Assembly: GCA_021790335.1 (NCBI GenBank)
Contig: JAJYEE010000002.1
Location: 68,164-132,163, forward strand
Length of the DNA: 64,000 bases
Source of the DNA: Pseudomonadota bacterium
Lineage (GTDB): Bacteria; Pseudomonadota; Gammaproteobacteria; Acidiferrobacterales; UBA6901
Reading direction: 5' to 3'
Position numbers and translations under genes: made by a program. Position 1 is the stretch's first letter; every line of letters begins with the position of its first letter. This document shows positions 1-64,000 of this stretch, piece after piece. The notes beneath the pieces were generated by a model. The model saw only the letters and a list, made by a program, of their open reading frames with translations, was not told the origin of the DNA and did no database searches.

Positions 1-1
1 T

Positions 2-241
2 GCCGGCATCAGTCTGTTTGTCGGATTAAGTTTTCTGACCAGTTCACAGCTCGCAGCCGAGGGGGTGCACCTGCCGTGGGCCAACCCGGCGCGTGCCGTT
101 TTGCTGGTGGCGGCCACCGCGTGGAGCGTGGCGCTCGCCGTACGTCTTGCCACCAGACATCGCGTCGCCGCCGCGGCCGCGACGCTGCTGGCCCTTGCCC
201 TGCCGCTTGCTGCCTGGACGGCGCAAATATTTTTCTGGTAA
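2..241 (+). CDS. C-terminal fragment of an unrecognised integral membrane protein (5' truncated by window edge)
   Basis: Reading frame 2 is open from the window edge to a TAA at 239-241, giving 79 residues with no start. The residues form two hydrophobic stretches: one at the very start (GISLFVGLSFL), then an alanine/leucine-rich helix pair (ARAVLLVAATAW and AAATLLALALPL) ending in AQIFFW. This looks like the last membrane helices of a polytopic inner-membrane protein. It runs convergently toward the ABC transporter genes. The ORF track misses it because it lacks a start. I do not recognise the family. Confidence 0.6.
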   Translation, partial: AGISLFVGLSFLTSSQLAAEGVHLPWANPARAVLLVAATAWSVALAVRLATRHRVAAAAATLLALALPLAAWTAQIFFW

Positions 242-303
242 CCGGGCAGGTTTTCGGCCAATCAGAGACATCGCGCCAAAACGGTGTGTGGATGACGCAG
301 GAA

Positions 304-1596
304 TCAGATGTGGAACTCCCGTGTTCGGTCATCGTAGCCGAATAGCTCGGCATAGCGTGCCCAGCCGGTGACGACCCGCAGGGTTCTCTCCACGTCGCGG
401 CGGGTAAGATGGTCCTCAAGCTCCGACTCGAAGCGCACGCGTGGCGCGCGGTGACCGCCGCGCTCATCGAGCACCCTCCGGATATGAGCGGAGAGCGGCA
501 CGAATTCCAGCAGATGCTCCTTGAACAGCCGCTTGCGCTCATCGGTTCCGCCATGGACGAACATGCGGCCGGCGGCGGTAAGCCGCACGGCACCGTTACT
601 GAGTTCGGCGAACCCCAGCATGTGCAGCGATTCGGCAAGCGGGAACAGATCGTCCACCTGCAACCCGAGCGCACGGGCGATCTCGCGCAGTCCGGAACGA
701 CCGTGATACGGAGCGCCCGTCAGGGTTTCGAGCAGACCACTCATCTGGCTGACGGACGCGCGGGCCAGAGGCCGTGCAAGTCCGCCGTGCGGCTGGCCCG
801 GTGCCGCGGAAAAGACGACCGCCCGGGAAGTGAGGATGGCATAGATTTCGTCGACCACGGTCCGGAACGCATCGTCCAGCCGGTTACGGGGGTGTGCAAG
901 GCCCACCGGAATTTCCGCCGCCACGCGCCCGGGATTGGAGGAGAGGATCGCGATCCGGTCGCACATCAGCACAGCCTCTTCGATGTTATGGGTCACGAGC
1001 AGCGCCGATGTGGTCGGAATCGCCTGTTCCTGCCACAGATCGATGAAATCGGTGCGCAATGTCTCCGCCGTCAGCACATCGAGCGCCGAAAACGGCTCGT
1101 CCATGAGCAGCACAGGTGAACCGGTGACCATTGCGCGGGCAAATCCGACACGCTGGCGCATTCCGCCGGAGAGTTCGCGCGGATAGGCACCCTGGAACCC
1201 GTCGAGACCGATGAGGTCGATGGCGGACTCGGCGCGCTCGCGTCTTTCGCGCCCGCAGAGGGCGAAGGCGTCGAGCCCGGTTTCGACATTCTCGATGACT
1301 GTCAGCCACGGGAAAAGCGCGAACGTCTGGAATACCACCGCGATGCCTTCGCTTGGACCCGTGAGCGGCATTGCACGGTGATAGACCTGCCCGGAGGTGG
1401 GCCGCACCAGTCCGGCCGCGATGCGCAGCAGGGTCGATTTTCCGGCCCCGGAGCGTCCGAGCAGGCCGAGGATCTCGCGGGCGTGCAGAGCCAGATCGAT
1501 GTCTGCCAGAACCGGCAGGGGTTCGCCGGAGGGTTTGGCGAAATCCATGCAGACCTTGCGCAGTTCGATGAGCGGGCGTTCGGACTGGGAATTCAT
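304..1596 (-). CDS. ABC transporter ATP-binding protein with C-terminal AAA-associated domain (nitrate/sulfonate/taurine type)
   Basis: 430 aa from ATG 1596; the longer track ORF only adds antisense of the permease gene. The ATPase domain (about 1-260) has Walker A GRSGAGKST, Q-loop VVFQTFALFPW, signature LSGGMRQR, Walker B VLLMDEPFSALD and the switch histidine in LLVTHN. This is the NrtD/SsuB/TauB-like subfamily. The remaining ~150 residues match the acidic, winged-helix-like extension (AAA-associated domain) found on some of these ATPases, which is probably regulatory. It follows the permease gene by 8 bp, so the two should be co-transcribed. Substrate is unknown and no periplasmic binding protein lies nearby. 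Confidence 0.88.
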   Translation of the reverse strand: MNSQSERPLIELRKVCMDFAKPSGEPLPVLADIDLALHAREILGLLGRSGAGKSTLLRIAAGLVRPTSGQVYHRAMPLTGPSEGIAVVFQTFALFPWLTVIENVETGLDAFALCGRERRERAESAIDLIGLDGFQGAYPRELSGGMRQRVGFARAMVTGSPVLLMDEPFSALDVLTAETLRTDFIDLWQEQAIPTTSALLVTHNIEEAVLMCDRIAILSSNPGRVAAEIPVGLAHPRNRLDDAFRTVVDEIYAILTSRAVVFSAAPGQPHGGLARPLARASVSQMSGLLETLTGAPYHGRSGLREIARALGLQVDDLFPLAESLHMLGFAELSNGAVRLTAAGRMFVHGGTDERKRLFKEHLLEFVPLSAHIRRVLDERGGHRAPRVRFESELEDHLTRRDVERTLRVVTGWARYAELFGYDDRTREFHI

Positions 1597-1604
1597 GGGA
1601 TGCG

Positions 1605-3485
1605 TCAATCGAGCCGTGTGCGTCGTTCTGCGAAGACGTACAGCGGGCGCCAGAGCAGGCGGTTCATGGCGATGACCAGGGCCGACATGACTGCGATTCC
1701 GAGCGCGGCGCGCGGAAAGTCGCCGGCTTCCGTCATGCGCGAAATGTAAGCGCCCAGGCCACCGGCGGTGAGTTTCGTAGGCCCCCAGCGGACCACCTCC
1801 GAGACTATGCTCGCATTCCAGGCTCCGCCGCATGCCGTGATCGCGCCGGTTACGTAATAGGGGAAAATCCCGGGCAGCATGATGTCGCGCCACCAGCGCC
1901 AACCCCGGATGCGCAGACTGGCAGTGGCCTCGAGCAGGTCGGGCGGCAAGGCACTTGCGCCGGCGATCACGTTGAACAGAATGTACCACTGCGCCCCGAG
2001 AATCATCAGCGGACTCAGCCAGATCGCCGGAGTGAGGTTCAGCCGAACGATGAGAAACACCACCACCGGGAAAAGCAGATTGGCAGGAAAGGCGGCCAGA
2101 AACTGTGCGACCGGCTGTACCTTTCGCGCCAGCCTGGGCCGCAGTCCGACCGCGATTCCGATCGGGACCCAGACTGCGCTTGCCACTGCTACGAGCACGA
2201 TCACCCGCAGCAGAGTGAGCGCGCCGCTCCTCGCAGCGACCGCTACGTCGTGCCACGAAAGCGCCACACGAGCGAAACCCAGAAGCTCCACGAGGACATA
2301 GCCCAGGACGCCAAGCAGCAGACCAAACCACATGATGTCTGCAATCCGGCTACGGGATAGGTAGCGCCCCAGCCGCTGCACGCCAGCGGGACAAGACAGC
2401 CGCGCACGGGCAGCCGTCGTCACGCCAGCCGCGACCGGCCGTGTGAAGCTGCGCAGCAGCCGGGAATGCTGAAACAGATCGAGAACCCAGGAGCGTGACC
2501 TGACCAGCGCGGAAGTAGTGGCGACCTGGAACTGTTCCGACCAGACAACCAGTGGACGGAAAAACATCTGGTCGTAAACGAGGATGGCGGCACCCATGGC
2601 AGCGATTGCCCATCCGACCGCTGCCAGGTTGTGCTCTCTGATCGCCTGGGCAACGTACGCACCGACGCCGGGCAGTCTTATCTGCCGGCCATCGACCGTG
2701 ATGGCTTCGGATGCGACGACGAAGAACCATCCTGCCGACATCGACATCATCGTATTCCATACGAGCCCCGGCATGGCGAACGGCACCTCTAGACGCCAGA
2801 ATCTCTGCCACGCGGAAAGTCGCAGACTGCGGCTTGCTTCGTCAAGGTCGCGCGGAACGGTACGCAGAGACTGGTAGAAGCCGAACGCCATGTTCCAGGC
2901 CTGGCTGGTAAAGATGGCGAAGATGGCGGCGAGCTCCGGGCCCAGCTGGCTGTCGGGAAACGCCGAAATGAGAAAAGGCACAGTGAAAGCAAGATAGCCG
3001 AGGACCGGTACGGACTGCAGCACATCGAGCAGCGGAATCAGGATCATCTCGGCGCGGCGGCTCTTGGCGGCGAGCGTGGCATAAGTGAAGGTGAAGGCCA
3101 GGGAGGCTGTGATGGCAACGAACATCCGCATCGTCGTGCGCAGCGTATACAGCGGTAGTGCTGCGGGCGACAGACTGATCGGCAGCGGATGCGCAACAGC
3201 CAGAGGCGCAACCATCTGATGCGCTCCCGAGCCGACCAGAATCAGCGCACCCAGAACCAGGATGGTGGCAGCCAGATCCTGCCAGCTCGCCTGGCGCAGA
3301 TGCCACCGTGCCCCGCTTAAAACCTCTGCGTGTTGTTCCACGAAGGTTTCCAGTACATCCATGGCTTGCCGCAGGCGGCGGAAAGAATGCGCGCGGACGC
3401 GCACTTCCTTGTTCGTCCCTCCGAAGTTCGACGGGGTCGCGCTGCGAGCGAGGCTGGCAACGGGTGCTCCCGTCCCCGGAATCAT
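1605..3485 (-). CDS. Fused double ABC transporter permease (two BPD_transp_1 modules)
   Basis: 626 aa, about twice the usual single permease length. It has two internally similar inner-membrane modules. Each carries an EAA loop (LDEASRSLRLSAWQRFWRLEVP and LLEATASLRIRGWRWWRDIMLPG) that contacts the ATPase. The fusion therefore supplies both permease halves of one importer and pairs with the ATPase 8 bp downstream. ATG 3485 is preceded by AGGAT at good spacing. An internal ATG at 3362 is an alternative. Family knowledge points to uptake of small anions such as nitrate, sulfonate or bicarbonate, but the substrate cannot be read from sequence. Confidence 0.87.
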   Translation of the reverse strand: MIPGTGAPVASLARSATPSNFGGTNKEVRVRAHSFRRLRQAMDVLETFVEQHAEVLSGARWHLRQASWQDLAATILVLGALILVGSGAHQMVAPLAVAHPLPISLSPAALPLYTLRTTMRMFVAITASLAFTFTYATLAAKSRRAEMILIPLLDVLQSVPVLGYLAFTVPFLISAFPDSQLGPELAAIFAIFTSQAWNMAFGFYQSLRTVPRDLDEASRSLRLSAWQRFWRLEVPFAMPGLVWNTMMSMSAGWFFVVASEAITVDGRQIRLPGVGAYVAQAIREHNLAAVGWAIAAMGAAILVYDQMFFRPLVVWSEQFQVATTSALVRSRSWVLDLFQHSRLLRSFTRPVAAGVTTAARARLSCPAGVQRLGRYLSRSRIADIMWFGLLLGVLGYVLVELLGFARVALSWHDVAVAARSGALTLLRVIVLVAVASAVWVPIGIAVGLRPRLARKVQPVAQFLAAFPANLLFPVVVFLIVRLNLTPAIWLSPLMILGAQWYILFNVIAGASALPPDLLEATASLRIRGWRWWRDIMLPGIFPYYVTGAITACGGAWNASIVSEVVRWGPTKLTAGGLGAYISRMTEAGDFPRAALGIAVMSALVIAMNRLLWRPLYVFAERRTRLD

Positions 3486-3827
3486 TTTCTATCCTGGGCA
3501 TTTTATGCCAATCGCCGGGTGACGGCATCATTTCTCAACGGGATCGCTCCACGATGCCCGCAGGACCCGCGCAAGATGTTACGCGGGCTTGTGCCACGGA
3601 GGGTGCGGTACAAACCAAATGTTCATAGCCTCGCAGGCGCTGGCGGCTTGGGTACGCAGCTGTATTCCTGCCCGCCGCGATCCTGGATTTTCGTTTGCCA
3701 CTCTGCCAGGTCTGGATGAGACTATGTCATGATGCGTTAGCATCGCAGATCTAGAGGGCCGTATGTGCGGCCGATGACCGCAATGCGGCGAAGGCGACTC
3801 GGCGCGGTGGGCGCAGGAAAGAGCACT
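3486..3827. other. Intergenic region between divergent permease and methyltransferase genes
   Basis: No convincing gene. It should hold promoters for both divergent units. A short inverted repeat GATGC-gtta-GCATC lies at 3731-3744 about 85 bases before the methyltransferase start. It could be an operator, but that is only a possibility. Confidence 0.5.
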
Positions 3828-4523
3828 ATGTACGACCAATGGCAGGGACCATCTCCGGCGGAAGACTACGATGCCTGGTATCGCACGGTGCGCGGTGCCT
3901 GGATCGCAGATGCGGAGTTCGCCCTGATGATGAAGCTTCTACGCCCAACGTCCGGCACGTCCGTACTCGACGTCGGCAGCGGCACCGGTCATTTCAGTCG
4001 CCGCTTCGCTGCCGCCGGGCTCTATGTTACGGGACTTGAACCCGATCCGGCCATGCTGGCGTACGCATCGTTGTCGGGCGGAGGCGTAAATTATGTGCGT
4101 GCTGCGGCCAATGACCTGCCGTTCGCCGCACATTCGTTCGACTATGTCGCAGCGGTGACCAGCCTGTGTTTTATCACGCAGGCGTCGCGGGCCCTTGCCG
4201 AAATGTGGCGCGTCTGCCGGAGCGGACTGATTCTCGGGCTGCTCAACCGCCACAGCCTCCTGCATAGCATGAAGCGCGGGACAGGCAGTTACCGCGGTGC
4301 CCGCTGGGACACGGCGGAGGAAGTGCGCGCATGGTCACGCCGGCTCGATCCATGGCCGCGGATGAAAGTGCGCAGCGCGGTGTTTCTGCCAGGAGGCGGA
4401 GCGGGTGCTCGGTTCATCGAGCCGCTCATTCCCGCCGCGCTGCCGTGGGGCGGTTTTCTGGCCGTCATGATGCGTCGCGACGCTTCCGTCCGCGAACAGG
4501 CCGGTGGTTCAGGCAGATCGTGA
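3828..4523 (+). CDS. Class I SAM-dependent methyltransferase
   Basis: 231 aa. Start ATG 3828 was chosen over the upstream track start because AGGAAAGA sits just before it and the conserved fold begins there. Motif I is VLDVGSGTGHFSRRFA, motif post-I is GLEPDPAML, then LPFAAHSFDYV, the layout of UbiE/COQ5-type (Methyltransf_11) enzymes. The acceptor is unknown. The gene stands alone between the divergent ABC unit and a decayed insertion element, so context gives no function. Confidence 0.85.
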   Translation: MYDQWQGPSPAEDYDAWYRTVRGAWIADAEFALMMKLLRPTSGTSVLDVGSGTGHFSRRFAAAGLYVTGLEPDPAMLAYASLSGGGVNYVRAAANDLPFAAHSFDYVAAVTSLCFITQASRALAEMWRVCRSGLILGLLNRHSLLHSMKRGTGSYRGARWDTAEEVRAWSRRLDPWPRMKVRSAVFLPGGGAGARFIEPLIPAALPWGGFLAVMMRRDASVREQAGGSGRS

Positions 4524-4909
4524 CGCCCTGTTCGCGTGGAGGCCGTCGATGCACATCAAGGCCCGCGGTTTGCGACTGGAATCCGCACGCGTATTCCGTT
4601 GGCTATCGGAAGCCCGTGGGCCGCTTTGGCAGCCGCTACAACTCCATAACGCGTTCGGCGGGCGTTCAAAGCGCAGAGGAGCCCGAGCAGTTCAATAACT
4701 CTGAATTCCGATCTGCCGAACAAGCTCAAGTGCACTTCCGTATCTTGCATGATCAAAACGAACGGCCGATGCCAGCGCGCAGGCAGGTTATTGAAGCAGG
4801 ATAAACAGTTGCAGGCCGAGTTGATCCAAGTCATAGCCGGAATCCATGATGAGTTGAACGCTTTCCAAAGTAACTGCGCTTTCCTGCGCAATCATGTATA
4901 TTTTTTGTC
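4524..4909. other. Non-coding stretch upstream of decayed IS607-family element
   Basis: No ORF here has recognisable protein features. The last ~50 bases become AT-rich just before the tnpA remnant and are probably the left flank of the element. No clear terminal repeat is visible; IS607 elements normally lack inverted repeats. Confidence 0.4.
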
Positions 4910-5178
4910 ATGCCACGCACGATGGCCAGCATTCATGAAGCCGCCGAGTTCCTGGGTGTCGCGGCGCAAACCCTGCGGCGATGGGGGCGCGAAGGCAAGC
5001 TCATGCGCGATGAGTGCCCGGCAGGCAGACGGCGTCGCTACGACCTTGCGCGACTTCGACCCGAGCAACTTCGTGCGCAGGGCGAGCAACGGCGCACTGT
5101 GGGCTACGCACTGTCTTGAGTCATGACCGGAAGGACGATCTGGCGCGGCAAAAGCAGGTGCTCGAGATCTACTGTTGC
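4910..5178 (+). pseudogene. tnpA: IS607-family serine recombinase tnpA remnant (N-terminal HTH plus start of resolvase domain, frameshifted)
   Basis: ATG 4910 opens a 69-aa ORF with the MerR-like helix-turn-helix typical of IS607 TnpA (IHEAAEFLGVAAQTLRRWGREGKL). It runs into the beginning of the resolvase domain (VGYALS) and hits a stop. The next frame continues the family pattern SHDRKDDLARQKQVLEIYC. The frameshift falls right at the segment that should carry the catalytic serine (canonical YARVSS). The rest of the recombinase domain is missing because the sequence jumps to the tnpB C-terminus. The gene cannot make active transposase. Confidence 0.85.
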
Positions 5179-5179
5179 A

Positions 5180-5529
5180 GCTTGATGAAGAATCAGCGAG
5201 CTGGCGCGATCCGTCGCCGATATGGGTTTCTTCGAGTTCCGGCGGCCACTGCAGTACAAGGCCAAAATGGGTGGCAGATCGCCGGTTCGCCAGTAATTAA
5301 GACGTGTTCGTCCTGCCGGCACAGGCTCGACGCTCTGCCCGAGCGGACGTGCGCGGGATGCGACGCGATCTACCACCGCGACTTCGGTGCAGCGACCAAT
5401 CCGAAGAACACGGCCGTGAGTTCCACGGCATCAGCCTGCCGAGGGAAGGGCTCGGGCTCCGGCCGCAAGAGCGGAACAAAACCGGTCTCATGGAAGCGGG
5501 AAGTCAGCCTTGTTCATATTCGAACCTGA
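5180..5529 (+). pseudogene. tnpB: IS607/IS605-type tnpB C-terminal remnant with multiple frameshifts
   Basis: Pieces of the TnpB C-terminus can be followed across three frames: MKNQR, then LARSVADMGFFEFRRPLQYKAKM, then ADRRFASN, then KTCSSCRHRLDALPERTCAGCDAIYHRDFGAATN. The last piece is the zinc ribbon with paired CxxC motifs and the RD(F/V)xAA motif. The N-terminal two thirds of TnpB are absent, deleted together with most of tnpA. TnpB proteins are RNA-guided nucleases in intact elements; this copy cannot be functional. ADMGFFEFRR is a strong family hallmark. Confidence 0.85.
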
Positions 5530-5612
5530 ATGAGAAAGTCTGACGGAACGATTGGATAGCCTTGAGCGGCCAGCTGCAGCATCATGGGTAACAATTGCAT
5601 GGAGGACGTCCT

Positions 5613-6944
5613 ATGCCGTCTGCCGTAAGCGGGCCCGAGGCGCATCGCTACCGGCTGTCGGGAACCGCCCGGCAAGGATTTGCACTTGCGACCTGGGGTT
5701 TTTTCGCCGGGTTCGCAACGGTCGCCCTGTACGGGCCGGCTGCCGTGTTATTCCAGGACCAGATGCGCCTCACCGGAGTCTCGCTCGGGTTGCTGGTCGC
5801 AGCCCCGCAGATTACCGGCTCGCTGTTCCGCATTCCCTTCGGCGCGTGGGTCGATCGTGCGGGGGGCCGCGTACCGATGCTGACCCTGTTGGGCCTTTCG
5901 TTGATCGGTGTGTGGGGGCTGGTGTTCATCCTGGCCACGACCGCGGCCATCGATTTTCGGCTCTATCCGGTCATCCTCTTTTTCGGTCTGCTGAGCGGCT
6001 GCGGCGTCGCCTCGTTTTCGGTCGGAATCCCGCAAGTCTCCTACTGGTATCCCCAGAGCCGTCAGGGAGCGATCCTGGGTATCTACAGTGGCATCGGAAA
6101 TCTGGCACCAGGACTGTTCACGCTGCTGCTGCCTGTAGCGATCGAAACTTGGGGGGTCATGGGGTCATATCTGGGGTGGCTGCTGTTTCTGATTGTCGCA
6201 GCCTCGGTCTACGCATGGTTCGCGCGCGACGCCTATTACTTTCAGCTGCGCGCCCAAGGGGTCGGTGCGGACGAGAGCCGCGAGATCGCCGCCCGGCATG
6301 GGGAGGAGCTTTTCCCGAAGGAATCGGTATGGCATGCGCTGATGGTCGCGGCCGAGAATCCCCGCACGTGGGGGCTTATGGTGCTCTACTTCGTCTCCTT
6401 TGGCGGGTTCCTGGCGCTGACCGTATGGTTCCCAATTTTTTGGGTGAACTCCTATCACGTAAGCATGGTGCAGGCCGGCATCCTGGGCGGGGCGGGCTTT
6501 TCGCTGCTCGCGGCCGTCATACGTGTCTACGGCAGTGCACTATCCGAGCGGTTCGGTGCAGAGCGCGTTGCGGTGCTCGCGTACTCGATCGTACTGGCCG
6601 GCGCGCTACTGCTCACTCTGGGCCGGAGCTTTTGCCTGAGTCTCGCGGGCGAGATGTTTATCGCGCTCGGCATGGGTACCGCTAACGCAACGGTGTTCAG
6701 GATGGTACCGAGATACGTGCCCGAGGCCGTAGGGGGTGCATCGTGGTTCGTGGGAGGGATCGGGGCCACCGGCGGCTTCATGCTGCCGCCTTTTCTGGGC
6801 GCCGTGGTTGACGCGCTGGGCAGGCGCGGTTATGCGGGCGGGTTCTTCGCCTATCTGGTGCTGGCGGTAATCGCTCTGATTGTCTCAAGCGGTTTCTGCC
6901 GCATCGGGATGCAGAGGTCCGGACCTGCGGGCGGGCAGCACTGA
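5613..6944 (+). CDS. MFS transporter, NarK/NNP-like nitrate/nitrite transporter
   Basis: 443 aa from ATG 5613, preceded by GGAGG at 7-base spacing; the track start 18 bases upstream has no better signal. About twelve hydrophobic segments are visible. The first half has the MFS loop GAWVDRAGGRVPM. The helix-5 region GIPQVSYWYPQSRQGAILGIYSGIGNLAPG resembles the nitrate signature of NNP transporters, in which glycine-rich stretches line the substrate path. Predicted inner-membrane nitrate or nitrite transport. No nitrate reductase genes lie in the window. Substrate assignment is by family resemblance only. Confidence 0.8.
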   Translation: MPSAVSGPEAHRYRLSGTARQGFALATWGFFAGFATVALYGPAAVLFQDQMRLTGVSLGLLVAAPQITGSLFRIPFGAWVDRAGGRVPMLTLLGLSLIGVWGLVFILATTAAIDFRLYPVILFFGLLSGCGVASFSVGIPQVSYWYPQSRQGAILGIYSGIGNLAPGLFTLLLPVAIETWGVMGSYLGWLLFLIVAASVYAWFARDAYYFQLRAQGVGADESREIAARHGEELFPKESVWHALMVAAENPRTWGLMVLYFVSFGGFLALTVWFPIFWVNSYHVSMVQAGILGGAGFSLLAAVIRVYGSALSERFGAERVAVLAYSIVLAGALLLTLGRSFCLSLAGEMFIALGMGTANATVFRMVPRYVPEAVGGASWFVGGIGATGGFMLPPFLGAVVDALGRRGYAGGFFAYLVLAVIALIVSSGFCRIGMQRSGPAGGQH

Positions 6945-7282
6945 TGAAAGCCAACGGGCTGCGTGCCGGACGAACCTTGCCGCCTTTGTGCCGGGCCCGG
7001 CGCAGCAACCGGGCATGCACCGCCGGCGACCGTCATCCGAGTCGGGGTCGGTCCGCGCACTGGCAGGCATCGGCAGCGGTTATACTGGCGGCTGTGCCAA
7101 TGCCGCCGGTCAAAACGCTGCCCTGGGTCCCGCTTCGCGCCGCGGCGGGTGACCACGATCGTCGCCTGGCCAGCGCGCCGGTTGTGGCCACGGCGCGTTC
7201 CGGATCGATGTATAGGTCATCCGGCAGCCTACGGGCGCGCCGCCTGTTACGGGGCTGACGCGGCTTGGCCGGCCGACATTGC
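6945..7282. other. Intergenic region between two MFS genes
   Basis: Overlapping short ORFs in several frames show no recognisable domain. Nothing else stands out. Confidence 0.4.
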
Positions 7283-8578
7283 ATGCACCGTCCCACACGA
7301 TCGCTGGTGTGGTGGCAGGTGCTGTACCGGTACTCTCTCTTCGAAGCGGGCGACGCCGGATGGTCGCTGATCGTTGTCTCTACGTATTTCGGGACCTATC
7401 TGCAAACGGTCCTGAAAGCACCCGGGTCAGACCTCGGCTGGGCCGTGACGGGCGGCGCGGTGATCATCGCGGTGCTGTCGCCGATCCTGGGCGCGGCCGC
7501 CGACCACAGCGGCCGGAGGCAGCCGTATCTGCGCGTTGCCGTTTTCGGAGTTGTGCTGACGACCGCCGGCCTAGCATGGACCGGCACGGCCCCTGCGGCG
7601 TTGCTGCTGTTCATGCTCGCCTATATCTGCATCAACGCGGCGTTTGCGTTCTTCGCCGCGATGATCCCGGCCGTGAGCAGCGAACGCAATGTCGCGACCG
7701 TGGTCAGCATGACCGTCGGCGTCGGATATGCCGGGGCTCTGCTCTGCATGCTGACCCTGAGCCGGCTCGTAACGAGCGACGCACTGGCGGGCCGGGTGTT
7801 CCTCCCGATGGCCCTGATCTATCTGGGCTTCGCCATGCCCGCCATGTACCTTTCGCCCGACCTCATCCCCAGAAACCCCTCCGCTATCCACTTTGCCGCG
7901 GCGTATCGTAGGCTGCGGCAGACCATTCGCGAAGCGTCCAGATACCGCCACCTGTTCCGTTTCCTTGTCGGCGATTTCTTATACAAGAATGCCATTGCCT
8001 CGGTCATTACGCTCATGGGGCTGTATTCGCGCAATGTGATGGGATTCAAGGCCAACGAGCTCGCCTCGCTCTTCGGGCCGGCGATTGTGGTGGCAATGCT
8101 GTCGGCCTGGCTATTGTTCGGTCCGCTGATCCGGACCGTCGGCCCCAAGCGGACAGTTTTGATAGACCTGGCGGTCTGGCTGCTGCTTTTCGGCGCCATA
8201 CTGACGATCAGACCGCAGATGTCACTTGATCTGGGCGGATGGCAGTTGCGCGGGAAACAGCTTTTTGCCGGGATCGTTGCGCCGCTGGCCGGCATCGGGC
8301 TTGCCGGAGTCTGGTCCGGCAGCAGGGTGCTCCTCACGGCGCTGGCGCCTGTCGAGAAGTCCGGCGAATTCTGGGGGCTCTACAACCTTTCGGGTCGCAG
8401 CGCCAGTGTACTGGGTGATGCCACGTGGTCGACGATTTTGACTGTGCTGGGAGAAGGGTTGCGGGGGTATCAGGCGGCGGTCGTGGCACTGGCGTTGTAT
8501 GTATTGCTGGGGGCCGCGCTGATCGCGTCACTGCCAGATGTCCGTCCTTCACCTGGAAACTTTCGGCCACCGATTTGA
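7283..8578 (+). CDS. MFS transporter, UMF1/Atg22-like family
   Basis: 431 aa from ATG 7283; the track start at 7265 is a TTG with no better ribosome site. The sequence has about 12 hydrophobic segments. An N-terminal YRYSLFEAGDAGWSLIVVSTYFGTYLQ region and the loop GAAADHSGRRQPYLR are typical of bacterial UMF1 (Atg22-like) transporters. The second half keeps APVEKSGEFWGLYNLSGRSASVLGD, another hallmark of this family. Substrate is unknown; distant eukaryotic relatives are vacuolar amino-acid effluxers. It may be transcribed with the ATPase fusion gene 124 bases downstream. Confidence 0.75.
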   Translation: MHRPTRSLVWWQVLYRYSLFEAGDAGWSLIVVSTYFGTYLQTVLKAPGSDLGWAVTGGAVIIAVLSPILGAAADHSGRRQPYLRVAVFGVVLTTAGLAWTGTAPAALLLFMLAYICINAAFAFFAAMIPAVSSERNVATVVSMTVGVGYAGALLCMLTLSRLVTSDALAGRVFLPMALIYLGFAMPAMYLSPDLIPRNPSAIHFAAAYRRLRQTIREASRYRHLFRFLVGDFLYKNAIASVITLMGLYSRNVMGFKANELASLFGPAIVVAMLSAWLLFGPLIRTVGPKRTVLIDLAVWLLLFGAILTIRPQMSLDLGGWQLRGKQLFAGIVAPLAGIGLAGVWSGSRVLLTALAPVEKSGEFWGLYNLSGRSASVLGDATWSTILTVLGEGLRGYQAAVVALALYVLLGAALIASLPDVRPSPGNFRPPI

Positions 8579-8702
8579 AGTCGGGGTCGTGCCTGCCAGG
8601 CACCGGAAGAGCAGCCGCGCGCGTTCTGCCATCGCGGAGGAAATCCTGGAGGCAGCTGTTCCGTACGGCTGCAGATAACCGAGTGTACCGAGGCGCCTGA
8701 GC

Positions 8703-11700
8703 GTGACTACGGAAAAAACAATGCCAGCGGAGTTTTCCGGACTTTCTGACGCGGATGTCCGGGCGCGTGTCGAGCGCGGCGATATCAACCGCATCAAGGC
8801 GCCGGCGAGCCGGACGACTCTTGAAATCGTACGCACCAATGTTTTTACCCGGTTCAATGCGCTTCTGGGGACGCTATCCGTCGTGATTCTGATGACCGGC
8901 CCCTGGCAGGATTCTCTGTTCGGCGGGATTGTCATCGTCAACGCCCTGATCGGAATCGTCCAGGAGCTGCGTGCAAAATGGACGCTCGATCGCCTCTCCG
9001 TGGTGAGCCAGCCCAAAGCCCGTGCGGTACGTGCCGGGAGCAGCATCGACATCCCGACGGAAGAGATCGTCCTGGACGATCTTCTGGAACTCGCAGCTGG
9101 CGATCAAGTGGTCGTCGACGGACTGCTGCTCTCGGCTGCGGGACTCGAGATCGATGAATCCCTGCTCACCGGGGAATCCGAAGCAGTTTCCAAAAAGGCC
9201 GGCGAGGAAGTACTGTCGGGAAGCTTCGTGGTCGCTGGCTCGGGCCGTTGCCGCGCAATCCGCGTCGGAGCCTCGTCCTACGGGCAGCGTCTCGCCGGTG
9301 AGGCCAGGAGCTTCAGCTTGGCGCATTCCGAGTTGCGGGCGGGGATCGACCGGATTCTGCGGTACATTACCTGGGCCATCGTGCCGACCGCCGCTCTCCT
9401 TTTTACCAGTCAATTCGTGATACAGGGGGCGGTCGCCGGTGCGTTGCTGTTTTCTGCCGCCGGCGTCGTAGCGATGGTGCCGGAGGGCCTGGTGCTGTTG
9501 ACCAGCCTTGCGCTGGCGGTCGGAGCCATGAGGCTCGCCGGCCAGCGCACCCTGGTTCAAGATCTCGCCGCAATCGAAACTCTCGCCAGAGTCGACGTCG
9601 TCTGCCTCGACAAGACCGGAACGCTGACGGAACGCGATCCGCGCGTAGAGCGCATCGAGATGCTGTTCGGCGAGCATCCCGATGCCACGCACGCACTTGC
9701 CGCCCTAGCCGTGGCTGAGCCGACGCCGAACCCCACTCTACTGGCAATCGGACGCGCTTATCCGGAGGAACAGCCGCGTGCCGTCAGCGATTTCGTGCCG
9801 TTCTCATCGTCCCGTAAATGGAGCGGCGCAAGCATCGACCGGCTCGGCACCTGGGTACTCGGTGCCCCCGAAGCGCTGCTCGCCGGAGTCCCCGGAAGCG
9901 GGGCGCTGCGCCAGCGTGCCGAGGAGCACGCGCACTTCGGGTACCGCGTGCTGCTTCTTGCCAGATCCGACCGCAGCCTTGCGTCCGAGCAGTTGTTGAG
10001 CGGTCTCGCTCCGGCAGCCTTCGTCCTGCTGACCGAACAGATTCGCGTGGATGCGGCCGACACCCTGCGCTACTTCGAAGCGCAGGGTGTCGCGATCAAA
10101 GTGATTTCCGGAGACCATCCGGTCACGGTGAGCCACATCGCAACCCAGCTCGGAATCGCACACGGCAACGATCCCGTCGACGCGCGAACGCTGCCGCAGG
10201 GCGCGGACGCATTTTCCGGATTGGCGGAAACACGCTCGGTCTTCGGACGGCTGTCACCTGAGCAGAAACGATCGCTCATTGCATCGCTGCAGGAGAACGG
10301 CCACATGGTCGCAATGGTGGGTGACGGGGTAAACGATGTCCTCGCGCTAAAGCGCGCCGACGTCGGGGTTGCCATGGGCGCCGGGGCCCGGGCGGCCAGT
10401 GCCGTGTCGCACGTTGTGCTGCTCGACAATCGCTTCGCCAGCCTTCCGGCATCCATCGCTGAGGGGCGCAGGGTGGTCGGCAATGTCGAGCGGCTCGCGG
10501 CGCTGTTCCTGACCAAAACTGTCTATGCAATGATCCTGGCGCTGGTGGTCGGCGTCGCCGATGTGACATTCCCCTTTCTGCCCCGGCACCTGACCCTGGT
10601 CGGTGCGCTGACGATCGGAATCCCCGCCTTCTTCCTGTCACTCGAACAGAACACTCAGCGGGCGCGCCCCGGATTCGTCGAGCGCGTTCTGCGCTTTGCC
10701 GTACTCAGCGGCCTGTTCGTGGCCGGCGCGACGTTTGCGGTCTATGTGCTGTTGCACGCCGGCCTGGGGGCAGACCGGACCGCAGCGACAGTTGTTCTGT
10801 TCGCGGTCGCCACCTGGGTGCTTGTAAGCGTGGCTCGGCCGCTCAATTCGGCTCGCATGCTCGTGGTCGCAGGTACCGTGGCAGCATTCGTGACCGTGCT
10901 CAGTGTGCCGGTGCTGCGAGCGTTCTTCGCGCTGGATCTCCTGTCGCCCGCAGCGTGGCTGGTTGTGAGCGCGGTTACGATCGTGGCTATCGGCGCGCTG
11001 CACTGGAGTTCGGCATTTTCCGCCCGTCCTCTTTCGCAGGCGAGGAAAAGCCGGCCGTTGCGGATCAGGGAAATGGTGGGGTGGCTGCTCGGCGCGGAGA
11101 GTCCCAAATGGCCGCTGGCGCTTGCCGCCGTACTCATCATCGGCGGCACGTGGCTGTTTTTCGGAGTGCTGGAGGATGTCATCAGTCACGACCGGCTGGT
11201 CGATGCGGATGTCTTTATCTATCATCTGGTGCAATCCCTTCGCATTCCGGCAATCGACCGCGTGATGATTGCAGCCACCGAACTGGGCGATGCGCAGGTC
11301 CTGATCCCTGTGATTCTCGTGACGTTGGCTTGGTTTCTGATCCGCAGGTTGTGGTTGACGGCCGGATATTGGCTGGCCACCATCGGCATCGCCGAAGTGC
11401 TGGCGAACGTGATGAAGCTGGCGTTGCACAGGCCACGTCCCGGGTCATTCTATAACGGGATCGAACAGTTCTCGTTTCCGAGCGGACATACGGCGATGGG
11501 CACGGTCGTGTACGGCTTCCTGGCGTATCTGCTGTGCCGCCAGGCCCGCGCGGGACTACGCAGGCTGGTCATGGTGACCGCTGCCACGCTGATCGGGCTG
11601 ATTGCTGTTTCCCGGATCTACCTCGGTGCGCACTGGCTGACAGACGTGCTGGGCGGTTTGAGCTTCGGCGTAGTCTGGGTCGCCGCGTTCGCCGTTGCCT

Positions 11701-12053
11701 ATGAATACCAGTCCCCTGAGCGACTCAGGCCGGAACGGTTGGCAGCGGTCGTGCTGGTGACCCTGGTCATCGCTGGCGGCACGCATGTCGCAGCAAGCTA
11801 CCATGCCGATCGACTGCGCTATGCGCCGCGGACCGAGTCGGTGTCGATTCACCGCTGGCAATCCGACCCGGGTAGCCGACAACACCCGTACATGCATACA
11901 GCATGCGGTTGCCCTCGTGGCTGGCCGGGCCGGCATACCTTGCCCGCGGGCTGGATCAATCGCCGGCTTTCGGTTCCGAATGTGTCGATTCCGAGGCGGT
12001 CTGGGGTTCAGCCTGGACCGCATTGGCGCCCGGCGCCGGCATCACCGGTGTGA
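8703..12053 (+). CDS. Fusion protein: CtpE-like P-type cation ATPase plus C-terminal PAP2 phosphatase
   Basis: 1116 aa, GTG start 8703. Residues ~1-770 form a P-type ATPase: actuator TGES (~155), PEGL in the membrane segment, phosphorylation site LDKTGTLT (~303) and hinge GDGVND (~540), with CtpE-like features. After a linker near 780, a PAP2 membrane phosphatase follows: KLALHRPRP (~909), PSGHTAMG (~926) and [12 protein letters not shown] (~976), i.e. all three catalytic motifs. The segment after it ([12 protein letters not shown]) resembles the lead-in to LssY-type tails of DedA-PAP2 proteins. The last ~65 residues look like read-through, overlapping the 3' end of rne by 98 bp. The fusion is in one uninterrupted frame. 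Confidence 0.85.
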
Positions 12054-14268
12054 CCACAGGCGGCAAGCCCCGATCCTCGCTTGCCGGTGCTGCTGCCGGC
12101 GGGGTGCTGGTGCCCTCCACCTTGGGGTGGACATAGGACTGTCCGGCGCCCGAGCCGGCTTCGCTGTCCGCGGGGACCAGCGTGTGTGTGCGTTCAGCCG
12201 CCGCCGGCGTATGCTCCGAAGTCGGAAATTCCGCAGGTGCCGCTTGATTCTCGGCCTCGCCGTGACGCGATGGGGATCTGCGCCGTCCGCGCCGTCCGCG
12301 CCGTCCGCGACTGCCTTCGGGCCGCTCTTTCTGTGCGGCACCGGCGCGAGACGGCTCACGACCCGGTGCTGGTGCCGGGACTGGCCGGCTTTCCGCAGTC
12401 CGGGACTCGGTCGGGCGCTGCTGGCCGGGATGGGCCGGACGGGGAGGGCGCTTCTCGCGGTGTTCGGGGCGTCGCCCCTGTGCCGGGCGTGCGGTCGAAC
12501 GCGGCGTCGTTGCCTCGCGTGTGCGCTCCGGAGCTTTGGAAGCCTGGGCCGGTACCGTCGGCTCGGTGGTTCCGAACAACCGGCGAGCGATCCGCTTCAA
12601 CATCCCTTCCCTAGGTACTGGGGTTGCAACGGGAACCTGAGCCGGGGTCGGCGCGGCCGCGTGTGTGATCTGGCCGACGGCAGGCTTCTCAGCCACCGGG
12701 CTGGGGACGGGGCGGGCATGACGCGGTTCCTCTTCCTCGTCCTCCTTGAGTTCGACTTCGTAGCTGGGCGTATCGCTTTCGGCCTCGTACTCCTCGCCGC
12801 GCAGCCTGCGCACATGGTAGTGCGGGGTCTCGATCTCCGGGTCCGGAATGATCACCACGGGGGTCCCGAGACGGGTTTCTATGGTGTTGATCTCGTGGCG
12901 CTTCTCATTAAGCAGGTAGGTTGCGGTTTCAACCGGAAGGTGGACATGCAGCGCCGCAGTGTTCTCCTTCATCGCCTCTTCCTGGATGTAGCGCAGCACG
13001 TGCAACGCCGAGGACTGGACACCGCGCACATGTCCGGTACCGTCGCAGCGCGGGCAGATCAGCGAGCTTGATTCTCCCAGCGAAGGGCGCAGCCGCTGGC
13101 GCGACATCTCGAGCAGCCCGAAACGCGAAATGCGGCCAACCTGCACTCGCGCCCGATCGGCTTTCAGGGCCTCGATCAGCTGGTTCTCCACGGCGCGCTG
13201 GTTGCGTGCCGGAGTCATGTCGATAAAGTCGATCACGATCAGGCCGCCCAGATCGCGCAGCCGTAACTGCCGGGCAATTTCCTCGGCGGCCTCGAGATTC
13301 GTATTGAGTGCGGTCTCCTCAATGTCCGCGCCCTTCGTGGCGCGCGCCGAGTTCACATCGATGGTCACAAGGGCTTCGGTATGATCGAACACGACCGCGC
13401 CGCCGGATTCCAGACGGACTTCACGCGAAAATGCAGACTCGATCTGATGCTCGATCTGGAAGCGAGAAAACAGCGGTGTCTCGTCCTGGTACAGCTTCAG
13501 TCTGCCCAGGTTCTGCGGCATCACCTGCTGCATGAACTTGAGCGCGCGTTCGTGAATCTCGGGATTGTCGATCAGGATCTCGCCGATGTCCTGGCGCAGG
13601 TAATCACGGATCGCGCGGATCACGAGATTGCTTTCCTGATAGATTAGGAACGGAGCGGTACGCTCCTCGGCCGCAGCGCTGATCGCATCCCAGAGATGAA
13701 TCAGGTAATCGAGGTCCCACTGGAGCTCTTCGGCGCTCTTTCCGATGCCCGCAGTCCTGATGATGACGGCGTAATCCTCGGGGATCTTAAGCTGCGCCAT
13801 GGCCTCCCGCATCTCGGCGCGCTCCTCCCCCTCGATGCGGCGCGAGATGCCTCCGCCCTTGGGATTGTTCGGCATGAGGACCAGATAGCGTCCGGCCAGA
13901 CTGATGAACGTGGTGAGGGCCGCACCCTTGCTGCCGCGTTCCTCTTTTTCCACCTGGACGACCAGTTCCTGGCCTTCCTTGATCACATCCTTGATGCGCA
14001 CCTGCGCCATCGGGGTCTTGTTGTCGTAATCCCGGAAATATATGCGGGATATTTCCTTGAGTGGCAGGAACCCCTGACGTTCGGATCCATAATCCACAAA
14101 GGCAGCCTCGAGGCTGGGCTCGACGCGCGTCACCTTCCCTTTGTAGATATTGCCCTTCTTCTGCTGATAGGTGGAGGATTCGATATCGAGGTCGAGGAGT
14201 TTCTGGCCGTCGACGATGGCTACGCGCAACTCTTCAGGGTGAGTTGCGTTAAACAGCATTCTTTTCAT
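11956..14268 (-). CDS. rne: Ribonuclease E
   Basis: 770 aa. It starts [21 protein letters not shown], the standard RNase E/G N-terminus. The S1 domain ([23 protein letters not shown]) follows, then the 5' sensor and RNase H-like region. DNase I-like catalytic residues lie in [42 protein letters not shown] and IDFIDM. The zinc link is CPRCDGTG. The C-terminal ~250 residues are low-complexity, Arg/Pro/Ala/Glu-rich, with a [10 protein letters not shown] cluster, serving as RNA-binding and degradosome scaffold. It performs mRNA decay and rRNA/tRNA processing at the inner membrane. It is divergent from rluC, a conserved gammaproteobacterial arrangement. Confidence 0.97.
12281..12307. repeat. Three tandem copies of a 9-bp unit inside rne
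   Basis: CGCCGTCCG is repeated three times without gaps. On the coding strand this gives the arginine-rich Gly-Arg-Arg repeats of the RNase E tail. Copy number could change without a frameshift. Confidence 0.85.
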
Positions 14269-14684
14269 TTATCCAAAATTTCCCGACGCCCGGTCCAATG
14301 TACCGCACGCGCGGACGGCCACCTGGAGCCTCATGAAATAAACTCAAAGGCACACACCCCGCCGGCGATGAATATCATCCACCCGGCGTGGGCACGGTGG
14401 TTACCGCCCGGGCTGCTACGTCCCGTGGCGTCTTATTCGTTGCACCACTTCGGTCGGGTGAGCGGTGCGGAACCCATAGACGGCCCCACGGGCTACAAGC
14501 CTGCCGAATGCGTTTTCGGCGAGACGAGACCCCGGTTGTGGCCGATACCAGGCTTGCGCCCGGTACAAAAACCGGCAAAAAAGAAAACACCGCACCTACT
14601 GTTCGTCCCGGACGAACGGGTGGCGCGGGTGCCTCAATATAACAGCGCATCGCTATCCCTGCAAATCTGTTATCATTTTTGTCT
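14269..14684. other. Divergent rne/rluC intergenic region
   Basis: 416 bases without a convincing gene. By analogy with E. coli, where a long 5' leader of rne mediates autoregulated cleavage, the rne-proximal part may be a structured leader; this is inference. The rluC side carries an extended -10 element close to the start codon. Confidence 0.5.
14668..14676 (+). promoter_or_regulatory. Candidate extended -10 promoter for rluC
   Basis: TG-T-TATCAT is an extended -10 match ending 8 bases before the rluC ATG. No good -35 hexamer and no Shine-Dalgarno sequence are seen, so transcripts from here would be essentially leaderless. Confidence 0.4.
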
Positions 14685-15686
14685 ATGTCAGCAGCCAAGA
14701 AGGCAACGCGGTCGAATCCCGCCTCGCGCGTCAGACAAGTGCAGGTGGACGAAGAGCACACCGGACAGCGTCTGGATAACTTCCTGATTTCCCAGCTGAA
14801 AGGGGTTCCGAGAACCCATATCTATCGGCTGCTCAGACGCGGGGAGGTGCGCATCAATAAAGGGCGCAGCCGCGCCGATTACCGTATTCGCTCCGGTGAC
14901 ATCGTGCGTATTCCGCCCGTGCGAACCGCCCAAGGCCAAGCGCAGTTGCAGGCGTCGACCCAGGACGGTGTCCAGTATGCTTGGCTCGAGCAGCGAATCC
15001 TGTACGAGGACGAGGCGCTTTTGGCTGTGGATAAGCCGTCCGGTCTGGCGGTGCATGGTGGAAGCGGAGTGAGCCTCGGTCTGATCGAGATGCTGCGCCG
15101 GCTGCGTCCGCAGGCACGCTCGCTGGAACTGGCGCACCGGCTCGACCGTGACACCTCCGGCTGCCTTCTGATCGCCAAGAAGCGGAGCGTGCTGCTGCGG
15201 CTGCATGCGATGTTGCGCGAAGGGAAGGTCGACAAGCGCTATCAGGCCTTGTTGGCCGGAACATGGAGCGGTGGAACACGCACAGTTACCGCGCCATTGC
15301 GCAAACATGAGCTTAGTTCCGGGGAAAGGCGGGTCAACGTCGATGAAAGCGGCAAGGAGTCGGCGAGCCGTTTCCGAGTGCTGCGGCGTTATGCCGGCGG
15401 GGAACAGGGCGATTTTACCGCCACGCTGGTGGAGATCGAACTGCTTACCGGGCGAACCCATCAGGCGCGGGTGCATGCGGCCCACACCGGGCATCCGATC
15501 GCCGGCGACGAAAAGTACGGGGACAAGGTTTTCAATGCAAAGGCGCGCGCCCTCGGTCTGCGGCGTCTGTTTCTGCATGCCGCCCGCCTGCGATTCGACC
15601 ACCCTGCACAGGAACGCACGCTGGAACTCGAGGCGCCTCTGCCCGAGGAGCTGGCCGACCTGCTGCGGCGGCTGGATCGGCGATAG
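14685..15686 (+). CDS. rluC: 23S rRNA pseudouridine synthase (RluC-type, positions 955/2504/2580)
   Basis: 333 aa. ATG 14685 replaces the TTG two codons upstream in the track. An N-terminal S4 RNA-binding domain (GQRLDNFLISQLKGVPRTHIYRLLRRGEVRIN) is followed by the RluA-family catalytic domain with HRLDRDTSGCLLIAK, where the aspartate is the nucleophile. LLTGRTHQARVHAAHTGHPIAGDEKYG completes the fold. It isomerises uridines in the large-subunit rRNA. It heads a plus-strand group with the HAD phosphatase, Rieske-like and sppA-like genes, all closely packed. Confidence 0.95.
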   Translation: MSAAKKATRSNPASRVRQVQVDEEHTGQRLDNFLISQLKGVPRTHIYRLLRRGEVRINKGRSRADYRIRSGDIVRIPPVRTAQGQAQLQASTQDGVQYAWLEQRILYEDEALLAVDKPSGLAVHGGSGVSLGLIEMLRRLRPQARSLELAHRLDRDTSGCLLIAKKRSVLLRLHAMLREGKVDKRYQALLAGTWSGGTRTVTAPLRKHELSSGERRVNVDESGKESASRFRVLRRYAGGEQGDFTATLVEIELLTGRTHQARVHAAHTGHPIAGDEKYGDKVFNAKARALGLRRLFLHAARLRFDHPAQERTLELEAPLPEELADLLRRLDRR

Positions 15687-15696
15687 GCGCGAACCC

Positions 15697-16347
15697 ATGA
15701 ACGCGCGTTATGACCTGATCGTATTCGACTGGGACGGTACGCTGATGGATTCCGAGCGCAAGATCGTGCGCTGCATGTCGGCTGCCGCCGCCGATCTGGG
15801 CCTTGCCGATCCCGGTGCCGATGCGATCCGCCAGATCATAGGTCTGGGCCTCGACGAGGCCATGGGAGAACTTTTCCCGCAGGCGCCGGCCGCGCTGCGG
15901 CAGCGTCTTACGCTGCGTTACCGTGAGCACTTCCTCAGTCTTGACCAGACGGACATGCCGCTGTTCCCGGGCGTGCAGGAGGGGCTGCCGCGCCTGGCGC
16001 AAGAGGGTTTCCTGCTGGCGGTGGCGACCGGCAAGGCGCGGCGGGGGCTTGACCGGGTCCTGGACGAAACCGGTACCCGCCGCTATTTTTCCGCCACCCG
16101 CTGTGCCGACGAGTCATTCTCCAAGCCTCATCCGGGAATGCTCGAAGACATCCTCGGACAGACCGGAGTCCCGCGCGACCGTGCACTGATGGTCGGTGAC
16201 ACGACCTACGACATGCTGATGGCGCGCAATGCGGGAATTGCGGCGCTTGCCGTGAGCTACGGTGCGCACGACCGCGCGCAGCTGCTTGAATGCGCGCCGC
16301 TCGGCTGCGTGGATTCGTTCGCCGAAATATGCCGCTGGGTTTCGTGA
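15697..16347 (+). CDS. HAD-superfamily phosphatase (phosphoglycolate phosphatase-like, YqaB/Gph type)
   Basis: 216 aa, ATG 15697, 10 bases after rluC. Motif I FDWDGTLMDSE, motif II threonine in VATGKARRGL, motif III lysine in ESFSKPHPGML and motif IV MVGDTTYDM give a complete HAD subclass IA hydrolase. A helical cap lies between motif I and II. The likely reaction is phosphomonoester hydrolysis of a small metabolite; close relatives beside rluC are annotated as Gph-like but substrates vary. Confidence 0.9.
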   Translation: MNARYDLIVFDWDGTLMDSERKIVRCMSAAAADLGLADPGADAIRQIIGLGLDEAMGELFPQAPAALRQRLTLRYREHFLSLDQTDMPLFPGVQEGLPRLAQEGFLLAVATGKARRGLDRVLDETGTRRYFSATRCADESFSKPHPGMLEDILGQTGVPRDRALMVGDTTYDMLMARNAGIAALAVSYGAHDRAQLLECAPLGCVDSFAEICRWVS

Positions 16348-16799
16348 AGCCGGAGCGCACCCCCGCAGGTGCATCGGCGACGGATGGCGCGCGCTGTGTG
16401 CGTCCCGGGGATCATATATGCGATATGCACGAGCTGGAGGACGGCGGCCGCGGTGTCCGCTTCATGCTGACCGCAGCCGATGGGCTGCGAACGGCGTTCG
16501 TCGTCCGCCATGCGGGCCAGGTGTATGGCTATCTGAACGAGTGCGCCCAGCGCGCACTCGAGCTCGACTGGGTGGAGGGCGAGTTTTTCGACGCGCATCG
16601 GGAGTTCCTGATTTGCGCCGTCCACGGCGCGCGCTATGATCCGGTGAGTGGGGCCTGCATCGATGGAGCGTGTGCTGGCCGAGGGTTGGCAGGACTGCCT
16701 CTGGAAATCTCCGGCGACGAGGTGCGGCTCGCGCGCGAGCTGTCCGTTCCCTGCCGACCGGCTGACCGAAACCCTGACACAGCGAGTACGCAAGAATGA
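16329..16799 (+). CDS. Rieske-type [2Fe-2S] domain protein with altered first ligand motif
   Basis: 156 aa from ATG 16329, overlapping the HAD gene by 19 bases; a longer start at 16290 is possible. The Rieske second motif is intact (ICAVHGARYDPVSGAC, C-x2-H near residue 96). The first motif reads CAQRALELDW (~67) where C-x-H is expected, so a cluster-ligand histidine is replaced by glutamine. It lies between the HAD and sppA-like genes, a neighbourhood where small ferredoxin-like Rieske proteins are common in gammaproteobacteria. Function in that context is unknown. With three of four ligands, cluster binding is doubtful. Confidence 0.8.
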   Translation: MPLGFVKPERTPAGASATDGARCVRPGDHICDMHELEDGGRGVRFMLTAADGLRTAFVVRHAGQVYGYLNECAQRALELDWVEGEFFDAHREFLICAVHGARYDPVSGACIDGACAGRGLAGLPLEISGDEVRLARELSVPCRPADRNPDTASTQE

Positions 16800-17773
16800 C
16801 GGAAAACAGCACGGAACCGGGCAGCGACGAAAAGGGCCGCAGCGGGCAGTGGGAGCGCAGCCTCCTGGAACGGCTGGCATTCGCGGCGTTGACCGAACAG
16901 CGCAGAGCGCGCCGCTGGGGAATCTTTTTCAAGCTGCTGCTCGTTGTGATCGTGCTCGGCATCATTATCCTGTCCGAGACGGGCAACTGGGGAAAGTCCG
17001 CGCTGGTCGGCAGGTACACCGCGCTGGTCCATCTTGATGGCGTGATTTCGGCCGACAGCCAGGCCAGCGCCGACAACGTCATCTCCGGCCTGCGCGCGGC
17101 GTTCGCCAGCAAGCAGACCGCGGGAGTCATCGTGAGCGCGGACAGTCCGGGCGGCAGCCCGGTACAGTCTGCCGAGATCTACAATGCGATAAGGCGGCTG
17201 CGCCGCAAATACCCGAAGATACCGCTGTACGCAGTGATCGGCGACGAGTGTGCGTCGGGCTGTTACTACGCGGTTGCCGACGCCAAGAAGATCTATGCGA
17301 ATCAGGCCAGCATTGTCGGGTCGATCGGCGTGCTGATAGACGGGTTCGGATTCGTCGATGCAATGCACAAGCTGGGAATCAAGCGGCGACTGCTTACCGC
17401 TGGCCGCTACAAGGGCATACTGGACCCGTTTTCGCCGCTTGCACCGAAGGAACGGAGCTATGCGCTGGGCATGCTGAGCGAGATCCACCGCCAGTTCATC
17501 GACGCCGTGAAGCGCGGACGCGGCAGCGCTCTCAAGAAAAACAAGAACCTGTTCAGCGGATTGTTCTGGACCGGCGAAGACGCCCGCAAGCTCGGCCTGG
17601 TCGATGGTTTCGGCAGCACTCGCTACGTGGCGCGCAAGATCATCGGCGCCCGGCACATCGTCGATTTCACGGTGCAGCAGAACTTCTTCGATCGCGTGGC
17701 CGGTCGCATCGGCACAAGCATCGCACAGCGCTTCGAAGCCGACCTGTTCCAGCCGGTGCCGCGACTGCGCTGA
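16796..17773 (+). CDS. sppA: Signal peptide peptidase SppA-like S49 serine protease
   Basis: 325 aa, with ATGA overlap to the Rieske-like gene. One transmembrane helix near residues 43-62 (IFFKLLLVVIVLGIIIL) anchors a periplasmic S49 protease domain. The serine is in CASGCYYAVAD and the general-base lysine in LTAGRYKGILDPFSP. SPGGSPVQSAEIYNAI and IVGSIGVLIDGFGF are typical. It is the short (single-domain) SppA form, degrading cleaved signal peptides or membrane proteins. SGC replaces the more usual SGG after the serine. The gene ends 20 bases from the convergent pentapeptide-repeat gene. Confidence 0.9.
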   Translation: MTENSTEPGSDEKGRSGQWERSLLERLAFAALTEQRRARRWGIFFKLLLVVIVLGIIILSETGNWGKSALVGRYTALVHLDGVISADSQASADNVISGLRAAFASKQTAGVIVSADSPGGSPVQSAEIYNAIRRLRRKYPKIPLYAVIGDECASGCYYAVADAKKIYANQASIVGSIGVLIDGFGFVDAMHKLGIKRRLLTAGRYKGILDPFSPLAPKERSYALGMLSEIHRQFIDAVKRGRGSALKKNKNLFSGLFWTGEDARKLGLVDGFGSTRYVARKIIGARHIVDFTVQQNFFDRVAGRIGTSIAQRFEADLFQPVPRLR

Positions 17774-17793
17774 GCGCCGGTGCGCGCGGCGCT

Positions 17794-18138
17794 TTACGCG
17801 TAGCGCATGCGCGTTCCGTGCAGCAGGGACAGCGTAATCTCCTCGGCCGAAAGCTCCTGCGGAAAAAGAGTGCCGGAAATCTTGGCGCCATTGATGCTGG
17901 CGCCCTCGAGGCGGGCGCGCGAGAAATCGACGCCGCGCAGATCGGTCTGGCGGAAATAGCAGCCGCTGAAGTCGATTCCCTCGGCGAGGAGTCCGCGCAG
18001 GTCAAGGCCGCGAAAATCGCAATCCGCCAGATCGGGCGTGTCCCCGTGCTGGCGGCGTTCGTTGAAATCCTTGACCCGAGCTTCGCGCAGCAGCCGGTAG
18101 AGAGGGTCCGGGTTGTTGTGTATCGGTTTCAGGGTCAT
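17794..18138 (-). CDS. Small pentapeptide-repeat protein
   Basis: 114 aa. ATG 18138 was chosen over 18162 because GGAGG precedes it at 8 bases. The centre holds about eight pentapeptides of the A(D/N)LxX type (ADCDF RGLDL RGLLA EGIDF SGCYF RQTDL RGVDF SRARL), which fold as a right-handed beta helix. Flanks are short helical segments with no enzyme motif. No signal peptide, so probably cytoplasmic. Its role is unknown; some relatives mimic DNA and bind gyrase, but nothing here shows that. It is the last gene of the pycA-pycB-maf minus-strand group. Confidence 0.85.
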   Translation of the reverse strand: MTLKPIHNNPDPLYRLLREARVKDFNERRQHGDTPDLADCDFRGLDLRGLLAEGIDFSGCYFRQTDLRGVDFSRARLEGASINGAKISGTLFPQELSAEEITLSLLHGTRMRYA

Positions 18139-18228
18139 GGCCGTACCTCCGGGAACGGGCAATCCCCACTGGATCTGCCTTTATCCCAGAATAATTATAG
18201 CGGCCCACCGCGGCTGCGGAAGCCCGCA

Positions 18229-18825
18229 TCAGAGAATGCGGATCGCCTCGTTCTCGAGCATTCTGCGCAGGGCGATGAGCGGCAGGCCGATGAGCGCCGT
18301 AGGATCGTCGCCTTCGAAGCGCTCCAGCAGCGCGATGCCTAGCCCTTCCGATCGCAGGCTGCCGGCGCAGTTGTAGGGTTTGTCCTTGCGCAGGTAGCAT
18401 TCGATGTCCTGGTCGCTCAGGCGCCGGAAAACCGTAGCAAACGGAACGACCTCGCTCTGCGTACGGCCGCTCGCCGCGTCGATCACAGCGAGTCCGGTAT
18501 GGAGCACGACCCGGCGCCCGGATGCCTCGCGCAGTTGCTGGACTGCGGCTTCGTGGTCTGCGGGCTTGCCCACGATGCGCCCGTTCTGGACCGCTACCTG
18601 GTCGGAGCCGATGACCAGTGCCGTCGGATGCAGGCGGGCGATGGCATTCGCCTTGGCGACAGCAAGGCGCTCGACCAGTGCTTGCGGCAACTCGTGTGCG
18701 AGCGGCTGTTCGTCGACTTCCGGGGCGATGGCGCGGAACGGAAGCTGCAGACGCTGCAGCAGCTCGCGCCGGAATACCGAAGAGGAGGCAAGAATCAGTT
18801 CGCGCTGCGGCACGGAAGCGGGCAC
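18229..18825 (-). CDS. yceF: Maf-like nucleotide pyrophosphatase (YceF type)
   Basis: 198 aa. N-terminal LILASSSVFRRELLQRL is the Maf signature. The catalytic acidic residues are in EVDEQ and VIGSDQVA, followed by VGKPADHEAAVQQLREASGR. YceF-type Maf proteins hydrolyse 7-methyl-GTP and related non-canonical nucleotides. In other gammaproteobacteria yceF is normally divergent from yceD-rpmF. Here that neighbourhood is kept, but the two biotin-enzyme genes are inserted between maf and yceD in the maf orientation. It starts 25 bases after pycB. Confidence 0.92.
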   Translation of the reverse strand: MPASVPQRELILASSSVFRRELLQRLQLPFRAIAPEVDEQPLAHELPQALVERLAVAKANAIARLHPTALVIGSDQVAVQNGRIVGKPADHEAAVQQLREASGRRVVLHTGLAVIDAASGRTQSEVVPFATVFRRLSDQDIECYLRKDKPYNCAGSLRSEGLGIALLERFEGDDPTALIGLPLIALRRMLENEAIRIL

Positions 18826-18850
18826 CGGTGGCGCACGGGAAATAGGCGCA

Positions 18851-20674
18851 TCAGCCGATCTCTAGCAGTACTTCGTCGGGATTGACGCTGTCGCCTTTGG
18901 AGGCGTAGACCGTCTTGACCGTGCCGGCGACGGGGGCCGGCACTTCGTTTTCCATCTTCATCGCTTCGATGACGAGTACCGGATCTCCCGCTTCGACGTG
19001 CCCACCCGGCTGCACCAGCACCGCTACGACGGTCCCCGGCATCGAGCTGGTGACGTGTCCTTCCTTGCTGGCTTTGGGCCGGTGCGAGACCTTGGAAGGC
19101 CGGGTGGCAACGCCGCCTTCGGCAGCGATCCCTTCCGCCAGCGTTTCCACGAGTATCTCTTCCGGCATGCCATCGACGGTGACGTAGAATGGCCGGCGGT
19201 GTTCGCTGCGGTGTCCGGCACCGGTGATCTTCAGATGATAGGTCTCCCCGTGCACGGTAACATTGAATTCGGTAGGCGCGGCCGTTGCCGGTCCGGGCAC
19301 GACCGGTGCGGTTTGGACCTGCTCGGGTGCGAGCAATGACCCAGCGCGCGCTTCAAGAAACGCGCGCCCGACTTCCGGAAACATGGCATAGGTGAGTACG
19401 TCCTCCTCGCTGCTTGCGATGGCTCCGGCAGCCGCGGTGAGTCGCGCCATCTCCGGTTTCAGCGTATCGGCGGGGCGGCAGCTGATGACTTCCTCGTCAC
19501 CGATCGCCATTCTGCGGACGGCTTCGTTCACCGGACCCGGTGCCCGCCCGTAGCGGCCCTGGAGATACAGCTTCACCTCGCTGGTGATGCTCTTGTATCT
19601 GCGGGCGGTCAGCACGTTGAGCACGGCCTGTGTGCCGATGATCTGGGAGGTCGGAGTCACGAGCGGCGGGTAGCCGAGGTCCTCGCGTACCCGCGGAATC
19701 TCGGCCAGCACCTCGGGCATGCGTTGCAGCGCACCCTGTTCGCGGAGCTGGTGCGCCAGGTTGGAAATCATCCCGCCCGGAACCTGGTTGACCTGCACCC
19801 GAGTGTCGACGCCGCTGTGCTCGCTTTCGAATTGACGGTACTTCTTGCGTACTTCATGAAAATAGCTGCCGATATCCTGCAGCAGTTCGAGATCAAGCCC
19901 GGTGTCGTATGGAGTGTCGCGGAAGGCGACGACCATGGATTCGGTCGGCGAATGGCTCGTGCCCCAGGACATCGAACTAATCGCGGTGTCCACATGTCTT
20001 GCACCGTTCTCGACCGCCTTGTACATGCTTATGTTGGCGATACCCGCAGTCGTGTGGGAGTGAAAGTGGAGGGGAATCTTCACCCTGGTGGACATCGCCG
20101 CGAACAGCTCGCTCGCGCGCACCGGGGTGAGCAGCCCTGCCATGTCTTTGATGCACAGGCTGTGGCAGCCCATCTTCTCGATCTCGACCGCCTGCTTGAC
20201 GAAATGCTCGATCGTGTGGACCGGGCTTGTGGTGTAGCAGATCGCGCCCTGCGCGTGCTTGCCGGCGGCGATCACCGTGGCCACCGAGACCTGGATGTTG
20301 CGCAGGTCGTTCATGGCATCGAATATGCGGAAGACTTCGACGCCGTTGAGTGCCGCCTTGCGTATGAAAGCGGCGACCACGTCATCCGAGTAATGGCGAT
20401 AGCCGAGAAGGTTCTGGCCGCGCAGCAGCATCTGGATCGGGGTGTTGGGCAGCGCCGTCCTGAGGTGTCGCAGGCGCTCCCATGGGTCCTCCTTCAGGAA
20501 TCGGATACAGGCGTCGAAAGTGGCGCCGCCCCAGGCTTCTATCGACCAGAAGCCTGCGCGGTCGAGCTTGTCGCAGACCGGCAGCATGTCCTCGGTGCGC
20601 ATGCGTGTGGCGATCAGCGACTGGTGCGCGTCGCGCAGTGCGAGTTCGGTAACGAACACCTTCTTCGACTTCAT
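18851..20674 (-). CDS. pycB: Two-subunit pyruvate carboxylase subunit B / oxaloacetate decarboxylase alpha-like, with biotinyl domain
   Basis: 607 aa. The carboxyltransferase domain (~1-300) starts with VTELALRDAHQSLIATRMRTEDM and contains the metal-site HFHSHTTAG and the lysine of LCIKDMAG. A conserved PYC/OADA domain (~310-470) and a Pro/Ala linker follow. The biotinyl domain ends the protein, with the biotin-accepting lysine in EAMKMEN. It transfers carboxyl from biotin to pyruvate, giving oxaloacetate. The biotin carboxylase subunit gene lies 21 bases upstream and no decarboxylase beta or gamma subunits are present, favouring anaplerotic pyruvate carboxylase over a sodium pump. Confidence 0.9.
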   Translation of the reverse strand: MKSKKVFVTELALRDAHQSLIATRMRTEDMLPVCDKLDRAGFWSIEAWGGATFDACIRFLKEDPWERLRHLRTALPNTPIQMLLRGQNLLGYRHYSDDVVAAFIRKAALNGVEVFRIFDAMNDLRNIQVSVATVIAAGKHAQGAICYTTSPVHTIEHFVKQAVEIEKMGCHSLCIKDMAGLLTPVRASELFAAMSTRVKIPLHFHSHTTAGIANISMYKAVENGARHVDTAISSMSWGTSHSPTESMVVAFRDTPYDTGLDLELLQDIGSYFHEVRKKYRQFESEHSGVDTRVQVNQVPGGMISNLAHQLREQGALQRMPEVLAEIPRVREDLGYPPLVTPTSQIIGTQAVLNVLTARRYKSITSEVKLYLQGRYGRAPGPVNEAVRRMAIGDEEVISCRPADTLKPEMARLTAAAGAIASSEEDVLTYAMFPEVGRAFLEARAGSLLAPEQVQTAPVVPGPATAAPTEFNVTVHGETYHLKITGAGHRSEHRRPFYVTVDGMPEEILVETLAEGIAAEGGVATRPSKVSHRPKASKEGHVTSSMPGTVVAVLVQPGGHVEAGDPVLVIEAMKMENEVPAPVAGTVKTVYASKGDSVNPDEVLLEIG

Positions 20675-20695
20675 TGCGGCGGGATCCCTGACTGG

Positions 20696-22114
20696 TTAAC
20701 GGCCGTAGTGCGCCGCGATCGCGGCCGCCACGGCCGTCGCGATGTGCGCCGGTGGCCGGCGCGCGGTGTAGTCTACCAGTTCGGCGTGCTGTTCGACGAA
20801 GCCGGTGTCGAATCTTCCGGCGCGGAACTCCGCTGTCTTGAGGATCTGAAGGTGGTAGGGGATGGTGGTCTTCACTCCCGCCACCCCGGTGTCGCGCAGG
20901 GCACGCGCGGCACGTGCAACGGCCTTGTCCCATTCGAGCGCCCAGACGGTAAGCTTGGCGCACATCGAATCATAGTGGCGCGGAAATTCGTAGCCGGTGT
21001 AGATCGCGGCGTCGGTCCGTACACCCGGCCCGCCGGGCGCGTAATAGCGCGTGATGCGTCCGAAACCGGGAAGGAAGTCGTTCTTCGGATCCTCGGCATT
21101 GATGCGGAACTGTATGGCGAAGCCGCGGCGCTCGACCTCGTCCTGACTGAAGCCGAGACGCGCGCCCGCAGCGATATTGATTTGCTCCTGCACGATGTCG
21201 ATCCCGGTGATCTGCTCGGTGACTGTGTGTTCGACCTGCAGGCGGGTGTTCATCTCCATGAAATGGAAGCGGTCGTCGTGATCAAACAGGAATTCCACGG
21301 TACCGGCATTCTGGTAGCCCACGGCACGCGCCGCGCGCACCGCAAAATTGCACACCTGCATGCGCTGATCTTCGGTGAGCTGCGGCGAGGGCGCTGTCTC
21401 GACGAGCTTCTGATGGCGCCTCTGGATCGAACAGTCGCGCTCATACAGGTGCACAATGCTGCCGTAGCGGTCGGCAAGGATCTGAACCTCGATATGACGG
21501 GGGCGGGCAATGAACTTTTCCAGGAAGACATCGGCAGATCCGAACGCCTTGGTCGCTTCCGATACTACGCGTTCGAAACTGCGGCGCAGCTCATCCTCGT
21601 TGTCGCAACGGCGGATGCCGCGCCCGCCGCCGCCATTGGTGGCTTTGAGCATCACCGGATAGCCGATCCCGCGCGCAAGCTCCGCGGCTTCGGCGACGTC
21701 GCTCAGGCTGTGATCGCTACCCGGTATCACCGGTATGCCGGCCTCGGCCATGGCCCGGCGCGCCCGCACCTTGTCCCCCATGCAGCGGATGACCTCGGGC
21801 GGCGGTCCGATGAAGGTCACGCCGCGGCGTGCACAGACTTCCGCCAGTTCGGGGTTCTCGGAGAGAAATCCGTAACCCGGATGCAGGGCATCGCAGCCCG
21901 TGGTTACGGCCAGATTCACGATCCGATGCGCATTGAGGTATCCACCGAGCGGATCGGGTCCGACGTTGTAGGCTTCGTCGGCTTTTTTTACATGCAGCGC
22001 GCTGCGGTCGGCATCGGAGTAAATCGCCGCCGATTTAATACCCATCTCGGCGCAAGCGCGCACGATCCGGACCGCGATCTCGCCCCGATTGGCGACCAAA
22101 ATTTTTTTGAACAA
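20696..22114 (-). CDS. pycA: Biotin carboxylase subunit (pyruvate carboxylase subunit A)
   Basis: 472 aa from a TTG at 22114: the family N-terminus FKKILVANRGEIAVRI begins right there and GGAG lies 7 bases upstream. The track's longer start adds 38 atypical residues. ATP-grasp glycine loop KATNGGGGRGIRRC, HPGYGFLSENP, ERDCSIQRRHQK and FMEMNTRLQVEH (catalytic region) are present. It carboxylates biotin on PycB with ATP and bicarbonate. It could in principle serve acetyl-CoA carboxylase, but adjacency to pycB argues for pyruvate carboxylase. Confidence 0.92.
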   Translation of the reverse strand: MFKKILVANRGEIAVRIVRACAEMGIKSAAIYSDADRSALHVKKADEAYNVGPDPLGGYLNAHRIVNLAVTTGCDALHPGYGFLSENPELAEVCARRGVTFIGPPPEVIRCMGDKVRARRAMAEAGIPVIPGSDHSLSDVAEAAELARGIGYPVMLKATNGGGGRGIRRCDNEDELRRSFERVVSEATKAFGSADVFLEKFIARPRHIEVQILADRYGSIVHLYERDCSIQRRHQKLVETAPSPQLTEDQRMQVCNFAVRAARAVGYQNAGTVEFLFDHDDRFHFMEMNTRLQVEHTVTEQITGIDIVQEQINIAAGARLGFSQDEVERRGFAIQFRINAEDPKNDFLPGFGRITRYYAPGGPGVRTDAAIYTGYEFPRHYDSMCAKLTVWALEWDKAVARAARALRDTGVAGVKTTIPYHLQILKTAEFRAGRFDTGFVEQHAELVDYTARRPPAHIATAVAAAIAAHYGR

Positions 22115-22350
22115 GGCAGGCTCCGTCGGAAGTCGCGGGCTGCGCCGGCAGCGGCACAACAGCAGGGCTGGGAAACCCATCATTAAGTCCCATTTGATCG
22201 TTTTACGTAAAGCCCGGGGGTGTGTCAATAAGCCCGGCCACGTCCGCCCCTTCCGGCCCGGTGGCCCGTTTCAGCGAACGCGTGCATTGCCAGTCGGGGG
22301 TTGCAGATTCCAGCCTGTTGGCGGCATGTTCGGCCAAATCCGCACCGATT

Positions 22351-22379
22351 TTGACAGTTTTCCCATGCAAATATATGAT
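22351..22379 (+). promoter_or_regulatory. Near-consensus sigma-70 promoter for the yceD-rpmF-fab operon
   Basis: TTGACA (22351-22356) and TATGAT (22374-22379) are separated by exactly 17 bases. The -35 is perfect and the -10 matches five of six. The predicted transcription start, about seven bases after the -10, falls at ~22386, only ~3 bases before the yceD ATG at 22389. Confidence 0.75.
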
Positions 22380-22388
22380 GCGCGGCCT

Positions 22389-22904
22389 ATGTCCGCCATT
22401 TTGCCTGACGTCATAGACCCGATCCGGCTCGCCGACGAGGGATCGAGCCTGGTGGGCGAGCTGTCGGTGCAGGCGATGCCACGCTTGCGGGAATTGTGCC
22501 AGAACCCGACGGCGATGATGGTACAGGTGGCTCTGCGTTTCGACCGCGGTACGCATGGGCGGATGATGGAGGGAACCATAACGACCCGGTTGGAGTTGAC
22601 CTGTCAGCGCTGTCTCGGTGCGCTGGAGCAGGACGTCGTGGCGCAGACACGCGTGGTTCTGCTGCAGGCCGGGGAACCGCACCCGGTCCTGGCCGAAGAA
22701 GTCGACTTTATCGAGGTCGCAGCACCTGTTTCCCTGCCTGAACTGGTGGAGGATGAGCTGCTGCTGGCATTGCCGATGACGCCGAGGCATCCGCAGGGAG
22801 AATGCCCCCACCCGGGGCGGGGGCGTACGGGCCGTCTGGATACCGACGCCGTTACGTCTCCTGGGCCGTTTGCGGCCTTGGCGGATCTCAAACGCAAGCA
22901 ATGA
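22389..22904 (+). CDS. yceD: YceD/DUF177 family protein (23S rRNA accumulation protein)
   Basis: 171 aa from ATG 22389, the usual family length. The DUF177 core is visible: a pair of cysteines in LTCQRCLG and an acidic segment EEVDFIEVA. The C-terminal signature of the family is here a looser PLP-like stretch with CPHPGRG. YceD is a conserved partner gene of rpmF and is linked to 23S rRNA accumulation. No Shine-Dalgarno sequence lies before this ATG, consistent with the promoter placed only bases upstream. An in-frame ATG at 22365 lies inside the promoter spacer and is unlikely. Confidence 0.88.
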   Translation: MSAILPDVIDPIRLADEGSSLVGELSVQAMPRLRELCQNPTAMMVQVALRFDRGTHGRMMEGTITTRLELTCQRCLGALEQDVVAQTRVVLLQAGEPHPVLAEEVDFIEVAAPVSLPELVEDELLLALPMTPRHPQGECPHPGRGRTGRLDTDAVTSPGPFAALADLKRKQ

Positions 22905-22938
22905 GATTTCAGTTCCATGATGACAGAGAGGAATACCC

Positions 22939-23118
22939 ATGGCCGTACAGAAAAGCCGGAAGACCCCATCAAAGCGCGGCATGCGCCGTTCGCACGACGC
23001 GCTGAAGACGCCCCATTTTTCCATCGAGCCGACGAGCGGAGAAACGCACCTGCGTCACCATGTCAGTGCCAGCGGCTATTATCGCGGGCGCAAGGTGTTC
23101 GACGCCAAGACCGACTGA
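22939..23118 (+). CDS. rpmF: 50S ribosomal protein L32
   Basis: 59 aa, too short for the ORF track. It starts [20 protein letters not shown], the invariant L32 N-terminus, and ends with [15 protein letters not shown] lies before the ATG. It is a structural protein of the large ribosomal subunit. It sits 34 bases after yceD and is followed by plsX, the order conserved in most proteobacteria. The zinc-binding cysteines found in some L32 proteins are absent, the C-minus form. Confidence 0.97.
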
Positions 23119-23161
23119 GTCGGCCCGGTTCCAGCCGATCCGCAGCCCGGGCCTGCCGGCT

Positions 23162-24184
23162 GTGAGCATAACGATAGCTTTGGATGCCATGGGGGGCGAT
23201 CGGGGGCTGCAGGTGACCATGCCGGCCGCTCTGGCGATGCTGCGCGAGCAGCCGGACCTGAGGCTCATCCTTGTCGGGCGGAGCAACGAGGTCCGCGCCG
23301 AGCTGAAGCGGCTCAATCGCGGCGAGGACGAGCGTCTTAAGGTGCACCATGCATCGGAGGTGGTCGGCATGGATGAACCGCCGGCCCAGGCGCTGCGCTC
23401 CAAGAAGGATTCGTCGATGCGCGTGGCGATCAACCTGGTCAAGTCCGGCGATGCGCAGGCCTGTGTCAGTGCCGGCAACACCGGCGCGCTTATGGCCACC
23501 GCACGCTTTGTGCTCAAAACGCTTCCGGGGATCGACAGGCCAGCCATCATTACCGCCTGGCCGACCATGCACGGTCATGTGCACGTGCTGGATCTCGGCG
23601 CCAACGTGGACGCTTCGCCACAGCAACTGCTGCAGTTCGGTATCATGGGATCGTTGCTCGTCGGCGCCATAGAGCACAAAACGGCCCCAAAGGTGTGCCT
23701 TCTTAATATTGGAGTGGAGGACATCAAGGGCAACGAGACCGTCAAGAAGGCATCGGAGCTTTTCAGGCAGAGCGAGCTCAATTACGGCGGCTACGTCGAG
23801 GGTGATGAAATCTTCACCGGCACGGCGGATGTCGTAGTTTGCGACGGCTTTGTCGGCAATGTCGCCATGAAGGCCAGTGAGGGCCTGGCACGCATGATCT
23901 CGCATCTGATGAAGGAGGCGTTCATGCGCAACCTATTCACGCGTGTGGCCGGCATGATCGCGATGCCTGTAATGCGGTCATTTCGCGACAAGGTGGATCC
24001 ACGCCGCTATAACGGTGCATGCCTGGTGGGTCTCAACAGCATCGTTATCAAGAGCCACGGCAGCGCCGACGCTTACGCGTTCGGGAACGCCATACGCGTA
24101 GCGATTGCCGCCATTCGCAATCAGGTGCCAGAGCTCATCGGCAGCAAGCTGTCCTCGATGCAGGTTCGAAGCGCATCCGCATGA
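23162..24184 (+). CDS. plsX: Phosphate acyltransferase PlsX
   Basis: 340 aa from GTG 23162; the track start 102 bases upstream overlaps rpmF. N-terminal [13 protein letters not shown] is the PlsX signature. [13 protein letters not shown] and [11 protein letters not shown] follow, with [16 protein letters not shown] near residue 230. PlsX converts acyl-ACP to acyl-phosphate, linking fatty-acid synthesis to phospholipid synthesis at the membrane surface. It overlaps fabH by ATGA, so the two are translationally coupled. Confidence 0.96.
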
Positions 24185-25149
24185 ACTACTCGCGCATCGC
24201 CGGCACCGGCGGCTATCTGCCGCAGAAGATCCTCAGCAATGCCGACCTGGAGAAGATGGTCGACACCTCCGATGACTGGATTTTCTCGCGCACCGGAATC
24301 CGCGAGCGGCACATTGCCGCGCCGGGAGAGACAACCTGCGATCTGTCCGAACAGGCGGCATTGCGCGCCATTGCGGCCGCCGGCATCGATTCGAAGATGA
24401 TCGATCTGATCATCGTGGCCACGACTACGCCCGACCGGGTGTTTCCGAGCACTGCCTGCCTGCTGCAGGAGCGCCTGGGAATACACGGCTGCCCGGCGTT
24501 CGACGTGCAGGCCGTGTGCACGGGTTTCGTCTATGCGCTCGACATCGCCGACAAGTTCATCCGTACCGGCACATCCCGCTGTGCCCTGGTCGTCGGCGCC
24601 GAGACTCTGTCGCGCATTCTCGACTGGACAGACCGCAGCACCTGCGTGCTGTTCGGCGATGGTGCCGGGGCGGTAATCCTGCAGGCAGCGACGGAACCGG
24701 GCATCGTCTCCTCCCATCTGCATGCCGATGGACATTACAAGGAGCTGCTCACGGTGCCTGCCGGAATCTCGCAGGGCTATGATAAAGTCCGGAGCAACCA
24801 GGCATTCGTGCAAATGCGCGGAAACGACGTGTTCAGGGTGGCCGTCAACACCCTGGAGCGCATCGTGGACGAGACGCTTGATGCCAATGGTCTGTGCAAG
24901 GGCGATATTCAATGGCTCGTGCCTCATCAGGCCAACATTCGGATCATAAGCGCCACGGCCAAAAAACTCGGGATGCCCATGGAACAGGTGGTCGTGACAG
25001 TCGACCGGCACGGCAACACCTCCGCTGCGTCTATCCCACTGGCGCTCGACGAGGCAGTGCGCGACGGCCGTATCTGCCGAGGAGACGTCCTTCTCATGGA
25101 GGCATTCGGCGGCGGCTTCACCTGGGGTTCCGTGCTGCTCAAGTACTGA
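24181..25149 (+). CDS. fabH: Beta-ketoacyl-ACP synthase III
   Basis: 322 aa, ATG 24181 inside the plsX stop. Catalytic Cys is in [13 protein letters not shown], His in [10 protein letters not shown] and Asn in [10 protein letters not shown], completing the Cys-His-Asn triad of KAS III. It condenses acetyl-CoA with malonyl-ACP and so starts fatty-acid elongation. The [13 protein letters not shown]-terminus is typical. Confidence 0.97.
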
Positions 25150-25255
25150 TAGCCGCGACGGGGCTGCAGACCGGAGATCCTTTTGCAAGCCGCTGCCGGT
25201 GCTTTCGGACGAACTCGCAAATCTAATCCAGATTGGAGATAAAGTATATAAATCA

Positions 25256-26206
25256 ATGAATCCAAACTATAAACTTGCGCTCGTATTTCCTGGGCAAGGT
25301 TCCCAGTCGGTCGGTATGCTTTCAGCCTTGGCCGAAACCTGTCCCGAAGTAAGGGAGACATTCGGCGAGGCATCACGGGTGCTCGGCTACGACCTGTGGG
25401 CGCTGGTGAGCAATGGGCCCGAAGAGCAGCTGAACCAGACCGAGTTTACCCAGCCGGCCATGCTGGCCGCCGGCGTCGCCGTCTGGCGGGTATGGGTGGG
25501 CCGCGGCGGTCCGGTGCCGGCAGTCATGGCTGGCCACAGTCTGGGAGAATACACCGCGCTTGTGTGCGCCGAGGCAATGGGCTTTCCGGATGCCGTGCGG
25601 CTCGTGGCCGACCGCGCGCGCTTCATGCAGCAGGCCGTACCTGCCGGCATGGGGGGAATGGCTGCCATACTGGGGCTGGATGACGCAAGCGTCGCCGCTT
25701 TGTGCGAGCGTGCGGCCCAGGGCGAGGTGCTGGCGCCCGTCAACTATAACTCGCCCGGGCAGGTGGTCGTGGCCGGGACGGCGGGCGCGGTCAAACGCGC
25801 GGTCGAGCAGGCCGGGGCGGCCGGGGCGAAGCGCGCCGTGGTCCTGCCGGTGAGCGTGCCGTCGCATTGCGTGCTGATGCATCCGGCCGCACTGCGCATG
25901 GGCGAGCGGCTCGAGGGTGTCGAAATCCATCACCCGCGCGTGCCCGTCATTCATAATTTCCATGTGCGCATGGAGACCAGCGCGGCAGGGATCCGGTCGG
26001 CGCTGGTGCAGCAGATCGAATCGCCGGTGCGGTGGGCGCAGACCGTGCTCAAAATGGCGGCTGACGGAATAGACAAGCTGGTAGAATGCGGCCCCGGCAA
26101 GGTGCTTTCGGGACTGAACAGGCGCATCGTCAAGGATGTTCAGGCGCTGCCGGTGTACGACCCCGACACGCTGCAGCAGGCGCTTGCAGCGGTCGGAGTG
26201 AAATGA
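25256..26206 (+). CDS. fabD: Malonyl-CoA:ACP acyltransferase
   Basis: 316 aa from ATG 25256, where the family N-terminus LALVFPGQGSQSVGM begins. The active serine is in GHSLGEYTALV and the catalytic histidine in VSVPSHC. It loads malonate onto ACP for FabH and FabF. The 106-base gap after fabH is AT-rich just before the ATG (AGTATATAAATC), unlike the tightly packed earlier genes. GGAG lies 17 bases upstream, which is farther than ideal, so initiation may be weak or another start used. Confidence 0.95.
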   Translation: MNPNYKLALVFPGQGSQSVGMLSALAETCPEVRETFGEASRVLGYDLWALVSNGPEEQLNQTEFTQPAMLAAGVAVWRVWVGRGGPVPAVMAGHSLGEYTALVCAEAMGFPDAVRLVADRARFMQQAVPAGMGGMAAILGLDDASVAALCERAAQGEVLAPVNYNSPGQVVVAGTAGAVKRAVEQAGAAGAKRAVVLPVSVPSHCVLMHPAALRMGERLEGVEIHHPRVPVIHNFHVRMETSAAGIRSALVQQIESPVRWAQTVLKMAADGIDKLVECGPGKVLSGLNRRIVKDVQALPVYDPDTLQQALAAVGVK

Positions 26207-26227
26207 ACGGGGAAGGAGGGGGTGGCT

Positions 26228-26971
26228 ATGTCGCTGGAAACGGAGGTGGCCCTGGTGACCGGAGCAAGCCGCGGAATCGGTGCCGCGATTGCGCTCGAAC
26301 TGGGTCGACAGGGCGCCACGGTGATCGGAACCGCTACGTCAGAAGAAGGTTCCGAAAAAGTACACAAGTTATTGCAGGAAAATGGTATTCGCGGCACGGG
26401 TTTGGTGTTGAATGTCACCGACCAAGTGTCCATTGACAGCGGACTCGAACAGGTGCAAAAGTCCTGGGGCGCACCTAGCATTCTGGTCAACAACGCCGGC
26501 ATTACCCGCGACAATCTTCTGTTGCGCATGAAAGACGAGGAATGGGACGCGATCCTGGATACGAACCTGAAGTCCGTGTTTCGCATGTCGAAGGCCTGCC
26601 TGCGGACGATGACCAGGGCACGCAAGGGCCGGATCATAAGCATCACATCGGTAGTGGGCTACACTGGCAATGCCGGCCAAAGCAACTATGCAGCCGCCAA
26701 GGCCGGTATCGTGGGATTCACGCATGCGCTGGCGCGCGAGGTTGGATCGCGCAACATCACGGTGAACGCGGTAGCTCCCGGGTTCATAGAGACCGATATG
26801 ACCAGCAGCCTTTCGGACGAACAGCGCACCGCCCTGACTGGACAGATTCCTCTGGGCAGGCTGGGAAATGCGGCGGACGTGGCCCATGCCGTGGCTTTTC
26901 TGGCGTCGGGTGCCGCCACCTACATCACCGGCCTGACGCTGCATGTCAACGGAGGTATGTTCATGAATTGA
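26228..26971 (+). CDS. fabG: 3-oxoacyl-ACP reductase
   Basis: 247 aa from ATG 26228, preceded by AAGGAGGGGG. NADPH-binding TGASRGIGAAIA, NNAGITRDNLL, the catalytic Ser in SITSVVG and YAAAKAG (Tyr-x3-Lys) give a complete SDR reductase. NVNGGM at the C-terminus is usual. It reduces 3-ketoacyl-ACP during elongation. It is 21 bases after fabD. Confidence 0.97.
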   Translation: MSLETEVALVTGASRGIGAAIALELGRQGATVIGTATSEEGSEKVHKLLQENGIRGTGLVLNVTDQVSIDSGLEQVQKSWGAPSILVNNAGITRDNLLLRMKDEEWDAILDTNLKSVFRMSKACLRTMTRARKGRIISITSVVGYTGNAGQSNYAAAKAGIVGFTHALAREVGSRNITVNAVAPGFIETDMTSSLSDEQRTALTGQIPLGRLGNAADVAHAVAFLASGAATYITGLTLHVNGGMFMN

Positions 26972-27086
26972 TGGCGCCGGGACCGTCGGCGGCCGGTGGA
27001 CTTGGCCGGACTTATCGTGTTAACTATGCGGCCTCGTGAGGCCGGCAAGCGTGAATTTTGGCAATTTCTTGGAGGATACCGTAGCC

Positions 27087-27323
27087 ATGAGCAGTGTAGA
27101 TGAACGCGTCATGAAAATCGTCGTGGAGCAGCTGGGAGTCAACGAAAATGAAGTCACCAAGGAGTCTTCTTTCGTTGACGACCTGGGCGCGGACTCTCTC
27201 GACACGGTTGAGCTGGTGATGGCCCTTGAAGAGGAATTCGATTGCGAAATTCCGGACGAAGAGGCGGAGAAAATTACCACGGTCAAGCAGGCGATTGACT
27301 ACATCAACGCGCACCTGAAGTAA
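27087..27323 (+). CDS. acpP: Acyl carrier protein
   Basis: 78 aa from ATG 27087; GGAGG lies 11 bases upstream. The phosphopantetheine serine is in [15 protein letters not shown]. The protein is strongly acidic ([15 protein letters not shown]), as usual. It carries acyl chains for all Fab enzymes. The 115-base gap after fabG leaves room for an own promoter, and a terminator follows. Confidence 0.98.
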
Positions 27324-27342
27324 GCAACGATCTATGCACAGG

Positions 27343-27377
27343 GGGCCGCCTGCCACGGTGCGTGGGGCGGCCCTTTT
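27343..27377 (+). terminator. Rho-independent terminator/attenuator between acpP and fabF
   Basis: An 8-bp GC stem (GGGCCGCC / GGCGGCCC) with a 15-base loop is followed by TTTTGGTTTT. It sits 20 bases after acpP and probably lets acpP be made in excess over fabF. Confidence 0.8.
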
Positions 27378-27426
27378 GGTTTTACTTGCAGTGCCGTAGC
27401 CTTGTAATGAGCGAGAGGATGTCCGA

Positions 27427-28668
27427 TTGAGCAAGCGTCGCGTTGTCATTACCGGATTGGGAATAGTCTCCCCCCTCGGTATCGGTGTCGAGGAAAACTG
27501 GCTGGGCGTCAGTACCGGCAAGAACGGAATAGGCGCGATCACCCAGTTCGATGCCACCGGCTTTCCGTCGACCATCGCCGGCGAGGTGCGGAACTTCGAC
27601 CCCACGAAGTTCCTGACTGAGAAGGACGCGCGCAAGATGGACCGGTTCATGCAATTCGGCATGGCGGCGGGAATCGAGGCAATCAAGGATGCGGGGCTCG
27701 AGGTCAACGAAGGCAATGCCGAACGTATCGGCGTGCATATCGGGGCCGGCATCGGCGGCCTGCACAGCATCGAGAGCGGAACGCGTACGATGCTGGAAAA
27801 GGGCCACAGACGCATTTCGCCGTTCTACATCCCGATGACGATCATCAACATGATATCGGGAAATCTGTCGATACTCTTCGGCATGCGTGGACCGAATCTG
27901 GCTATGGTTACGGCTTGTGCGACCGCAACCCACGCGATTGGCGATGCTGGACGCATCATCGAGTACGGCGACGCGGACGTGATGGTGGCCGGCGGTGCCG
28001 AGGCGACCGTCACACCGACCGGCATGGCGGGTTTCGGCAACGCGCGTGCGCTCAGCACGCGCAACGACGATCCGGCCACCGCAAGCCGGCCATGGGACCG
28101 GGACCGGGACGGTTTCGTGCTGGGTGAGGGCGCGGGCGTCGTCGTTCTGGAGGAACTGGAATTCGCACGCAGACGCGGAGCACGCATCTATGCGGAGCTT
28201 TGCGGCTTCGGTATGAGCGGCGACGCGTATCATATGACCAGTCCGCAGGAAAGCGGTGACGGCGCGGCGCGCTGCATGCGCAATGCCCTGCGCAATGCCG
28301 GCATCGACCCCGGAGAGGTCCAGTACATCAATGCCCACGGAACTTCCACGCCACTGGGTGACCGCGCGGAGACCAATGCCGTCAAGAGCGCATTCGGCGA
28401 TCATGCCTACCGCCTGGCGTTGAGCTCCACAAAATCCATGACCGGCCACCTGCTCGGTGCCGCCGGAGGCGTTGAGGCGGTCTACACGGCGCTCGCCATC
28501 CATCACGGTGTGGTGCCGCCGACCATAAACCTGTTCACGCCGGAGCCGGGGTGCGATCTGGATTACGTGCCCAACACCGCCCGTGACATGCGGATCGATG
28601 TCGCGCTGTCCAACTCCTTCGGGTTCGGTGGCACCAACGGCACGGTGGTGATGCGGCGATTGAAGTGA
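27427..28668 (+). CDS. fabF: Beta-ketoacyl-ACP synthase II
   Basis: 413 aa. The start is a TTG at 27427, supported by the family N-terminus SKRRVVITGLGIVSPLG and by AGAGGA upstream. Cys-His-His active site: TACATATHAIGDA, HGTSTPLGD and KSMTGHLLGAAG. It extends acyl-ACP chains with malonyl-ACP. A TTG start plus the upstream terminator would lower its output compared with acpP. Confidence 0.96.
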   Translation: MSKRRVVITGLGIVSPLGIGVEENWLGVSTGKNGIGAITQFDATGFPSTIAGEVRNFDPTKFLTEKDARKMDRFMQFGMAAGIEAIKDAGLEVNEGNAERIGVHIGAGIGGLHSIESGTRTMLEKGHRRISPFYIPMTIINMISGNLSILFGMRGPNLAMVTACATATHAIGDAGRIIEYGDADVMVAGGAEATVTPTGMAGFGNARALSTRNDDPATASRPWDRDRDGFVLGEGAGVVVLEELEFARRRGARIYAELCGFGMSGDAYHMTSPQESGDGAARCMRNALRNAGIDPGEVQYINAHGTSTPLGDRAETNAVKSAFGDHAYRLALSSTKSMTGHLLGAAGGVEAVYTALAIHHGVVPPTINLFTPEPGCDLDYVPNTARDMRIDVALSNSFGFGGTNGTVVMRRLK

Positions 28669-30077
28669 GCCGGTCGTCTGCCGCCGGGGCCGCACCTGGC
28701 GGCGGATCATTTCTGGTCCAGGCGCTGGAATATATCCCCGATCTTGCGCAGCTTCACCGCTTTCGTCCCGAACGCTATCCACATCTGCTCGAGAGCGCGG
28801 CGGACGGCACGCCGCAGGCACGCTATGACATCCTGTTTGCCTTCCCGCGAAGCACCCTGTCGCTCGCGGCTGACCAGCGTGTCAGCCTCGACGGCCGGGA
28901 AGTCGGCGGCGATTTCCTTGCGAATCTCGGGCGGCTGTGGCGTGCCGAGTCGGTTGTACGCGAACAGGCCTGCGCGGAGACCCCGTTCCGCGGAGGATGG
29001 TTCCTCTACCTGGGCTACGAGCTGACACGCAATATCGAGCCGGCACTCGCATCGCTGCCGGTCGAGCCCGGACTCCCGGTCGCGTTCGCCACGCGCTTCG
29101 ATGCGGCCGTCGTGCACGATCGTGCTGCCAGCAGGGCCTATCTGGTCGCCGAAGCCGGACATGCCGCCTCCGACAGGCTGGCGGCGATGTCGGGGGATGT
29201 GAGTGACTGTGTGCCTTCGGCGGAGGCCAAAATCGAGGTCCTCGCGGTGCGGGAAGAGGATCCGGCGCTTTATCTCGACCGTATCGGGCGCACGCTCGGC
29301 TATATTGCCGCCGGCGACACGTTTCAGGTCAATCTGTCGCGCGGATGGGAGGTGGAGCTGCGCGACGAGCCGCAGCCGGTGGATCTTTATCGCAGTTTGC
29401 GGCAGGCGAACCCCGCGCCGTTCGCCGGTCTGGCTAGCCTTGGGGCAGGGCAGGCGGTGCTCAGTTCTTCGCCGGAGCGCCTGGTATGCGTGCGCGGTGA
29501 CCGCGTTTCCACGCGCCCCATCGCCGGGACCTACCCGCGCGGCGGCGATCCGGACGAAGATCAGGCGCTGGCCCGCGCGCTCCACCGCGACCCCAAGGAG
29601 CGGGCCGAACACGTGATGCTGATCGATCTGGAGCGCAACGATCTCGGGCGCATCTGCCGCCCGGGCACCATCCGCGTGCACGAGCGGATGCAGGTTGAGA
29701 CCTATCGCCATGTGCACCATCTGGTTTCGAGCGTAGAGGGAATCCTGCGCGCGGAAACCAGCCCCGCAGATGTGATCCGTGCACTGTTCCCCGGCGGTAC
29801 CATCACCGGCTGCCCGAAGGTGCGCACCCAGGAAATTATCGCTGAACTGGAACAGACGGCGCGCGGCCCGTATACCGGCTCCATGGGTTACCTGAACCGC
29901 GACGGAAGCATGGATCTCAACATTCTCATCCGCACCCTCGTTCAGCAGGGTCGGCACATCCGCCTGCGTGCCGGCGGCGGCATCGTCGCGGACTCGCAGC
30001 CGCATCGCGAGCTGCGCGAAACCTGCGCCAAGGCCAGGGGCCTGCTGGCAGCTTTTGGGGCTGATGCAATCCGATGA
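28665..30077 (+). CDS. pabB: Aminodeoxychorismate synthase component I (PabB)
   Basis: 470 aa, GTG 28665 overlapping the fabF stop. The chorismate-binding domain shows GDTFQVNLSRGWEVEL, SSSPERLVCV, HVMLIDLERNDLGRICRPGTI and FPGGTITGCPKVRTQEII. The first ~200 residues are the TrpE/PabB N-terminal domain. With a glutaminase subunit it turns chorismate into 4-amino-4-deoxychorismate for folate. The motif reads RPIAGT (~284), the anthranilate-synthase form, where E. coli PabB has PIKGT with a nucleophilic lysine. Its position next to pabC supports PabB. Confidence 0.88.
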   Translation: MSRSSAAGAAPGGGSFLVQALEYIPDLAQLHRFRPERYPHLLESAADGTPQARYDILFAFPRSTLSLAADQRVSLDGREVGGDFLANLGRLWRAESVVREQACAETPFRGGWFLYLGYELTRNIEPALASLPVEPGLPVAFATRFDAAVVHDRAASRAYLVAEAGHAASDRLAAMSGDVSDCVPSAEAKIEVLAVREEDPALYLDRIGRTLGYIAAGDTFQVNLSRGWEVELRDEPQPVDLYRSLRQANPAPFAGLASLGAGQAVLSSSPERLVCVRGDRVSTRPIAGTYPRGGDPDEDQALARALHRDPKERAEHVMLIDLERNDLGRICRPGTIRVHERMQVETYRHVHHLVSSVEGILRAETSPADVIRALFPGGTITGCPKVRTQEIIAELEQTARGPYTGSMGYLNRDGSMDLNILIRTLVQQGRHIRLRAGGGIVADSQPHRELRETCAKARGLLAAFGADAIR

Positions 30078-30940
30078 GCAGGAGCACCGAACGGGTGCCG
30101 GGGCCGGGTGCAAGCACGCTCGTTGACGGGGCGGACGCGGACCGGATTTCGGTGCTGGACCGGGCACTCCAGTATGGGGATGGAATATTCGAGACCCTGG
30201 CTGTGCACGCCAGGCAGCCGCTGCTGTGGGACCGGCACGTGGCGCGTTTGCGCGCCGGCTGTCTGCGCCTCGGTCTGGATGCGCCCGACGAGGCGGCACT
30301 GCGTGCCGATGTCGAGCGCCTGAGCCGTGGTTTCGAACGGAAAGTGATCAAGATCATTCTGACCCGCGGGTGCGCAGGACGCGGCTATGCCCCGCCGCAG
30401 GTGGCATCGCCGACGAGGGTGGTCAGTGCCTGGCCGTGGCCCGACTATCCTGCGCGCAACGCCCGCCTTGGCGTGGCTGTGCGCTGGTGCCGCACGCCGG
30501 CGTCGATCAATCCGGCTCTGGCCGGAATCAAGCATCTCAACCGCCTGGAACAGGTGCTGGCGCGCGCGGAATGGGGAAACGAATATGCCGAGGGGCTCAT
30601 GCGCGATCCTGACGGGTTTGTGGTGGAAGGCACCATGAGCAATGTGTTCGCCGTTTCCGGCGGCAGCCTGATCACCCCTGAACTGTCACGTTCTGGTGTT
30701 GCCGGCGTCATGCGGGCCGAGGTCATGGCTGCGGCACAGCGTCTGGGATTGCGCTGCGAGGAGGCGTGGATCACGGCCGCCGACCTGGAGAGGATGGACG
30801 AGATCTTTCTGACCAACAGCATCATCGGACTCTGGCCAGTCACGGCCCTGGCAGGCGGAACCTACCCGGTCGGAGAGATATCTCAGCTGTTGCGCAGGAC
30901 CATCCGCGAAGCCCAGTGTTTTGAAGTCGATACATCGTGA
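30074..30940 (+). CDS. pabC: Aminodeoxychorismate lyase
   Basis: 288 aa, ATGA overlap with pabB. It is a fold-type IV PLP enzyme: LQYGDGIFETLAV, GIKHLNRLEQVLAR (PLP lysine), EGTMSNVFAV and FLTNSIIGLWPV. It removes pyruvate from aminodeoxychorismate to give p-aminobenzoate. In many gammaproteobacteria pabC follows fabF directly and precedes mltG. Here pabB is added and a lipoprotein gene lies between pabC and mltG. Confidence 0.95.
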   Translation: MSRSTERVPGPGASTLVDGADADRISVLDRALQYGDGIFETLAVHARQPLLWDRHVARLRAGCLRLGLDAPDEAALRADVERLSRGFERKVIKIILTRGCAGRGYAPPQVASPTRVVSAWPWPDYPARNARLGVAVRWCRTPASINPALAGIKHLNRLEQVLARAEWGNEYAEGLMRDPDGFVVEGTMSNVFAVSGGSLITPELSRSGVAGVMRAEVMAAAQRLGLRCEEAWITAADLERMDEIFLTNSIIGLWPVTALAGGTYPVGEISQLLRRTIREAQCFEVDTS

Positions 30941-30979
30941 GCAGTGCCGGGATGCCGCATCCCATTGGTCGCCCATTCG

Positions 30980-31690
30980 CTATGGAATTGCCGGGACCGC
31001 CCGCTGTTCGTGGTTGCCGCCGAGGTGACGGTACGGAATGCACGGGTGCAGCGGCCGGATTTCCGACATGACCTGGTTCGCAAAAAGTATTCCCGCCGAA
31101 TGCACCGGCAATCCGCCAACCTGCAGCGCCTCGGCCGTCCAGGTGTTGCAGGTATGTAAGGCATCGTAGGTGCCGGTGGACGCATAGAATTCGCCATGCG
31201 ATGGGCCGGGTTCGGCGCGGACAAGTTTTCCCTGCCTGTCCTTTCGGAAATACGTCTCGAGGAACCCGTCGAGCCTGCGTATTCCGGATGGTGAAATGCA
31301 CAGCCAGCGCAGATCGGTGCCGGGTGATGGTTTCAATTTGTGCGCCTGGATTTCCTGGACGAAAATGACGCTGGAAGAGGGAAACAGCGCAGCGATCGCC
31401 TTCCCTGCATCCGGGCTGGCTGCCTCGTAAAAACGCCGGTTACCCCATCCGAACACCAGATACCGTGCCTTGGGAAATCGATGACGCAGATCGGTCAGAC
31501 CCGGACCGAGCGCTTTCGCCGGCAGAATGATGCCCGTATGCCAACCTTCATCGATGACGCCGACCGGTTCCTCCCGGGTGCGGTGCGGCGAGAGCGCCGC
31601 CGCATGCCGGCCAGATGGTGCTGGTTGCGAAAGTAGCGCGCCGGAAGCGCAGCCGCACAACAGACCTCCCGCCGCAATCGCGGCTTTCAT
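30980..31690 (-). CDS. DUF2459 family putative lipoprotein
   Basis: 236 aa from ATG 31690 (a start at 31714 is also open). The N-terminus has a short hydrophobic segment and a lipobox-like LLCGC, suggesting export and lipidation. The conserved family motif DEGWHTGIILPA and VFGWGNRRFYEA place it in DUF2459 (TIGR02117), a family of unknown function. HTCNTWTAEALQVGG near the C-terminus is also conserved, and the Cys/His pair hints at a peptidase- or amidase-like fold, as inference. It lies opposite to the surrounding cluster, convergent with pabC. Confidence 0.75.
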   Translation of the reverse strand: MKAAIAAGGLLCGCASGALLSQPAPSGRHAAALSPHRTREEPVGVIDEGWHTGIILPAKALGPGLTDLRHRFPKARYLVFGWGNRRFYEAASPDAGKAIAALFPSSSVIFVQEIQAHKLKPSPGTDLRWLCISPSGIRRLDGFLETYFRKDRQGKLVRAEPGPSHGEFYASTGTYDALHTCNTWTAEALQVGGLPVHSAGILFANQVMSEIRPLHPCIPYRHLGGNHEQRAVPAIP

Positions 31691-32378
31691 CCACGTTGGC
31701 GGGAAACAGGCCATCGCTCAGCCGCGATGACTGTTTCCCGGTCGCCTCTTGGCAACCGGAACCATGAGATCACCTCACCGGTCACTCGCGCCATTCAATT
31801 TCACTGCCCGCGTGCGATGATGGCGTCGAGACATTTCAGCGTCTGGCCCTTGTCGGCGGGTTTGACGCTCTTTATCTGCCACAGCCGGGGCCCGCGGCAG
31901 TCGGTTTCGCCGTGGAGTCTTTGTGACAGGCCGGCATCGGCCGGGCAGTGCCGATGGCGGGTGCGAACAGGGATTGCGTGATGCCCGCATAGGGTGAGGC
32001 AGGGCGGTTTTGGCGCCCAAACCCTTCGCCGCAGGCAGATACTGGCACGGAAACACGCAGCCTCTTGCTCGCAGTTCCTGCCGGCTAAATGTATCATAAC
32101 GTTATGAACATGCCGCAGTTTTTCCGCCTTTCCGGCCGAACTCGAAACCGGGCATACAGGTATGGATCCGCGCTTCGGAATCGCCTTGATGCCGGCAACG
32201 GGCAAGTTGTGTTGTGTCGATCCGTGGGGTACGCGGCGAATCGTTGCGCCCGGCTGCAAGATCCCGGGATCACGTTACCGCCGTGCGCATGCCGCGGACC
32301 GCGGCATGCGGTGTGCGCGCACCGGCGAGGGAAGCCGCACGCTGCGGTGATGGCGGTAGGAAATCTCGTCACAGCGAC
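31691..32378. other. 688-base region without a confident gene, upstream of mltG
   Basis: Overlapping ORFs on both strands show no recognisable domain. A minus-strand ORF ending at 31801 finishes with a plausible-looking tail (CRGPRLWQIKSVKPADKG) and may be a small unknown gene starting at ATG 32097. A perfect 14-bp palindrome spans its putative start. Confidence 0.35.
32094..32107. promoter_or_regulatory. Perfect 14-bp palindrome TCATAACGTTATGA, candidate operator
   Basis: The sequence is fully self-complementary in an AT-rich patch of otherwise GC-rich DNA, 272 bases before mltG. Such symmetry fits a dimeric repressor site. The regulator is unknown. Confidence 0.4.
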
Positions 32379-33491
32379 ATGAGGAGTCGGATTTTGGGAA
32401 AATTCGTCAAGGTGCTGAAGTATGGTCTCATGGCAGCGGCGGCCCTGGTGCTAGGAATGGCTGCTTACCTGCTCTGGTTCGGAATCACCCCGCTGTCGCC
32501 GGCGCGCAAGATCTACGTAGTGCAGCCCGGCACCAGTCTGCATGCCTTCAGCCGCGAGCTCTACGACCAGCATGTCCTGCCGGATCCGAACACCCTGGTG
32601 CTGCTGGCCTACCTGCGCGGTGAGAGTCGAAGTCTGAAGGCCGGCGAATATCGCTTCCACCACGGCGTCACGGCGTTCGACATTCTCGAGCAGGTGATCG
32701 CCGGAAAGGTGGCTCAGTATCCGTTCACCATCGTTGACGGCTGGACATTCGCCCAGGTCATGCAGTCGCTCGATGCGGCACCGCATCTGCTCCACACCTT
32801 GAGCGATCTGACGCCGGCCGAGATCATGGCGAGCCTGGGACATCCCGGGGTTTCGCCAGAAGGGCGGTTCTTCCCGGATACCTATGACTATGCAGCGGGT
32901 ATGTCCGATCGGATGATCCTGCAGCGCGCCTATCTCAGAATGCAGCGCACGCTGCGGAAGGAATGGGCCGATCGCGACCCGACCGTTCCGCTGAAAACGC
33001 CGGGTCAGGCCCTGATCCTGGCTTCCATCATCGAAAAAGAAGCGAGCCTGCCAAGCGAGCGCCGAATCATCGCCGGCGTGTTCGTCAACCGCCTACGGAT
33101 GGGCATGAGGCTGCAAACCGATCCGACCGTGATCTACGGCATGGGTAGCCGTTACCACGGCAAGATCACGACCGCGGATCTGCACCGCTGGACACCGTAC
33201 AATACCTACGTCATATCCGGCCTGCCGCCAACGCCGATTGCCATGCCGAGCGAGGATGCGCTGCATGCCGCGCTCAATCCGGCCGACACCAAGGCGCTTT
33301 ATTTTGTGGCGCGAGGGGATGGCACCCATGCATTTTCCGATACCCTGCAGGGCCAGGATCGGGCCGTCATGAAGTATCAGCTGCACGGCAGAAGTTCACC
33401 GCAACCGTTGGCAGCGGAGCGCAAGGCGAGACCGGTGCGGCAGGTGCGCCGCTCCGGTCCGCTGTCCCGCGTCGGTGACGCCGCGCCATGA
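32379..33491 (+). CDS. mltG: Endolytic murein transglycosylase MltG (YceG)
   Basis: 370 aa from ATG 32379; a TTG at 32394 with GAGGAG upstream is an alternative. One N-terminal membrane helix (LMAAAALVLGMAAYLLWF) is followed by a LysM-like region (YVVQPGTSLHAFSREL) and the YceG domain with catalytic Glu in LASIIEKEASLPSER. LQTDPTVIYGMG and YNTYVISGLPPTPIAMPS are hallmark motifs. It cleaves nascent glycan strands in the periplasm and sets strand length. A basic C-terminal tail of ~30 residues is extra. Confidence 0.95.
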   Translation: MRSRILGKFVKVLKYGLMAAAALVLGMAAYLLWFGITPLSPARKIYVVQPGTSLHAFSRELYDQHVLPDPNTLVLLAYLRGESRSLKAGEYRFHHGVTAFDILEQVIAGKVAQYPFTIVDGWTFAQVMQSLDAAPHLLHTLSDLTPAEIMASLGHPGVSPEGRFFPDTYDYAAGMSDRMILQRAYLRMQRTLRKEWADRDPTVPLKTPGQALILASIIEKEASLPSERRIIAGVFVNRLRMGMRLQTDPTVIYGMGSRYHGKITTADLHRWTPYNTYVISGLPPTPIAMPSEDALHAALNPADTKALYFVARGDGTHAFSDTLQGQDRAVMKYQLHGRSSPQPLAAERKARPVRQVRRSGPLSRVGDAAP

Positions 33492-34111
33492 TCCGGGGGC
33501 GGTTCCTCACGCTCGAGGGTATCGAGGGAGCCGGCAAAAGCACGAATCTGGAGTTCGTCCAGCAGCTGCTGCGGTCCGCCGCAATTCCTCATCTCGTGAC
33601 ACGTGAACCCGGAGGCACTGTTCTTGGCGAGGCATTGCGCGAAATCATGCTGCATGCAGATCGCACGGACATCTGTGCGGACAGCGAACTGCTGATGATG
33701 TTTGCCGCGCGCGCCCAGCACCTCGCTGAACGCATCCGGCCAGCCCTGGATGAGGGCATGTGGGTAGTGTGCGACCGGTTTACCGACGCCACCTATGCCT
33801 ACCAGGGAGGCGGGCGTGGCATACCCGATGAGCGCATCCGCATTCTCGAGAACTGGGTGCAGGGCGCGCTGCGGCCGGATCTGACACTGCTGTTCGATAT
33901 TCCGGTCGACCAGGGACTTGCACGGGCCGGCAGGCGCAGTGCTCCGGACCGTTTCGAGCGCGAAAAGCAGGAATTCTTCGAACGCGTACGCCGGCACTAC
34001 CTGGTGGCTGCTGCCCGCGAGCCGGGGCGCATCCGCGTCATTGATGGCGCACTCACACCGGGACAGGTCCAGGACGCGATCCGTGTGATCCTGCAGGAAT
34101 TCCTGCCGTGA
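33488..34111 (+). CDS. tmk: Thymidylate kinase
   Basis: 207 aa, ATGA overlap with mltG. P-loop EGIEGAGKST, DRX motif in VCDRFTDATYAYQGGGRG and lid region DRFEREKQEFFERVR are all present. It phosphorylates dTMP to dTDP. The mltG-tmk-holB-pilZ-tatD run is a classic gammaproteobacterial order, each gene overlapping or touching the next. Confidence 0.97.
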   Translation: MIRGRFLTLEGIEGAGKSTNLEFVQQLLRSAAIPHLVTREPGGTVLGEALREIMLHADRTDICADSELLMMFAARAQHLAERIRPALDEGMWVVCDRFTDATYAYQGGGRGIPDERIRILENWVQGALRPDLTLLFDIPVDQGLARAGRRSAPDRFEREKQEFFERVRRHYLVAAAREPGRIRVIDGALTPGQVQDAIRVILQEFLP

Positions 34112-35103
34112 ACACCAGCGCACGGCTATATCCGTGGACGCTGAGCCAGGCGCGTCGCATCACACAGGATATCGAACGCTTGCCGCATGCCCTGCTGCTC
34201 GCCGGACCGCGCGGTTTGGGCAAGGCCGCATGCGCTGCCCATGTGGCGCAGGTCCTGTGCTGCGAGCGCCCGGACGGTGCCGCACCATCGTCGTGCGGAA
34301 CCTGCCAGAACTGCCGTCTGCTGGCGGCCGGCACGCATCCCGACGTCCAGTGGGTGGTACCGGCGGAGGAAGGGAAAGCCGTCACCATCGATCAGATCCG
34401 GGCGCTGGCGCAGTTTCTGCACCTGCGGCCGCATATCGGACAGCGCAAGGTCGTCATCATTTCACCGGCCGAGGCGATGAACACCCATGCCGCGAACAGT
34501 CTGCTCAAGCTGCTGGAGGAGCCGCCACCGGACAGTCTGCTGCTTCTGGTCAGCTCCGATCCGGTACGGCTGCCGGCCACCGTGCGCAGCCGCTGCCAGC
34601 GGGTGACTTTCCCCCGGCCGGCACGCAGCGAAGCGCTGGCCTGGCTGCGGGCGATCGAGGGATTTCCCGGCGAGCAGGCCGAACTGCTTCTGGAACTGGC
34701 CGGCGGTGCACCGCTGCAGGCAGCGGCGCTGCAGCAGGACGGTTTTCTGGCGGTGCGCGGTGAACTGCTGGAGGATATCGAGACGCTCGGAACCGGGAAG
34801 GGAGATCCGGTTTCCTGTGCCGCACGCTGGAAATCGCATGGCGCGCGCCGCTGCCTGGAGTGGCTGGAGGGTGGGGTCATGGATCTGATCAGAATCGGCA
34901 TGGCGCCCACGCACGGAACCCTGGCGAACCGCGATTCCAGCGCGCGGTTGCATGTGCTGGAAAAGAGGTTAAACTTGAAACAGTTATTCCGTTTTCTTGA
35001 GGCGGTTTCCGAGAGCAGGCATCTTCTGGACGGACCCGCCGACGAACTGTTGCTGCTCGAGGACGTGCTGATTCGCTGGAGCAGACTGGCACAGCAGAAA
35101 TAG
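34108..35103 (+). CDS. holB: DNA polymerase III delta-prime subunit
   Basis: 331 aa, GTG 34108 overlapping the tmk stop. AAA+ fold with a modified P-loop GPRGLGKAA, zinc-binding cysteines in SCGTCQNCRLL, LLKLLEEPPPDSLLLLVSSDP and the SRC motif in VRSRCQRVTFP. The C-terminal clamp-loader collar region is helical. It is part of the clamp loader that places the beta clamp on DNA. The P-loop threonine is replaced by alanine, in line with delta-prime not hydrolysing ATP. Confidence 0.94.
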   Translation: MNTSARLYPWTLSQARRITQDIERLPHALLLAGPRGLGKAACAAHVAQVLCCERPDGAAPSSCGTCQNCRLLAAGTHPDVQWVVPAEEGKAVTIDQIRALAQFLHLRPHIGQRKVVIISPAEAMNTHAANSLLKLLEEPPPDSLLLLVSSDPVRLPATVRSRCQRVTFPRPARSEALAWLRAIEGFPGEQAELLLELAGGAPLQAAALQQDGFLAVRGELLEDIETLGTGKGDPVSCAARWKSHGARRCLEWLEGGVMDLIRIGMAPTHGTLANRDSSARLHVLEKRLNLKQLFRFLEAVSESRHLLDGPADELLLLEDVLIRWSRLAQQK

Positions 35104-35106
35104 CCC

Positions 35107-35475
35107 ATGGCCGAAAACATCAAACCGGTTGCTTCTGTCGCACGACCCGGCGTGCTTTCCCTCACTATCAAGGACAAGAACGCTTTGTATGCGGCCTACA
35201 TGCCGTATGTGAAGGGGGGCGGCATATTCATCCCCAGCACCAAGGCCTATAAGCTCGGTGACGAGGTATTCATGCTGCTCACGCTGATGGACAGCAAGGA
35301 GAAGATCCCCGTGGCGGGCCATGTGATATGGGTTACTCCGGTCGGGGCCCAGGGCAGCCGCGCCGCGGGCATCGGCATCCAGTTCAGCGAAAAAGACTCG
35401 GGTACTGCGCGCAACAAGATCGAGACCCTTCTCGCTGGCCAGCTCACCTCGGACAAGCCGACCCATACCATGTAA
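35107..35475 (+). CDS. pilZ: PilZ-domain protein (type IV pilus biogenesis PilZ)
   Basis: 122 aa, 3 bases after holB. A single PilZ fold: LSLTIKDKNALYAAYMPYVKGGGIFIPS, then GHVIWVTPVGAQGSRAAGIGIQF. The c-di-GMP-binding RxxxR and D/NxSxxG motifs are not clear. This matches canonical PilZ, which acts in pilus assembly rather than as a c-di-GMP receptor. The type IV pilus link is supported by the minor-pilin operon at 52-60 kb. Confidence 0.92.
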   Translation: MAENIKPVASVARPGVLSLTIKDKNALYAAYMPYVKGGGIFIPSTKAYKLGDEVFMLLTLMDSKEKIPVAGHVIWVTPVGAQGSRAAGIGIQFSEKDSGTARNKIETLLAGQLTSDKPTHTM

Positions 35476-36290
35476 TGCCGATGGCTTTTCTGACGGATTC
35501 CCACTGTCATATAACCTTCGAACCTCTCGCCAGCCAGCTTCCCAGGATTCTGCAGAATGCCCGCGCGAATGCGGTAGGCTGTCTGCTCTGCGTATCGGTG
35601 AATCTCGAAGGGTTCCCGCAGGTGCTGCAGGTCGCACACGACCAGCCGCAGGTCTATGCCTCGGTCGGCGTCCATCCCAGCGAGACCGAAGGCCAGGACC
35701 CGACGGTCGAGCAGCTCCTTGCCCTGGCCGACGACGCGCGCGTCGTGGCGATCGGCGAGACCGGACTGGACTACTATCGGTCGGCCGGTAACGAGGCGAG
35801 CCAGCAGGAACGCTTCCGCCGGCATATCCGCGCTGCCCGCGAATGCGGCAAGCCGCTGATCATTCACACACGTGAAGCTGCGGCCGACACGTTGCGCATC
35901 CTGCGGGAGGAGGGCGCGGAGCAGGTTGGCGGCGTCATGCACTGTTTTACCGAGGACTGGGATACGGCGAGCGCCGCCTTGGATCTGGGCTTTTACATCT
36001 CCTTCTCCGGCATCCTGACTTTCAAGAACGCCGACGCCCTGCGCGCTGTCGCCGCGCGCGTTCCCGAAGACCGGCTGCTGGTCGAAACCGATGCCCCCTA
36101 TCTTGCTCCGGTACCCTTCCGTGGTCAGACGAACGAGCCGGCGTATGTGCGACATGTTGCCGAACGGCTCGCCACGTTGCGCGACCTGAGCCTGGAGCGG
36201 ATCAGCGACGCCACCACCGGAAATTTCTTCAGGCTGTTTACCGCTGCCCGAATGCCCGATGGACCATCGTTGCAGCCGACGCAGTCCTGA
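35475..36290 (+). CDS. tatD: TatD-family metal-dependent DNase
   Basis: 271 aa from ATG 35475, sharing one base with the pilZ stop; a second ATG two codons on is possible. Metal-binding DSHCH, the Glu of IGETGLDYY, LIIHTREA, MHCFTE and ETDAPYLAP are all conserved. It is a TatD/YcfH hydrolase acting as 3'-5' DNase or RNase. Its 3' end overlaps the convergent PLP-enzyme gene by 53 bases. Confidence 0.94.
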   Translation: MPMAFLTDSHCHITFEPLASQLPRILQNARANAVGCLLCVSVNLEGFPQVLQVAHDQPQVYASVGVHPSETEGQDPTVEQLLALADDARVVAIGETGLDYYRSAGNEASQQERFRRHIRAARECGKPLIIHTREAAADTLRILREEGAEQVGGVMHCFTEDWDTASAALDLGFYISFSGILTFKNADALRAVAARVPEDRLLVETDAPYLAPVPFRGQTNEPAYVRHVAERLATLRDLSLERISDATTGNFFRLFTAARMPDGPSLQPTQS

Positions 36291-37989
36291 GCTGCGTGGA
36301 TCCGCTCTCCCCGGACCGGGCCGCGGCGCATTTTGCGGGTGCAGGTTCGCCGTGTCGCGCCGGCTGCGGGTCGCCGACGCGCGGGAGATCCCGAAACAGC
36401 CCGGCCCGCACCAGCCACGCGGTCTTGTCGAGCACCGTCAGGGCTTCATCTACGATCTCGCGGGCCGCCCTGCCTTCCCTTGTTGCCGCGATGATCTGCC
36501 GCGCGCCGACGCTCAGACGCAGGGCGCTCAGTGGCGTGGCGCCATCGCTTCCGCATACGACCGGCTGACCGAGCTGGCAGCGCAATCCGGCGGCTTTTTC
36601 CTCGGCGCGTGACAGGTGCAAATCCGGTCGATCAGTCAGGCGGGTCCTGATCAGCCGGTATACTGCCTGAGTTTCTTCCGGACCCAGGAACGCAGTGCCG
36701 GCACGGACTCCACTGCAGCGCAGCAGGAAGGGAAAGATCGTGGGGATGCTGTCCCAGCCATCGGTCCCTGTCAGCGGCCGACGGTCGATGTCCGGCACCG
36801 GCACTGCCCGGAACAGAGGGTCGTCCGCCAGCCGGCCAGCGATTGCCGTGGCGAAAATGCGCAGGAAGGCCCGGATCTCGGTTTCCGGCACTGCACGCAA
36901 GGCGCGCAGCTCGGCGAGCGCCGCCTCCCAGCGCAGCAACAGTCCGGGATTGGCGACCTGGTCGAGGAGCTCGGCTCCCTGCCAGTTGCGGGGCCATTCG
37001 GCGCGTGCCGAATAGGCCGACATCGCCCGGCCCAGAGACTGCTGGCGAAAACGGTCAGCGGCCGACTGCGGGATGAGCAAGGCGCCCGAAAAACTGGGTC
37101 CGCCGAGAAACTTGGATCCGGTCAGCGCAACCATGAAGCCCTGTTCCAGATAAGCGCGCACGGTCGATGCCGCGATGCGGAACTGACACGCGTCGACAAG
37201 CACATCGATCCTGTCCGGCATGGCGGTACGCAATGCCGCCATGCACGCCGGGCTCGGCACGAGCATTCCCGTTTTGCTCAGATCATTGAGAACCAGAAGA
37301 ACGCGGCGGCCGCGTGCCAACGCCTGCATGGCATGCTTCTCGACTGCTGCATCGATGTCCTGCGACGGGAGCGGACTGCCGTCCGCGCGGCGGATGGCGA
37401 CAGTCGCCACCGGTAGCGCAGCGTCCGGTCCGACCGGGCCGCCTTCAGCCACGCTGTCGCCGCGTGCGCTGCGGGAGCTGAAATGGCGGCAGGTGACGGC
37501 AGCTGGAACCCCGGCGCCGGTTTCGGTTCCGTCGATCATGATGACCAGTGGTGGCACCGGGTGGATGGTGCGCACCAGAGAGGCTGCAATCAGGTGAATG
37601 TCGGTGCCGGAGGCGGCAAATATGATCTCGGCACCAGGGGCGCCGGAAAGCTGTGCCAGCTCCAGGCGCATGCGCTCGAGTTCCCGGACATAGAGCGCGG
37701 CACGCGCACCGCCCGGCGTGCCGGCGAGCCGGTCGCGGAGACGGTCGGCCGCGCGAAATGCCGGATCGGAAATCGCCGAAGCCGTCGTGGATCCGTAAGC
37801 CGCCATGCCGGGATCCGGGAATGGCGTGCACCCATAGCGGTTAGCGCCACTGTACGGATCGAGTGCGATGCGGGCATCTCCACCTTCGACGAGCAGCTGC
37901 CCGGTCGTGGGGAAAGTGCGGGTCTGCCGTGGCGGCAAGAGCACTGTGTGCCGGGCTGCGGCGGATGCCCTGTAAAGCACGTTTCTCAT
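36238..37989 (-). CDS. Large fold-type I PLP-dependent enzyme (aminotransferase-like), third gene of an unassigned operon
   Basis: 583 aa. ATG 37989 overlaps the stop of the upstream ATP-grasp gene by ATGA; the track's longer ORF is antisense extension. Fold-type I features: PLP-ring aspartate in VLVDACQFR and Schiff-base lysine in ALTGSKFLGGPSFSG (~293). The N-terminal YSGANRYGCTPFPDPG and FAASGTDIHLIAASL resemble class V-like substrate and phosphate-binding loops. After ~450 there is an extra domain with no clear match. Reaction unknown. Translational coupling to the ATP-grasp and decarboxylase genes implies one pathway. Confidence 0.78.
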   Translation of the reverse strand: MRNVLYRASAAARHTVLLPPRQTRTFPTTGQLLVEGGDARIALDPYSGANRYGCTPFPDPGMAAYGSTTASAISDPAFRAADRLRDRLAGTPGGARAALYVRELERMRLELAQLSGAPGAEIIFAASGTDIHLIAASLVRTIHPVPPLVIMIDGTETGAGVPAAVTCRHFSSRSARGDSVAEGGPVGPDAALPVATVAIRRADGSPLPSQDIDAAVEKHAMQALARGRRVLLVLNDLSKTGMLVPSPACMAALRTAMPDRIDVLVDACQFRIAASTVRAYLEQGFMVALTGSKFLGGPSFSGALLIPQSAADRFRQQSLGRAMSAYSARAEWPRNWQGAELLDQVANPGLLLRWEAALAELRALRAVPETEIRAFLRIFATAIAGRLADDPLFRAVPVPDIDRRPLTGTDGWDSIPTIFPFLLRCSGVRAGTAFLGPEETQAVYRLIRTRLTDRPDLHLSRAEEKAAGLRCQLGQPVVCGSDGATPLSALRLSVGARQIIAATREGRAAREIVDEALTVLDKTAWLVRAGLFRDLPRVGDPQPARHGEPAPAKCAAARSGESGSTQLRTASAATMVHRAFGQR

Positions 37990-39254
37990 CCATCGCTCCA
38001 TGGACCGGAATGCGGCGCACGCGCCGCCGTCGCGGCAAGCATCTCGCGGAATGCCCGGAACACCTTGCGCATCGGTGCCTGCTTGTAGGGGAAAATATCG
38101 ACCGGATCCATCGCGTGAACCACCGCGCTGCTGTCGATCTCGAAAATCAGAAGCTGTCCGTCGGGTGTCTCGGCGCAGTCGATCACGAGATAGTCGAGTC
38201 CGATCCGCTCGTTGACGGCACGCAGGGCAGAGCCGTGCCGCAGCGCGAACCCGTCGTCGAACTCTTGCATGAAGCGCTCCTCCTCCAGCCGCTTCTCGGC
38301 GCTCTGCATCATGCCGGCGTTGATGTAATGGATCATCCAATGTTCGGACACCGCCATATGGCAGGCGAAGGGACGGCCCTGGATCAGCGCGATCCGGAAT
38401 TTGCGGAACAGGTGATCCCGGCCGCTGTAGTCGACAAAGCGTGCGATGCAGAAATGCTCCTGCGGCATGCCTTCCAGGTAGCTTGAAATCGCTTCGGGGC
38501 CGTCAATCTTCTCCAGGCCCCGGCCGGCATGCGAGTCGGTCGGGCGGATGATGATGGGGAACCCGCCGTCGCCGAGGACCATGCTGACATCAAGGGTTCT
38601 GTGGGCGATCTGCTCAAGAGCGGCACGCTCGATGCGCACCGATACCGGTGTGACGACTCCGGGGATGTCCCGCAGCAGCGCCGACGCAGTATCGCGCGAC
38701 AGGCGCGCGATCCGGTCAGGACGGTTGAGCACCGGCCGTGGCCAGTCCTTAAGTGCGCTCACCAGTTCTTTCAGCAGCGGTCTGTTGTTCTCGGACTCTC
38801 CGACAGCCACGAACAGCAGATCATGCTCCGGGATGGCTGCCGGAATCGGCAAGGACGCAGACAGGTACAGCATGTCCAGCTGCACATCGGAATCCTGAAT
38901 CAGAAATTCAATCGGAGTATTCGACATCAGATCGCCCGGCGCCATGAGTACGAGCACGCGTATTGCGACCCGGCCATCGTCCGGCGCGATCTGGTATAGC
39001 CTGCTGAGGGCCAACGCCTGCTGCTGGGCATTGAGCGCAAGATCCGGTTTTCCGACCAACTGCAGCATCGTGGCCAAATCCATGAGGGCATTGGCATCGC
39101 CCAGATCCTGCTGGACACGCGCAATGAATCCGGACCCGATCGCGTTCAGATCACCCCCGGCGCACAGCTTCTTCATCAGCGCCGCCATGCCCTGCAACGG
39201 TTGGTGGATGTGGCGGGTGTCCGTGCCTGCCCGCCTGACTGCCTCACTCGTCAT
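37986..39254 (-). CDS. TPR-like/ATP-grasp ligase, second gene of an unassigned operon
   Basis: 422 aa from ATG 39254, which has GGAGG immediately upstream and overlaps the decarboxylase end by 11 bases. Residues ~25-85 look like a degenerate TPR pair (LMDLATMLQLVGKPDLALNAQQQALAL). From ~200 on, a RimK-like ATP-grasp domain: PIIIRPTDSHAGRGLEKI (glycine-rich lid), YSGRDHLFRKFRIALIQG and the metal-binding IFEIDSSAVVHAMDP. ATP-grasp enzymes join a carboxylate to an amine through an acyl-phosphate. The amine could come from the neighbouring decarboxylase; that is inference. Confidence 0.78.
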   Translation of the reverse strand: MTSEAVRRAGTDTRHIHQPLQGMAALMKKLCAGGDLNAIGSGFIARVQQDLGDANALMDLATMLQLVGKPDLALNAQQQALALSRLYQIAPDDGRVAIRVLVLMAPGDLMSNTPIEFLIQDSDVQLDMLYLSASLPIPAAIPEHDLLFVAVGESENNRPLLKELVSALKDWPRPVLNRPDRIARLSRDTASALLRDIPGVVTPVSVRIERAALEQIAHRTLDVSMVLGDGGFPIIIRPTDSHAGRGLEKIDGPEAISSYLEGMPQEHFCIARFVDYSGRDHLFRKFRIALIQGRPFACHMAVSEHWMIHYINAGMMQSAEKRLEEERFMQEFDDGFALRHGSALRAVNERIGLDYLVIDCAETPDGQLLIFEIDSSAVVHAMDPVDIFPYKQAPMRKVFRAFREMLAATAARAPHSGPWSDG

Positions 39255-40812
39255 GATGCCTCCAGTTGCGGGCGCTGTATCGGCGGCCAATCCCGAGCGT
39301 CGCTTCGATGAAAATATCCATGTCCTCGTCTGCCGTGCGGTGATTCACGATGGCGGCGCGGATTGCAAGCTGGCCTCCGACTGTCGTGGTCGATGGAGCT
39401 GCAATTCCCGATTCCTGCAGGTCGGCAACGATGTTCGCATTCAGCTTGTCGGACGCGTCACCGCGGTAGCGGAAGCAGACAATGTTCAGAGATACCGGAG
39501 CAAGGAGTTCGAGTTCCGGTTCGGTCTCGATTCTGCCGCCAAGGTATCGGGCCCGAGCACAGCAGCCGGAAATGGCCTGGCCAAGGTGGTCTGCGCCATA
39601 TACGCTGATCGTGAACCAGGTTTTGAGGGCCCGGAAGCCGCGCGACAGATCGGGGCCGAAATCGCAGGGCCACGGCGATCCGGAAGCCATTCCGCGTTGT
39701 CCGCGCCCCAGATACGGGGCGGGGGTGGCAAATGTGTCGTGATGCAGAGCGCCATCGCGCACCATCACGAATCCCGCGTCATAGGGGACCTGACCCCATT
39801 TGTGGAAATCGAAAGCGATCGAATCCGCGCGCTCCAATCCGGCCAGACGCGGCGCAATATCGGCAGCCAGCATCCCGAGCGCACCGTAAGCCCCGTCCAC
39901 GTGAAACCAGAGTTGTTGGCGCTGCGCCACGTCCGCCAGTTCTGCGAGATTGTCTATGGCGCCGACGTCAACGGTCCCAGCGGTTCCAGCGATGAAAAAG
40001 GGGGTAAATCCAGCACCCCGGTCCTCAACGATGGCCGCTTCAAGCGCACGGATATCCATCTGATGCCTGTGATCCAGGGGGATGATCCGCAGAGCATCGA
40101 CCCCGATGCCCGAGAGGTCGAGCGCGCGGGCAAGCGAACTGTGGGCGGATGCCGACGCATAAGCCCGCAGGCGGGTCCCGGTGGCGGCGACGCCGCGCGC
40201 ACGAACTGCCGGGCCGAGCGCGCCGGTGCGGGCGACCAGAACCGCGATAAAATTGGCCATCGAGGTACCCGTCACGAACAGTCCGCTTGCGCCGGTGGGA
40301 AATCCGAACAGTTCGCGCATCCAGTGCAGCACCTGCCGTTCTAGCGCAATCGGCGCCTGGTCGCGCCCGCCCAGATTGGCATTGAGTCCTGCTGCCAGCA
40401 TCTCGGCCAGCATGCCCACGGCTGTGCCGCCGCCGTGAACCCAGCCCATGAAACGCGGGTGCGCATTGCCCAACGCATACGGCAACACTGACTCCATGAA
40501 CACCTCATGAACGCTTTCGAGGTCGGATGGGTGGCGGGGCAGGGGCTGATCGAATCGACGACGGACCGCTTCGGGAGCCGGCTGCCAGACTGGGCGCTCG
40601 CGAATCCCTTCCAGGTAATCCAGCATGTCGTCGAGCATCCGGTGGCCCTGGGTGCGCAACGCCTCCCAGTCCTGGGGATCAAGCGATTGCGCACCGTCCG
40701 GTTCCGCAGGCGGCTTCGGGCGCGCCAGAATCGGGTCGTCCACAGCGCCAGATTTCTGGCGTATGCGGCGTTTGTATCTGGGCCGAGGGCTTGTCGTTTG
40801 CAAGTGGCGCAA
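39244..40812 (-). CDS. PLP-dependent group II decarboxylase (aromatic amino acid/glutamate decarboxylase-like)
   Basis: 522 aa from TTG 40812; GGA lies five bases upstream but the exact start is uncertain. The group II fold is complete: HPRFMGWVHGGGT, FVTGTSMANFIAVLVAR, WFHVDGAYGALGML with the PLP aspartate, and the lysine in AFDFHKWGQVPYD (~338). The enzyme decarboxylates an L-amino acid to an amine. The first ~40 residues are basic and non-conserved. It is the first gene of a three-gene overlapping operon with an ATP-grasp ligase and another PLP enzyme. Substrate specificity cannot be read. Confidence 0.85.
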   Translation of the reverse strand: MRHLQTTSPRPRYKRRIRQKSGAVDDPILARPKPPAEPDGAQSLDPQDWEALRTQGHRMLDDMLDYLEGIRERPVWQPAPEAVRRRFDQPLPRHPSDLESVHEVFMESVLPYALGNAHPRFMGWVHGGGTAVGMLAEMLAAGLNANLGGRDQAPIALERQVLHWMRELFGFPTGASGLFVTGTSMANFIAVLVARTGALGPAVRARGVAATGTRLRAYASASAHSSLARALDLSGIGVDALRIIPLDHRHQMDIRALEAAIVEDRGAGFTPFFIAGTAGTVDVGAIDNLAELADVAQRQQLWFHVDGAYGALGMLAADIAPRLAGLERADSIAFDFHKWGQVPYDAGFVMVRDGALHHDTFATPAPYLGRGQRGMASGSPWPCDFGPDLSRGFRALKTWFTISVYGADHLGQAISGCCARARYLGGRIETEPELELLAPVSLNIVCFRYRGDASDKLNANIVADLQESGIAAPSTTTVGGQLAIRAAIVNHRTADEDMDIFIEATLGIGRRYSARNWRHHDE

Positions 40813-41278
40813 TATATTCCAGGTTTAACGGGGGTTCAGGGCCGGACAGCGCCTTCCAATACCCCGTGGCTTGCAATTTCTGTTCCGTGTATGGCTATTG
40901 AAGGAGGCCGCGGCAGACCAGATATGGCCAGAAAGGCCTAGAAACGGTACCTGACCCGGGCGCGGTTGCATCGAACCGGCCACGCTGCCAACGGCTCTAC
41001 CATCGTCGGAGGTTGCCGGGGCGATCTGCTGGTGGCTACCCACAAAAGCGGGTCTGGAAACTGCCCATAATGTGATTGTTTATCCAGAAGTACAGCACGG
41101 GTTTTCTGCGATAAACGTGACACCTGCGATCCAGCTGCGAGCGACCATGCGTGGAAACGAACTATAGGGATGTTTAAAACTGAACTAGAGTTCGGCAAAA
41201 ATGACCGCCATCCGTAGACGGCAACTCAGAGGATCATCCGAACGTAACGGTGAGCCGAAAAGAAGGAGTAATTTGGTC
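40813..41278. other. Promoter region between decarboxylase operon and small peptide ORF
   Basis: No confident gene in 466 bases. It separates the divergent decarboxylase operon and peptide ORF, so both promoters should lie here. Confidence 0.4.
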
Positions 41279-41392
41279 ATGAGCAAGGGCTACCATCTCA
41301 ATGACCGACACTGCTCAATCCCGCCCGAGCAGTATTTTCCATATGAATCCGGACCGCCGATCTGTAATGATATCGCCTTGGCCTGCGACTGA
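41279..41392 (+). CDS. 37-aa Cys-containing peptide ORF (candidate small protein or precursor peptide)
   Basis: ATG 41279 has AAGGAG 11 bases upstream. The track joins it to a longer start at 41201 with no better signal. The peptide starts MSKGYHLNDRHC, has a Pro/Tyr-rich middle PPEQYFPYESGPP and ends ICNDIALACD, with three cysteines. It has no signal peptide or membrane helix. It lies upstream of and divergent from the decarboxylase/ATP-grasp/PLP operon and convergent with a class V aminotransferase. It could be a modified-peptide precursor, a small protein of another kind, or spurious. Confidence 0.4.
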   Translation: MSKGYHLNDRHCSIPPEQYFPYESGPPICNDIALACD

Positions 41393-41394
41393 GA

Positions 41395-41461
41395 CGCTCT
41401 CTCAGATTAAGTAATATTTAGGTTGAAGTATATCTCATAAAATATTGTTTATATGTATAAA
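41395..41461. other. AT-rich stretch between convergent peptide ORF and aminotransferase gene
   Basis: About 67 bases of unusually AT-rich DNA (TAATATTTAGG, AAAATATTGTTTATATG) in a GC-rich neighbourhood. It could be a terminator region or an A/T-rich scar; no clear hairpin was found. Confidence 0.4.
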
Positions 41462-42598
41462 TTATAAAGAAATTAGATCAAGCACCTGTTCCAGTACTTC
41501 GGTCCGGTGATAGGCATGCGGCGATAGCCGGATACCGCCGCCGCGCTGCGCGCAGATAACACGCTGCTCCTGCAAGTGCCGAAAGAGCGTTGCAGACGGA
41601 ATGGTCCGGTGGCGGAAGCTGACAATTCCCGCGTAGCGTCCCGGCTCATTGCGAGTGAGAAGCTCCAGTCTCGGATTGGCGCTGATACCCTCCATAAGCA
41701 GGCGCGCGTGGCCGAGCACACGGCCCTCGAGCTCGGTCAGTCCGATCTCCTCCAGCAGTTCCAGGCTTGCGGCAAATGCATGGATACCCAGCATGTTGGG
41801 ACTACCGCATTCAAAGCGGCGCGCCGAAGCTGCCGCGCTCCACTCGAGGCGATCAAAATCCTCCGGATGGTCGGTCATGTGCCAGCCATATTCGTGCAAT
41901 GTAAGCCGCTCGCGCCAGTAGGGGGAGCAGTAGAATACCGCGATGCCCTCGGGTCCGAGCATCCATTTGTGCGCATCGGAGGCCAGAAAGTCGATGCCCA
42001 TCTCCTGCACATCGTGGGGCACCACACCCAGACCCTGAATCGCATCCACGCAAAACGCGATACCGCGCCCGCGGCACTGGCGCCCCAAGCGGGCGAGATC
42101 CAGACGCAGACCCGTGACGTAGTGGATACTGCTCACCGACAGCAGGCGGGTGCGGTCATCCGCCGCCGCCAGCAAGGCCGATTCCGGATCTTCGCAATGT
42201 GCCAGCGGCACCTGGCGCAGCTCGACTCCGTATCGGCTCAATGACTCCCACACGATGCGGTTAGAAGGAAACTCGCCCGCCGCGATCACGACGTTATCGC
42301 CGGCGTGCCATGGGAATCCGTGGGCGATCATGGACAGCCCTTCCGATGTATTTTTGACGAGCGCGATATCCTCGGGTGACAGGGCATTGACCTGACGCGC
42401 AAGCTGCACACGCAGCGTGCGTTCCTGGTCCAGCCAGGATGGGTAGTCGTGCGCACCCATGTCGACGCACTCCGCGGCAAACCGGCGCACGGCGTCTCCG
42501 GTGCGCGTCGGCCAGGGTGCGACGGCCGCGTGATTGAGATACAACAGGTTCGAGTCTACGGGAAATTCCTGCTCGAAAAGCTCGATCAGATCTGTCAT
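41462..42598 (-). CDS. Class V aminotransferase (cysteine desulfurase/isopenicillin-epimerase-like)
   Basis: 378 aa from ATG 42598; the track start at 42646 is a TTG. Fold-type I features: NHAAVAPWP at the N-terminus, VKNTSEGLSMIAHG, CVDAIQGLGVVPHDVQEMGIDFLASDAHKWMLGPEG with the PLP lysine (~211), and RFECGSPNMLGIHAF. It lacks a clear SufS/IscS catalytic-cysteine loop, so desulfurase activity is doubtful. Relatives act on varied substrates. It is on the same strand as the decarboxylase operon, 650 bases upstream of it. A functional tie to that operon is possible but unproven. Confidence 0.82.
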   Translation of the reverse strand: MTDLIELFEQEFPVDSNLLYLNHAAVAPWPTRTGDAVRRFAAECVDMGAHDYPSWLDQERTLRVQLARQVNALSPEDIALVKNTSEGLSMIAHGFPWHAGDNVVIAAGEFPSNRIVWESLSRYGVELRQVPLAHCEDPESALLAAADDRTRLLSVSSIHYVTGLRLDLARLGRQCRGRGIAFCVDAIQGLGVVPHDVQEMGIDFLASDAHKWMLGPEGIAVFYCSPYWRERLTLHEYGWHMTDHPEDFDRLEWSAAASARRFECGSPNMLGIHAFAASLELLEEIGLTELEGRVLGHARLLMEGISANPRLELLTRNEPGRYAGIVSFRHRTIPSATLFRHLQEQRVICAQRGGGIRLSPHAYHRTEVLEQVLDLISL

Positions 42599-43373
42599 GG
42601 ATGGTGCCGGTATCCCCAGGGAGAAGCGATTTTGTTCGGTTCGCAAAGGAGCCTGGAGGAAAGCCCCATACGCTAACCATGCTGGATGACAACGGCACGG
42701 ATCATATCAAGCCGCGCGCCGCGCGTCTCGTTCTCTCTGGCACGCAGCGGCGCTTCCGGCACCCGTGCAGCATCGCCATCGAGCACATCCCGGATGACAC
42801 CGCGTGATCCGGACAATTTGAGCGATTTCGTTGCGTGACGGCAACGGATGGTGTACCAATCTCCGATGCACTGCGAAAAGCCGACTTCCCGTGTTGCGCG
42901 AATGAAGGCAGGAATGCAGCCTGCCGGCGTGGGTAATGGTCTGATCATCGGAACCATCACCGATTCCGGCGGTATTGAGAATCTTGCCTGCAACGAAGCC
43001 ATGAATGCCGAAGATGCCATCCGTCGCGCCTTCCGTGGCCTGTTTCTAAGTGCCGCGGCGTGAGGTGTTCGCTGGGCACACGGCCGCCATGCGAATCCGG
43101 ACTCGACGTGTCTGTGTATACGTTCCGGCTCAGACCGGCTGACGGCCAGGATGGAACGGCCATGAGATGCTGCTTCGGCCGCGGTTCGCGCAGGCCGCCT
43201 TGGGGCGCTTCGTGCGGCTCAACCACAGAAAAACCCGAGCCGGTGTGCGGGCTGAGGGATGGCGTCGCCGGCGCTTCAGGAATGAAGCGGTCGGTTTACT
43301 CGAAATCCTTCCGGACGCCGTGCCGTATGCTGTCGCTGCAGTGCTGGCGTTCCGGGGTCTACAGGATGGAACT
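42599..43373. other. 775-base region before the P-type ATPase without a confident gene
   Basis: ORFs on both strands (for example 42673-43020 minus, 42848-43063 plus) have no recognised domain, good ribosome site or supporting context. The region may hold eroded genes. Confidence 0.35.
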
Positions 43374-46073
43374 GTGACCAAGATCCAATCCGGCTGGCAT
43401 GCAATGGCGGCGACCGAGGTGGCACGGCATTTCTCGGTCGATCCCGCAAGCGGACTCGACGAAACCGAGGCTGCGATCCGCCTGCGGGCTCATGGTCCCA
43501 ACCGGCCGACAGTCCGCCCGGCGCGAGGCGTATTCGCCCGGTTCTTTTCACAGCTGATCCAGCCCCTCGTGCTCGTGCTGATCGCCGCCGGAACGGTGAC
43601 GGCCTTGCTGCGCGCATGGGTCGATGCTGGCGTGATTTTCGGGGTGGTGCTGGTCAACGCCATTGTCGGCTTCATTCAGGAGGGAAAAGCGGAGACCGCT
43701 TTGGCCGCCCTCGCGCGGTCCGTCGCGGCCGAATCGACGGTGCTTCGCGCCGGTGCCCGGCGCGCGCTTGATGCGGCGGATTTGGTGCCCGGCGATGTGG
43801 TCATACTGGCTGCCGGGAACAAAGTGCCTGCCGACCTGCGCCTGCTCGGCGGCCGCGCGCTGCGCATTGCGGAAGCGGCGTTGAGCGGCGAATCGGTTCC
43901 CGTCGAAAAGCACGTTGCACCACTGCCTGCCGATACGCCGCTCGCCGACCGCAGCAACATGCTTTACAGCGGCACGCTGGTGGTGGCGGGGCACGGATCG
44001 GGAGTGGTGGTCGCCATCGGGGATGCCACCGAGGTGGGGCGCATTTCCAGACTGATCGCCCAGGTGCCGGGCCTGACGACGCCGCTGACGCGCAAGATGG
44101 ATGCGTTTGCGCGCCGCCTGCTGTGGGTGATTCTGGGGCTCGCCGCAGTTACCTTCGCGGTCGGCATTCTGCGCGGTGAATCCATCCTCAAGATGTTCAT
44201 GGCTGCGGTGGCGCTGGCTGTCGGTGCGATTCCGGAGGGGCTGCCGGCAGCCATGGTTATAACGCTGGCCATCGGCGTTTCGCGCATGGCCGCGCGTCGG
44301 GCCATCATCCGCAGACTTCCCGCGGTCGAGACGCTGGGCAGCACGACGGTGATCTGTTCCGACAAGACCGGAACGCTGACTGAAAACGCAATGACGGTCC
44401 GCGAAGTCTGGGCCGGGGGCGAGACCTTCGCCGTCAGCGGAAACGCCTATGACCCAGTCGGCGACATCAGGGCAAGCGGTGTATCCATCAGACCGGCGAG
44501 CAGTCTTCGGGAAACGTTGCTGGCCGGTATTCTCTGCAACGATGCCCGCCTCGTGCGCGAAGAGGGGCAATGGAAGGTCATCGGCGATCCGACCGAGGGG
44601 GCGCTGCTGGTCCTGGCTCGCAAGGGCGGATTGGACGAAAGTACGCTGACTTCGGTCTTTCCGCGGCTTGACGAGCTGTCGTTTGACTCGAACCGGCAAT
44701 ACATGGCGACGCTGCACGAGATCGAAGGGGCACGCATCGTCTATGTAAAAGGCGCTGTTGAGAAGCTGCTGCCCGCCTGCACGACCCTGCTGGATCGCCA
44801 GGGGCACGAGGTAAAGCTGGATGCGGCCGCAGTCCATGCTGCGGCGACCCGCATGGCGGAAAGCGGTTTGCGGGTGCTGGCCGTGGTCCGCTCCACTTTG
44901 AAACCGGACCGGCAGCTGGAGCACGCGAGCATTGACAGGGACCTGGTGTTCCTCGGGCTTGTCGGTATGATCGATCCGCCGCGGCCAGGCGCGATCGCGG
45001 CGGTCCGTGCCTGTCACACGGCGGGCATCCGGGTGAAAATGATCACCGGCGATCATCCCGGAACAGCCATCGCCATAGCCCGTCAGCTGGGTATTGTCGG
45101 GAACGATGCCGGAGTCCTGACCGGCCGCGAACTGGCGGGAATCGCTGATCCGGACCTCGCCAGGGTTGTCGCGCAGACCGATGTGTTTGCCCGCGTCGAA
45201 CCCGAACAGAAACTGCGGCTCGTGCGGGCCCTGCAGGCCAACGGAGAAGTGGTGGCGATGACCGGCGACGGCGTCAACGATGCCCCGGCGCTCAAGCAGG
45301 CCGATATCGGCGTGGCGATGGGTCGCGTCGGGACCGATGTGGCCAAGGAGGCGGCAGCCATGATCCTGACGGACGACAACTTCGCCACCATCGAAGCGGC
45401 AATCGAAGAAGGGCGCGGCATCTATGACAACCTGGTCAAGTTCATCGTCTGGACGGTTCCGACCAACGCTGGCGAAGGACTTGTAATTCTCGCGGCCATT
45501 TTCGCGGGCACGACCCTGCCGATCGCACCGCTGCAAATCCTGTGGATCAACATGACCACGGCCGTCCTGCTCGGATTGATGCTGGCCTTCGAGCCGGGCG
45601 AACGCGGCATCATGCAGCGTCGACCGCGACCTCCGGGTGCATCGATCCTCGACCGCGTTCTTCTGACGCGTACTGTGCTCGTGATCCTGTTCCTGCTGGG
45701 AGGTGCCTTCGGCCTGTTCGAACTGGCACTGTATCGTGGACAGCCGGTGAACGAAGCGCGGACAATCGCCGCCGATCTCTTTGTCATGGTCGAAACTTTC
45801 TACCTGTTCAACTGCCGCTCGCTGACCCGCCCCTTCTGGTCCTCCGGCGTCAACCTGTGGGTATGGATCGGCAGCGCAGTAATGCTGATCTTGCAAGCGG
45901 CCTTCACTTATGTGCCTATGTTCAACCGCACATTTCAGACCGCACCGATCGGCTTCCGGGATTGGGTTTGGATCGTCGCGACCGCAGCGACATGCGCGGT
46001 GGCGGTCGAGGTCGAGAAATGGCTGCATTCCTCAGGACTGTTGCGCAGGCGGGGGCATCGAGCAGCCCGGTAG
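43374..46073 (+). CDS. P2-type cation-transporting ATPase (PacL/MgtA-like)
   Basis: 899 aa from GTG 43374, where the usual N-terminus begins (WHAMAATEVARHFSVDPASGL) and AGGA/GGA lies just upstream. Actuator LSGESVPVEK (~170), PEGLPA in helix M4, phosphorylation site [11 protein letters not shown] (~328), KGA in the nucleotide domain, GDGVNDAPALKQADIGVAMG (~630) and the M6 segment NMTTAVLLGLMLAFEP are complete. Family members move Ca2+, Mg2+, Mn2+ or Na+. M5 and M6 lack a clear full Ca2+ site set, so the ion is left open. Confidence 0.93.
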   Translation: MTKIQSGWHAMAATEVARHFSVDPASGLDETEAAIRLRAHGPNRPTVRPARGVFARFFSQLIQPLVLVLIAAGTVTALLRAWVDAGVIFGVVLVNAIVGFIQEGKAETALAALARSVAAESTVLRAGARRALDAADLVPGDVVILAAGNKVPADLRLLGGRALRIAEAALSGESVPVEKHVAPLPADTPLADRSNMLYSGTLVVAGHGSGVVVAIGDATEVGRISRLIAQVPGLTTPLTRKMDAFARRLLWVILGLAAVTFAVGILRGESILKMFMAAVALAVGAIPEGLPAAMVITLAIGVSRMAARRAIIRRLPAVETLGSTTVICSDKTGTLTENAMTVREVWAGGETFAVSGNAYDPVGDIRASGVSIRPASSLRETLLAGILCNDARLVREEGQWKVIGDPTEGALLVLARKGGLDESTLTSVFPRLDELSFDSNRQYMATLHEIEGARIVYVKGAVEKLLPACTTLLDRQGHEVKLDAAAVHAAATRMAESGLRVLAVVRSTLKPDRQLEHASIDRDLVFLGLVGMIDPPRPGAIAAVRACHTAGIRVKMITGDHPGTAIAIARQLGIVGNDAGVLTGRELAGIADPDLARVVAQTDVFARVEPEQKLRLVRALQANGEVVAMTGDGVNDAPALKQADIGVAMGRVGTDVAKEAAAMILTDDNFATIEAAIEEGRGIYDNLVKFIVWTVPTNAGEGLVILAAIFAGTTLPIAPLQILWINMTTAVLLGLMLAFEPGERGIMQRRPRPPGASILDRVLLTRTVLVILFLLGGAFGLFELALYRGQPVNEARTIAADLFVMVETFYLFNCRSLTRPFWSSGVNLWVWIGSAVMLILQAAFTYVPMFNRTFQTAPIGFRDWVWIVATAATCAVAVEVEKWLHSSGLLRRRGHRAAR

Positions 46074-46398
46074 AGGGACGGGACGGTTGCCGCTTGGCAC
46101 ACGCTGCAATCGTTTTTTCCAGGGCATCGGCTGTATGGCCGGCCGCAGGAACCGGTTGGTCGGGGCCGTCATGCTGCCGGCTATGCGCATTCCCAAAGAG
46201 CTGGGAATTCGGCGTATCCGGGCCGCCCGCAACCGGCCAGTCATGATCTGCGGCCCGCGCATGGCGCGCGATCCGCTGAAGTTTTTTTTGTTTGAACGCG
46301 AGTATACTGGTGCAGGCGTAGTTGATCCTCGTCAAAGTACAGGGCAGAAGGTACATGCAAGAGTCACATCTTCCATCCCATAAACGGAGGGCGCAACA
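46074..46398. other. Intergenic region upstream of the DsrC-like gene
   Basis: No gene seen. A TATACT hexamer near 46311 could be a -10 element, but no matching -35 was found. Confidence 0.35.
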
Positions 46399-46767
46399 AT
46401 GCCAAGCCTCATTGATGCGATTCGGCAAGGAGAAGAGGTTATCCTGACGGAACCGGGTTTTCCGCACGCCCCGCCGGACTGGACGAAGCAAACCGCAGTC
46501 GATCTCGCTGGACAGGAAAGACTCACGCTTGGGACCGACCACTGGGCAACCATCCGGGCGCTGCAGGAATATTATGCGAAGCATCAGGATGGGCCGCTCA
46601 ATACCCATGAATTGCACGATGCACTCGACGAGAAGTTCCACCCGAAGGGCGGTATCAGGTACCTCTATGGGCTCTTCCCGGGAGGTCCCGTGGCCCAGGG
46701 CTGCCGGCTGGCCGGACTCAAGGCTCCCGCCGGGACGGTAGACCGGGGTTTCGGGAGCGTCGTCTAG
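46399..46767 (+). CDS. DsrC/TusE-family sulfur-relay protein retaining only the upstream cysteine
   Basis: 122 aa, ATG 46399 with GGAGG upstream. The family fold is clear: TDHWATIRALQEYYAKHQDGP and GGIRYLYGLFPGGPVAQGCRLAGL. DsrC proteins carry two C-terminal cysteines, CysB and the penultimate CysA. Here CysB is present (Cys102) but the CysA position is threonine (APAGTV), and eight further residues DRGFGSVV follow. It is neither canonical DsrC (both cysteines) nor TusE (CysA only). It may bind persulfide sulfur through one cysteine, or be regulatory. No dsr, hdr or tus genes lie nearby. Confidence 0.9.
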   Translation: MPSLIDAIRQGEEVILTEPGFPHAPPDWTKQTAVDLAGQERLTLGTDHWATIRALQEYYAKHQDGPLNTHELHDALDEKFHPKGGIRYLYGLFPGGPVAQGCRLAGLKAPAGTVDRGFGSVV

Positions 46768-47038
46768 GCTTGCGCGAAGCGGTCGCGGCCCAAGGACACC
46801 GGCCGGCCGCTGCAGGTCCGGCATCATCGCGGTACCGCAGTTCGGGTGCCGAGGGATCGTTGTGCGGCGTGCGCGGAGCCGGCCTGCAGTTGCCCGGGTG
46901 ACGCGCGTTGCCCGGCTTCGCGTGCAATTGCGGCAGCTGGCCGGCCGCCACGCGCTGATGAGCGCACTGGATGGCGAGGACGGCGCGCAACCTGCAGTGA
47001 CCCGCCGTACTGGCCGGGTTTATGCTTCGAGGTTATTG

Positions 47039-48994
47039 ATGAAACAGACCAAATTCGATGTCGGCAGCAAAAAACCGGATATCGAAGTCAACAAGCCGGA
47101 AAAGCCATCGAAGATGAAGTTCTGGCGGCGGCCTGACGTAGCGCTGGTAATGTATGTCCTGTTCTTCATCGCCATGATCTACGTATGGCAGTACTCGAGC
47201 GGTGTGGCGCAAACGGAAATTCCCTATAGCCAGTTCCTGCAGTACCTCGACAGGAATCAGGTCAAAAACGCGGTCGTCAGCGACAACCTGATCAGCGGCA
47301 AGCTCACGATCAATGACTCGAAGACCGGCAAACCCCGCAGCTTCGTCACGGTGCCTCTGCAGAACAACGCCCTCGCGCAGTTGCTGCAACAGCACGGCGT
47401 GCAGTACACCGTCGAACACCAGAGCCACTGGCTCGACATTCTGCTGGCCTGGGTTTTGCCGTTCGGACTGATTTTTCTGGTGTGGACCTGGCTGTCGCGC
47501 AGGATGCAGGGTGCCGCCGGCGGCTTCCTGAACATCGGGAACAACCGCGTGCGCATCCATGCCGACGATCTGCCCAAGGTCACCTTTGAGGATGTCGCCG
47601 GAGCGGACGAGGCCAAGGAAGAGCTCAAGGAGAGCATCCAGTTTCTCAAGGATCCGGGACGCATCCAGCGCCTCGGAGGGCACATGCCCAAGGGCGTGCT
47701 GCTGCTCGGTGCGCCTGGCACCGGCAAAACGCTGCTCGCGCGCGCGGTGGCGGGGGAGGCGGGAGTCCCGTTTTTCAGCATCAGCGGCTCGGAATTCATC
47801 GAGATGTTTGTCGGGGTCGGCGCGGCCCGGGTGCGGGATCTGTTCCAGCAGGCCCGCGCCAAGGCGCCATGCATCATTTTCATCGACGAACTGGACGCCG
47901 TCGGTCGTGCGCGCGGCGGACCGGTCGTGATGGGCGGCCACGACGAACGGGAACAGACGCTGAACCAGCTGCTTACCGAAATGGACGGCTTTGACCCTTC
48001 CACCGGTGTGGTGGTCATGGCCGCGACCAACCGTCCCGAGGTGCTGGACAAGGCATTGCTGCGCGCGGGACGCTTCGATCGGCAGATCGTGGTGGACAAG
48101 CCGGACCTGACCGCGCGCATTGAAATACTCAAGCTGCATGCACGCAAACTTACCCTGGCGGGCGATGTGGATCTGAGCGTGGTAGCACAGCGCACCCCCG
48201 GATTCGTCGGCGCCGATCTGGCCAACATCGCCAACGAGGCGGCGATCCTTGCGGTGCGTCACGATCACCTGGCTGTGACCATGGCCGACTTCGAGGCGGC
48301 CATAGACCGGGTGATGGCCGGCCCAGAGAAGAGGCATAGAGTGCTGAATGCCGACGAGAAACGGCGAATCGCCTTTCACGAATCGGGGCATGCCCTGGTG
48401 GCGATGACGGTGCCCACCGGCGAACCCGTGCACAAGGTATCGATCATTCCGCGCGGTGTTGCGGCGCTCGGCTATACCATGCAATTGCCTGTGAGAGAGA
48501 AATTTCTGTCGACGGGAAACGAACTCAGAGACCAGCTCGCCATCCTTCTCGGCGGCCGGGGGTCCGAGGAGATCATCTTCGGCGATATTTCGAGCGGAGC
48601 CTCCAATGATCTGGAGCGCGCCAGCGAGATCGCCCGTGACATGGTTACACAGCTGGGCATGAGCGAGAAACTCGGGCCGCTCACCTATGGGCGACGCCAG
48701 CAATCGCCCTATCTGGGCGGCGAATACGTGGAGGAACGGAATTACAGCGACGAGATCGCGCGCCAGATCGACACTGCAGTGAGGGAGTTGGTGGAGGACG
48801 CGCACCGGCGCGCCCGCGAGATCCTCACCGCACAACGTCCGGCGCTGGAAGCGCTGGCCGCCGTGCTGCAGGAAAAGGAAGTCGTCAGCGGCGAGGAGGC
48901 GAAGCGGGTCATCGAACAGGCAAAATCCAGCTCGCGGGCGCTGGAGGATCCAGGCAAAAGCGAGACCAGCAGACAGGCCACGCCCGGGAAATGA
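47039..48994 (+). CDS. ftsH: ATP-dependent zinc metalloprotease FtsH (paralogue)
   Basis: 651 aa from ATG 47039, with GAGG upstream. Two membrane helices ([17 protein letters not shown] and [16 protein letters not shown]) flank a periplasmic segment. AAA+ domain: Walker A GAPGTGKT (~224), pore [13 protein letters not shown], Walker [12 protein letters not shown] and second region of homology [19 protein letters not shown]. Zinc site HESGH (~446). It degrades membrane and regulatory proteins. The usual rlmE/folP neighbours are absent, so this is probably an additional copy. It is followed by no partner gene. Confidence 0.95.
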
Positions 48995-49190
48995 CCCCCG
49001 ACCGCAAGGCGCCGGCTGAACGGAGCGCAGCCAGCAAGAAGGCTGCGGGTAATGCCATGAATCCCCAGACCGCCGGATTCCAGGCATCCCGGCGGGCACA
49101 GGCGTCATGGACATAGAACCAGGCGCTGGACGCATCGATGCTCGTAGACGTGCCGCGTCTCATTGCGGTCTATTACTACCCGGGCGCCTG

Positions 49191-49805
49191 CTATCGGATG
49201 TTTTCTTCCGGGCGGGCGAATATCGCTCCGTAATGATAGGGAGGGAACTCGACCACGGCCTCGAGCGTGAAGCCTGCCGGTTCCATCGCTTCGCAGGTTT
49301 GCGCGGGGGACAGACGAAGCCGGGTATCGGGCCCGCGTGGTTTGCCGCGGACAACGGTTAGTTCCCGTGCAATGGCATGCCAGTTGACGATGGCAATGCG
49401 CCCCCCGGGCCGAAGAATGTCCCAAACCTGCTCGGCCAGTGCGGTCTTGTCCGGCACACCGTGTAGCGCATTGGCGAAAAGGACGAAATCCACCGGGTCG
49501 GATATCAGACGGTCGAGATCCATCGCATCACCACGACACCAGATGCAGTTCATCATCGCCCCGCACTCGACACTGGCCCGCTCCAGCATCTCGGAATCGA
49601 TGTCAATGGCAATGACGTGCCCCGGGCCGACCTGTCGGGCAAGGGGAGCGGTGAAGTAGCCGTACCCGCAACCGAGGTCGACTACCTCCATGCCACATCT
49701 GACGCCCAGGGTTTTGACGATGCCCTCGGGGTCTGGCCACAGTACCTGCCACCAGTCCCGCTCGGGCATTTCGCTGTCTGAAAACATCCGGTTTTGCAAC
49801 GTCAT
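49191..49805 (-). CDS. Class I SAM-dependent methyltransferase, paired with an ArsR regulator
   Basis: 204 aa from ATG 49805, preceded by GGGAGG. Motif I VVDLGCGYGYFTAPLARQVG, post-I AIDIDSEMLERA and LFANALHGVPDKTALAEQVWDILRPGGRIAIVNWH are standard. It starts 29 bases after the ArsR gene on the same strand, so the regulator likely controls it. Similar ArsR-methyltransferase pairs occur for metalloid or thiol methylation, but the arsenite-methyltransferase cysteines are not evident. Substrate unknown. Confidence 0.87.
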   Translation of the reverse strand: MTLQNRMFSDSEMPERDWWQVLWPDPEGIVKTLGVRCGMEVVDLGCGYGYFTAPLARQVGPGHVIAIDIDSEMLERASVECGAMMNCIWCRGDAMDLDRLISDPVDFVLFANALHGVPDKTALAEQVWDILRPGGRIAIVNWHAIARELTVVRGKPRGPDTRLRLSPAQTCEAMEPAGFTLEAVVEFPPYHYGAIFARPEENIR

Positions 49806-49834
49806 TTCGAAAACCTCCCTCAAGCGTTCAGTTT

Positions 49835-50401
49835 TTATTTTTTCAAGCAGTGTGGCATGGCATTGGACGAGCGTGGCGCACTGATTTCCGCGTTGCCTCT
49901 TCGGTGACTGGTGTCACGCAGCGCACGCACCGACCGGACCGGAAAACCTGCATCGCAGACAGAATATCCAACGGCCGTTGTCCGCACCCGAAAAGCCGGC
50001 CGTCCGAGCGGCTCATGCGCCCGTATCCTCATTTTACGTCGCGGGCTTACGCGGCCGCTCTGATCTGCACCGCGCGAAGGCGGGGCCTGGTGTGCGCCCA
50101 GCGAGCTTTTCAGCGCGGGCAAGACGCGTCGCGGTTCCGGATCGGCGAGGCGGTAATAGATGGTCGCCCCGTGACGCTCGGCGCGGACGAATCCCGCTTC
50201 GCGTGACACACGCAGGTGGAACGAAACAGGGGTTTGTGCCAAACCCGTAGCGTTGCTGATTTCTGTCACCACAGGACAGTCGTGTCTGCGTGCGCGCAAG
50301 ATGCGCGCACGCATGGGCTCGCCCAGCCCCTTGAGGGCCGGAATAGTCCTGTCCTGATCATGCCGGAGAACTTTCACTGCTATATGGGATCCATGAGTCA
50401 T
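49835..50401 (-). CDS. ArsR-family transcriptional regulator with long unexplained tail
   Basis: 188 aa from ATG 50401. Residues ~15-105 form an ArsR winged helix-turn-helix: IPALKGLGEPMRARILR, VVTEISNATGLAQTPVSFHLRVSREAGFVRAERHGATIYYRLAD. The last ~80 residues are Arg-rich, non-conserved and may be read-through after a lost stop. No metal-binding CxC is seen. TATAAT overlaps the ATG and there is no Shine-Dalgarno, so either translation starts further in (for example the GTG a few codons on) or the transcript is leaderless. It probably represses itself and the adjacent methyltransferase. Confidence 0.75.
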   Translation of the reverse strand: MTHGSHIAVKVLRHDQDRTIPALKGLGEPMRARILRARRHDCPVVTEISNATGLAQTPVSFHLRVSREAGFVRAERHGATIYYRLADPEPRRVLPALKSSLGAHQAPPSRGADQSGRVSPRRKMRIRAHEPLGRPAFRVRTTAVGYSVCDAGFPVRSVRALRDTSHRRGNAEISAPRSSNAMPHCLKK

Positions 50402-50686
50402 ATAAAAATGTAGACTTACAGCCGGACCTCCGCCAGTTTCCGCCTCCGGCCGGGCGTCCGGATCGGGCGAGCCTCGGCCAGTTGTCGCTTCGCTGCCCGG
50501 GATCCGTGGGCGCAGGCGAGGTTGCCGCGGATCGCGTCCGTCCGGGGAATTCTTCCAGGTTTGATCGGTGTCAAAGAGATGAGTCTTCGTTTGCGCTAAG
50601 AATCCGTCATGGCCCGATAGGGTCCGGGCGCGGCAGCGGGCGATCGCATCGCCGCGGGTTTCCCTGCCAACACCAAGGAGGTGTAT

Positions 50687-51712
50687 ATGAGCATTCAAGA
50701 CGATCTGCAGGCGACCGTCGGCGCGCTGGTGCAGAAGGGCAAGGGGATACTCGCGGCCGACGAGAGCCAGCCGACCATCGCGAAGCGATTCAAGGCCATC
50801 GGCGTGGAATCGAGCGAAGAAAACCGGCGCGCCTACCGGGCACTGCTGCTGACGACTCCGGGGGCAGGCGAGTTTCTGAGCGGGGTCATCCTGTTCGAGG
50901 AAACGCTGCTTCAGAAGGCCGACGATGGAACGCTGCTGTCCGTGGTTGCGCAGCGCCAGGGTATCGTTCCGGGGGTCAAGGTGGATAAGGGCACCGTACC
51001 TTTGTCTGGCGCCCCCGACGATCTGGTAACACAAGGCCTGGACGGACTGTCCGAAAGACTGAAGATCTACAAGTCCCAGGGAGCCCGATTCGCGAAATGG
51101 CGGGAGGTCTACCCGATTACGGACCGCAATCTGACGCCGCTTGGAATCGAGGTGAACGCCGAAACGCTCGCGCGCTACGCGGCGGTGTGTCAGGAGCAGG
51201 GGATCGTTCCTATCGTGGAGCCGGAGGTGCTGCTTGATGGCGATCACAGTCTGCAGCGCTGCGCCGAAGCAACCGAGTCGGTACTGCATGCGGTGTTTCA
51301 CGCCCTGCACCGCCACCGTGTGATGCTGGAATACATGCTGCTCAAGCCGAGCATGGTGTTGCCTGGCAAGGAGCATGCCCGGAAATCCGCTCCGGACGAG
51401 GTGGCACGCGAGACCGTGAAGGTGCTCAGACGTACCGTGCCGGCGGCGGTGCCGAGCATCAATTTTCTCTCCGGAGGACAGACTGCGGAACAGGCGACAG
51501 CCAATCTCAATGCGATGAACACGCTGTTTCCGCAGGCCCCCTGGGAACTGTCTTTTTCCTACGCGCGCGCCTTGCAGCAGCCGGTTCTCGATGTCTGGCG
51601 CGGCCGGCAGGAAAATGTCGCTGCCGCGCAGCGGGTATTTCATTTTCGTGCGGCGCTTGCCGGCGCCGCGCGCCGTGGCCAATACCGGCCGGAGATGGAG
51701 CGCGCGGCCTGA
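50687..51712 (+). CDS. Class I fructose-bisphosphate aldolase
   Basis: 341 aa from ATG 50687, with a full AAGGAGGTG ribosome site 5 bases upstream. Class I Schiff-base aldolase features: KGILAADESQPTIAKRF, GVKVDKGTVPL, FAKWREVYPI, PIVEPEVLLDGDHS and the Schiff-base lysine in MLLKPSMVLPG, followed by FLSGGQTAEQAT. It interconverts fructose 1,6-bisphosphate with two triose phosphates. The vertebrate-type class I enzyme is less common in bacteria than class II, but is frequent in autotrophic and sulfur-oxidising proteobacteria. Confidence 0.95.
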   Translation: MSIQDDLQATVGALVQKGKGILAADESQPTIAKRFKAIGVESSEENRRAYRALLLTTPGAGEFLSGVILFEETLLQKADDGTLLSVVAQRQGIVPGVKVDKGTVPLSGAPDDLVTQGLDGLSERLKIYKSQGARFAKWREVYPITDRNLTPLGIEVNAETLARYAAVCQEQGIVPIVEPEVLLDGDHSLQRCAEATESVLHAVFHALHRHRVMLEYMLLKPSMVLPGKEHARKSAPDEVARETVKVLRRTVPAAVPSINFLSGGQTAEQATANLNAMNTLFPQAPWELSFSYARALQQPVLDVWRGRQENVAAAQRVFHFRAALAGAARRGQYRPEMERAA

Positions 51713-51840
51713 AATGGACGGCTCAGTCCGGTCGCAGGCTTTTCCGGGAGCACGCAGCGCAGGCCGCAAAGACGCCGCGGGCCGCGATGCTGTCGGTCTT
51801 TGCCATGCCCGGGTGGAGATACAGAACCAGGACAGCGCAT

Positions 51841-52260
51841 GACCGATAAGAGTGTCAGAGTGACCTTTCTCGATCCGGGATTGCGTATTCTCGAACCGGT
51901 GGACGAAGAAATCGTGCGAATGTTCGAGACGCGAATGGTACAGCAAGGCGTTTCCCTGGTGCTCGATGCGCACGTGAGCAGAATCTGCCATGCGGGCGGT
52001 GGTGCCTACGTGCAATACCACGATCGGAGGGCGCAGCGAACCGGGCCTATGGAGAATACGTCGTGCAGGTGGCCGGGTACCAAGCACGTACCGAAGGACT
52101 GGGACCGGATCACACCGAATTCCGCAACGACCGCCACGGCATACCTTTGATTCACGTTCTGGAAACCGATGAGCCGGGCTATTATGCCGCAGGCGATGTC
52201 ATAGGCCGATCCATTTTCGCTCGCTGGGCGGCTGGGCAATCTCTACGGTCATTAACATAG
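51841..52260 (+). pseudogene. Remnant of a pyridine nucleotide-disulfide oxidoreductase (Lpd/mercuric reductase-like)
   Basis: Two frames are needed. The first reads VTFLDPGLRILEPVDEEIVRMFETRMVQQGVSLVLDAHVSRICHAGG, the end of the NADH-binding domain. The second, from ~52060, reads GYQARTEGLGPDHTEFRNDRHGIPL and DEPGYYAAGDVIG, the FAD-binding segment. The N-terminal half with the redox disulfide and the dimerisation domain are missing, and the two pieces are out of frame. It is not functional. It follows the aldolase gene and may mark a deletion. Confidence 0.82.
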
Positions 52261-52584
52261 GCTCAACGTTCTGGACTGATTTTCGATGTTTCCGCTGCTG
52301 CCATTGAGGTCGTTGTCGAAATACCTGTTCCCTAAGCGCTGCAGGGCTTTAGCACGGTGGAACTGTCACCATCAACAGGCTCTGCGTAGTTCTGCGCCGC
52401 CATGCTCGGCCATGGAACCCTCCAGCTGTGGAATCGCAACCGGCCCAATTCCTGTCTGTCTTCAGAAACTCTGGGGTCAGCACCAAAATCATATTTTCCT
52501 GAAACCCTGTGCCATGATGCATACGTCCCAAACAGCGCAGTTTCTGGAACGAGCAGTTGTCGAATTCGGGCAATGGATATCGGA
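52261..52584. other. Region between oxidoreductase remnant and pilE without a recognised gene
   Basis: Short ORFs on both strands have no recognised domain. It may contain further eroded coding sequence. Confidence 0.35.
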
Positions 52585-53031
52585 TCAATTTGTCCAGCAC
52601 GCCGATGTGGTACTTTGGCCAACGGAATTTATCGCCGTCTTTTGACCCGTGTTATCCAGCGTGAAACTTGCGCATTCTGTGTCGCCTACTTGAGGGCCTG
52701 TCGGATTCGGGACAGCGGTCAGGCTGTAGGTACTCGGCGTAACCGTCGGATTGATCGTGTAATAGCCCCGGGGGGATGTTGTGGCCAGGGCAGGGCACGC
52801 GGCGTTGTTGTATTGAAAGTACTGCGTGTAGCAACGCTCCAGAAGCTGGGAATCCGTACTGAGCGCTGCGAAGGCATCGGAGCGGCGAGAGGCATACACG
52901 TCTTTTTCATAGGACGGATAGATCATCAATGCAAGGATACCGATGATCGCGACCACGACAAGGAGTTCAATCAGGGTGAACCCTGAAAGACGAGAATTTC
53001 TCGACGGTGTGTTGTTCATGGTTGTCGTCAC
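52585..53031 (-). CDS. pilE: Type IV minor pilin PilE
   Basis: 148 aa from GTG 53031, overlapping the PilY2-like stop by GTGA; ATG 53019 is an alternative. The class III signal is SG|FTLIELLVVVAIIGILALMIYPSY, with prepilin cleavage before Phe and Glu5 present. Two cysteines near the C-terminus (TECASF and SACWTN) would form the D-loop disulfide. It is incorporated at low level into the pilus tip complex and is the last gene of the minor-pilin operon. Confidence 0.92.
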   Translation of the reverse strand: MTTTMNNTPSRNSRLSGFTLIELLVVVAIIGILALMIYPSYEKDVYASRRSDAFAALSTDSQLLERCYTQYFQYNNAACPALATTSPRGYYTINPTVTPSTYSLTAVPNPTGPQVGDTECASFTLDNTGQKTAINSVGQSTTSACWTN

Positions 53032-53357
53032 TGCTTGGTGGATTTAGCCGGAGTCACGACCAGCACACGCACGGTCGTTGATGGTTTAGCGAGAGGCCCA
53101 TCGCCAACAAACTCGACCGTCATGCCTGGTGCTAGGCCCCTGAAACCACCCACTCCGCTGTACACGGCTTTCGGGGATACGGGATAGGTCTTCCCGTTTA
53201 TCGTGATCGTGTGGCGGGAATGATTGATCGTCTGGATAGCACCTTTGCCGGCATTACCGGCAGGCACGGCATAAGTCGCCGCCGCCGGGATAGTGCATGC
53301 CAGCTGCAGAAACAGGCCAGCGGCAGCCAGTCCGATGATCTTGTACGTTTTGGTCAT
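53028..53357 (-). CDS. pilY2: PilY2-like small periplasmic protein
   Basis: 109 aa from ATG 53357, with GGGAG upstream. It has a signal peptide (KIIGLAAAGLFLQLACTIPAAA). The mature part is a small beta domain: GAIQTINHSRHTITINGKTYPVSPKAV and LAPGMTVEFVGDG. Its place between pilY1 and pilE and its size match pilY2 of Pseudomonas, whose role in pilus biogenesis is poorly defined. The assignment rests mainly on position; sequence resemblance is weaker. Confidence 0.72.
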   Translation of the reverse strand: MTKTYKIIGLAAAGLFLQLACTIPAAATYAVPAGNAGKGAIQTINHSRHTITINGKTYPVSPKAVYSGVGGFRGLAPGMTVEFVGDGPLAKPSTTVRVLVVTPAKSTKQ

Positions 53358-53388
53358 GTATCGCTCCCGATGATGCCACTTGCGCAAG

Positions 53389-56300
53389 TCAGTATATCTG
53401 CCACCAGGTCCGGTTGACACTGCCACCGCGCTCCTGAACCGACTGAATCTGCCCCGTCGACTTGTTCACCAGCTTGATGTCGTTGCCCGATGGTGCCGAG
53501 ATTATGGCCGGAGCGGCAGCATACCCGGTTCCGAGAGAAAGCCCGACGGGATTCTGGCCGTTGACCTGATCGCTTCCGTTCAGGCTGCCGTCATCATTCA
53601 AGTCCAGCTGAGGCTGCGGGAAGCTGCTGCCGTTGACATAGTCGAGCGCCATCAGCCATGACTGACCGCCCGCCGAACACGTGCTTTGCGCCGGTATGTA
53701 GCTGGTGAACACGATAGTCCCGTTTGCCAGACGCGGATCAGCCACAACGCGTTCTCCGGTGTCGGCGACACTCACGGCGGAACCCAGGTCGATAAACCAA
53801 CCCGGATTCGTGGCCAGGTTCACAGTATTTTTGCTGACCAGCCGCACCGAAAGCGTCTGGGTTGTGCACGGAGGCGGGCTGCCGGACGCACCGGTATCCA
53901 CGCATACGGTAGTCGTCGTGTCGGTGAGCGTCTGTTGGATCAGGTTAGTGCGGGTCGGCACGGTGTACGCACTTCCAGATGTCTCCTCATCCTCGATCCC
54001 GTAGAAGCTCTGTACCTGGGTGTTGCTGATGTCCGGAGTACCCAGCAGCTGTCCGGTCCCGAAAAACACCATCGGGTACAGAACCGTTGGATATTTGGGA
54101 TTGAGCGACACGACCGGCGCCGTAGTGATCGGCTGCGCATTGCCCGACGAATCCTTTGCCTGAAAAAGCAGGGTCACGGTCCAGTTCGCCGGATCTGGAT
54201 CGAGAATGTTGATCTTCCAGAGGTTGCCCTGCAGATCGCCCACATAAACGATATCCGCCGGCGCACCTTCGTCACCTGAGCTGTTCACCACGGTCGCAGA
54301 AGCCAGACCGTTGGGAACGGTGGCCGAACACGGGTCTGGGGTCACAGCCGTACACAGATCGATCGGCTTTCCGTTCGGGGTCACTTCCTGGCCGGTCTGA
54401 GCATTGAGCGCATAGAGATAGTCATCGTTGCTTGCGCTGCTGTTGTACCCGGACCCGAAAAACACCAGAAACGGAATCGCGCTATGTGGGGTACTGATAT
54501 TGGTGTCCGCAATGACCGGGCGACTGAAAGTGTAGCCCAGATCGGGATCGGTGAATTCCCACAGCACGTCGGCCGCGAGCTGTGTCTCGTTAGTTATCCC
54601 TGCAGGATTAGTCACGTCCAGAGCATAGATGCTGTTGCCGCCAGCCCCCAGACCGCCGGCCAGTATCGTGTGCCAGGTACCATTGGCGAACTTCACGTCT
54701 CCGGCAGTCGGTGAGCCGTCGACGAAGAAGCGATGCTGCTGATTGTAAATCGGGTTGGTCAAGTCAATGAGATTGCCGAATACGTCGCTCGGCACAAAGG
54801 CGAATTTCTCCTCGCCGGTTGTGGCATCGAAAGCATGCAGCATGCCGTCGTTGGCGCCGACATAGAGCATCGGTTCGCGGTTCGCGGTGCTCGTCTCGAA
54901 ACTCTGATACGTGGTATCAGTCGTATACGGACCGGATGCCTGCGCCACGTACACCGGGCTGCTGTCCACGATGTCACCAAGCAGGTGCGAGCGGTTGCGG
55001 AACGGTCCGCTGTTCTGCTGTTCCTCGGACTTGTCGCCGCGCAGGTAATTGAGTCGGTCCGGTCCTAGAGTATCGGTCGAGCTGGTCATGAGATCCGACT
55101 GCTGGGCGCTGCTCAGACTGGCCCAGCGGAACGGAATTCCGGACCCGTTGCTGCACAGGCCGCCGGTAGGAAGACAGGTGGCGATCAACCGCGTGGTGTT
55201 CCAACCAGAACCTGAAGCGAGCGTATCGAGATTGCTTTGTGCGCTCCAGATCGGAGTGAGCGTATTCACGGTACCTGCATTGTTGCCGCTGGCGCTGATC
55301 GGATAGGCGATCAGATTTCCGGTCCAATCCTGCCAAGGCGTATCGGAAGTCGTGAACTTCGCCTGGTAGGCAACCGCCCCGGAGTTGAGGCCGGTCGAGT
55401 TGACACCCGCAGAACTCACCGAGTAGGTCCCGGCCTGAATCGCCGTGAGAATGTTCTGCAGATCCACAGTCACCTGCTGGGCGCTCGTTGCTGGGAAATA
55501 GCTGCCGGTGCCACCGGCAATGGCCATCGCGGTCAGCGTATCGGCGGCCTGCGAGTTGAGGACCGGATTCACGCCCGCGCCGACGCCTACGATGTAAGTC
55601 TTGATGCCGGCTTTGTTCAGGGCAGCAAGTTCCGTGATCGTGTCGGTCAGAGCCTGATCGTTCGTGGAATTGAGAGAACCATCGGTATTGAACGTTGCGG
55701 TGACGTTGTAGCCTGCAGCTGCCGCGCTGCCGAGCGGTGGCCAGTTGTTTCCCTTGAGATCCATGGTTGGCAGGCCATCGGTAACGAGAATGACGTAGCG
55801 CTCTGCCGTGCAGCCGTTGCTCGACGATGGCCCCCCGTTGGTGGTGTAGTAGCTGTAGGCCTTCGCCAGCATGCCGGCAATTGGGGACTGGCCCGCCAGC
55901 GCCTTGATCTCCGAGCTGCCGGTGTTATTCGTTTCCGGTGCCAGATAGGGCGTGAATTGGGCGATCATTGTCTGCACCTGCGCAGGCGTGGGGTTCATGC
56001 CGGCGGTGGTCATCGGGACCACCAGATTCCCACTATTGTCGGTCACGCTGGTGTAATAGCCGAATCCGCGCTGCGCATACATGGTCTGCGGCTGATAAGG
56101 GACGAACCCCGCATTCGTCGGTCCGGTCTGTGTCGCACAATAATTGACCTCATTTCCGTAAGTCTCGAGAATATTGCCGCTTTCATAATCGCTGAGCGAG
56201 AAGTTGGGCGGGTAGGGGGTCGCTGGGGTGGGTCCGCCATACACTATGCACACCGGATCGATTTGATTACCACCCGCATACAGCACGTCATTGATGGACG

Positions 56301-57015
56301 GATCGTCGCTGCTGTATTGGACAATCATCCAGGGATCGGTGATGGTCCCGATTACGCCATTGCCTGAATAGAACGCATGGAGGTTTGCGCAGTCCTGCGC
56401 AACCGCACCGGTTCCGGTCTGCTGATAGCAGGGATTGGAAACATACTCGCCGCTGGTCAGTGCGGTCGTGTCGGTCGAAGCGAACTGGAAGCCGCTCGCT
56501 CCGCTCATGTAGTAGACCCAGGTCGTGTACAGACTGAGGCCGCCGGTTTTGTAGTCGAGCAGGCCGAAATCCGTGTCGCCGGCATAGGTGTCTAGGATGG
56601 CCTGAAAGGCCTGCTTGGCCACGTTCAGGCGGCTGGCCGAGTTGTCGCACAGCGTACCGCCGTTATTGACGGTATACGGTGCCTGTCCGCTGGTGATCGT
56701 GGAATTGCACGGCGGCGTGAAGCCGTTTGGTACGAGATAATCGAGCGGAGAACTGGAGGGCTGCAATGCAGTTGAGGAGGTACCCGAACCGGTCATGATA
56801 GCGCCCGACAGATCACCGTCCATGGATTGGGAATTGCCGATAGCTAGCAGCACCTGGGGATGCGCCGGCACGACCATGGTCATCGGAACCTGCGATATCG
56901 ACACCTGCGGAATGGCGCCACCAAAAACAGAACTCCCCAGACCCAGAACACTCGCACCCGCCAATACCCAGATAATGACCCGGGCGAAAGTGAAAGGCTG
57001 GTTTCCTCTGTTCAT
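53389..57015 (-). CDS. pilY1: PilY1 type IV pilus tip adhesin/assembly protein
   Basis: 1208 aa, ATG 57015 with AGGA upstream. The N-terminal ~600 residues hold a signal peptide and a vWA-like domain (ERYVILVTDGLPTMD; KTYIVGVGAG). The C-terminal half is the PilY1 beta-propeller: GDIVDSSPVYVA, LYVGANDGMLHAFDATTGEEKFAFVP, PADIVYVGDLQGNLWKINI. A calcium loop DLNDDGSLNGSD lies near 1138. The MIDAS start reads GNSQS (residues 60-64), lacking the usual first Asp of DxSxS. It should cap the pilus and mediate adhesion and mechanosensing. Confidence 0.93.
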   Translation of the reverse strand: MNRGNQPFTFARVIIWVLAGASVLGLGSSVFGGAIPQVSISQVPMTMVVPAHPQVLLAIGNSQSMDGDLSGAIMTGSGTSSTALQPSSSPLDYLVPNGFTPPCNSTITSGQAPYTVNNGGTLCDNSASRLNVAKQAFQAILDTYAGDTDFGLLDYKTGGLSLYTTWVYYMSGASGFQFASTDTTALTSGEYVSNPCYQQTGTGAVAQDCANLHAFYSGNGVIGTITDPWMIVQYSSDDPSINDVLYAGGNQIDPVCIVYGGPTPATPYPPNFSLSDYESGNILETYGNEVNYCATQTGPTNAGFVPYQPQTMYAQRGFGYYTSVTDNSGNLVVPMTTAGMNPTPAQVQTMIAQFTPYLAPETNNTGSSEIKALAGQSPIAGMLAKAYSYYTTNGGPSSSNGCTAERYVILVTDGLPTMDLKGNNWPPLGSAAAAGYNVTATFNTDGSLNSTNDQALTDTITELAALNKAGIKTYIVGVGAGVNPVLNSQAADTLTAMAIAGGTGSYFPATSAQQVTVDLQNILTAIQAGTYSVSSAGVNSTGLNSGAVAYQAKFTTSDTPWQDWTGNLIAYPISASGNNAGTVNTLTPIWSAQSNLDTLASGSGWNTTRLIATCLPTGGLCSNGSGIPFRWASLSSAQQSDLMTSSTDTLGPDRLNYLRGDKSEEQQNSGPFRNRSHLLGDIVDSSPVYVAQASGPYTTDTTYQSFETSTANREPMLYVGANDGMLHAFDATTGEEKFAFVPSDVFGNLIDLTNPIYNQQHRFFVDGSPTAGDVKFANGTWHTILAGGLGAGGNSIYALDVTNPAGITNETQLAADVLWEFTDPDLGYTFSRPVIADTNISTPHSAIPFLVFFGSGYNSSASNDDYLYALNAQTGQEVTPNGKPIDLCTAVTPDPCSATVPNGLASATVVNSSGDEGAPADIVYVGDLQGNLWKINILDPDPANWTVTLLFQAKDSSGNAQPITTAPVVSLNPKYPTVLYPMVFFGTGQLLGTPDISNTQVQSFYGIEDEETSGSAYTVPTRTNLIQQTLTDTTTTVCVDTGASGSPPPCTTQTLSVRLVSKNTVNLATNPGWFIDLGSAVSVADTGERVVADPRLANGTIVFTSYIPAQSTCSAGGQSWLMALDYVNGSSFPQPQLDLNDDGSLNGSDQVNGQNPVGLSLGTGYAAAPAIISAPSGNDIKLVNKSTGQIQSVQERGGSVNRTWWQIY

Positions 57016-57057
57016 ATGCGCATCCTTTAGTTTAAGGTACGGTCCGAATCTCGAAGA

Positions 57058-57630
57058 CTATCTTCGTATCGTCGCCTGCAACATAACTTGAGTATTGTTG
57101 TCGCCGCCGTAGGCGAGTGTATAGACCCGGAATATCTGCACCGGTGGAACGCCGCTGCTGTACGCGGGTTGCCCCAGAGCACTGCCGGGGCTGGCCACGG
57201 GGGGCATCTGCTCAATGACGAACGTGGGCTGCTGCATCACGTCGGGCAGAGGCGAACCGGTTCCCGGCTGACCCCCGCCGACGGTAAGCACGCTACCCGC
57301 GTTGGCCCAGTTGAGGGTGCTGTACAACGGCTCCACGACTGTTGTGTTCGTCGGATCGTAGGTATACAGACCGCCAGTGTCCAAAAGAAAATTGGTCCAC
57401 TGTGCCGCCAGCAGATCCGCCTGCGCAAGACGCAGCGTGTATTCCGCCGACTGTAAGGCAATATTGGCGTCGCGCTGGTTCCCGGTCATCCGCTCCTCAA
57501 GTGCTGTACTCTGGGCTGCTGTCAGTCCGATGATAGTCATCACCAAAAGCAGGATCAGGACTACGACCAGGACCATGCCTCTCTGATTGTTCGGCGGGCT
57601 CGGCTGACCGTTGGATGGTTTGCTGCTCAT
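57058..57630 (-). CDS. pilX: Minor pilin PilX
   Basis: 190 aa from ATG 57630, which has GGAG 7 bases upstream; the track ATG at 57651 overlaps the pilW stop but has no ribosome site. The prepilin-like segment is RGMVLVVVLILLLVMTIIGLTAAQSTALEERMTGN, typical of PilX (PilX_N domain). QSAEYTLRLAQADL follows. It is a component of the pilus tip priming complex with PilV, PilW, FimU and PilE. Confidence 0.9.
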   Translation of the reverse strand: MSSKPSNGQPSPPNNQRGMVLVVVLILLLVMTIIGLTAAQSTALEERMTGNQRDANIALQSAEYTLRLAQADLLAAQWTNFLLDTGGLYTYDPTNTTVVEPLYSTLNWANAGSVLTVGGGQPGTGSPLPDVMQQPTFVIEQMPPVASPGSALGQPAYSSGVPPVQIFRVYTLAYGGDNNTQVMLQATIRR

Positions 57631-57647
57631 AACGATCTCCGCTTGGC

Positions 57648-58805
57648 TCATGGCAGACGATTGCGCAGGGCTATGCTCGTAGTAAATACCCGCCGCAGAC
57701 GTGTGTCGCGCGGGACCTGCACTGTCAATCCAAGCAAGTCAAAAGTCTGGGGGGTAGGCGGGATCTGCGCCTCGCCCGCATTGCTTTGCAGCAACAGCGC
57801 GATGCTCGCACTGAGCACCTTGGTCCAGTCCGTGACTTGGTCTGCTGTGACATAAACGTTTGGCGTCCCGTTGCCAGTGGTATCCTCGCCGTAGAGGATC
57901 TGCATGTTTTCGACATTGGCAACGAGCTCTTCCGGAGTCAGCGTCAATGTGCCGGGACTGCTGATCGTACTGAGGTCCGCCCTGAACAATGCAGGCTGGC
58001 CGTCCACGCCGAGGCCGATGTAGTAGATCATCATATCCGGCACCACGAGCTCTGCACCCGGCCCGTACTGGGGGCCCAGCACATGTGTGGTGTTTCCTGG
58101 AGTGCCAGCTCCACTGTTGTGCACCACGGTGTACCCGTTCGTGTTCGTGATCTGGAACAGGGTCGCTTTGACGCAGTCGGTGATGATGCCGATCTGTCCA
58201 GGCTGGACAAATGAAAGCGGAGTCGAAACATAGAACTTGAAGTTGGCCGCTTGCGTCGAGGGAACCTGAGTGACATTCTCAGGAGTGGAGTCTGCATAGC
58301 GCAATACCAGAAAATCGCTGCCCTGAAGCGGCTCACCGACGCCGTTTGTGGTGAATGGCACTTCACTGCTGCTGAGTGCTGGAACGTTCGGGTCTGATTC
58401 GGCATCGAAGGACCCAGTCGTGGCAGCAGCAAGTGTGGCCGGCAACACATAGGTGGCGCTCGGTCCGGTGTTGGTTGCCTCGTAACCAGTAATACCTTCG
58501 GCAAAATCATAGATGTAATCGTTCGTGGCCACATTCAGGATGCTATTGAGCTGTGTGTCCTCCGCGCAGCCCATGTAACCAGCCATGCGCACGTCGTGCT
58601 GAAGAAAACTCAATGCAAAGCGCCCGTCTTCCTGGATCTGGGCGACAGCTTTGTTGCTGCTGTAGATGCCGCGATTGGCAATGAAAACAGCCAGCACTGC
58701 ACCCAACAGGATCAGACCAACGGTGACCGCCACCATCAGCTCTACCAGCGAAAACCCCTGCTGACGGTCGTGCCTGATAGGCCGTTGCGGCGACGCAATC
58801 TTCAT
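57648..58805 (-). CDS. pilW: Minor pilin PilW
   Basis: 385 aa, start ATG 58805 overlapping pilV by ATGA. Prepilin signal QQGFSLVELMVAVTVGLILLGAVLAVFI, then FALSFLQHDVRMAGYMGC, a hallmark of PilW. The large C-terminal beta-rich domain is variable. It belongs to the tip-priming minor pilin complex. Confidence 0.92.
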   Translation of the reverse strand: MKIASPQRPIRHDRQQGFSLVELMVAVTVGLILLGAVLAVFIANRGIYSSNKAVAQIQEDGRFALSFLQHDVRMAGYMGCAEDTQLNSILNVATNDYIYDFAEGITGYEATNTGPSATYVLPATLAAATTGSFDAESDPNVPALSSSEVPFTTNGVGEPLQGSDFLVLRYADSTPENVTQVPSTQAANFKFYVSTPLSFVQPGQIGIITDCVKATLFQITNTNGYTVVHNSGAGTPGNTTHVLGPQYGPGAELVVPDMMIYYIGLGVDGQPALFRADLSTISSPGTLTLTPEELVANVENMQILYGEDTTGNGTPNVYVTADQVTDWTKVLSASIALLLQSNAGEAQIPPTPQTFDLLGLTVQVPRDTRLRRVFTTSIALRNRLP

Positions 58806-59287
58806 AACGCTGATTCCACGCTCAAATTGTAGGTTGGCGTGCCCAGCAGCAGGCTGTTTTGGGCACGCAAGTCATTCCAACTGATGGCCACAGTGACGGT
58901 GGTCGTCCCGTTGGCAACGATTGTTTTGATCGTGCCGACGCCGCTGGGCAGCGCCGTCAGGGCCTGTTGCCACTGCAAGAGTGCGGCGTTGGCGGCAGCA
59001 GATCCGCAGACGCTGGATGCAGTTCCGCCTGCACTGAACGTGCTGTCGAAACACCCGTTCACTGCATCACTGCGGTCGGCGCGCATGAGGTCGAGCACCT
59101 GATAGGCAAGATTGTCGGCCTGGGTGCGCATGTACGCGCTGTCATCGGCCTTGAGCGATATGCTCACCAGAGCTGCGATGCCGAGCAGGGCCACCGATAA
59201 GATCAGAAGCGCGATCAGCACCTCGAGCATACTGAACCCCCGGCTGTGCCTGGGCATTTCGTTTTTCGGCATTGGCGTGTTAGGCAT
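58802..59287 (-). CDS. pilV: Minor pilin PilV
   Basis: 161 aa from ATG 59287 (track start is one codon upstream, GTG). Prepilin signal RGFSMLEVLIALLILSVALLGIAALVS followed by the typical SAYMRTQADNLAYQVLDLMRADR of PilV. It starts the minor-pilin interactions in the tip complex and is translationally coupled to pilW. Confidence 0.92.
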   Translation of the reverse strand: MPNTPMPKNEMPRHSRGFSMLEVLIALLILSVALLGIAALVSISLKADDSAYMRTQADNLAYQVLDLMRADRSDAVNGCFDSTFSAGGTASSVCGSAAANAALLQWQQALTALPSGVGTIKTIVANGTTTVTVAISWNDLRAQNSLLLGTPTYNLSVESAL

Positions 59288-59302
59288 CACTGTACTTTCT
59301 TG

Positions 59303-59875
59303 TCAGGGGCAGGTGAGAGAAGTGGTGCCATCGATCCGGTAGCCCGGGGTCTGGCCCGCCTCAATGCTTCCGGTGGGGAGCAGATCCAGCGTTCTTGCCA
59401 TGGTTGATCCACGTGCATCACAGAGCACGAAATAAAAATCGCTGGCGGAACCGGTGCCACTCAGCAGCCCGCTTGAAGAGAAGGAATAGCTGTTCACCAA
59501 GCTGCCAGAGGGTTGTGAATGGCTGGTCAGGGTATTGCCTCCGGACAGAGCAGGGAAGACGCGTACCGCCTGCGGATTGCCACCAGGCGGATTTGGCGGC
59601 GTGCTGAACACAATCCAGCCGTCCGCCCAATTCGTGTCGGTACAACTCATGCTGGTACCGGCGCAAACGGTGACGGTCGAACTTCCACCTTCCTTGACAG
59701 CAGTGCTCCGGGCAAGACTGAGCGCTTCCACCAGCGCGTTGATCTGTGCGACTTGCCGGTTGTTTTGAATCGCCGTTTCGAAATTGGGTACTGCTATCGT
59801 AGCGAGGATTGCCGCTACGCTCAGTGTGACGACCAATTCAATTAGCGTGAAACCGCGCACACAGACCTTCCTCAT
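59303..59875 (-). CDS. fimU: Minor pilin FimU/FimT (GspH-like)
   Basis: 190 aa from ATG 59875; the track start is a GTG two codons upstream. Prepilin signal RGFTLIELVVTLSVAAILATIAVPNF and a GspH/FimT C-terminal domain (SLARSTAVKEGGSSTVTVCAG, WADGWIVF). It is the first gene of the pilin operon. FimU and FimT are hard to tell apart by sequence; the position argues for FimU. Confidence 0.88.
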   Translation of the reverse strand: MRKVCVRGFTLIELVVTLSVAAILATIAVPNFETAIQNNRQVAQINALVEALSLARSTAVKEGGSSTVTVCAGTSMSCTDTNWADGWIVFSTPPNPPGGNPQAVRVFPALSGGNTLTSHSQPSGSLVNSYSFSSSGLLSGTGSASDFYFVLCDARGSTMARTLDLLPTGSIEAGQTPGYRIDGTTSLTCP

Positions 59876-60378
59876 AATCACGTTATATATGTGTATTATA
59901 AATACTTATCGGTATTGAATCCGGAATTTCATAGATTTTAGCCAACCTCCGGAACAAAAAGGGCGATGCGGATTACCGGTCACGGAAAACAGACAATCGG
60001 CTTGATTGCCAGCCCAGCTCCGCTTACGCTCCATTAAAACAGTATAGACTCTGGCTGTGCCATGCAGAGGTGAGACGCCAAAAAGACCCCGCTTCCTGGG
60101 GGCGGTTTTTCCGTTGATCGATAATTAGTCCACTTTGTATTCAATTAGATATGATCTGTTTCTCGACACATAATAACGATCACTGCTGTCCAAAATAACC
60201 CCGACTGCGTATCCGGTGCCCCGATTTTTCCGCGGTTTTGGATAGGGCGGGTCCCGTTTTCATGTTTCTGTCCCCGTTACTATTTTCCCGCCTCTACAAG
60301 AGGCACGGACAGTCCGGTCCGGCATAATTGCCGCCCCCCAGTCGTAACCAAACCAGGCCGTTATTGATCCGCGAGCGC
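59876..60378. other. Intergenic region upstream of the pilin operon
   Basis: About 500 bases, AT-rich near the pilin operon, no gene recognised. A GC-rich imperfect hairpin with flanking A and T runs (around 60077-60110) may be a weak terminator. Confidence 0.4.
59895..59900 (-). promoter_or_regulatory. Candidate -10 element for the minor-pilin operon
   Basis: TATAAT on the minus strand lies 19 bases before the fimU ATG in an AT-rich patch. No convincing -35 hexamer is present, so activator dependence is possible. Confidence 0.4.
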
Positions 60379-60605
60379 GTGTGTGGGCGCCGCGCGCAAG
60401 CTCGGCATCTCGGCCAAGTCCTTGGCCAACGGGGTTCGCCCAGATCGCGATGGCCCCGCTCAGTAATGCCAAGCGCCGGCTGGTCGGCGAGACCGAGGCG
60501 GAGAACTCGCACCTGTTCGCCGAGAACGCCACGCCGCGCATGGAGCGTGATGTGTTAAAAAAACCACGGCGTTCTTCAGGCTGGGAACAATTACTTTGCC
60601 ACATT
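60379..60605 (+). pseudogene. IS3-family orfA remnant
   Basis: One frame has the helix-turn-helix AARKLGISAKSLAN, and a shifted frame continues with ETEAENSHLFAENATPRMERDVLKK, the leucine-zipper end of IS3-family OrfA. A run of seven adenines follows, where the programmed frameshift into orfB normally occurs, but orfB is absent. It is a fragment of a lost insertion sequence. Confidence 0.7.
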
Positions 60606-61138
60606 AATGATCGTGGATCGGCTCTCTGGGAATGTTCGGTTCTTTAGTGCATAGCGTGGAACTTTAGTGTTTTGCGTGGTTGACCACAGGCCTAAATGAA
60701 TTACAATTCCATCCTTCTTCATTATTTAACATAATATACATTATGCGAAGTACTGGATATCCATGCAAGGATACCAGGGCGACCCCGATAGCCCTCGCGG
60801 GAAATCGAAACGCAATCAGCCAGGGCTTGGGCTTGCAAGCACGCTCGCGCAGCCAGACCGTACAACAAAAGTAGCGACCATCCACTTGGTAGTCGCGCTC
60901 GAGCGAGCTCTGGCAACGGCTGGTCGATGCCGAGGCTACAACGTCGCGCTATACACGCTCGTTAAGGTAGGATATGCACAACGACGTGCTCAGGCCTGTT
61001 GATGGAACAAAGCCGCATTACGGTTATTGCAGCCATCGCAGTTGAGCGTACCAGTGGAAGCGCGCCCTTCTCTCCTCGGTGTTTTCCAGAGTGTAGTCAG
61101 GCACCGGGATCCAAAAAATCGATTTTTCACCATCCTTC
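60606..61138. other. Non-coding region between two gene remnants
   Basis: Short ORFs only, no recognised domain. Base composition shifts between AT-rich and GC-rich patches, as expected for insertion debris. Confidence 0.35.
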
Positions 61139-61513
61139 ATGTTACGACTGACTGAAGTGCGGCTCGGCCTCGATCATCACGAGACCGAGATCAAGGCTGC
61201 AATCCTGCGTACCCTCGGCATAGCCGAACACGATCTGCTGGGTTTTCGTGTGTTCCGGCGGGGCCACGATGCACGCAAGACCAGCGAAGTCGTGTTTGTT
61301 TACACCATCGATGTCGAGGTGCGCGATGAGGACAAGCTTCTCCAGCGCCTGCACCGCAATCGTCACGTGATGAAGGCAGCGAATGATCGTCATAGGTTTC
61401 GAGCCGACGCATCGCCTCGACGACACCCGGCGCCGCCGTGTGATAATCCATTCGTGTTTGCATGGAAATCTCACCTGAAGGAGCCGACGATGACGCATCC
61501 TTCACTTAAATGA
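61139..61513 (+). pseudogene. Truncated N-terminus of a COG2509-like FAD-dependent dehydrogenase
   Basis: The first ~85 residues (LRLTEVRLGLDHHETEIKAAILRTLGIAEHDLLGFRVFRRGHDARK, VVFVYTIDVEVRDEDKLLQRL) match the small N-terminal domain that precedes the FAD fold in this family. The GxGPAG nucleotide-binding motif that should come next is absent, and the rest of the ORF is unrelated and Arg/Pro-rich. The catalytic part is lost. Confidence 0.7.
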
Positions 61514-61808
61514 AATGACACATTTTTCCACGAATTTTACGTGCGAATCTGCCGTTTCGCGGCATGCGCTTCATCCAGATTCTTGGACAGGACTTCACCG
61601 CTGTCGAGAGCTAAGGTCGAATCTGGTGTACGGCCCTCGACCAGCATGGGTTGGGGCAGTGGGGATTTCCGCTGAGGATCTGATTGTCGCGGTCTGACAA
61701 AAAAAGCTGTGTATCCTTCTTTTTTGCAACATGCATCAGGAAACAACCGGCCAAGCTTTTTGGGGCATTGAGAAGATCCCGGCTGGCTGGTAGCGCGATG
61801 ATCCCCTG
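61514..61808. other. Intergenic region before the glcF 3' end
   Basis: About 295 bases with no recognised gene. Nothing else seen. Confidence 0.35.
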
Positions 61809-63167
61809 CTATCCGGCCTGGGCATTTTGCATCGCCTGCCGCACCTGGGTCCGAGCCGTGTCCTGCAGCTTCATTTCTACGTCCACGACGGCAAACGTTT
61901 CATCAAGAAATTCGATCCAGTGGCGTACCGGCACCGGCGAAGCAGCGGTCACATGCATCATGCAGCCGATATTGGCAGTTGCTATGGCCTGTGGACGTGT
62001 AGCCAGCAGTGTGCCCAGTTTGTGTGTGCGCAAGGACTTCGATAACTTCCCCTGCAGGATCGAATAGGTGCCAGCTGCGCCGCAGCACATGAAGGAATAG
62101 GACACGGGCACCAGCTTGAATCCGGCCCGTCGCAGGAGTTTCTCGGCTACGGAGTTGAGTTTCTGGCTGTGCTGCAGACTGCAGGACGACAAAAACGCGA
62201 TGCGCGGGCCCTGCTGCTGTCTAAGAGACGCATTCTCGTCATTCCTCCAAGCGTCCGTAACGACCTCGGCGATGTCTTTTGTCAGCTCGGAGATGCGCTT
62301 CGCCTTGTCTCGATATCTGGGTTCTTTCTGCAGCAGATGAACATACTCGCGGAAGAATGCGCCACAGCCGCTGGCTGTGAAGACGATCGCCTCAGCACCG
62401 GCCTCGATGTGCGGCCACAAGGCGTCGATATTGCGGCGCATGAATGCGCGCGCCTCGTCCGCTGCCCCCATGTGCTGGCTGACCGCACCGCAGCACCCGT
62501 TCCCGGCCCTGATCAGCCGAATTCCCAGACGATCCAGCACGCGCGCCGCCGCAGCATTGATATCCGGGGCCAATGCCGGTTGCACGCAGCCTTGCCAGAC
62601 AAGCATGCTGCGGGCGTGCGGCCGGTCCGGCCACTCGCCCATCGGCCTGCGCTGCGGCACCCTGGACTGCAGATCGCGAGGCAGAAACCTGCGCAACGCC
62701 TGTCCGATGCGCAATAGTGCCGTGAACCTGCGGCGGTGCGGAACAACGGCACGCAGGGCCAGGCGCACCAGTCTCTCCTTGAACGGACGCGGCGATTCCC
62801 TCTCGACCAGTTCCCTGCCTATGTCGAGCAGGCGTCCGTAGCGGACTCCCTGCGGGCAGCTGGCCTCGCAGGATCGGCAGGTCAGGCAGCGGTCCAGATG
62901 CTGCCGGAGGTTGGCCCCGATCGTGTCATGCTGGAGCGTCTTCAGCGTATAGGCGGGAAGCAAGGAAGCGGCGCTGGGCATCTTGCCTTCGAACATTTGC
63001 TTGATCAGATAGATTCGTCCACGGGGCCCGTCCCATTCATCGTCGAGCAGCCTGAAAGTGGGGCAAATAAATGTACACTGTCCGCATTGCACGCAGGGAC
63101 CGAGGAGCGCCTCCGCTTCCCGCGCCATATCGGTGCCACGGTAATTTTCGGCCAAATCGACTTTCAT
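61809..63167 (-). CDS. glcF: Glycolate oxidase iron-sulfur subunit GlcF
   Basis: 452 aa from ATG 63167, where the family N-terminus begins. Two [4Fe-4S] motifs: CVQCGQCTFICP and CLTCRSCEASCPQG. Two CCG-type domains follow (GNGCCGAVSQH and FMCCGAAGTYSI), probably a further cluster site. With GlcD and GlcE it oxidises glycolate to glyoxylate and passes electrons to the respiratory chain. glcD and glcE are not in the window and may lie beyond the end. In autotrophs this handles glycolate from Rubisco oxygenation. Confidence 0.92.
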   Translation of the reverse strand: MKVDLAENYRGTDMAREAEALLGPCVQCGQCTFICPTFRLLDDEWDGPRGRIYLIKQMFEGKMPSAASLLPAYTLKTLQHDTIGANLRQHLDRCLTCRSCEASCPQGVRYGRLLDIGRELVERESPRPFKERLVRLALRAVVPHRRRFTALLRIGQALRRFLPRDLQSRVPQRRPMGEWPDRPHARSMLVWQGCVQPALAPDINAAAARVLDRLGIRLIRAGNGCCGAVSQHMGAADEARAFMRRNIDALWPHIEAGAEAIVFTASGCGAFFREYVHLLQKEPRYRDKAKRISELTKDIAEVVTDAWRNDENASLRQQQGPRIAFLSSCSLQHSQKLNSVAEKLLRRAGFKLVPVSYSFMCCGAAGTYSILQGKLSKSLRTHKLGTLLATRPQAIATANIGCMMHVTAASPVPVRHWIEFLDETFAVVDVEMKLQDTARTQVRQAMQNAQAG

Positions 63168-63480
63168 AGGGCATGATCCGAGAATTTGAACAGTTTCAGT
63201 CGGAAGCGCACCGCTGCCGGGGTTCCGGTGCACTTTCGGAAGCCGCAGTCGCTGCAACACTATGAGACAAACCCATTTCTGTTTCCAAGACTTTATATCA
63301 ATCGCATCAATAGGATTGGCTTATGTTATGGCACATCCCCCTCCTGATCGGCATGCTGCCAGACGAAGCGGCTGGCGTCTCGAAGCCGTAAGGGGCAAGA
63401 GAAGCCCGCGCCCCCATTGGCCCGCTGCCAACGGTTGCAGGGCAACACCCGGCGTGCCTAGCCGGCTGAAAGGCGCCGGA
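63168..63480. other. Intergenic region upstream of glcF
   Basis: 313 bases with no recognised gene. It should contain the glcF promoter. Confidence 0.35.
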
Positions 63481-63867
63481 TCAGGCTGCGGTCCCCGCTT
63501 CCAACTTCCTGAGCAGCATTTCCGCTTCCGCGACTTCGTCCTCACTGAAGACGTGAACGCCGACCTGGCGCAGCTTCGCGGCAGTCATTCCGGAGCCGGA
63601 CACTTTGGAGCCGGTAAAGCTTCCATCGAAAATGACATGCGATCCACTCGACGGGCTGCCTTCCTTCAATATCGTGATCCGGATGTTCCACTCCCGCGCA
63701 ACCTCTAGCGCCCGCCCCGCTCTCCTAAGGAAATACACCGTGACATCGCGACCGCCGAAATCGACGACTTTTGCCGAACCGTCAAGCACGTTTCCGACGA
63801 CGGAAGCGATCTCCGAGCGCAGACGCGGAACCGTGAGGCTGCCGTCAACCTCCAGGCACGCTGCCAC
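63481..63867 (-). CDS. Hypothetical protein
   Basis: 128 aa from GTG 63867. The frame is open with reasonable codon use and mixed alpha/beta character: LRSEIASVVGNVLDGSAKVVDFGGRDVTVYFLRRAGRALEVAREW, then a Gly/Ser-rich linker and an acidic C-terminal helix (SEDEVAEAEMLLRKLE). No signal peptide, membrane helix or family motif that I recognise. It lies 313 bases upstream of glcF on the same strand. Confidence 0.5.
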   Translation of the reverse strand: MAACLEVDGSLTVPRLRSEIASVVGNVLDGSAKVVDFGGRDVTVYFLRRAGRALEVAREWNIRITILKEGSPSSGSHVIFDGSFTGSKVSGSGMTAAKLRQVGVHVFSEDEVAEAEMLLRKLEAGTAA

Positions 63868-64000
63868 GATGCGTCCATCCCGATACTAGCGTTTCAGGAG
63901 GGGGTGATCGCAGAACATATCCTCTCCGTCGTAGCGGACGGCATGGCCTAGAAGACAGGCGCTAACGAGGACTGATTCCATCGCGTATCCCCACTGCAGC

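Follow-up and report, generated by a model that had tools for sequence, protein, structure and literature searches.

The window, by which we mean the whole 64,000-nucleotide stretch of DNA analysed, carries three minus-strand open reading frames in the order DEC, GRASP, PLP3. The ORFs and their overlaps of 11 and 4 bp, from which an earlier note on this DNA had proposed translational coupling, were confirmed in the sequence, and the coupling fits them. The features of the locus are as follows.

39244..40743, minus strand: DEC, group II PLP-dependent amino-acid decarboxylase, ~499 aa (PF00282, E 6.5e-65)
39249..39272, minus strand: DEC/GRASP junction, a GGAGG Shine-Dalgarno inside DEC followed by the GRASP ATG (read from the sequence)
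37986..39254, minus strand: GRASP, short TPR part (residues 22-83) and predicted RimK/LysX/Ddl-type ATP-grasp ligase, 422 aa (structure model, Foldseek, weak profile matches)
37986..37989, minus strand: GRASP/PLP3 overlap, ATGA, 4 bp (read from the sequence)
36238..37989, minus strand: PLP3, predicted fold-type-I PLP enzyme, class-V-like, 583 aa (structure model and Foldseek; invariant D266, K293, R491)

The overlap between DEC and GRASP spans 39244-39254, and the junction reads GGAGG-N5-ATGACGAGTGA. A chance arrangement is excluded, because the layout of the trio is conserved across genera. The unit had earlier been placed at 36238-40812; the first of these limits stands as the end of PLP3, but the second probably does not. 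DEC, whose stop is at 39244, lies in a frame open from a TTG at 40812, and a GTG at 40743 is the more likely start of translation, given that the N-termini of homologues lie a few residues ahead of the motif LDPQDW.

Enzyme classes of the three proteins

As judged by its match to the Pyridoxal_deC profile PF00282 (219.7 bits, where the cut-off is 27; E 6.5e-65), DEC is a group II decarboxylase. Its profile matches in the PDB are to 4obu (tryptophan decarboxylase type) and to DOPA, DfoJ and DABA decarboxylases, its identity among trio homologues is 60-92%, and the Schiff-base lysine motif HKW (H337-K338-W339) is invariant in 23 sequences. It reaches the cut-off of no NCBIfam equivalog and scores far under those of RhbB, PanP, MfnA and GAD; an identity as an MfnA-type tyrosine decarboxylase was rejected.

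GRASP has an ATP-grasp fold according to its AlphaFold model (pLDDT 89.6), with which Foldseek retrieved Ddl, LysX and RimK structures at E ~1e-10 or better, and we infer that the protein catalyses an amide-forming reaction. Sequence matches are weak (LysX_arch, E 0.0012; LysX 3vpd, E 0.0034) and lie under the subfamily cut-offs, at 18 bits against 275.6 for LysX and 15.7 against 143.4 for rimK_fam. Residues D359, E372 and D374 are invariant in 34 sequences and, by analogy with the family, would be the metal-binding acidic residues. The ATP-grasp part had been expected to follow a TPR region, and it does so in the model, although that region is short: it consists of two TPR-like helix pairs at residues 22-83, and Pfam TPR profiles score below cut-off. 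No trio protein matches a TupA-type Pfam domain.

PLP3 belongs to a family with no published description and no public profile, for which a class-V PLP fold is predicted. Profile searches gave no match in Pfam (none at E <= 10, PF00266 Aminotran_5 included), NCBIfam or the PDB. The model (pLDDT 85) matches Egt2, CsdA and SufS in Foldseek with probability 1.00 and has TM-scores of 0.6-0.7, about 0.65, to class-V targets. CsdA/SufS and Egt2/EgtE thus resemble PLP3 in class-V fold and in the spacing of the D and K residues, but sequence identity is only 12-17%, with no profile match. The lysine (TGSKF) and aspartate (DACQ) described earlier as intact are K293 and D266, which together with R491 are invariant in 32 homologues, and class-V-type chemistry on its substrate is what we propose for the enzyme. 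The classes first suggested for the trio are therefore upheld, by PF00282 for DEC and by models and Foldseek for GRASP and PLP3. The extra C-terminal domain described earlier for PLP3 finds no support: residues 543-583 have a pLDDT of <50 and form an unconserved, disordered tail, before or near which most members of the family, at 431-557 aa, already end.

D266 and K293 also line up with the Asp and Lys of an adjoining Aminotran_5 protein, in an alignment that alone is not significant. A nearby class-V gene (41462-42646) was considered as a fourth member and rejected; only a congener (L022) shares that neighbour.

Conservation and neighbourhood of the trio

The earlier note had made co-occurrence in other genomes the point on which the unit would stand or fall, and the three genes do keep company strongly. 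The GRASP alignment, searched against 84,980 species genomes, yielded at least 577 relatives. Of the best 80 loci, 65 keep the order DEC, GRASP, PLP3 with all three genes on the same strand, as do 55 of those 63 whose flanks are long enough, and the spacing between DEC and GRASP among trio loci has a median of -4 nt. The hosts are Gammaproteobacteria, Betaproteobacteria and Rhizobium, and include Gallionella, Sulfuricella, Sulfuriferula, Sideroxydans, Methylobacter, Undibacterium and Variovorax. Natural fusions join GRASP to PLP3 in a single ORF at two loci (L050, L057) and DEC to GRASP at two more (L039, L140). In Rhizobium tumorigenes the trio is plasmid-borne and rearranged to GRASP-PLP3-DEC, and this other gene order argues that the trio moves as a module. 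The trio is one biosynthetic, functional unit.

Partners are also exchanged. At locus L137, PLP3 is accompanied by an ATP-grasp protein of PF14397 (ATPgrasp_ST), a fold-III ornithine/DAP-type decarboxylase, an NRPS and a PPTase; by sequence, this appears to be the same three activities drawn from partly unrelated families, the decarboxylase and ATP-grasp protein being non-homologous to those of the trio. A SerC-like class-V enzyme partners GRASP at four loci (L007, L013, L234, L246), as if one class-V PLP enzyme were replacing another. On Sinorhizobium and Rhizobium plasmids, PLP3 homologues lie directly after NRPS genes, without GRASP and with PPTase and SagB-like genes present. ABC transporter genes follow the trio at L135, and genes of sugar and surface-modification type lie behind it in Methylobacter (L031). 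Clustering of the neighbours showed no recurrent phosphatase family next to the trio. A phage or defence origin was rejected, as PHROGs gave no match and PADLOC only a weak DndA-like match of DEC.

Given that LysX and RimK are the best remote matches of GRASP, it might be a protein ligase of their type that extends a ribosomal S6-like or carrier protein and has nothing to do with flagella. We regard this as very improbable: GRASP scores far under the LysX and RimK family cut-offs, and clustering of the surrounding ORFs revealed neither a carrier protein nor a conserved small ORF as a recurrent neighbour of the trio.

Association with flagellar genes

Flagellar gene families are recurrent neighbours, found by clustering of neighbouring ORFs at 40 of the best 80 loci and in several different arrangements. 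The neighbours comprise FliC, FliD, FliS, FlaG, FlgA-D, FlgE/F/G, FlgH, FlgI, FlgM and FlgN, and further FlhA, FlhF, FlhG, MotA/B, FliF, FliH, FliK and YcgR; ten families or homologues were checked against Pfam and the others were recognised by eye from their sequences. To counter the bias of a sample consisting of the best 80 loci, trio loci were also taken from genomes drawn evenly across the class and Burkholderiales. Flagellar genes lay within ~10 kb of 8 of these 17 loci (seven by tblastn; one, L131, by eye from ORFs resembling FliO and FliP), compared with 0 of 16 longer random control windows from the same genomes. A phylum-wide sample gave flagellar genes within a similar distance at 7/20 GRASP loci, these 7 being among the 16 at which DEC is adjacent. 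In two genomes of 7-8 Mb from another class (L239, L245), DEC and GRASP sit between or beside flagellin genes, and at L233 DEC comes directly after fliS.

The locus in the window is not beside flagellar genes, and the same is true of about half of the trio loci; around the plasmid-borne trio of Rhizobium tumorigenes there are none in 17 kb. The flagellar cluster of the window genome, which looks complete, lies on a different contig from the trio; the genome's flagellin is 714 aa long, and the cluster shows no evident glycosylation island. Sigma-28 and sigma-54 promoters, which are frequent in flagellin modification systems though they do not strictly define them, were not enriched upstream of DEC relative to random segments. 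The earlier note made no mention of a flagellar association.

The distribution of whole genomes agrees with that of neighbours, each test being modest alone because flagella are common. FlgI was present in 33/33 GRASP-positive genomes against 295/365 other Pseudomonadota genomes sampled (p 0.001), flagellin in 15/15 carriers against 68/105 others in Burkholderiales (p 0.003) and FliS in 10/11 carriers against 49/90 others in Methylococcales (p 0.02), all uncorrected for phylogeny. Within the genus and family of the window, flagellin occurs in 3/3 carriers (G000, G002 and G003, the last a carrier by PLP3 only, as its contig ends there) and in 0/4 non-carriers (G001, G004, G005, G006). In the phylum sample GRASP was confined to flagellated genomes, even where it stood alone or with a SerC-like gene. 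Two features of flagellin were discarded. The C-terminus as a RimK-like target was rejected, its sequence being alike in carriers and non-carriers, and a residue signature of carriers was not accepted, the best column (p 6e-5 among 469) being confounded by phylogeny.

We conclude that the trio, though uncharacterised, is a real module and widely conserved, that it includes a new family of PLP enzymes, and that it is associated, unexpectedly, with flagella. There is another way to read that association. The trio might make a free small molecule, such as an amide or peptide-like signal or a specialised metabolite, and be linked to flagella by shared lifestyle or co-regulation. The PLP3 homologues that abut NRPS, PPTase and SagB-like genes on rhizobial plasmids, the NRPS at L137, the transporter genes at L135 and the many trio loci without a flagellar neighbour are all as expected of such a pathway. 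Yet the trio lies repeatedly inside flagellar clusters in different classes, GRASP in the phylum sample occurs only in flagellated genomes whether or not its usual partners are there, and the TPR region of GRASP is kept; on balance we think this reading somewhat unlikely.

Comparison with known systems and a possible function

In the archaeal methanofuran pathway, MfnA is a group II decarboxylase, MfnD an ATP-grasp ligase and MfnC a PLP aminotransferase. The pathway resembles the trio in its enzyme classes, but DEC, the protein compared, scores 87 bits against an MfnA cut-off of 299.

A literature search found no paper describing the trio, though an earlier mention in subscription literature (e.g. 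the 2009 Iyer amidoligase survey) is possible. The claim that no characterised pathway contains such a trio thus holds for these families, but not for the combination as such: amidation of the Campylobacter jejuni capsule involves two PLP enzymes, one of them Cj1437, that cooperate with an ATP-grasp amidoligase, the C-terminal part of Cj1438 (PMC11800379). Compared by description, this is the closest characterised logic, a PLP-derived amine and an ATP-grasp amidoligase as in the trio. It differs in that the ATP-grasp protein is TupA-like and fused to a glycosyltransferase, the target is capsule, and the phosphatase Cj1435 is needed (PMC11800379). It could be argued from this parallel that GRASP joins the trio's amine to the uronic-acid carboxylate of a surface glycan, much as the Campylobacter set puts a PLP-made amino alcohol phosphate on glucuronic acid (PMC11800379). 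The surface-modification type genes in Methylobacter L031 and the sugar-transfer-associated PF14397 protein beside PLP3 in L137 would suit this explanation. However, most trio loci are missing a glycosyltransferase island, the flagellar cluster of the window genome is likewise without an evident one, and GRASP is RimK/LysX/Ddl-like rather than TupA-like, so that we consider it distinctly unlikely.

We tentatively prefer another reading, and hold it to be close to an even call: that the trio is an amidation-type pathway modifying flagellin, its glycan or another flagellar component. DEC would decarboxylate an amino acid to an amine, PLP3 would perform class-V-type PLP chemistry on the same compound or a related or partner one, and GRASP would activate a carboxylate with ATP and join the amine to it as an amide. 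The acceptor, which may be flagellin, a glycan on flagellin or some other flagellum-associated molecule, would be docked by the TPR part. The amine-conjugate idea of the earlier note fits this scheme, and the PLP3 homologues behind NRPS genes suggest that what the trio makes may at first be a small molecule. A more specific form, in which GRASP puts the amine made by DEC and PLP3 directly on a carboxylate of the flagellin protein, so giving a non-glycan amidation of the filament in Alpha-, Beta- and Gammaproteobacteria, seems to us unlikely.

If flagellum modification is indeed the function, hundreds of environmental swimmers, among them iron oxidisers, methanotrophs, Burkholderiales and apparently Bradyrhizobium-like rhizobia, would share an unrecognised chemistry, and the reuse of the PLP family in NRPS clusters would be accounted for. 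With flagellin protein itself as acceptor, the chemistry could be categorically new. The trio is a three-gene system that can be tested in culturable strains.

Two systems of flagellin modification share parts with the trio and, like Campylobacter capsule amidation, serve as precedents for single steps of the proposed mechanism. In Shewanella, the ATP-grasp protein SfmE (412 aa) of sfmABCDE is needed for full flagellin modification and affects flagellin mass (PMC3765264). An ATP-grasp protein is thus common, by description, to sfm and the trio, but the sfm operon has PseI-like and reductase genes, with no decarboxylase or PLP3 described (PMC3765264). In Caulobacter FlmG, a TPR domain that binds flagellins is joined to a flagellin-modifying catalytic domain (PMC7591256). 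FlmG and GRASP both combine TPR with a catalytic domain, FlmG being a glycosyltransferase with a longer TPR part.

PLP3 homologues beside NRPS genes

On rhizobial plasmids, homologues of PLP3, the class-V-like PLP enzyme of the trio, lie directly after or overlapping an NRPS gene, at ~40% identity and with a PPTase close by; in the Sinorhizobium members, SagB-like or nitroreductase genes are also near.

L015 7986-9482, PLP3 homologue
L017 7968-9503, PLP3 homologue
L018 7968-9503, PLP3 homologue

Existing annotation of all three is hypothetical, nothing more. A Burkholderiales gene cluster (L137 8102-18857) carries PLP3 with ATPgrasp_ST, a fold-III Orn/DAP decarboxylase, a two-module NRPS plus thioesterase, and a PPTase, and is possibly a biosynthetic cluster, uncharacterised so far.

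Partners and variants of GRASP

GRASP, the TPR/ATP-grasp ligase, is also found in genes overlapping that of a SerC-like class-V aminotransferase, which may be either the usual SerC or a copy that has been recruited.

L013 9242-10336, GRASP with SerC-like
L007 384-1454, likewise
L234 8300-9394, likewise
L246 8338-9456, likewise

In Rhizobium tumorigenes, GRASP has a C-terminal extension of ~100 aa (L014 9354-9659) with no Pfam match, whose Cys...His...Asp spacing, judged by eye, resembles that of a C39-like peptidase. A second GRASP-like protein (L029 11311-13476; 721 aa, many TPRs), neighboured by the trio, YcgR and fliE/F/G/H/I-type genes, has a layout similar to that of the Caulobacter flagellin-modifying FlmG, TPR plus catalytic domain.

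Surroundings of the trio in the window

41462-42646, same strand as and upstream of the trio, CsdA/EgtE-like class-V PLP gene, shared only with the congener (L022)
40744-40761, CGCCAGA-AA-TCTGGCG, a perfect inverted repeat
32214-36290, convergent to the trio, ordinary housekeeping run mltG-tmk-holB-pilZ-tatD

The repeat, abutting the probable GTG start of the decarboxylase gene DEC on its 5' side, may be an operator, or may have arisen by chance.
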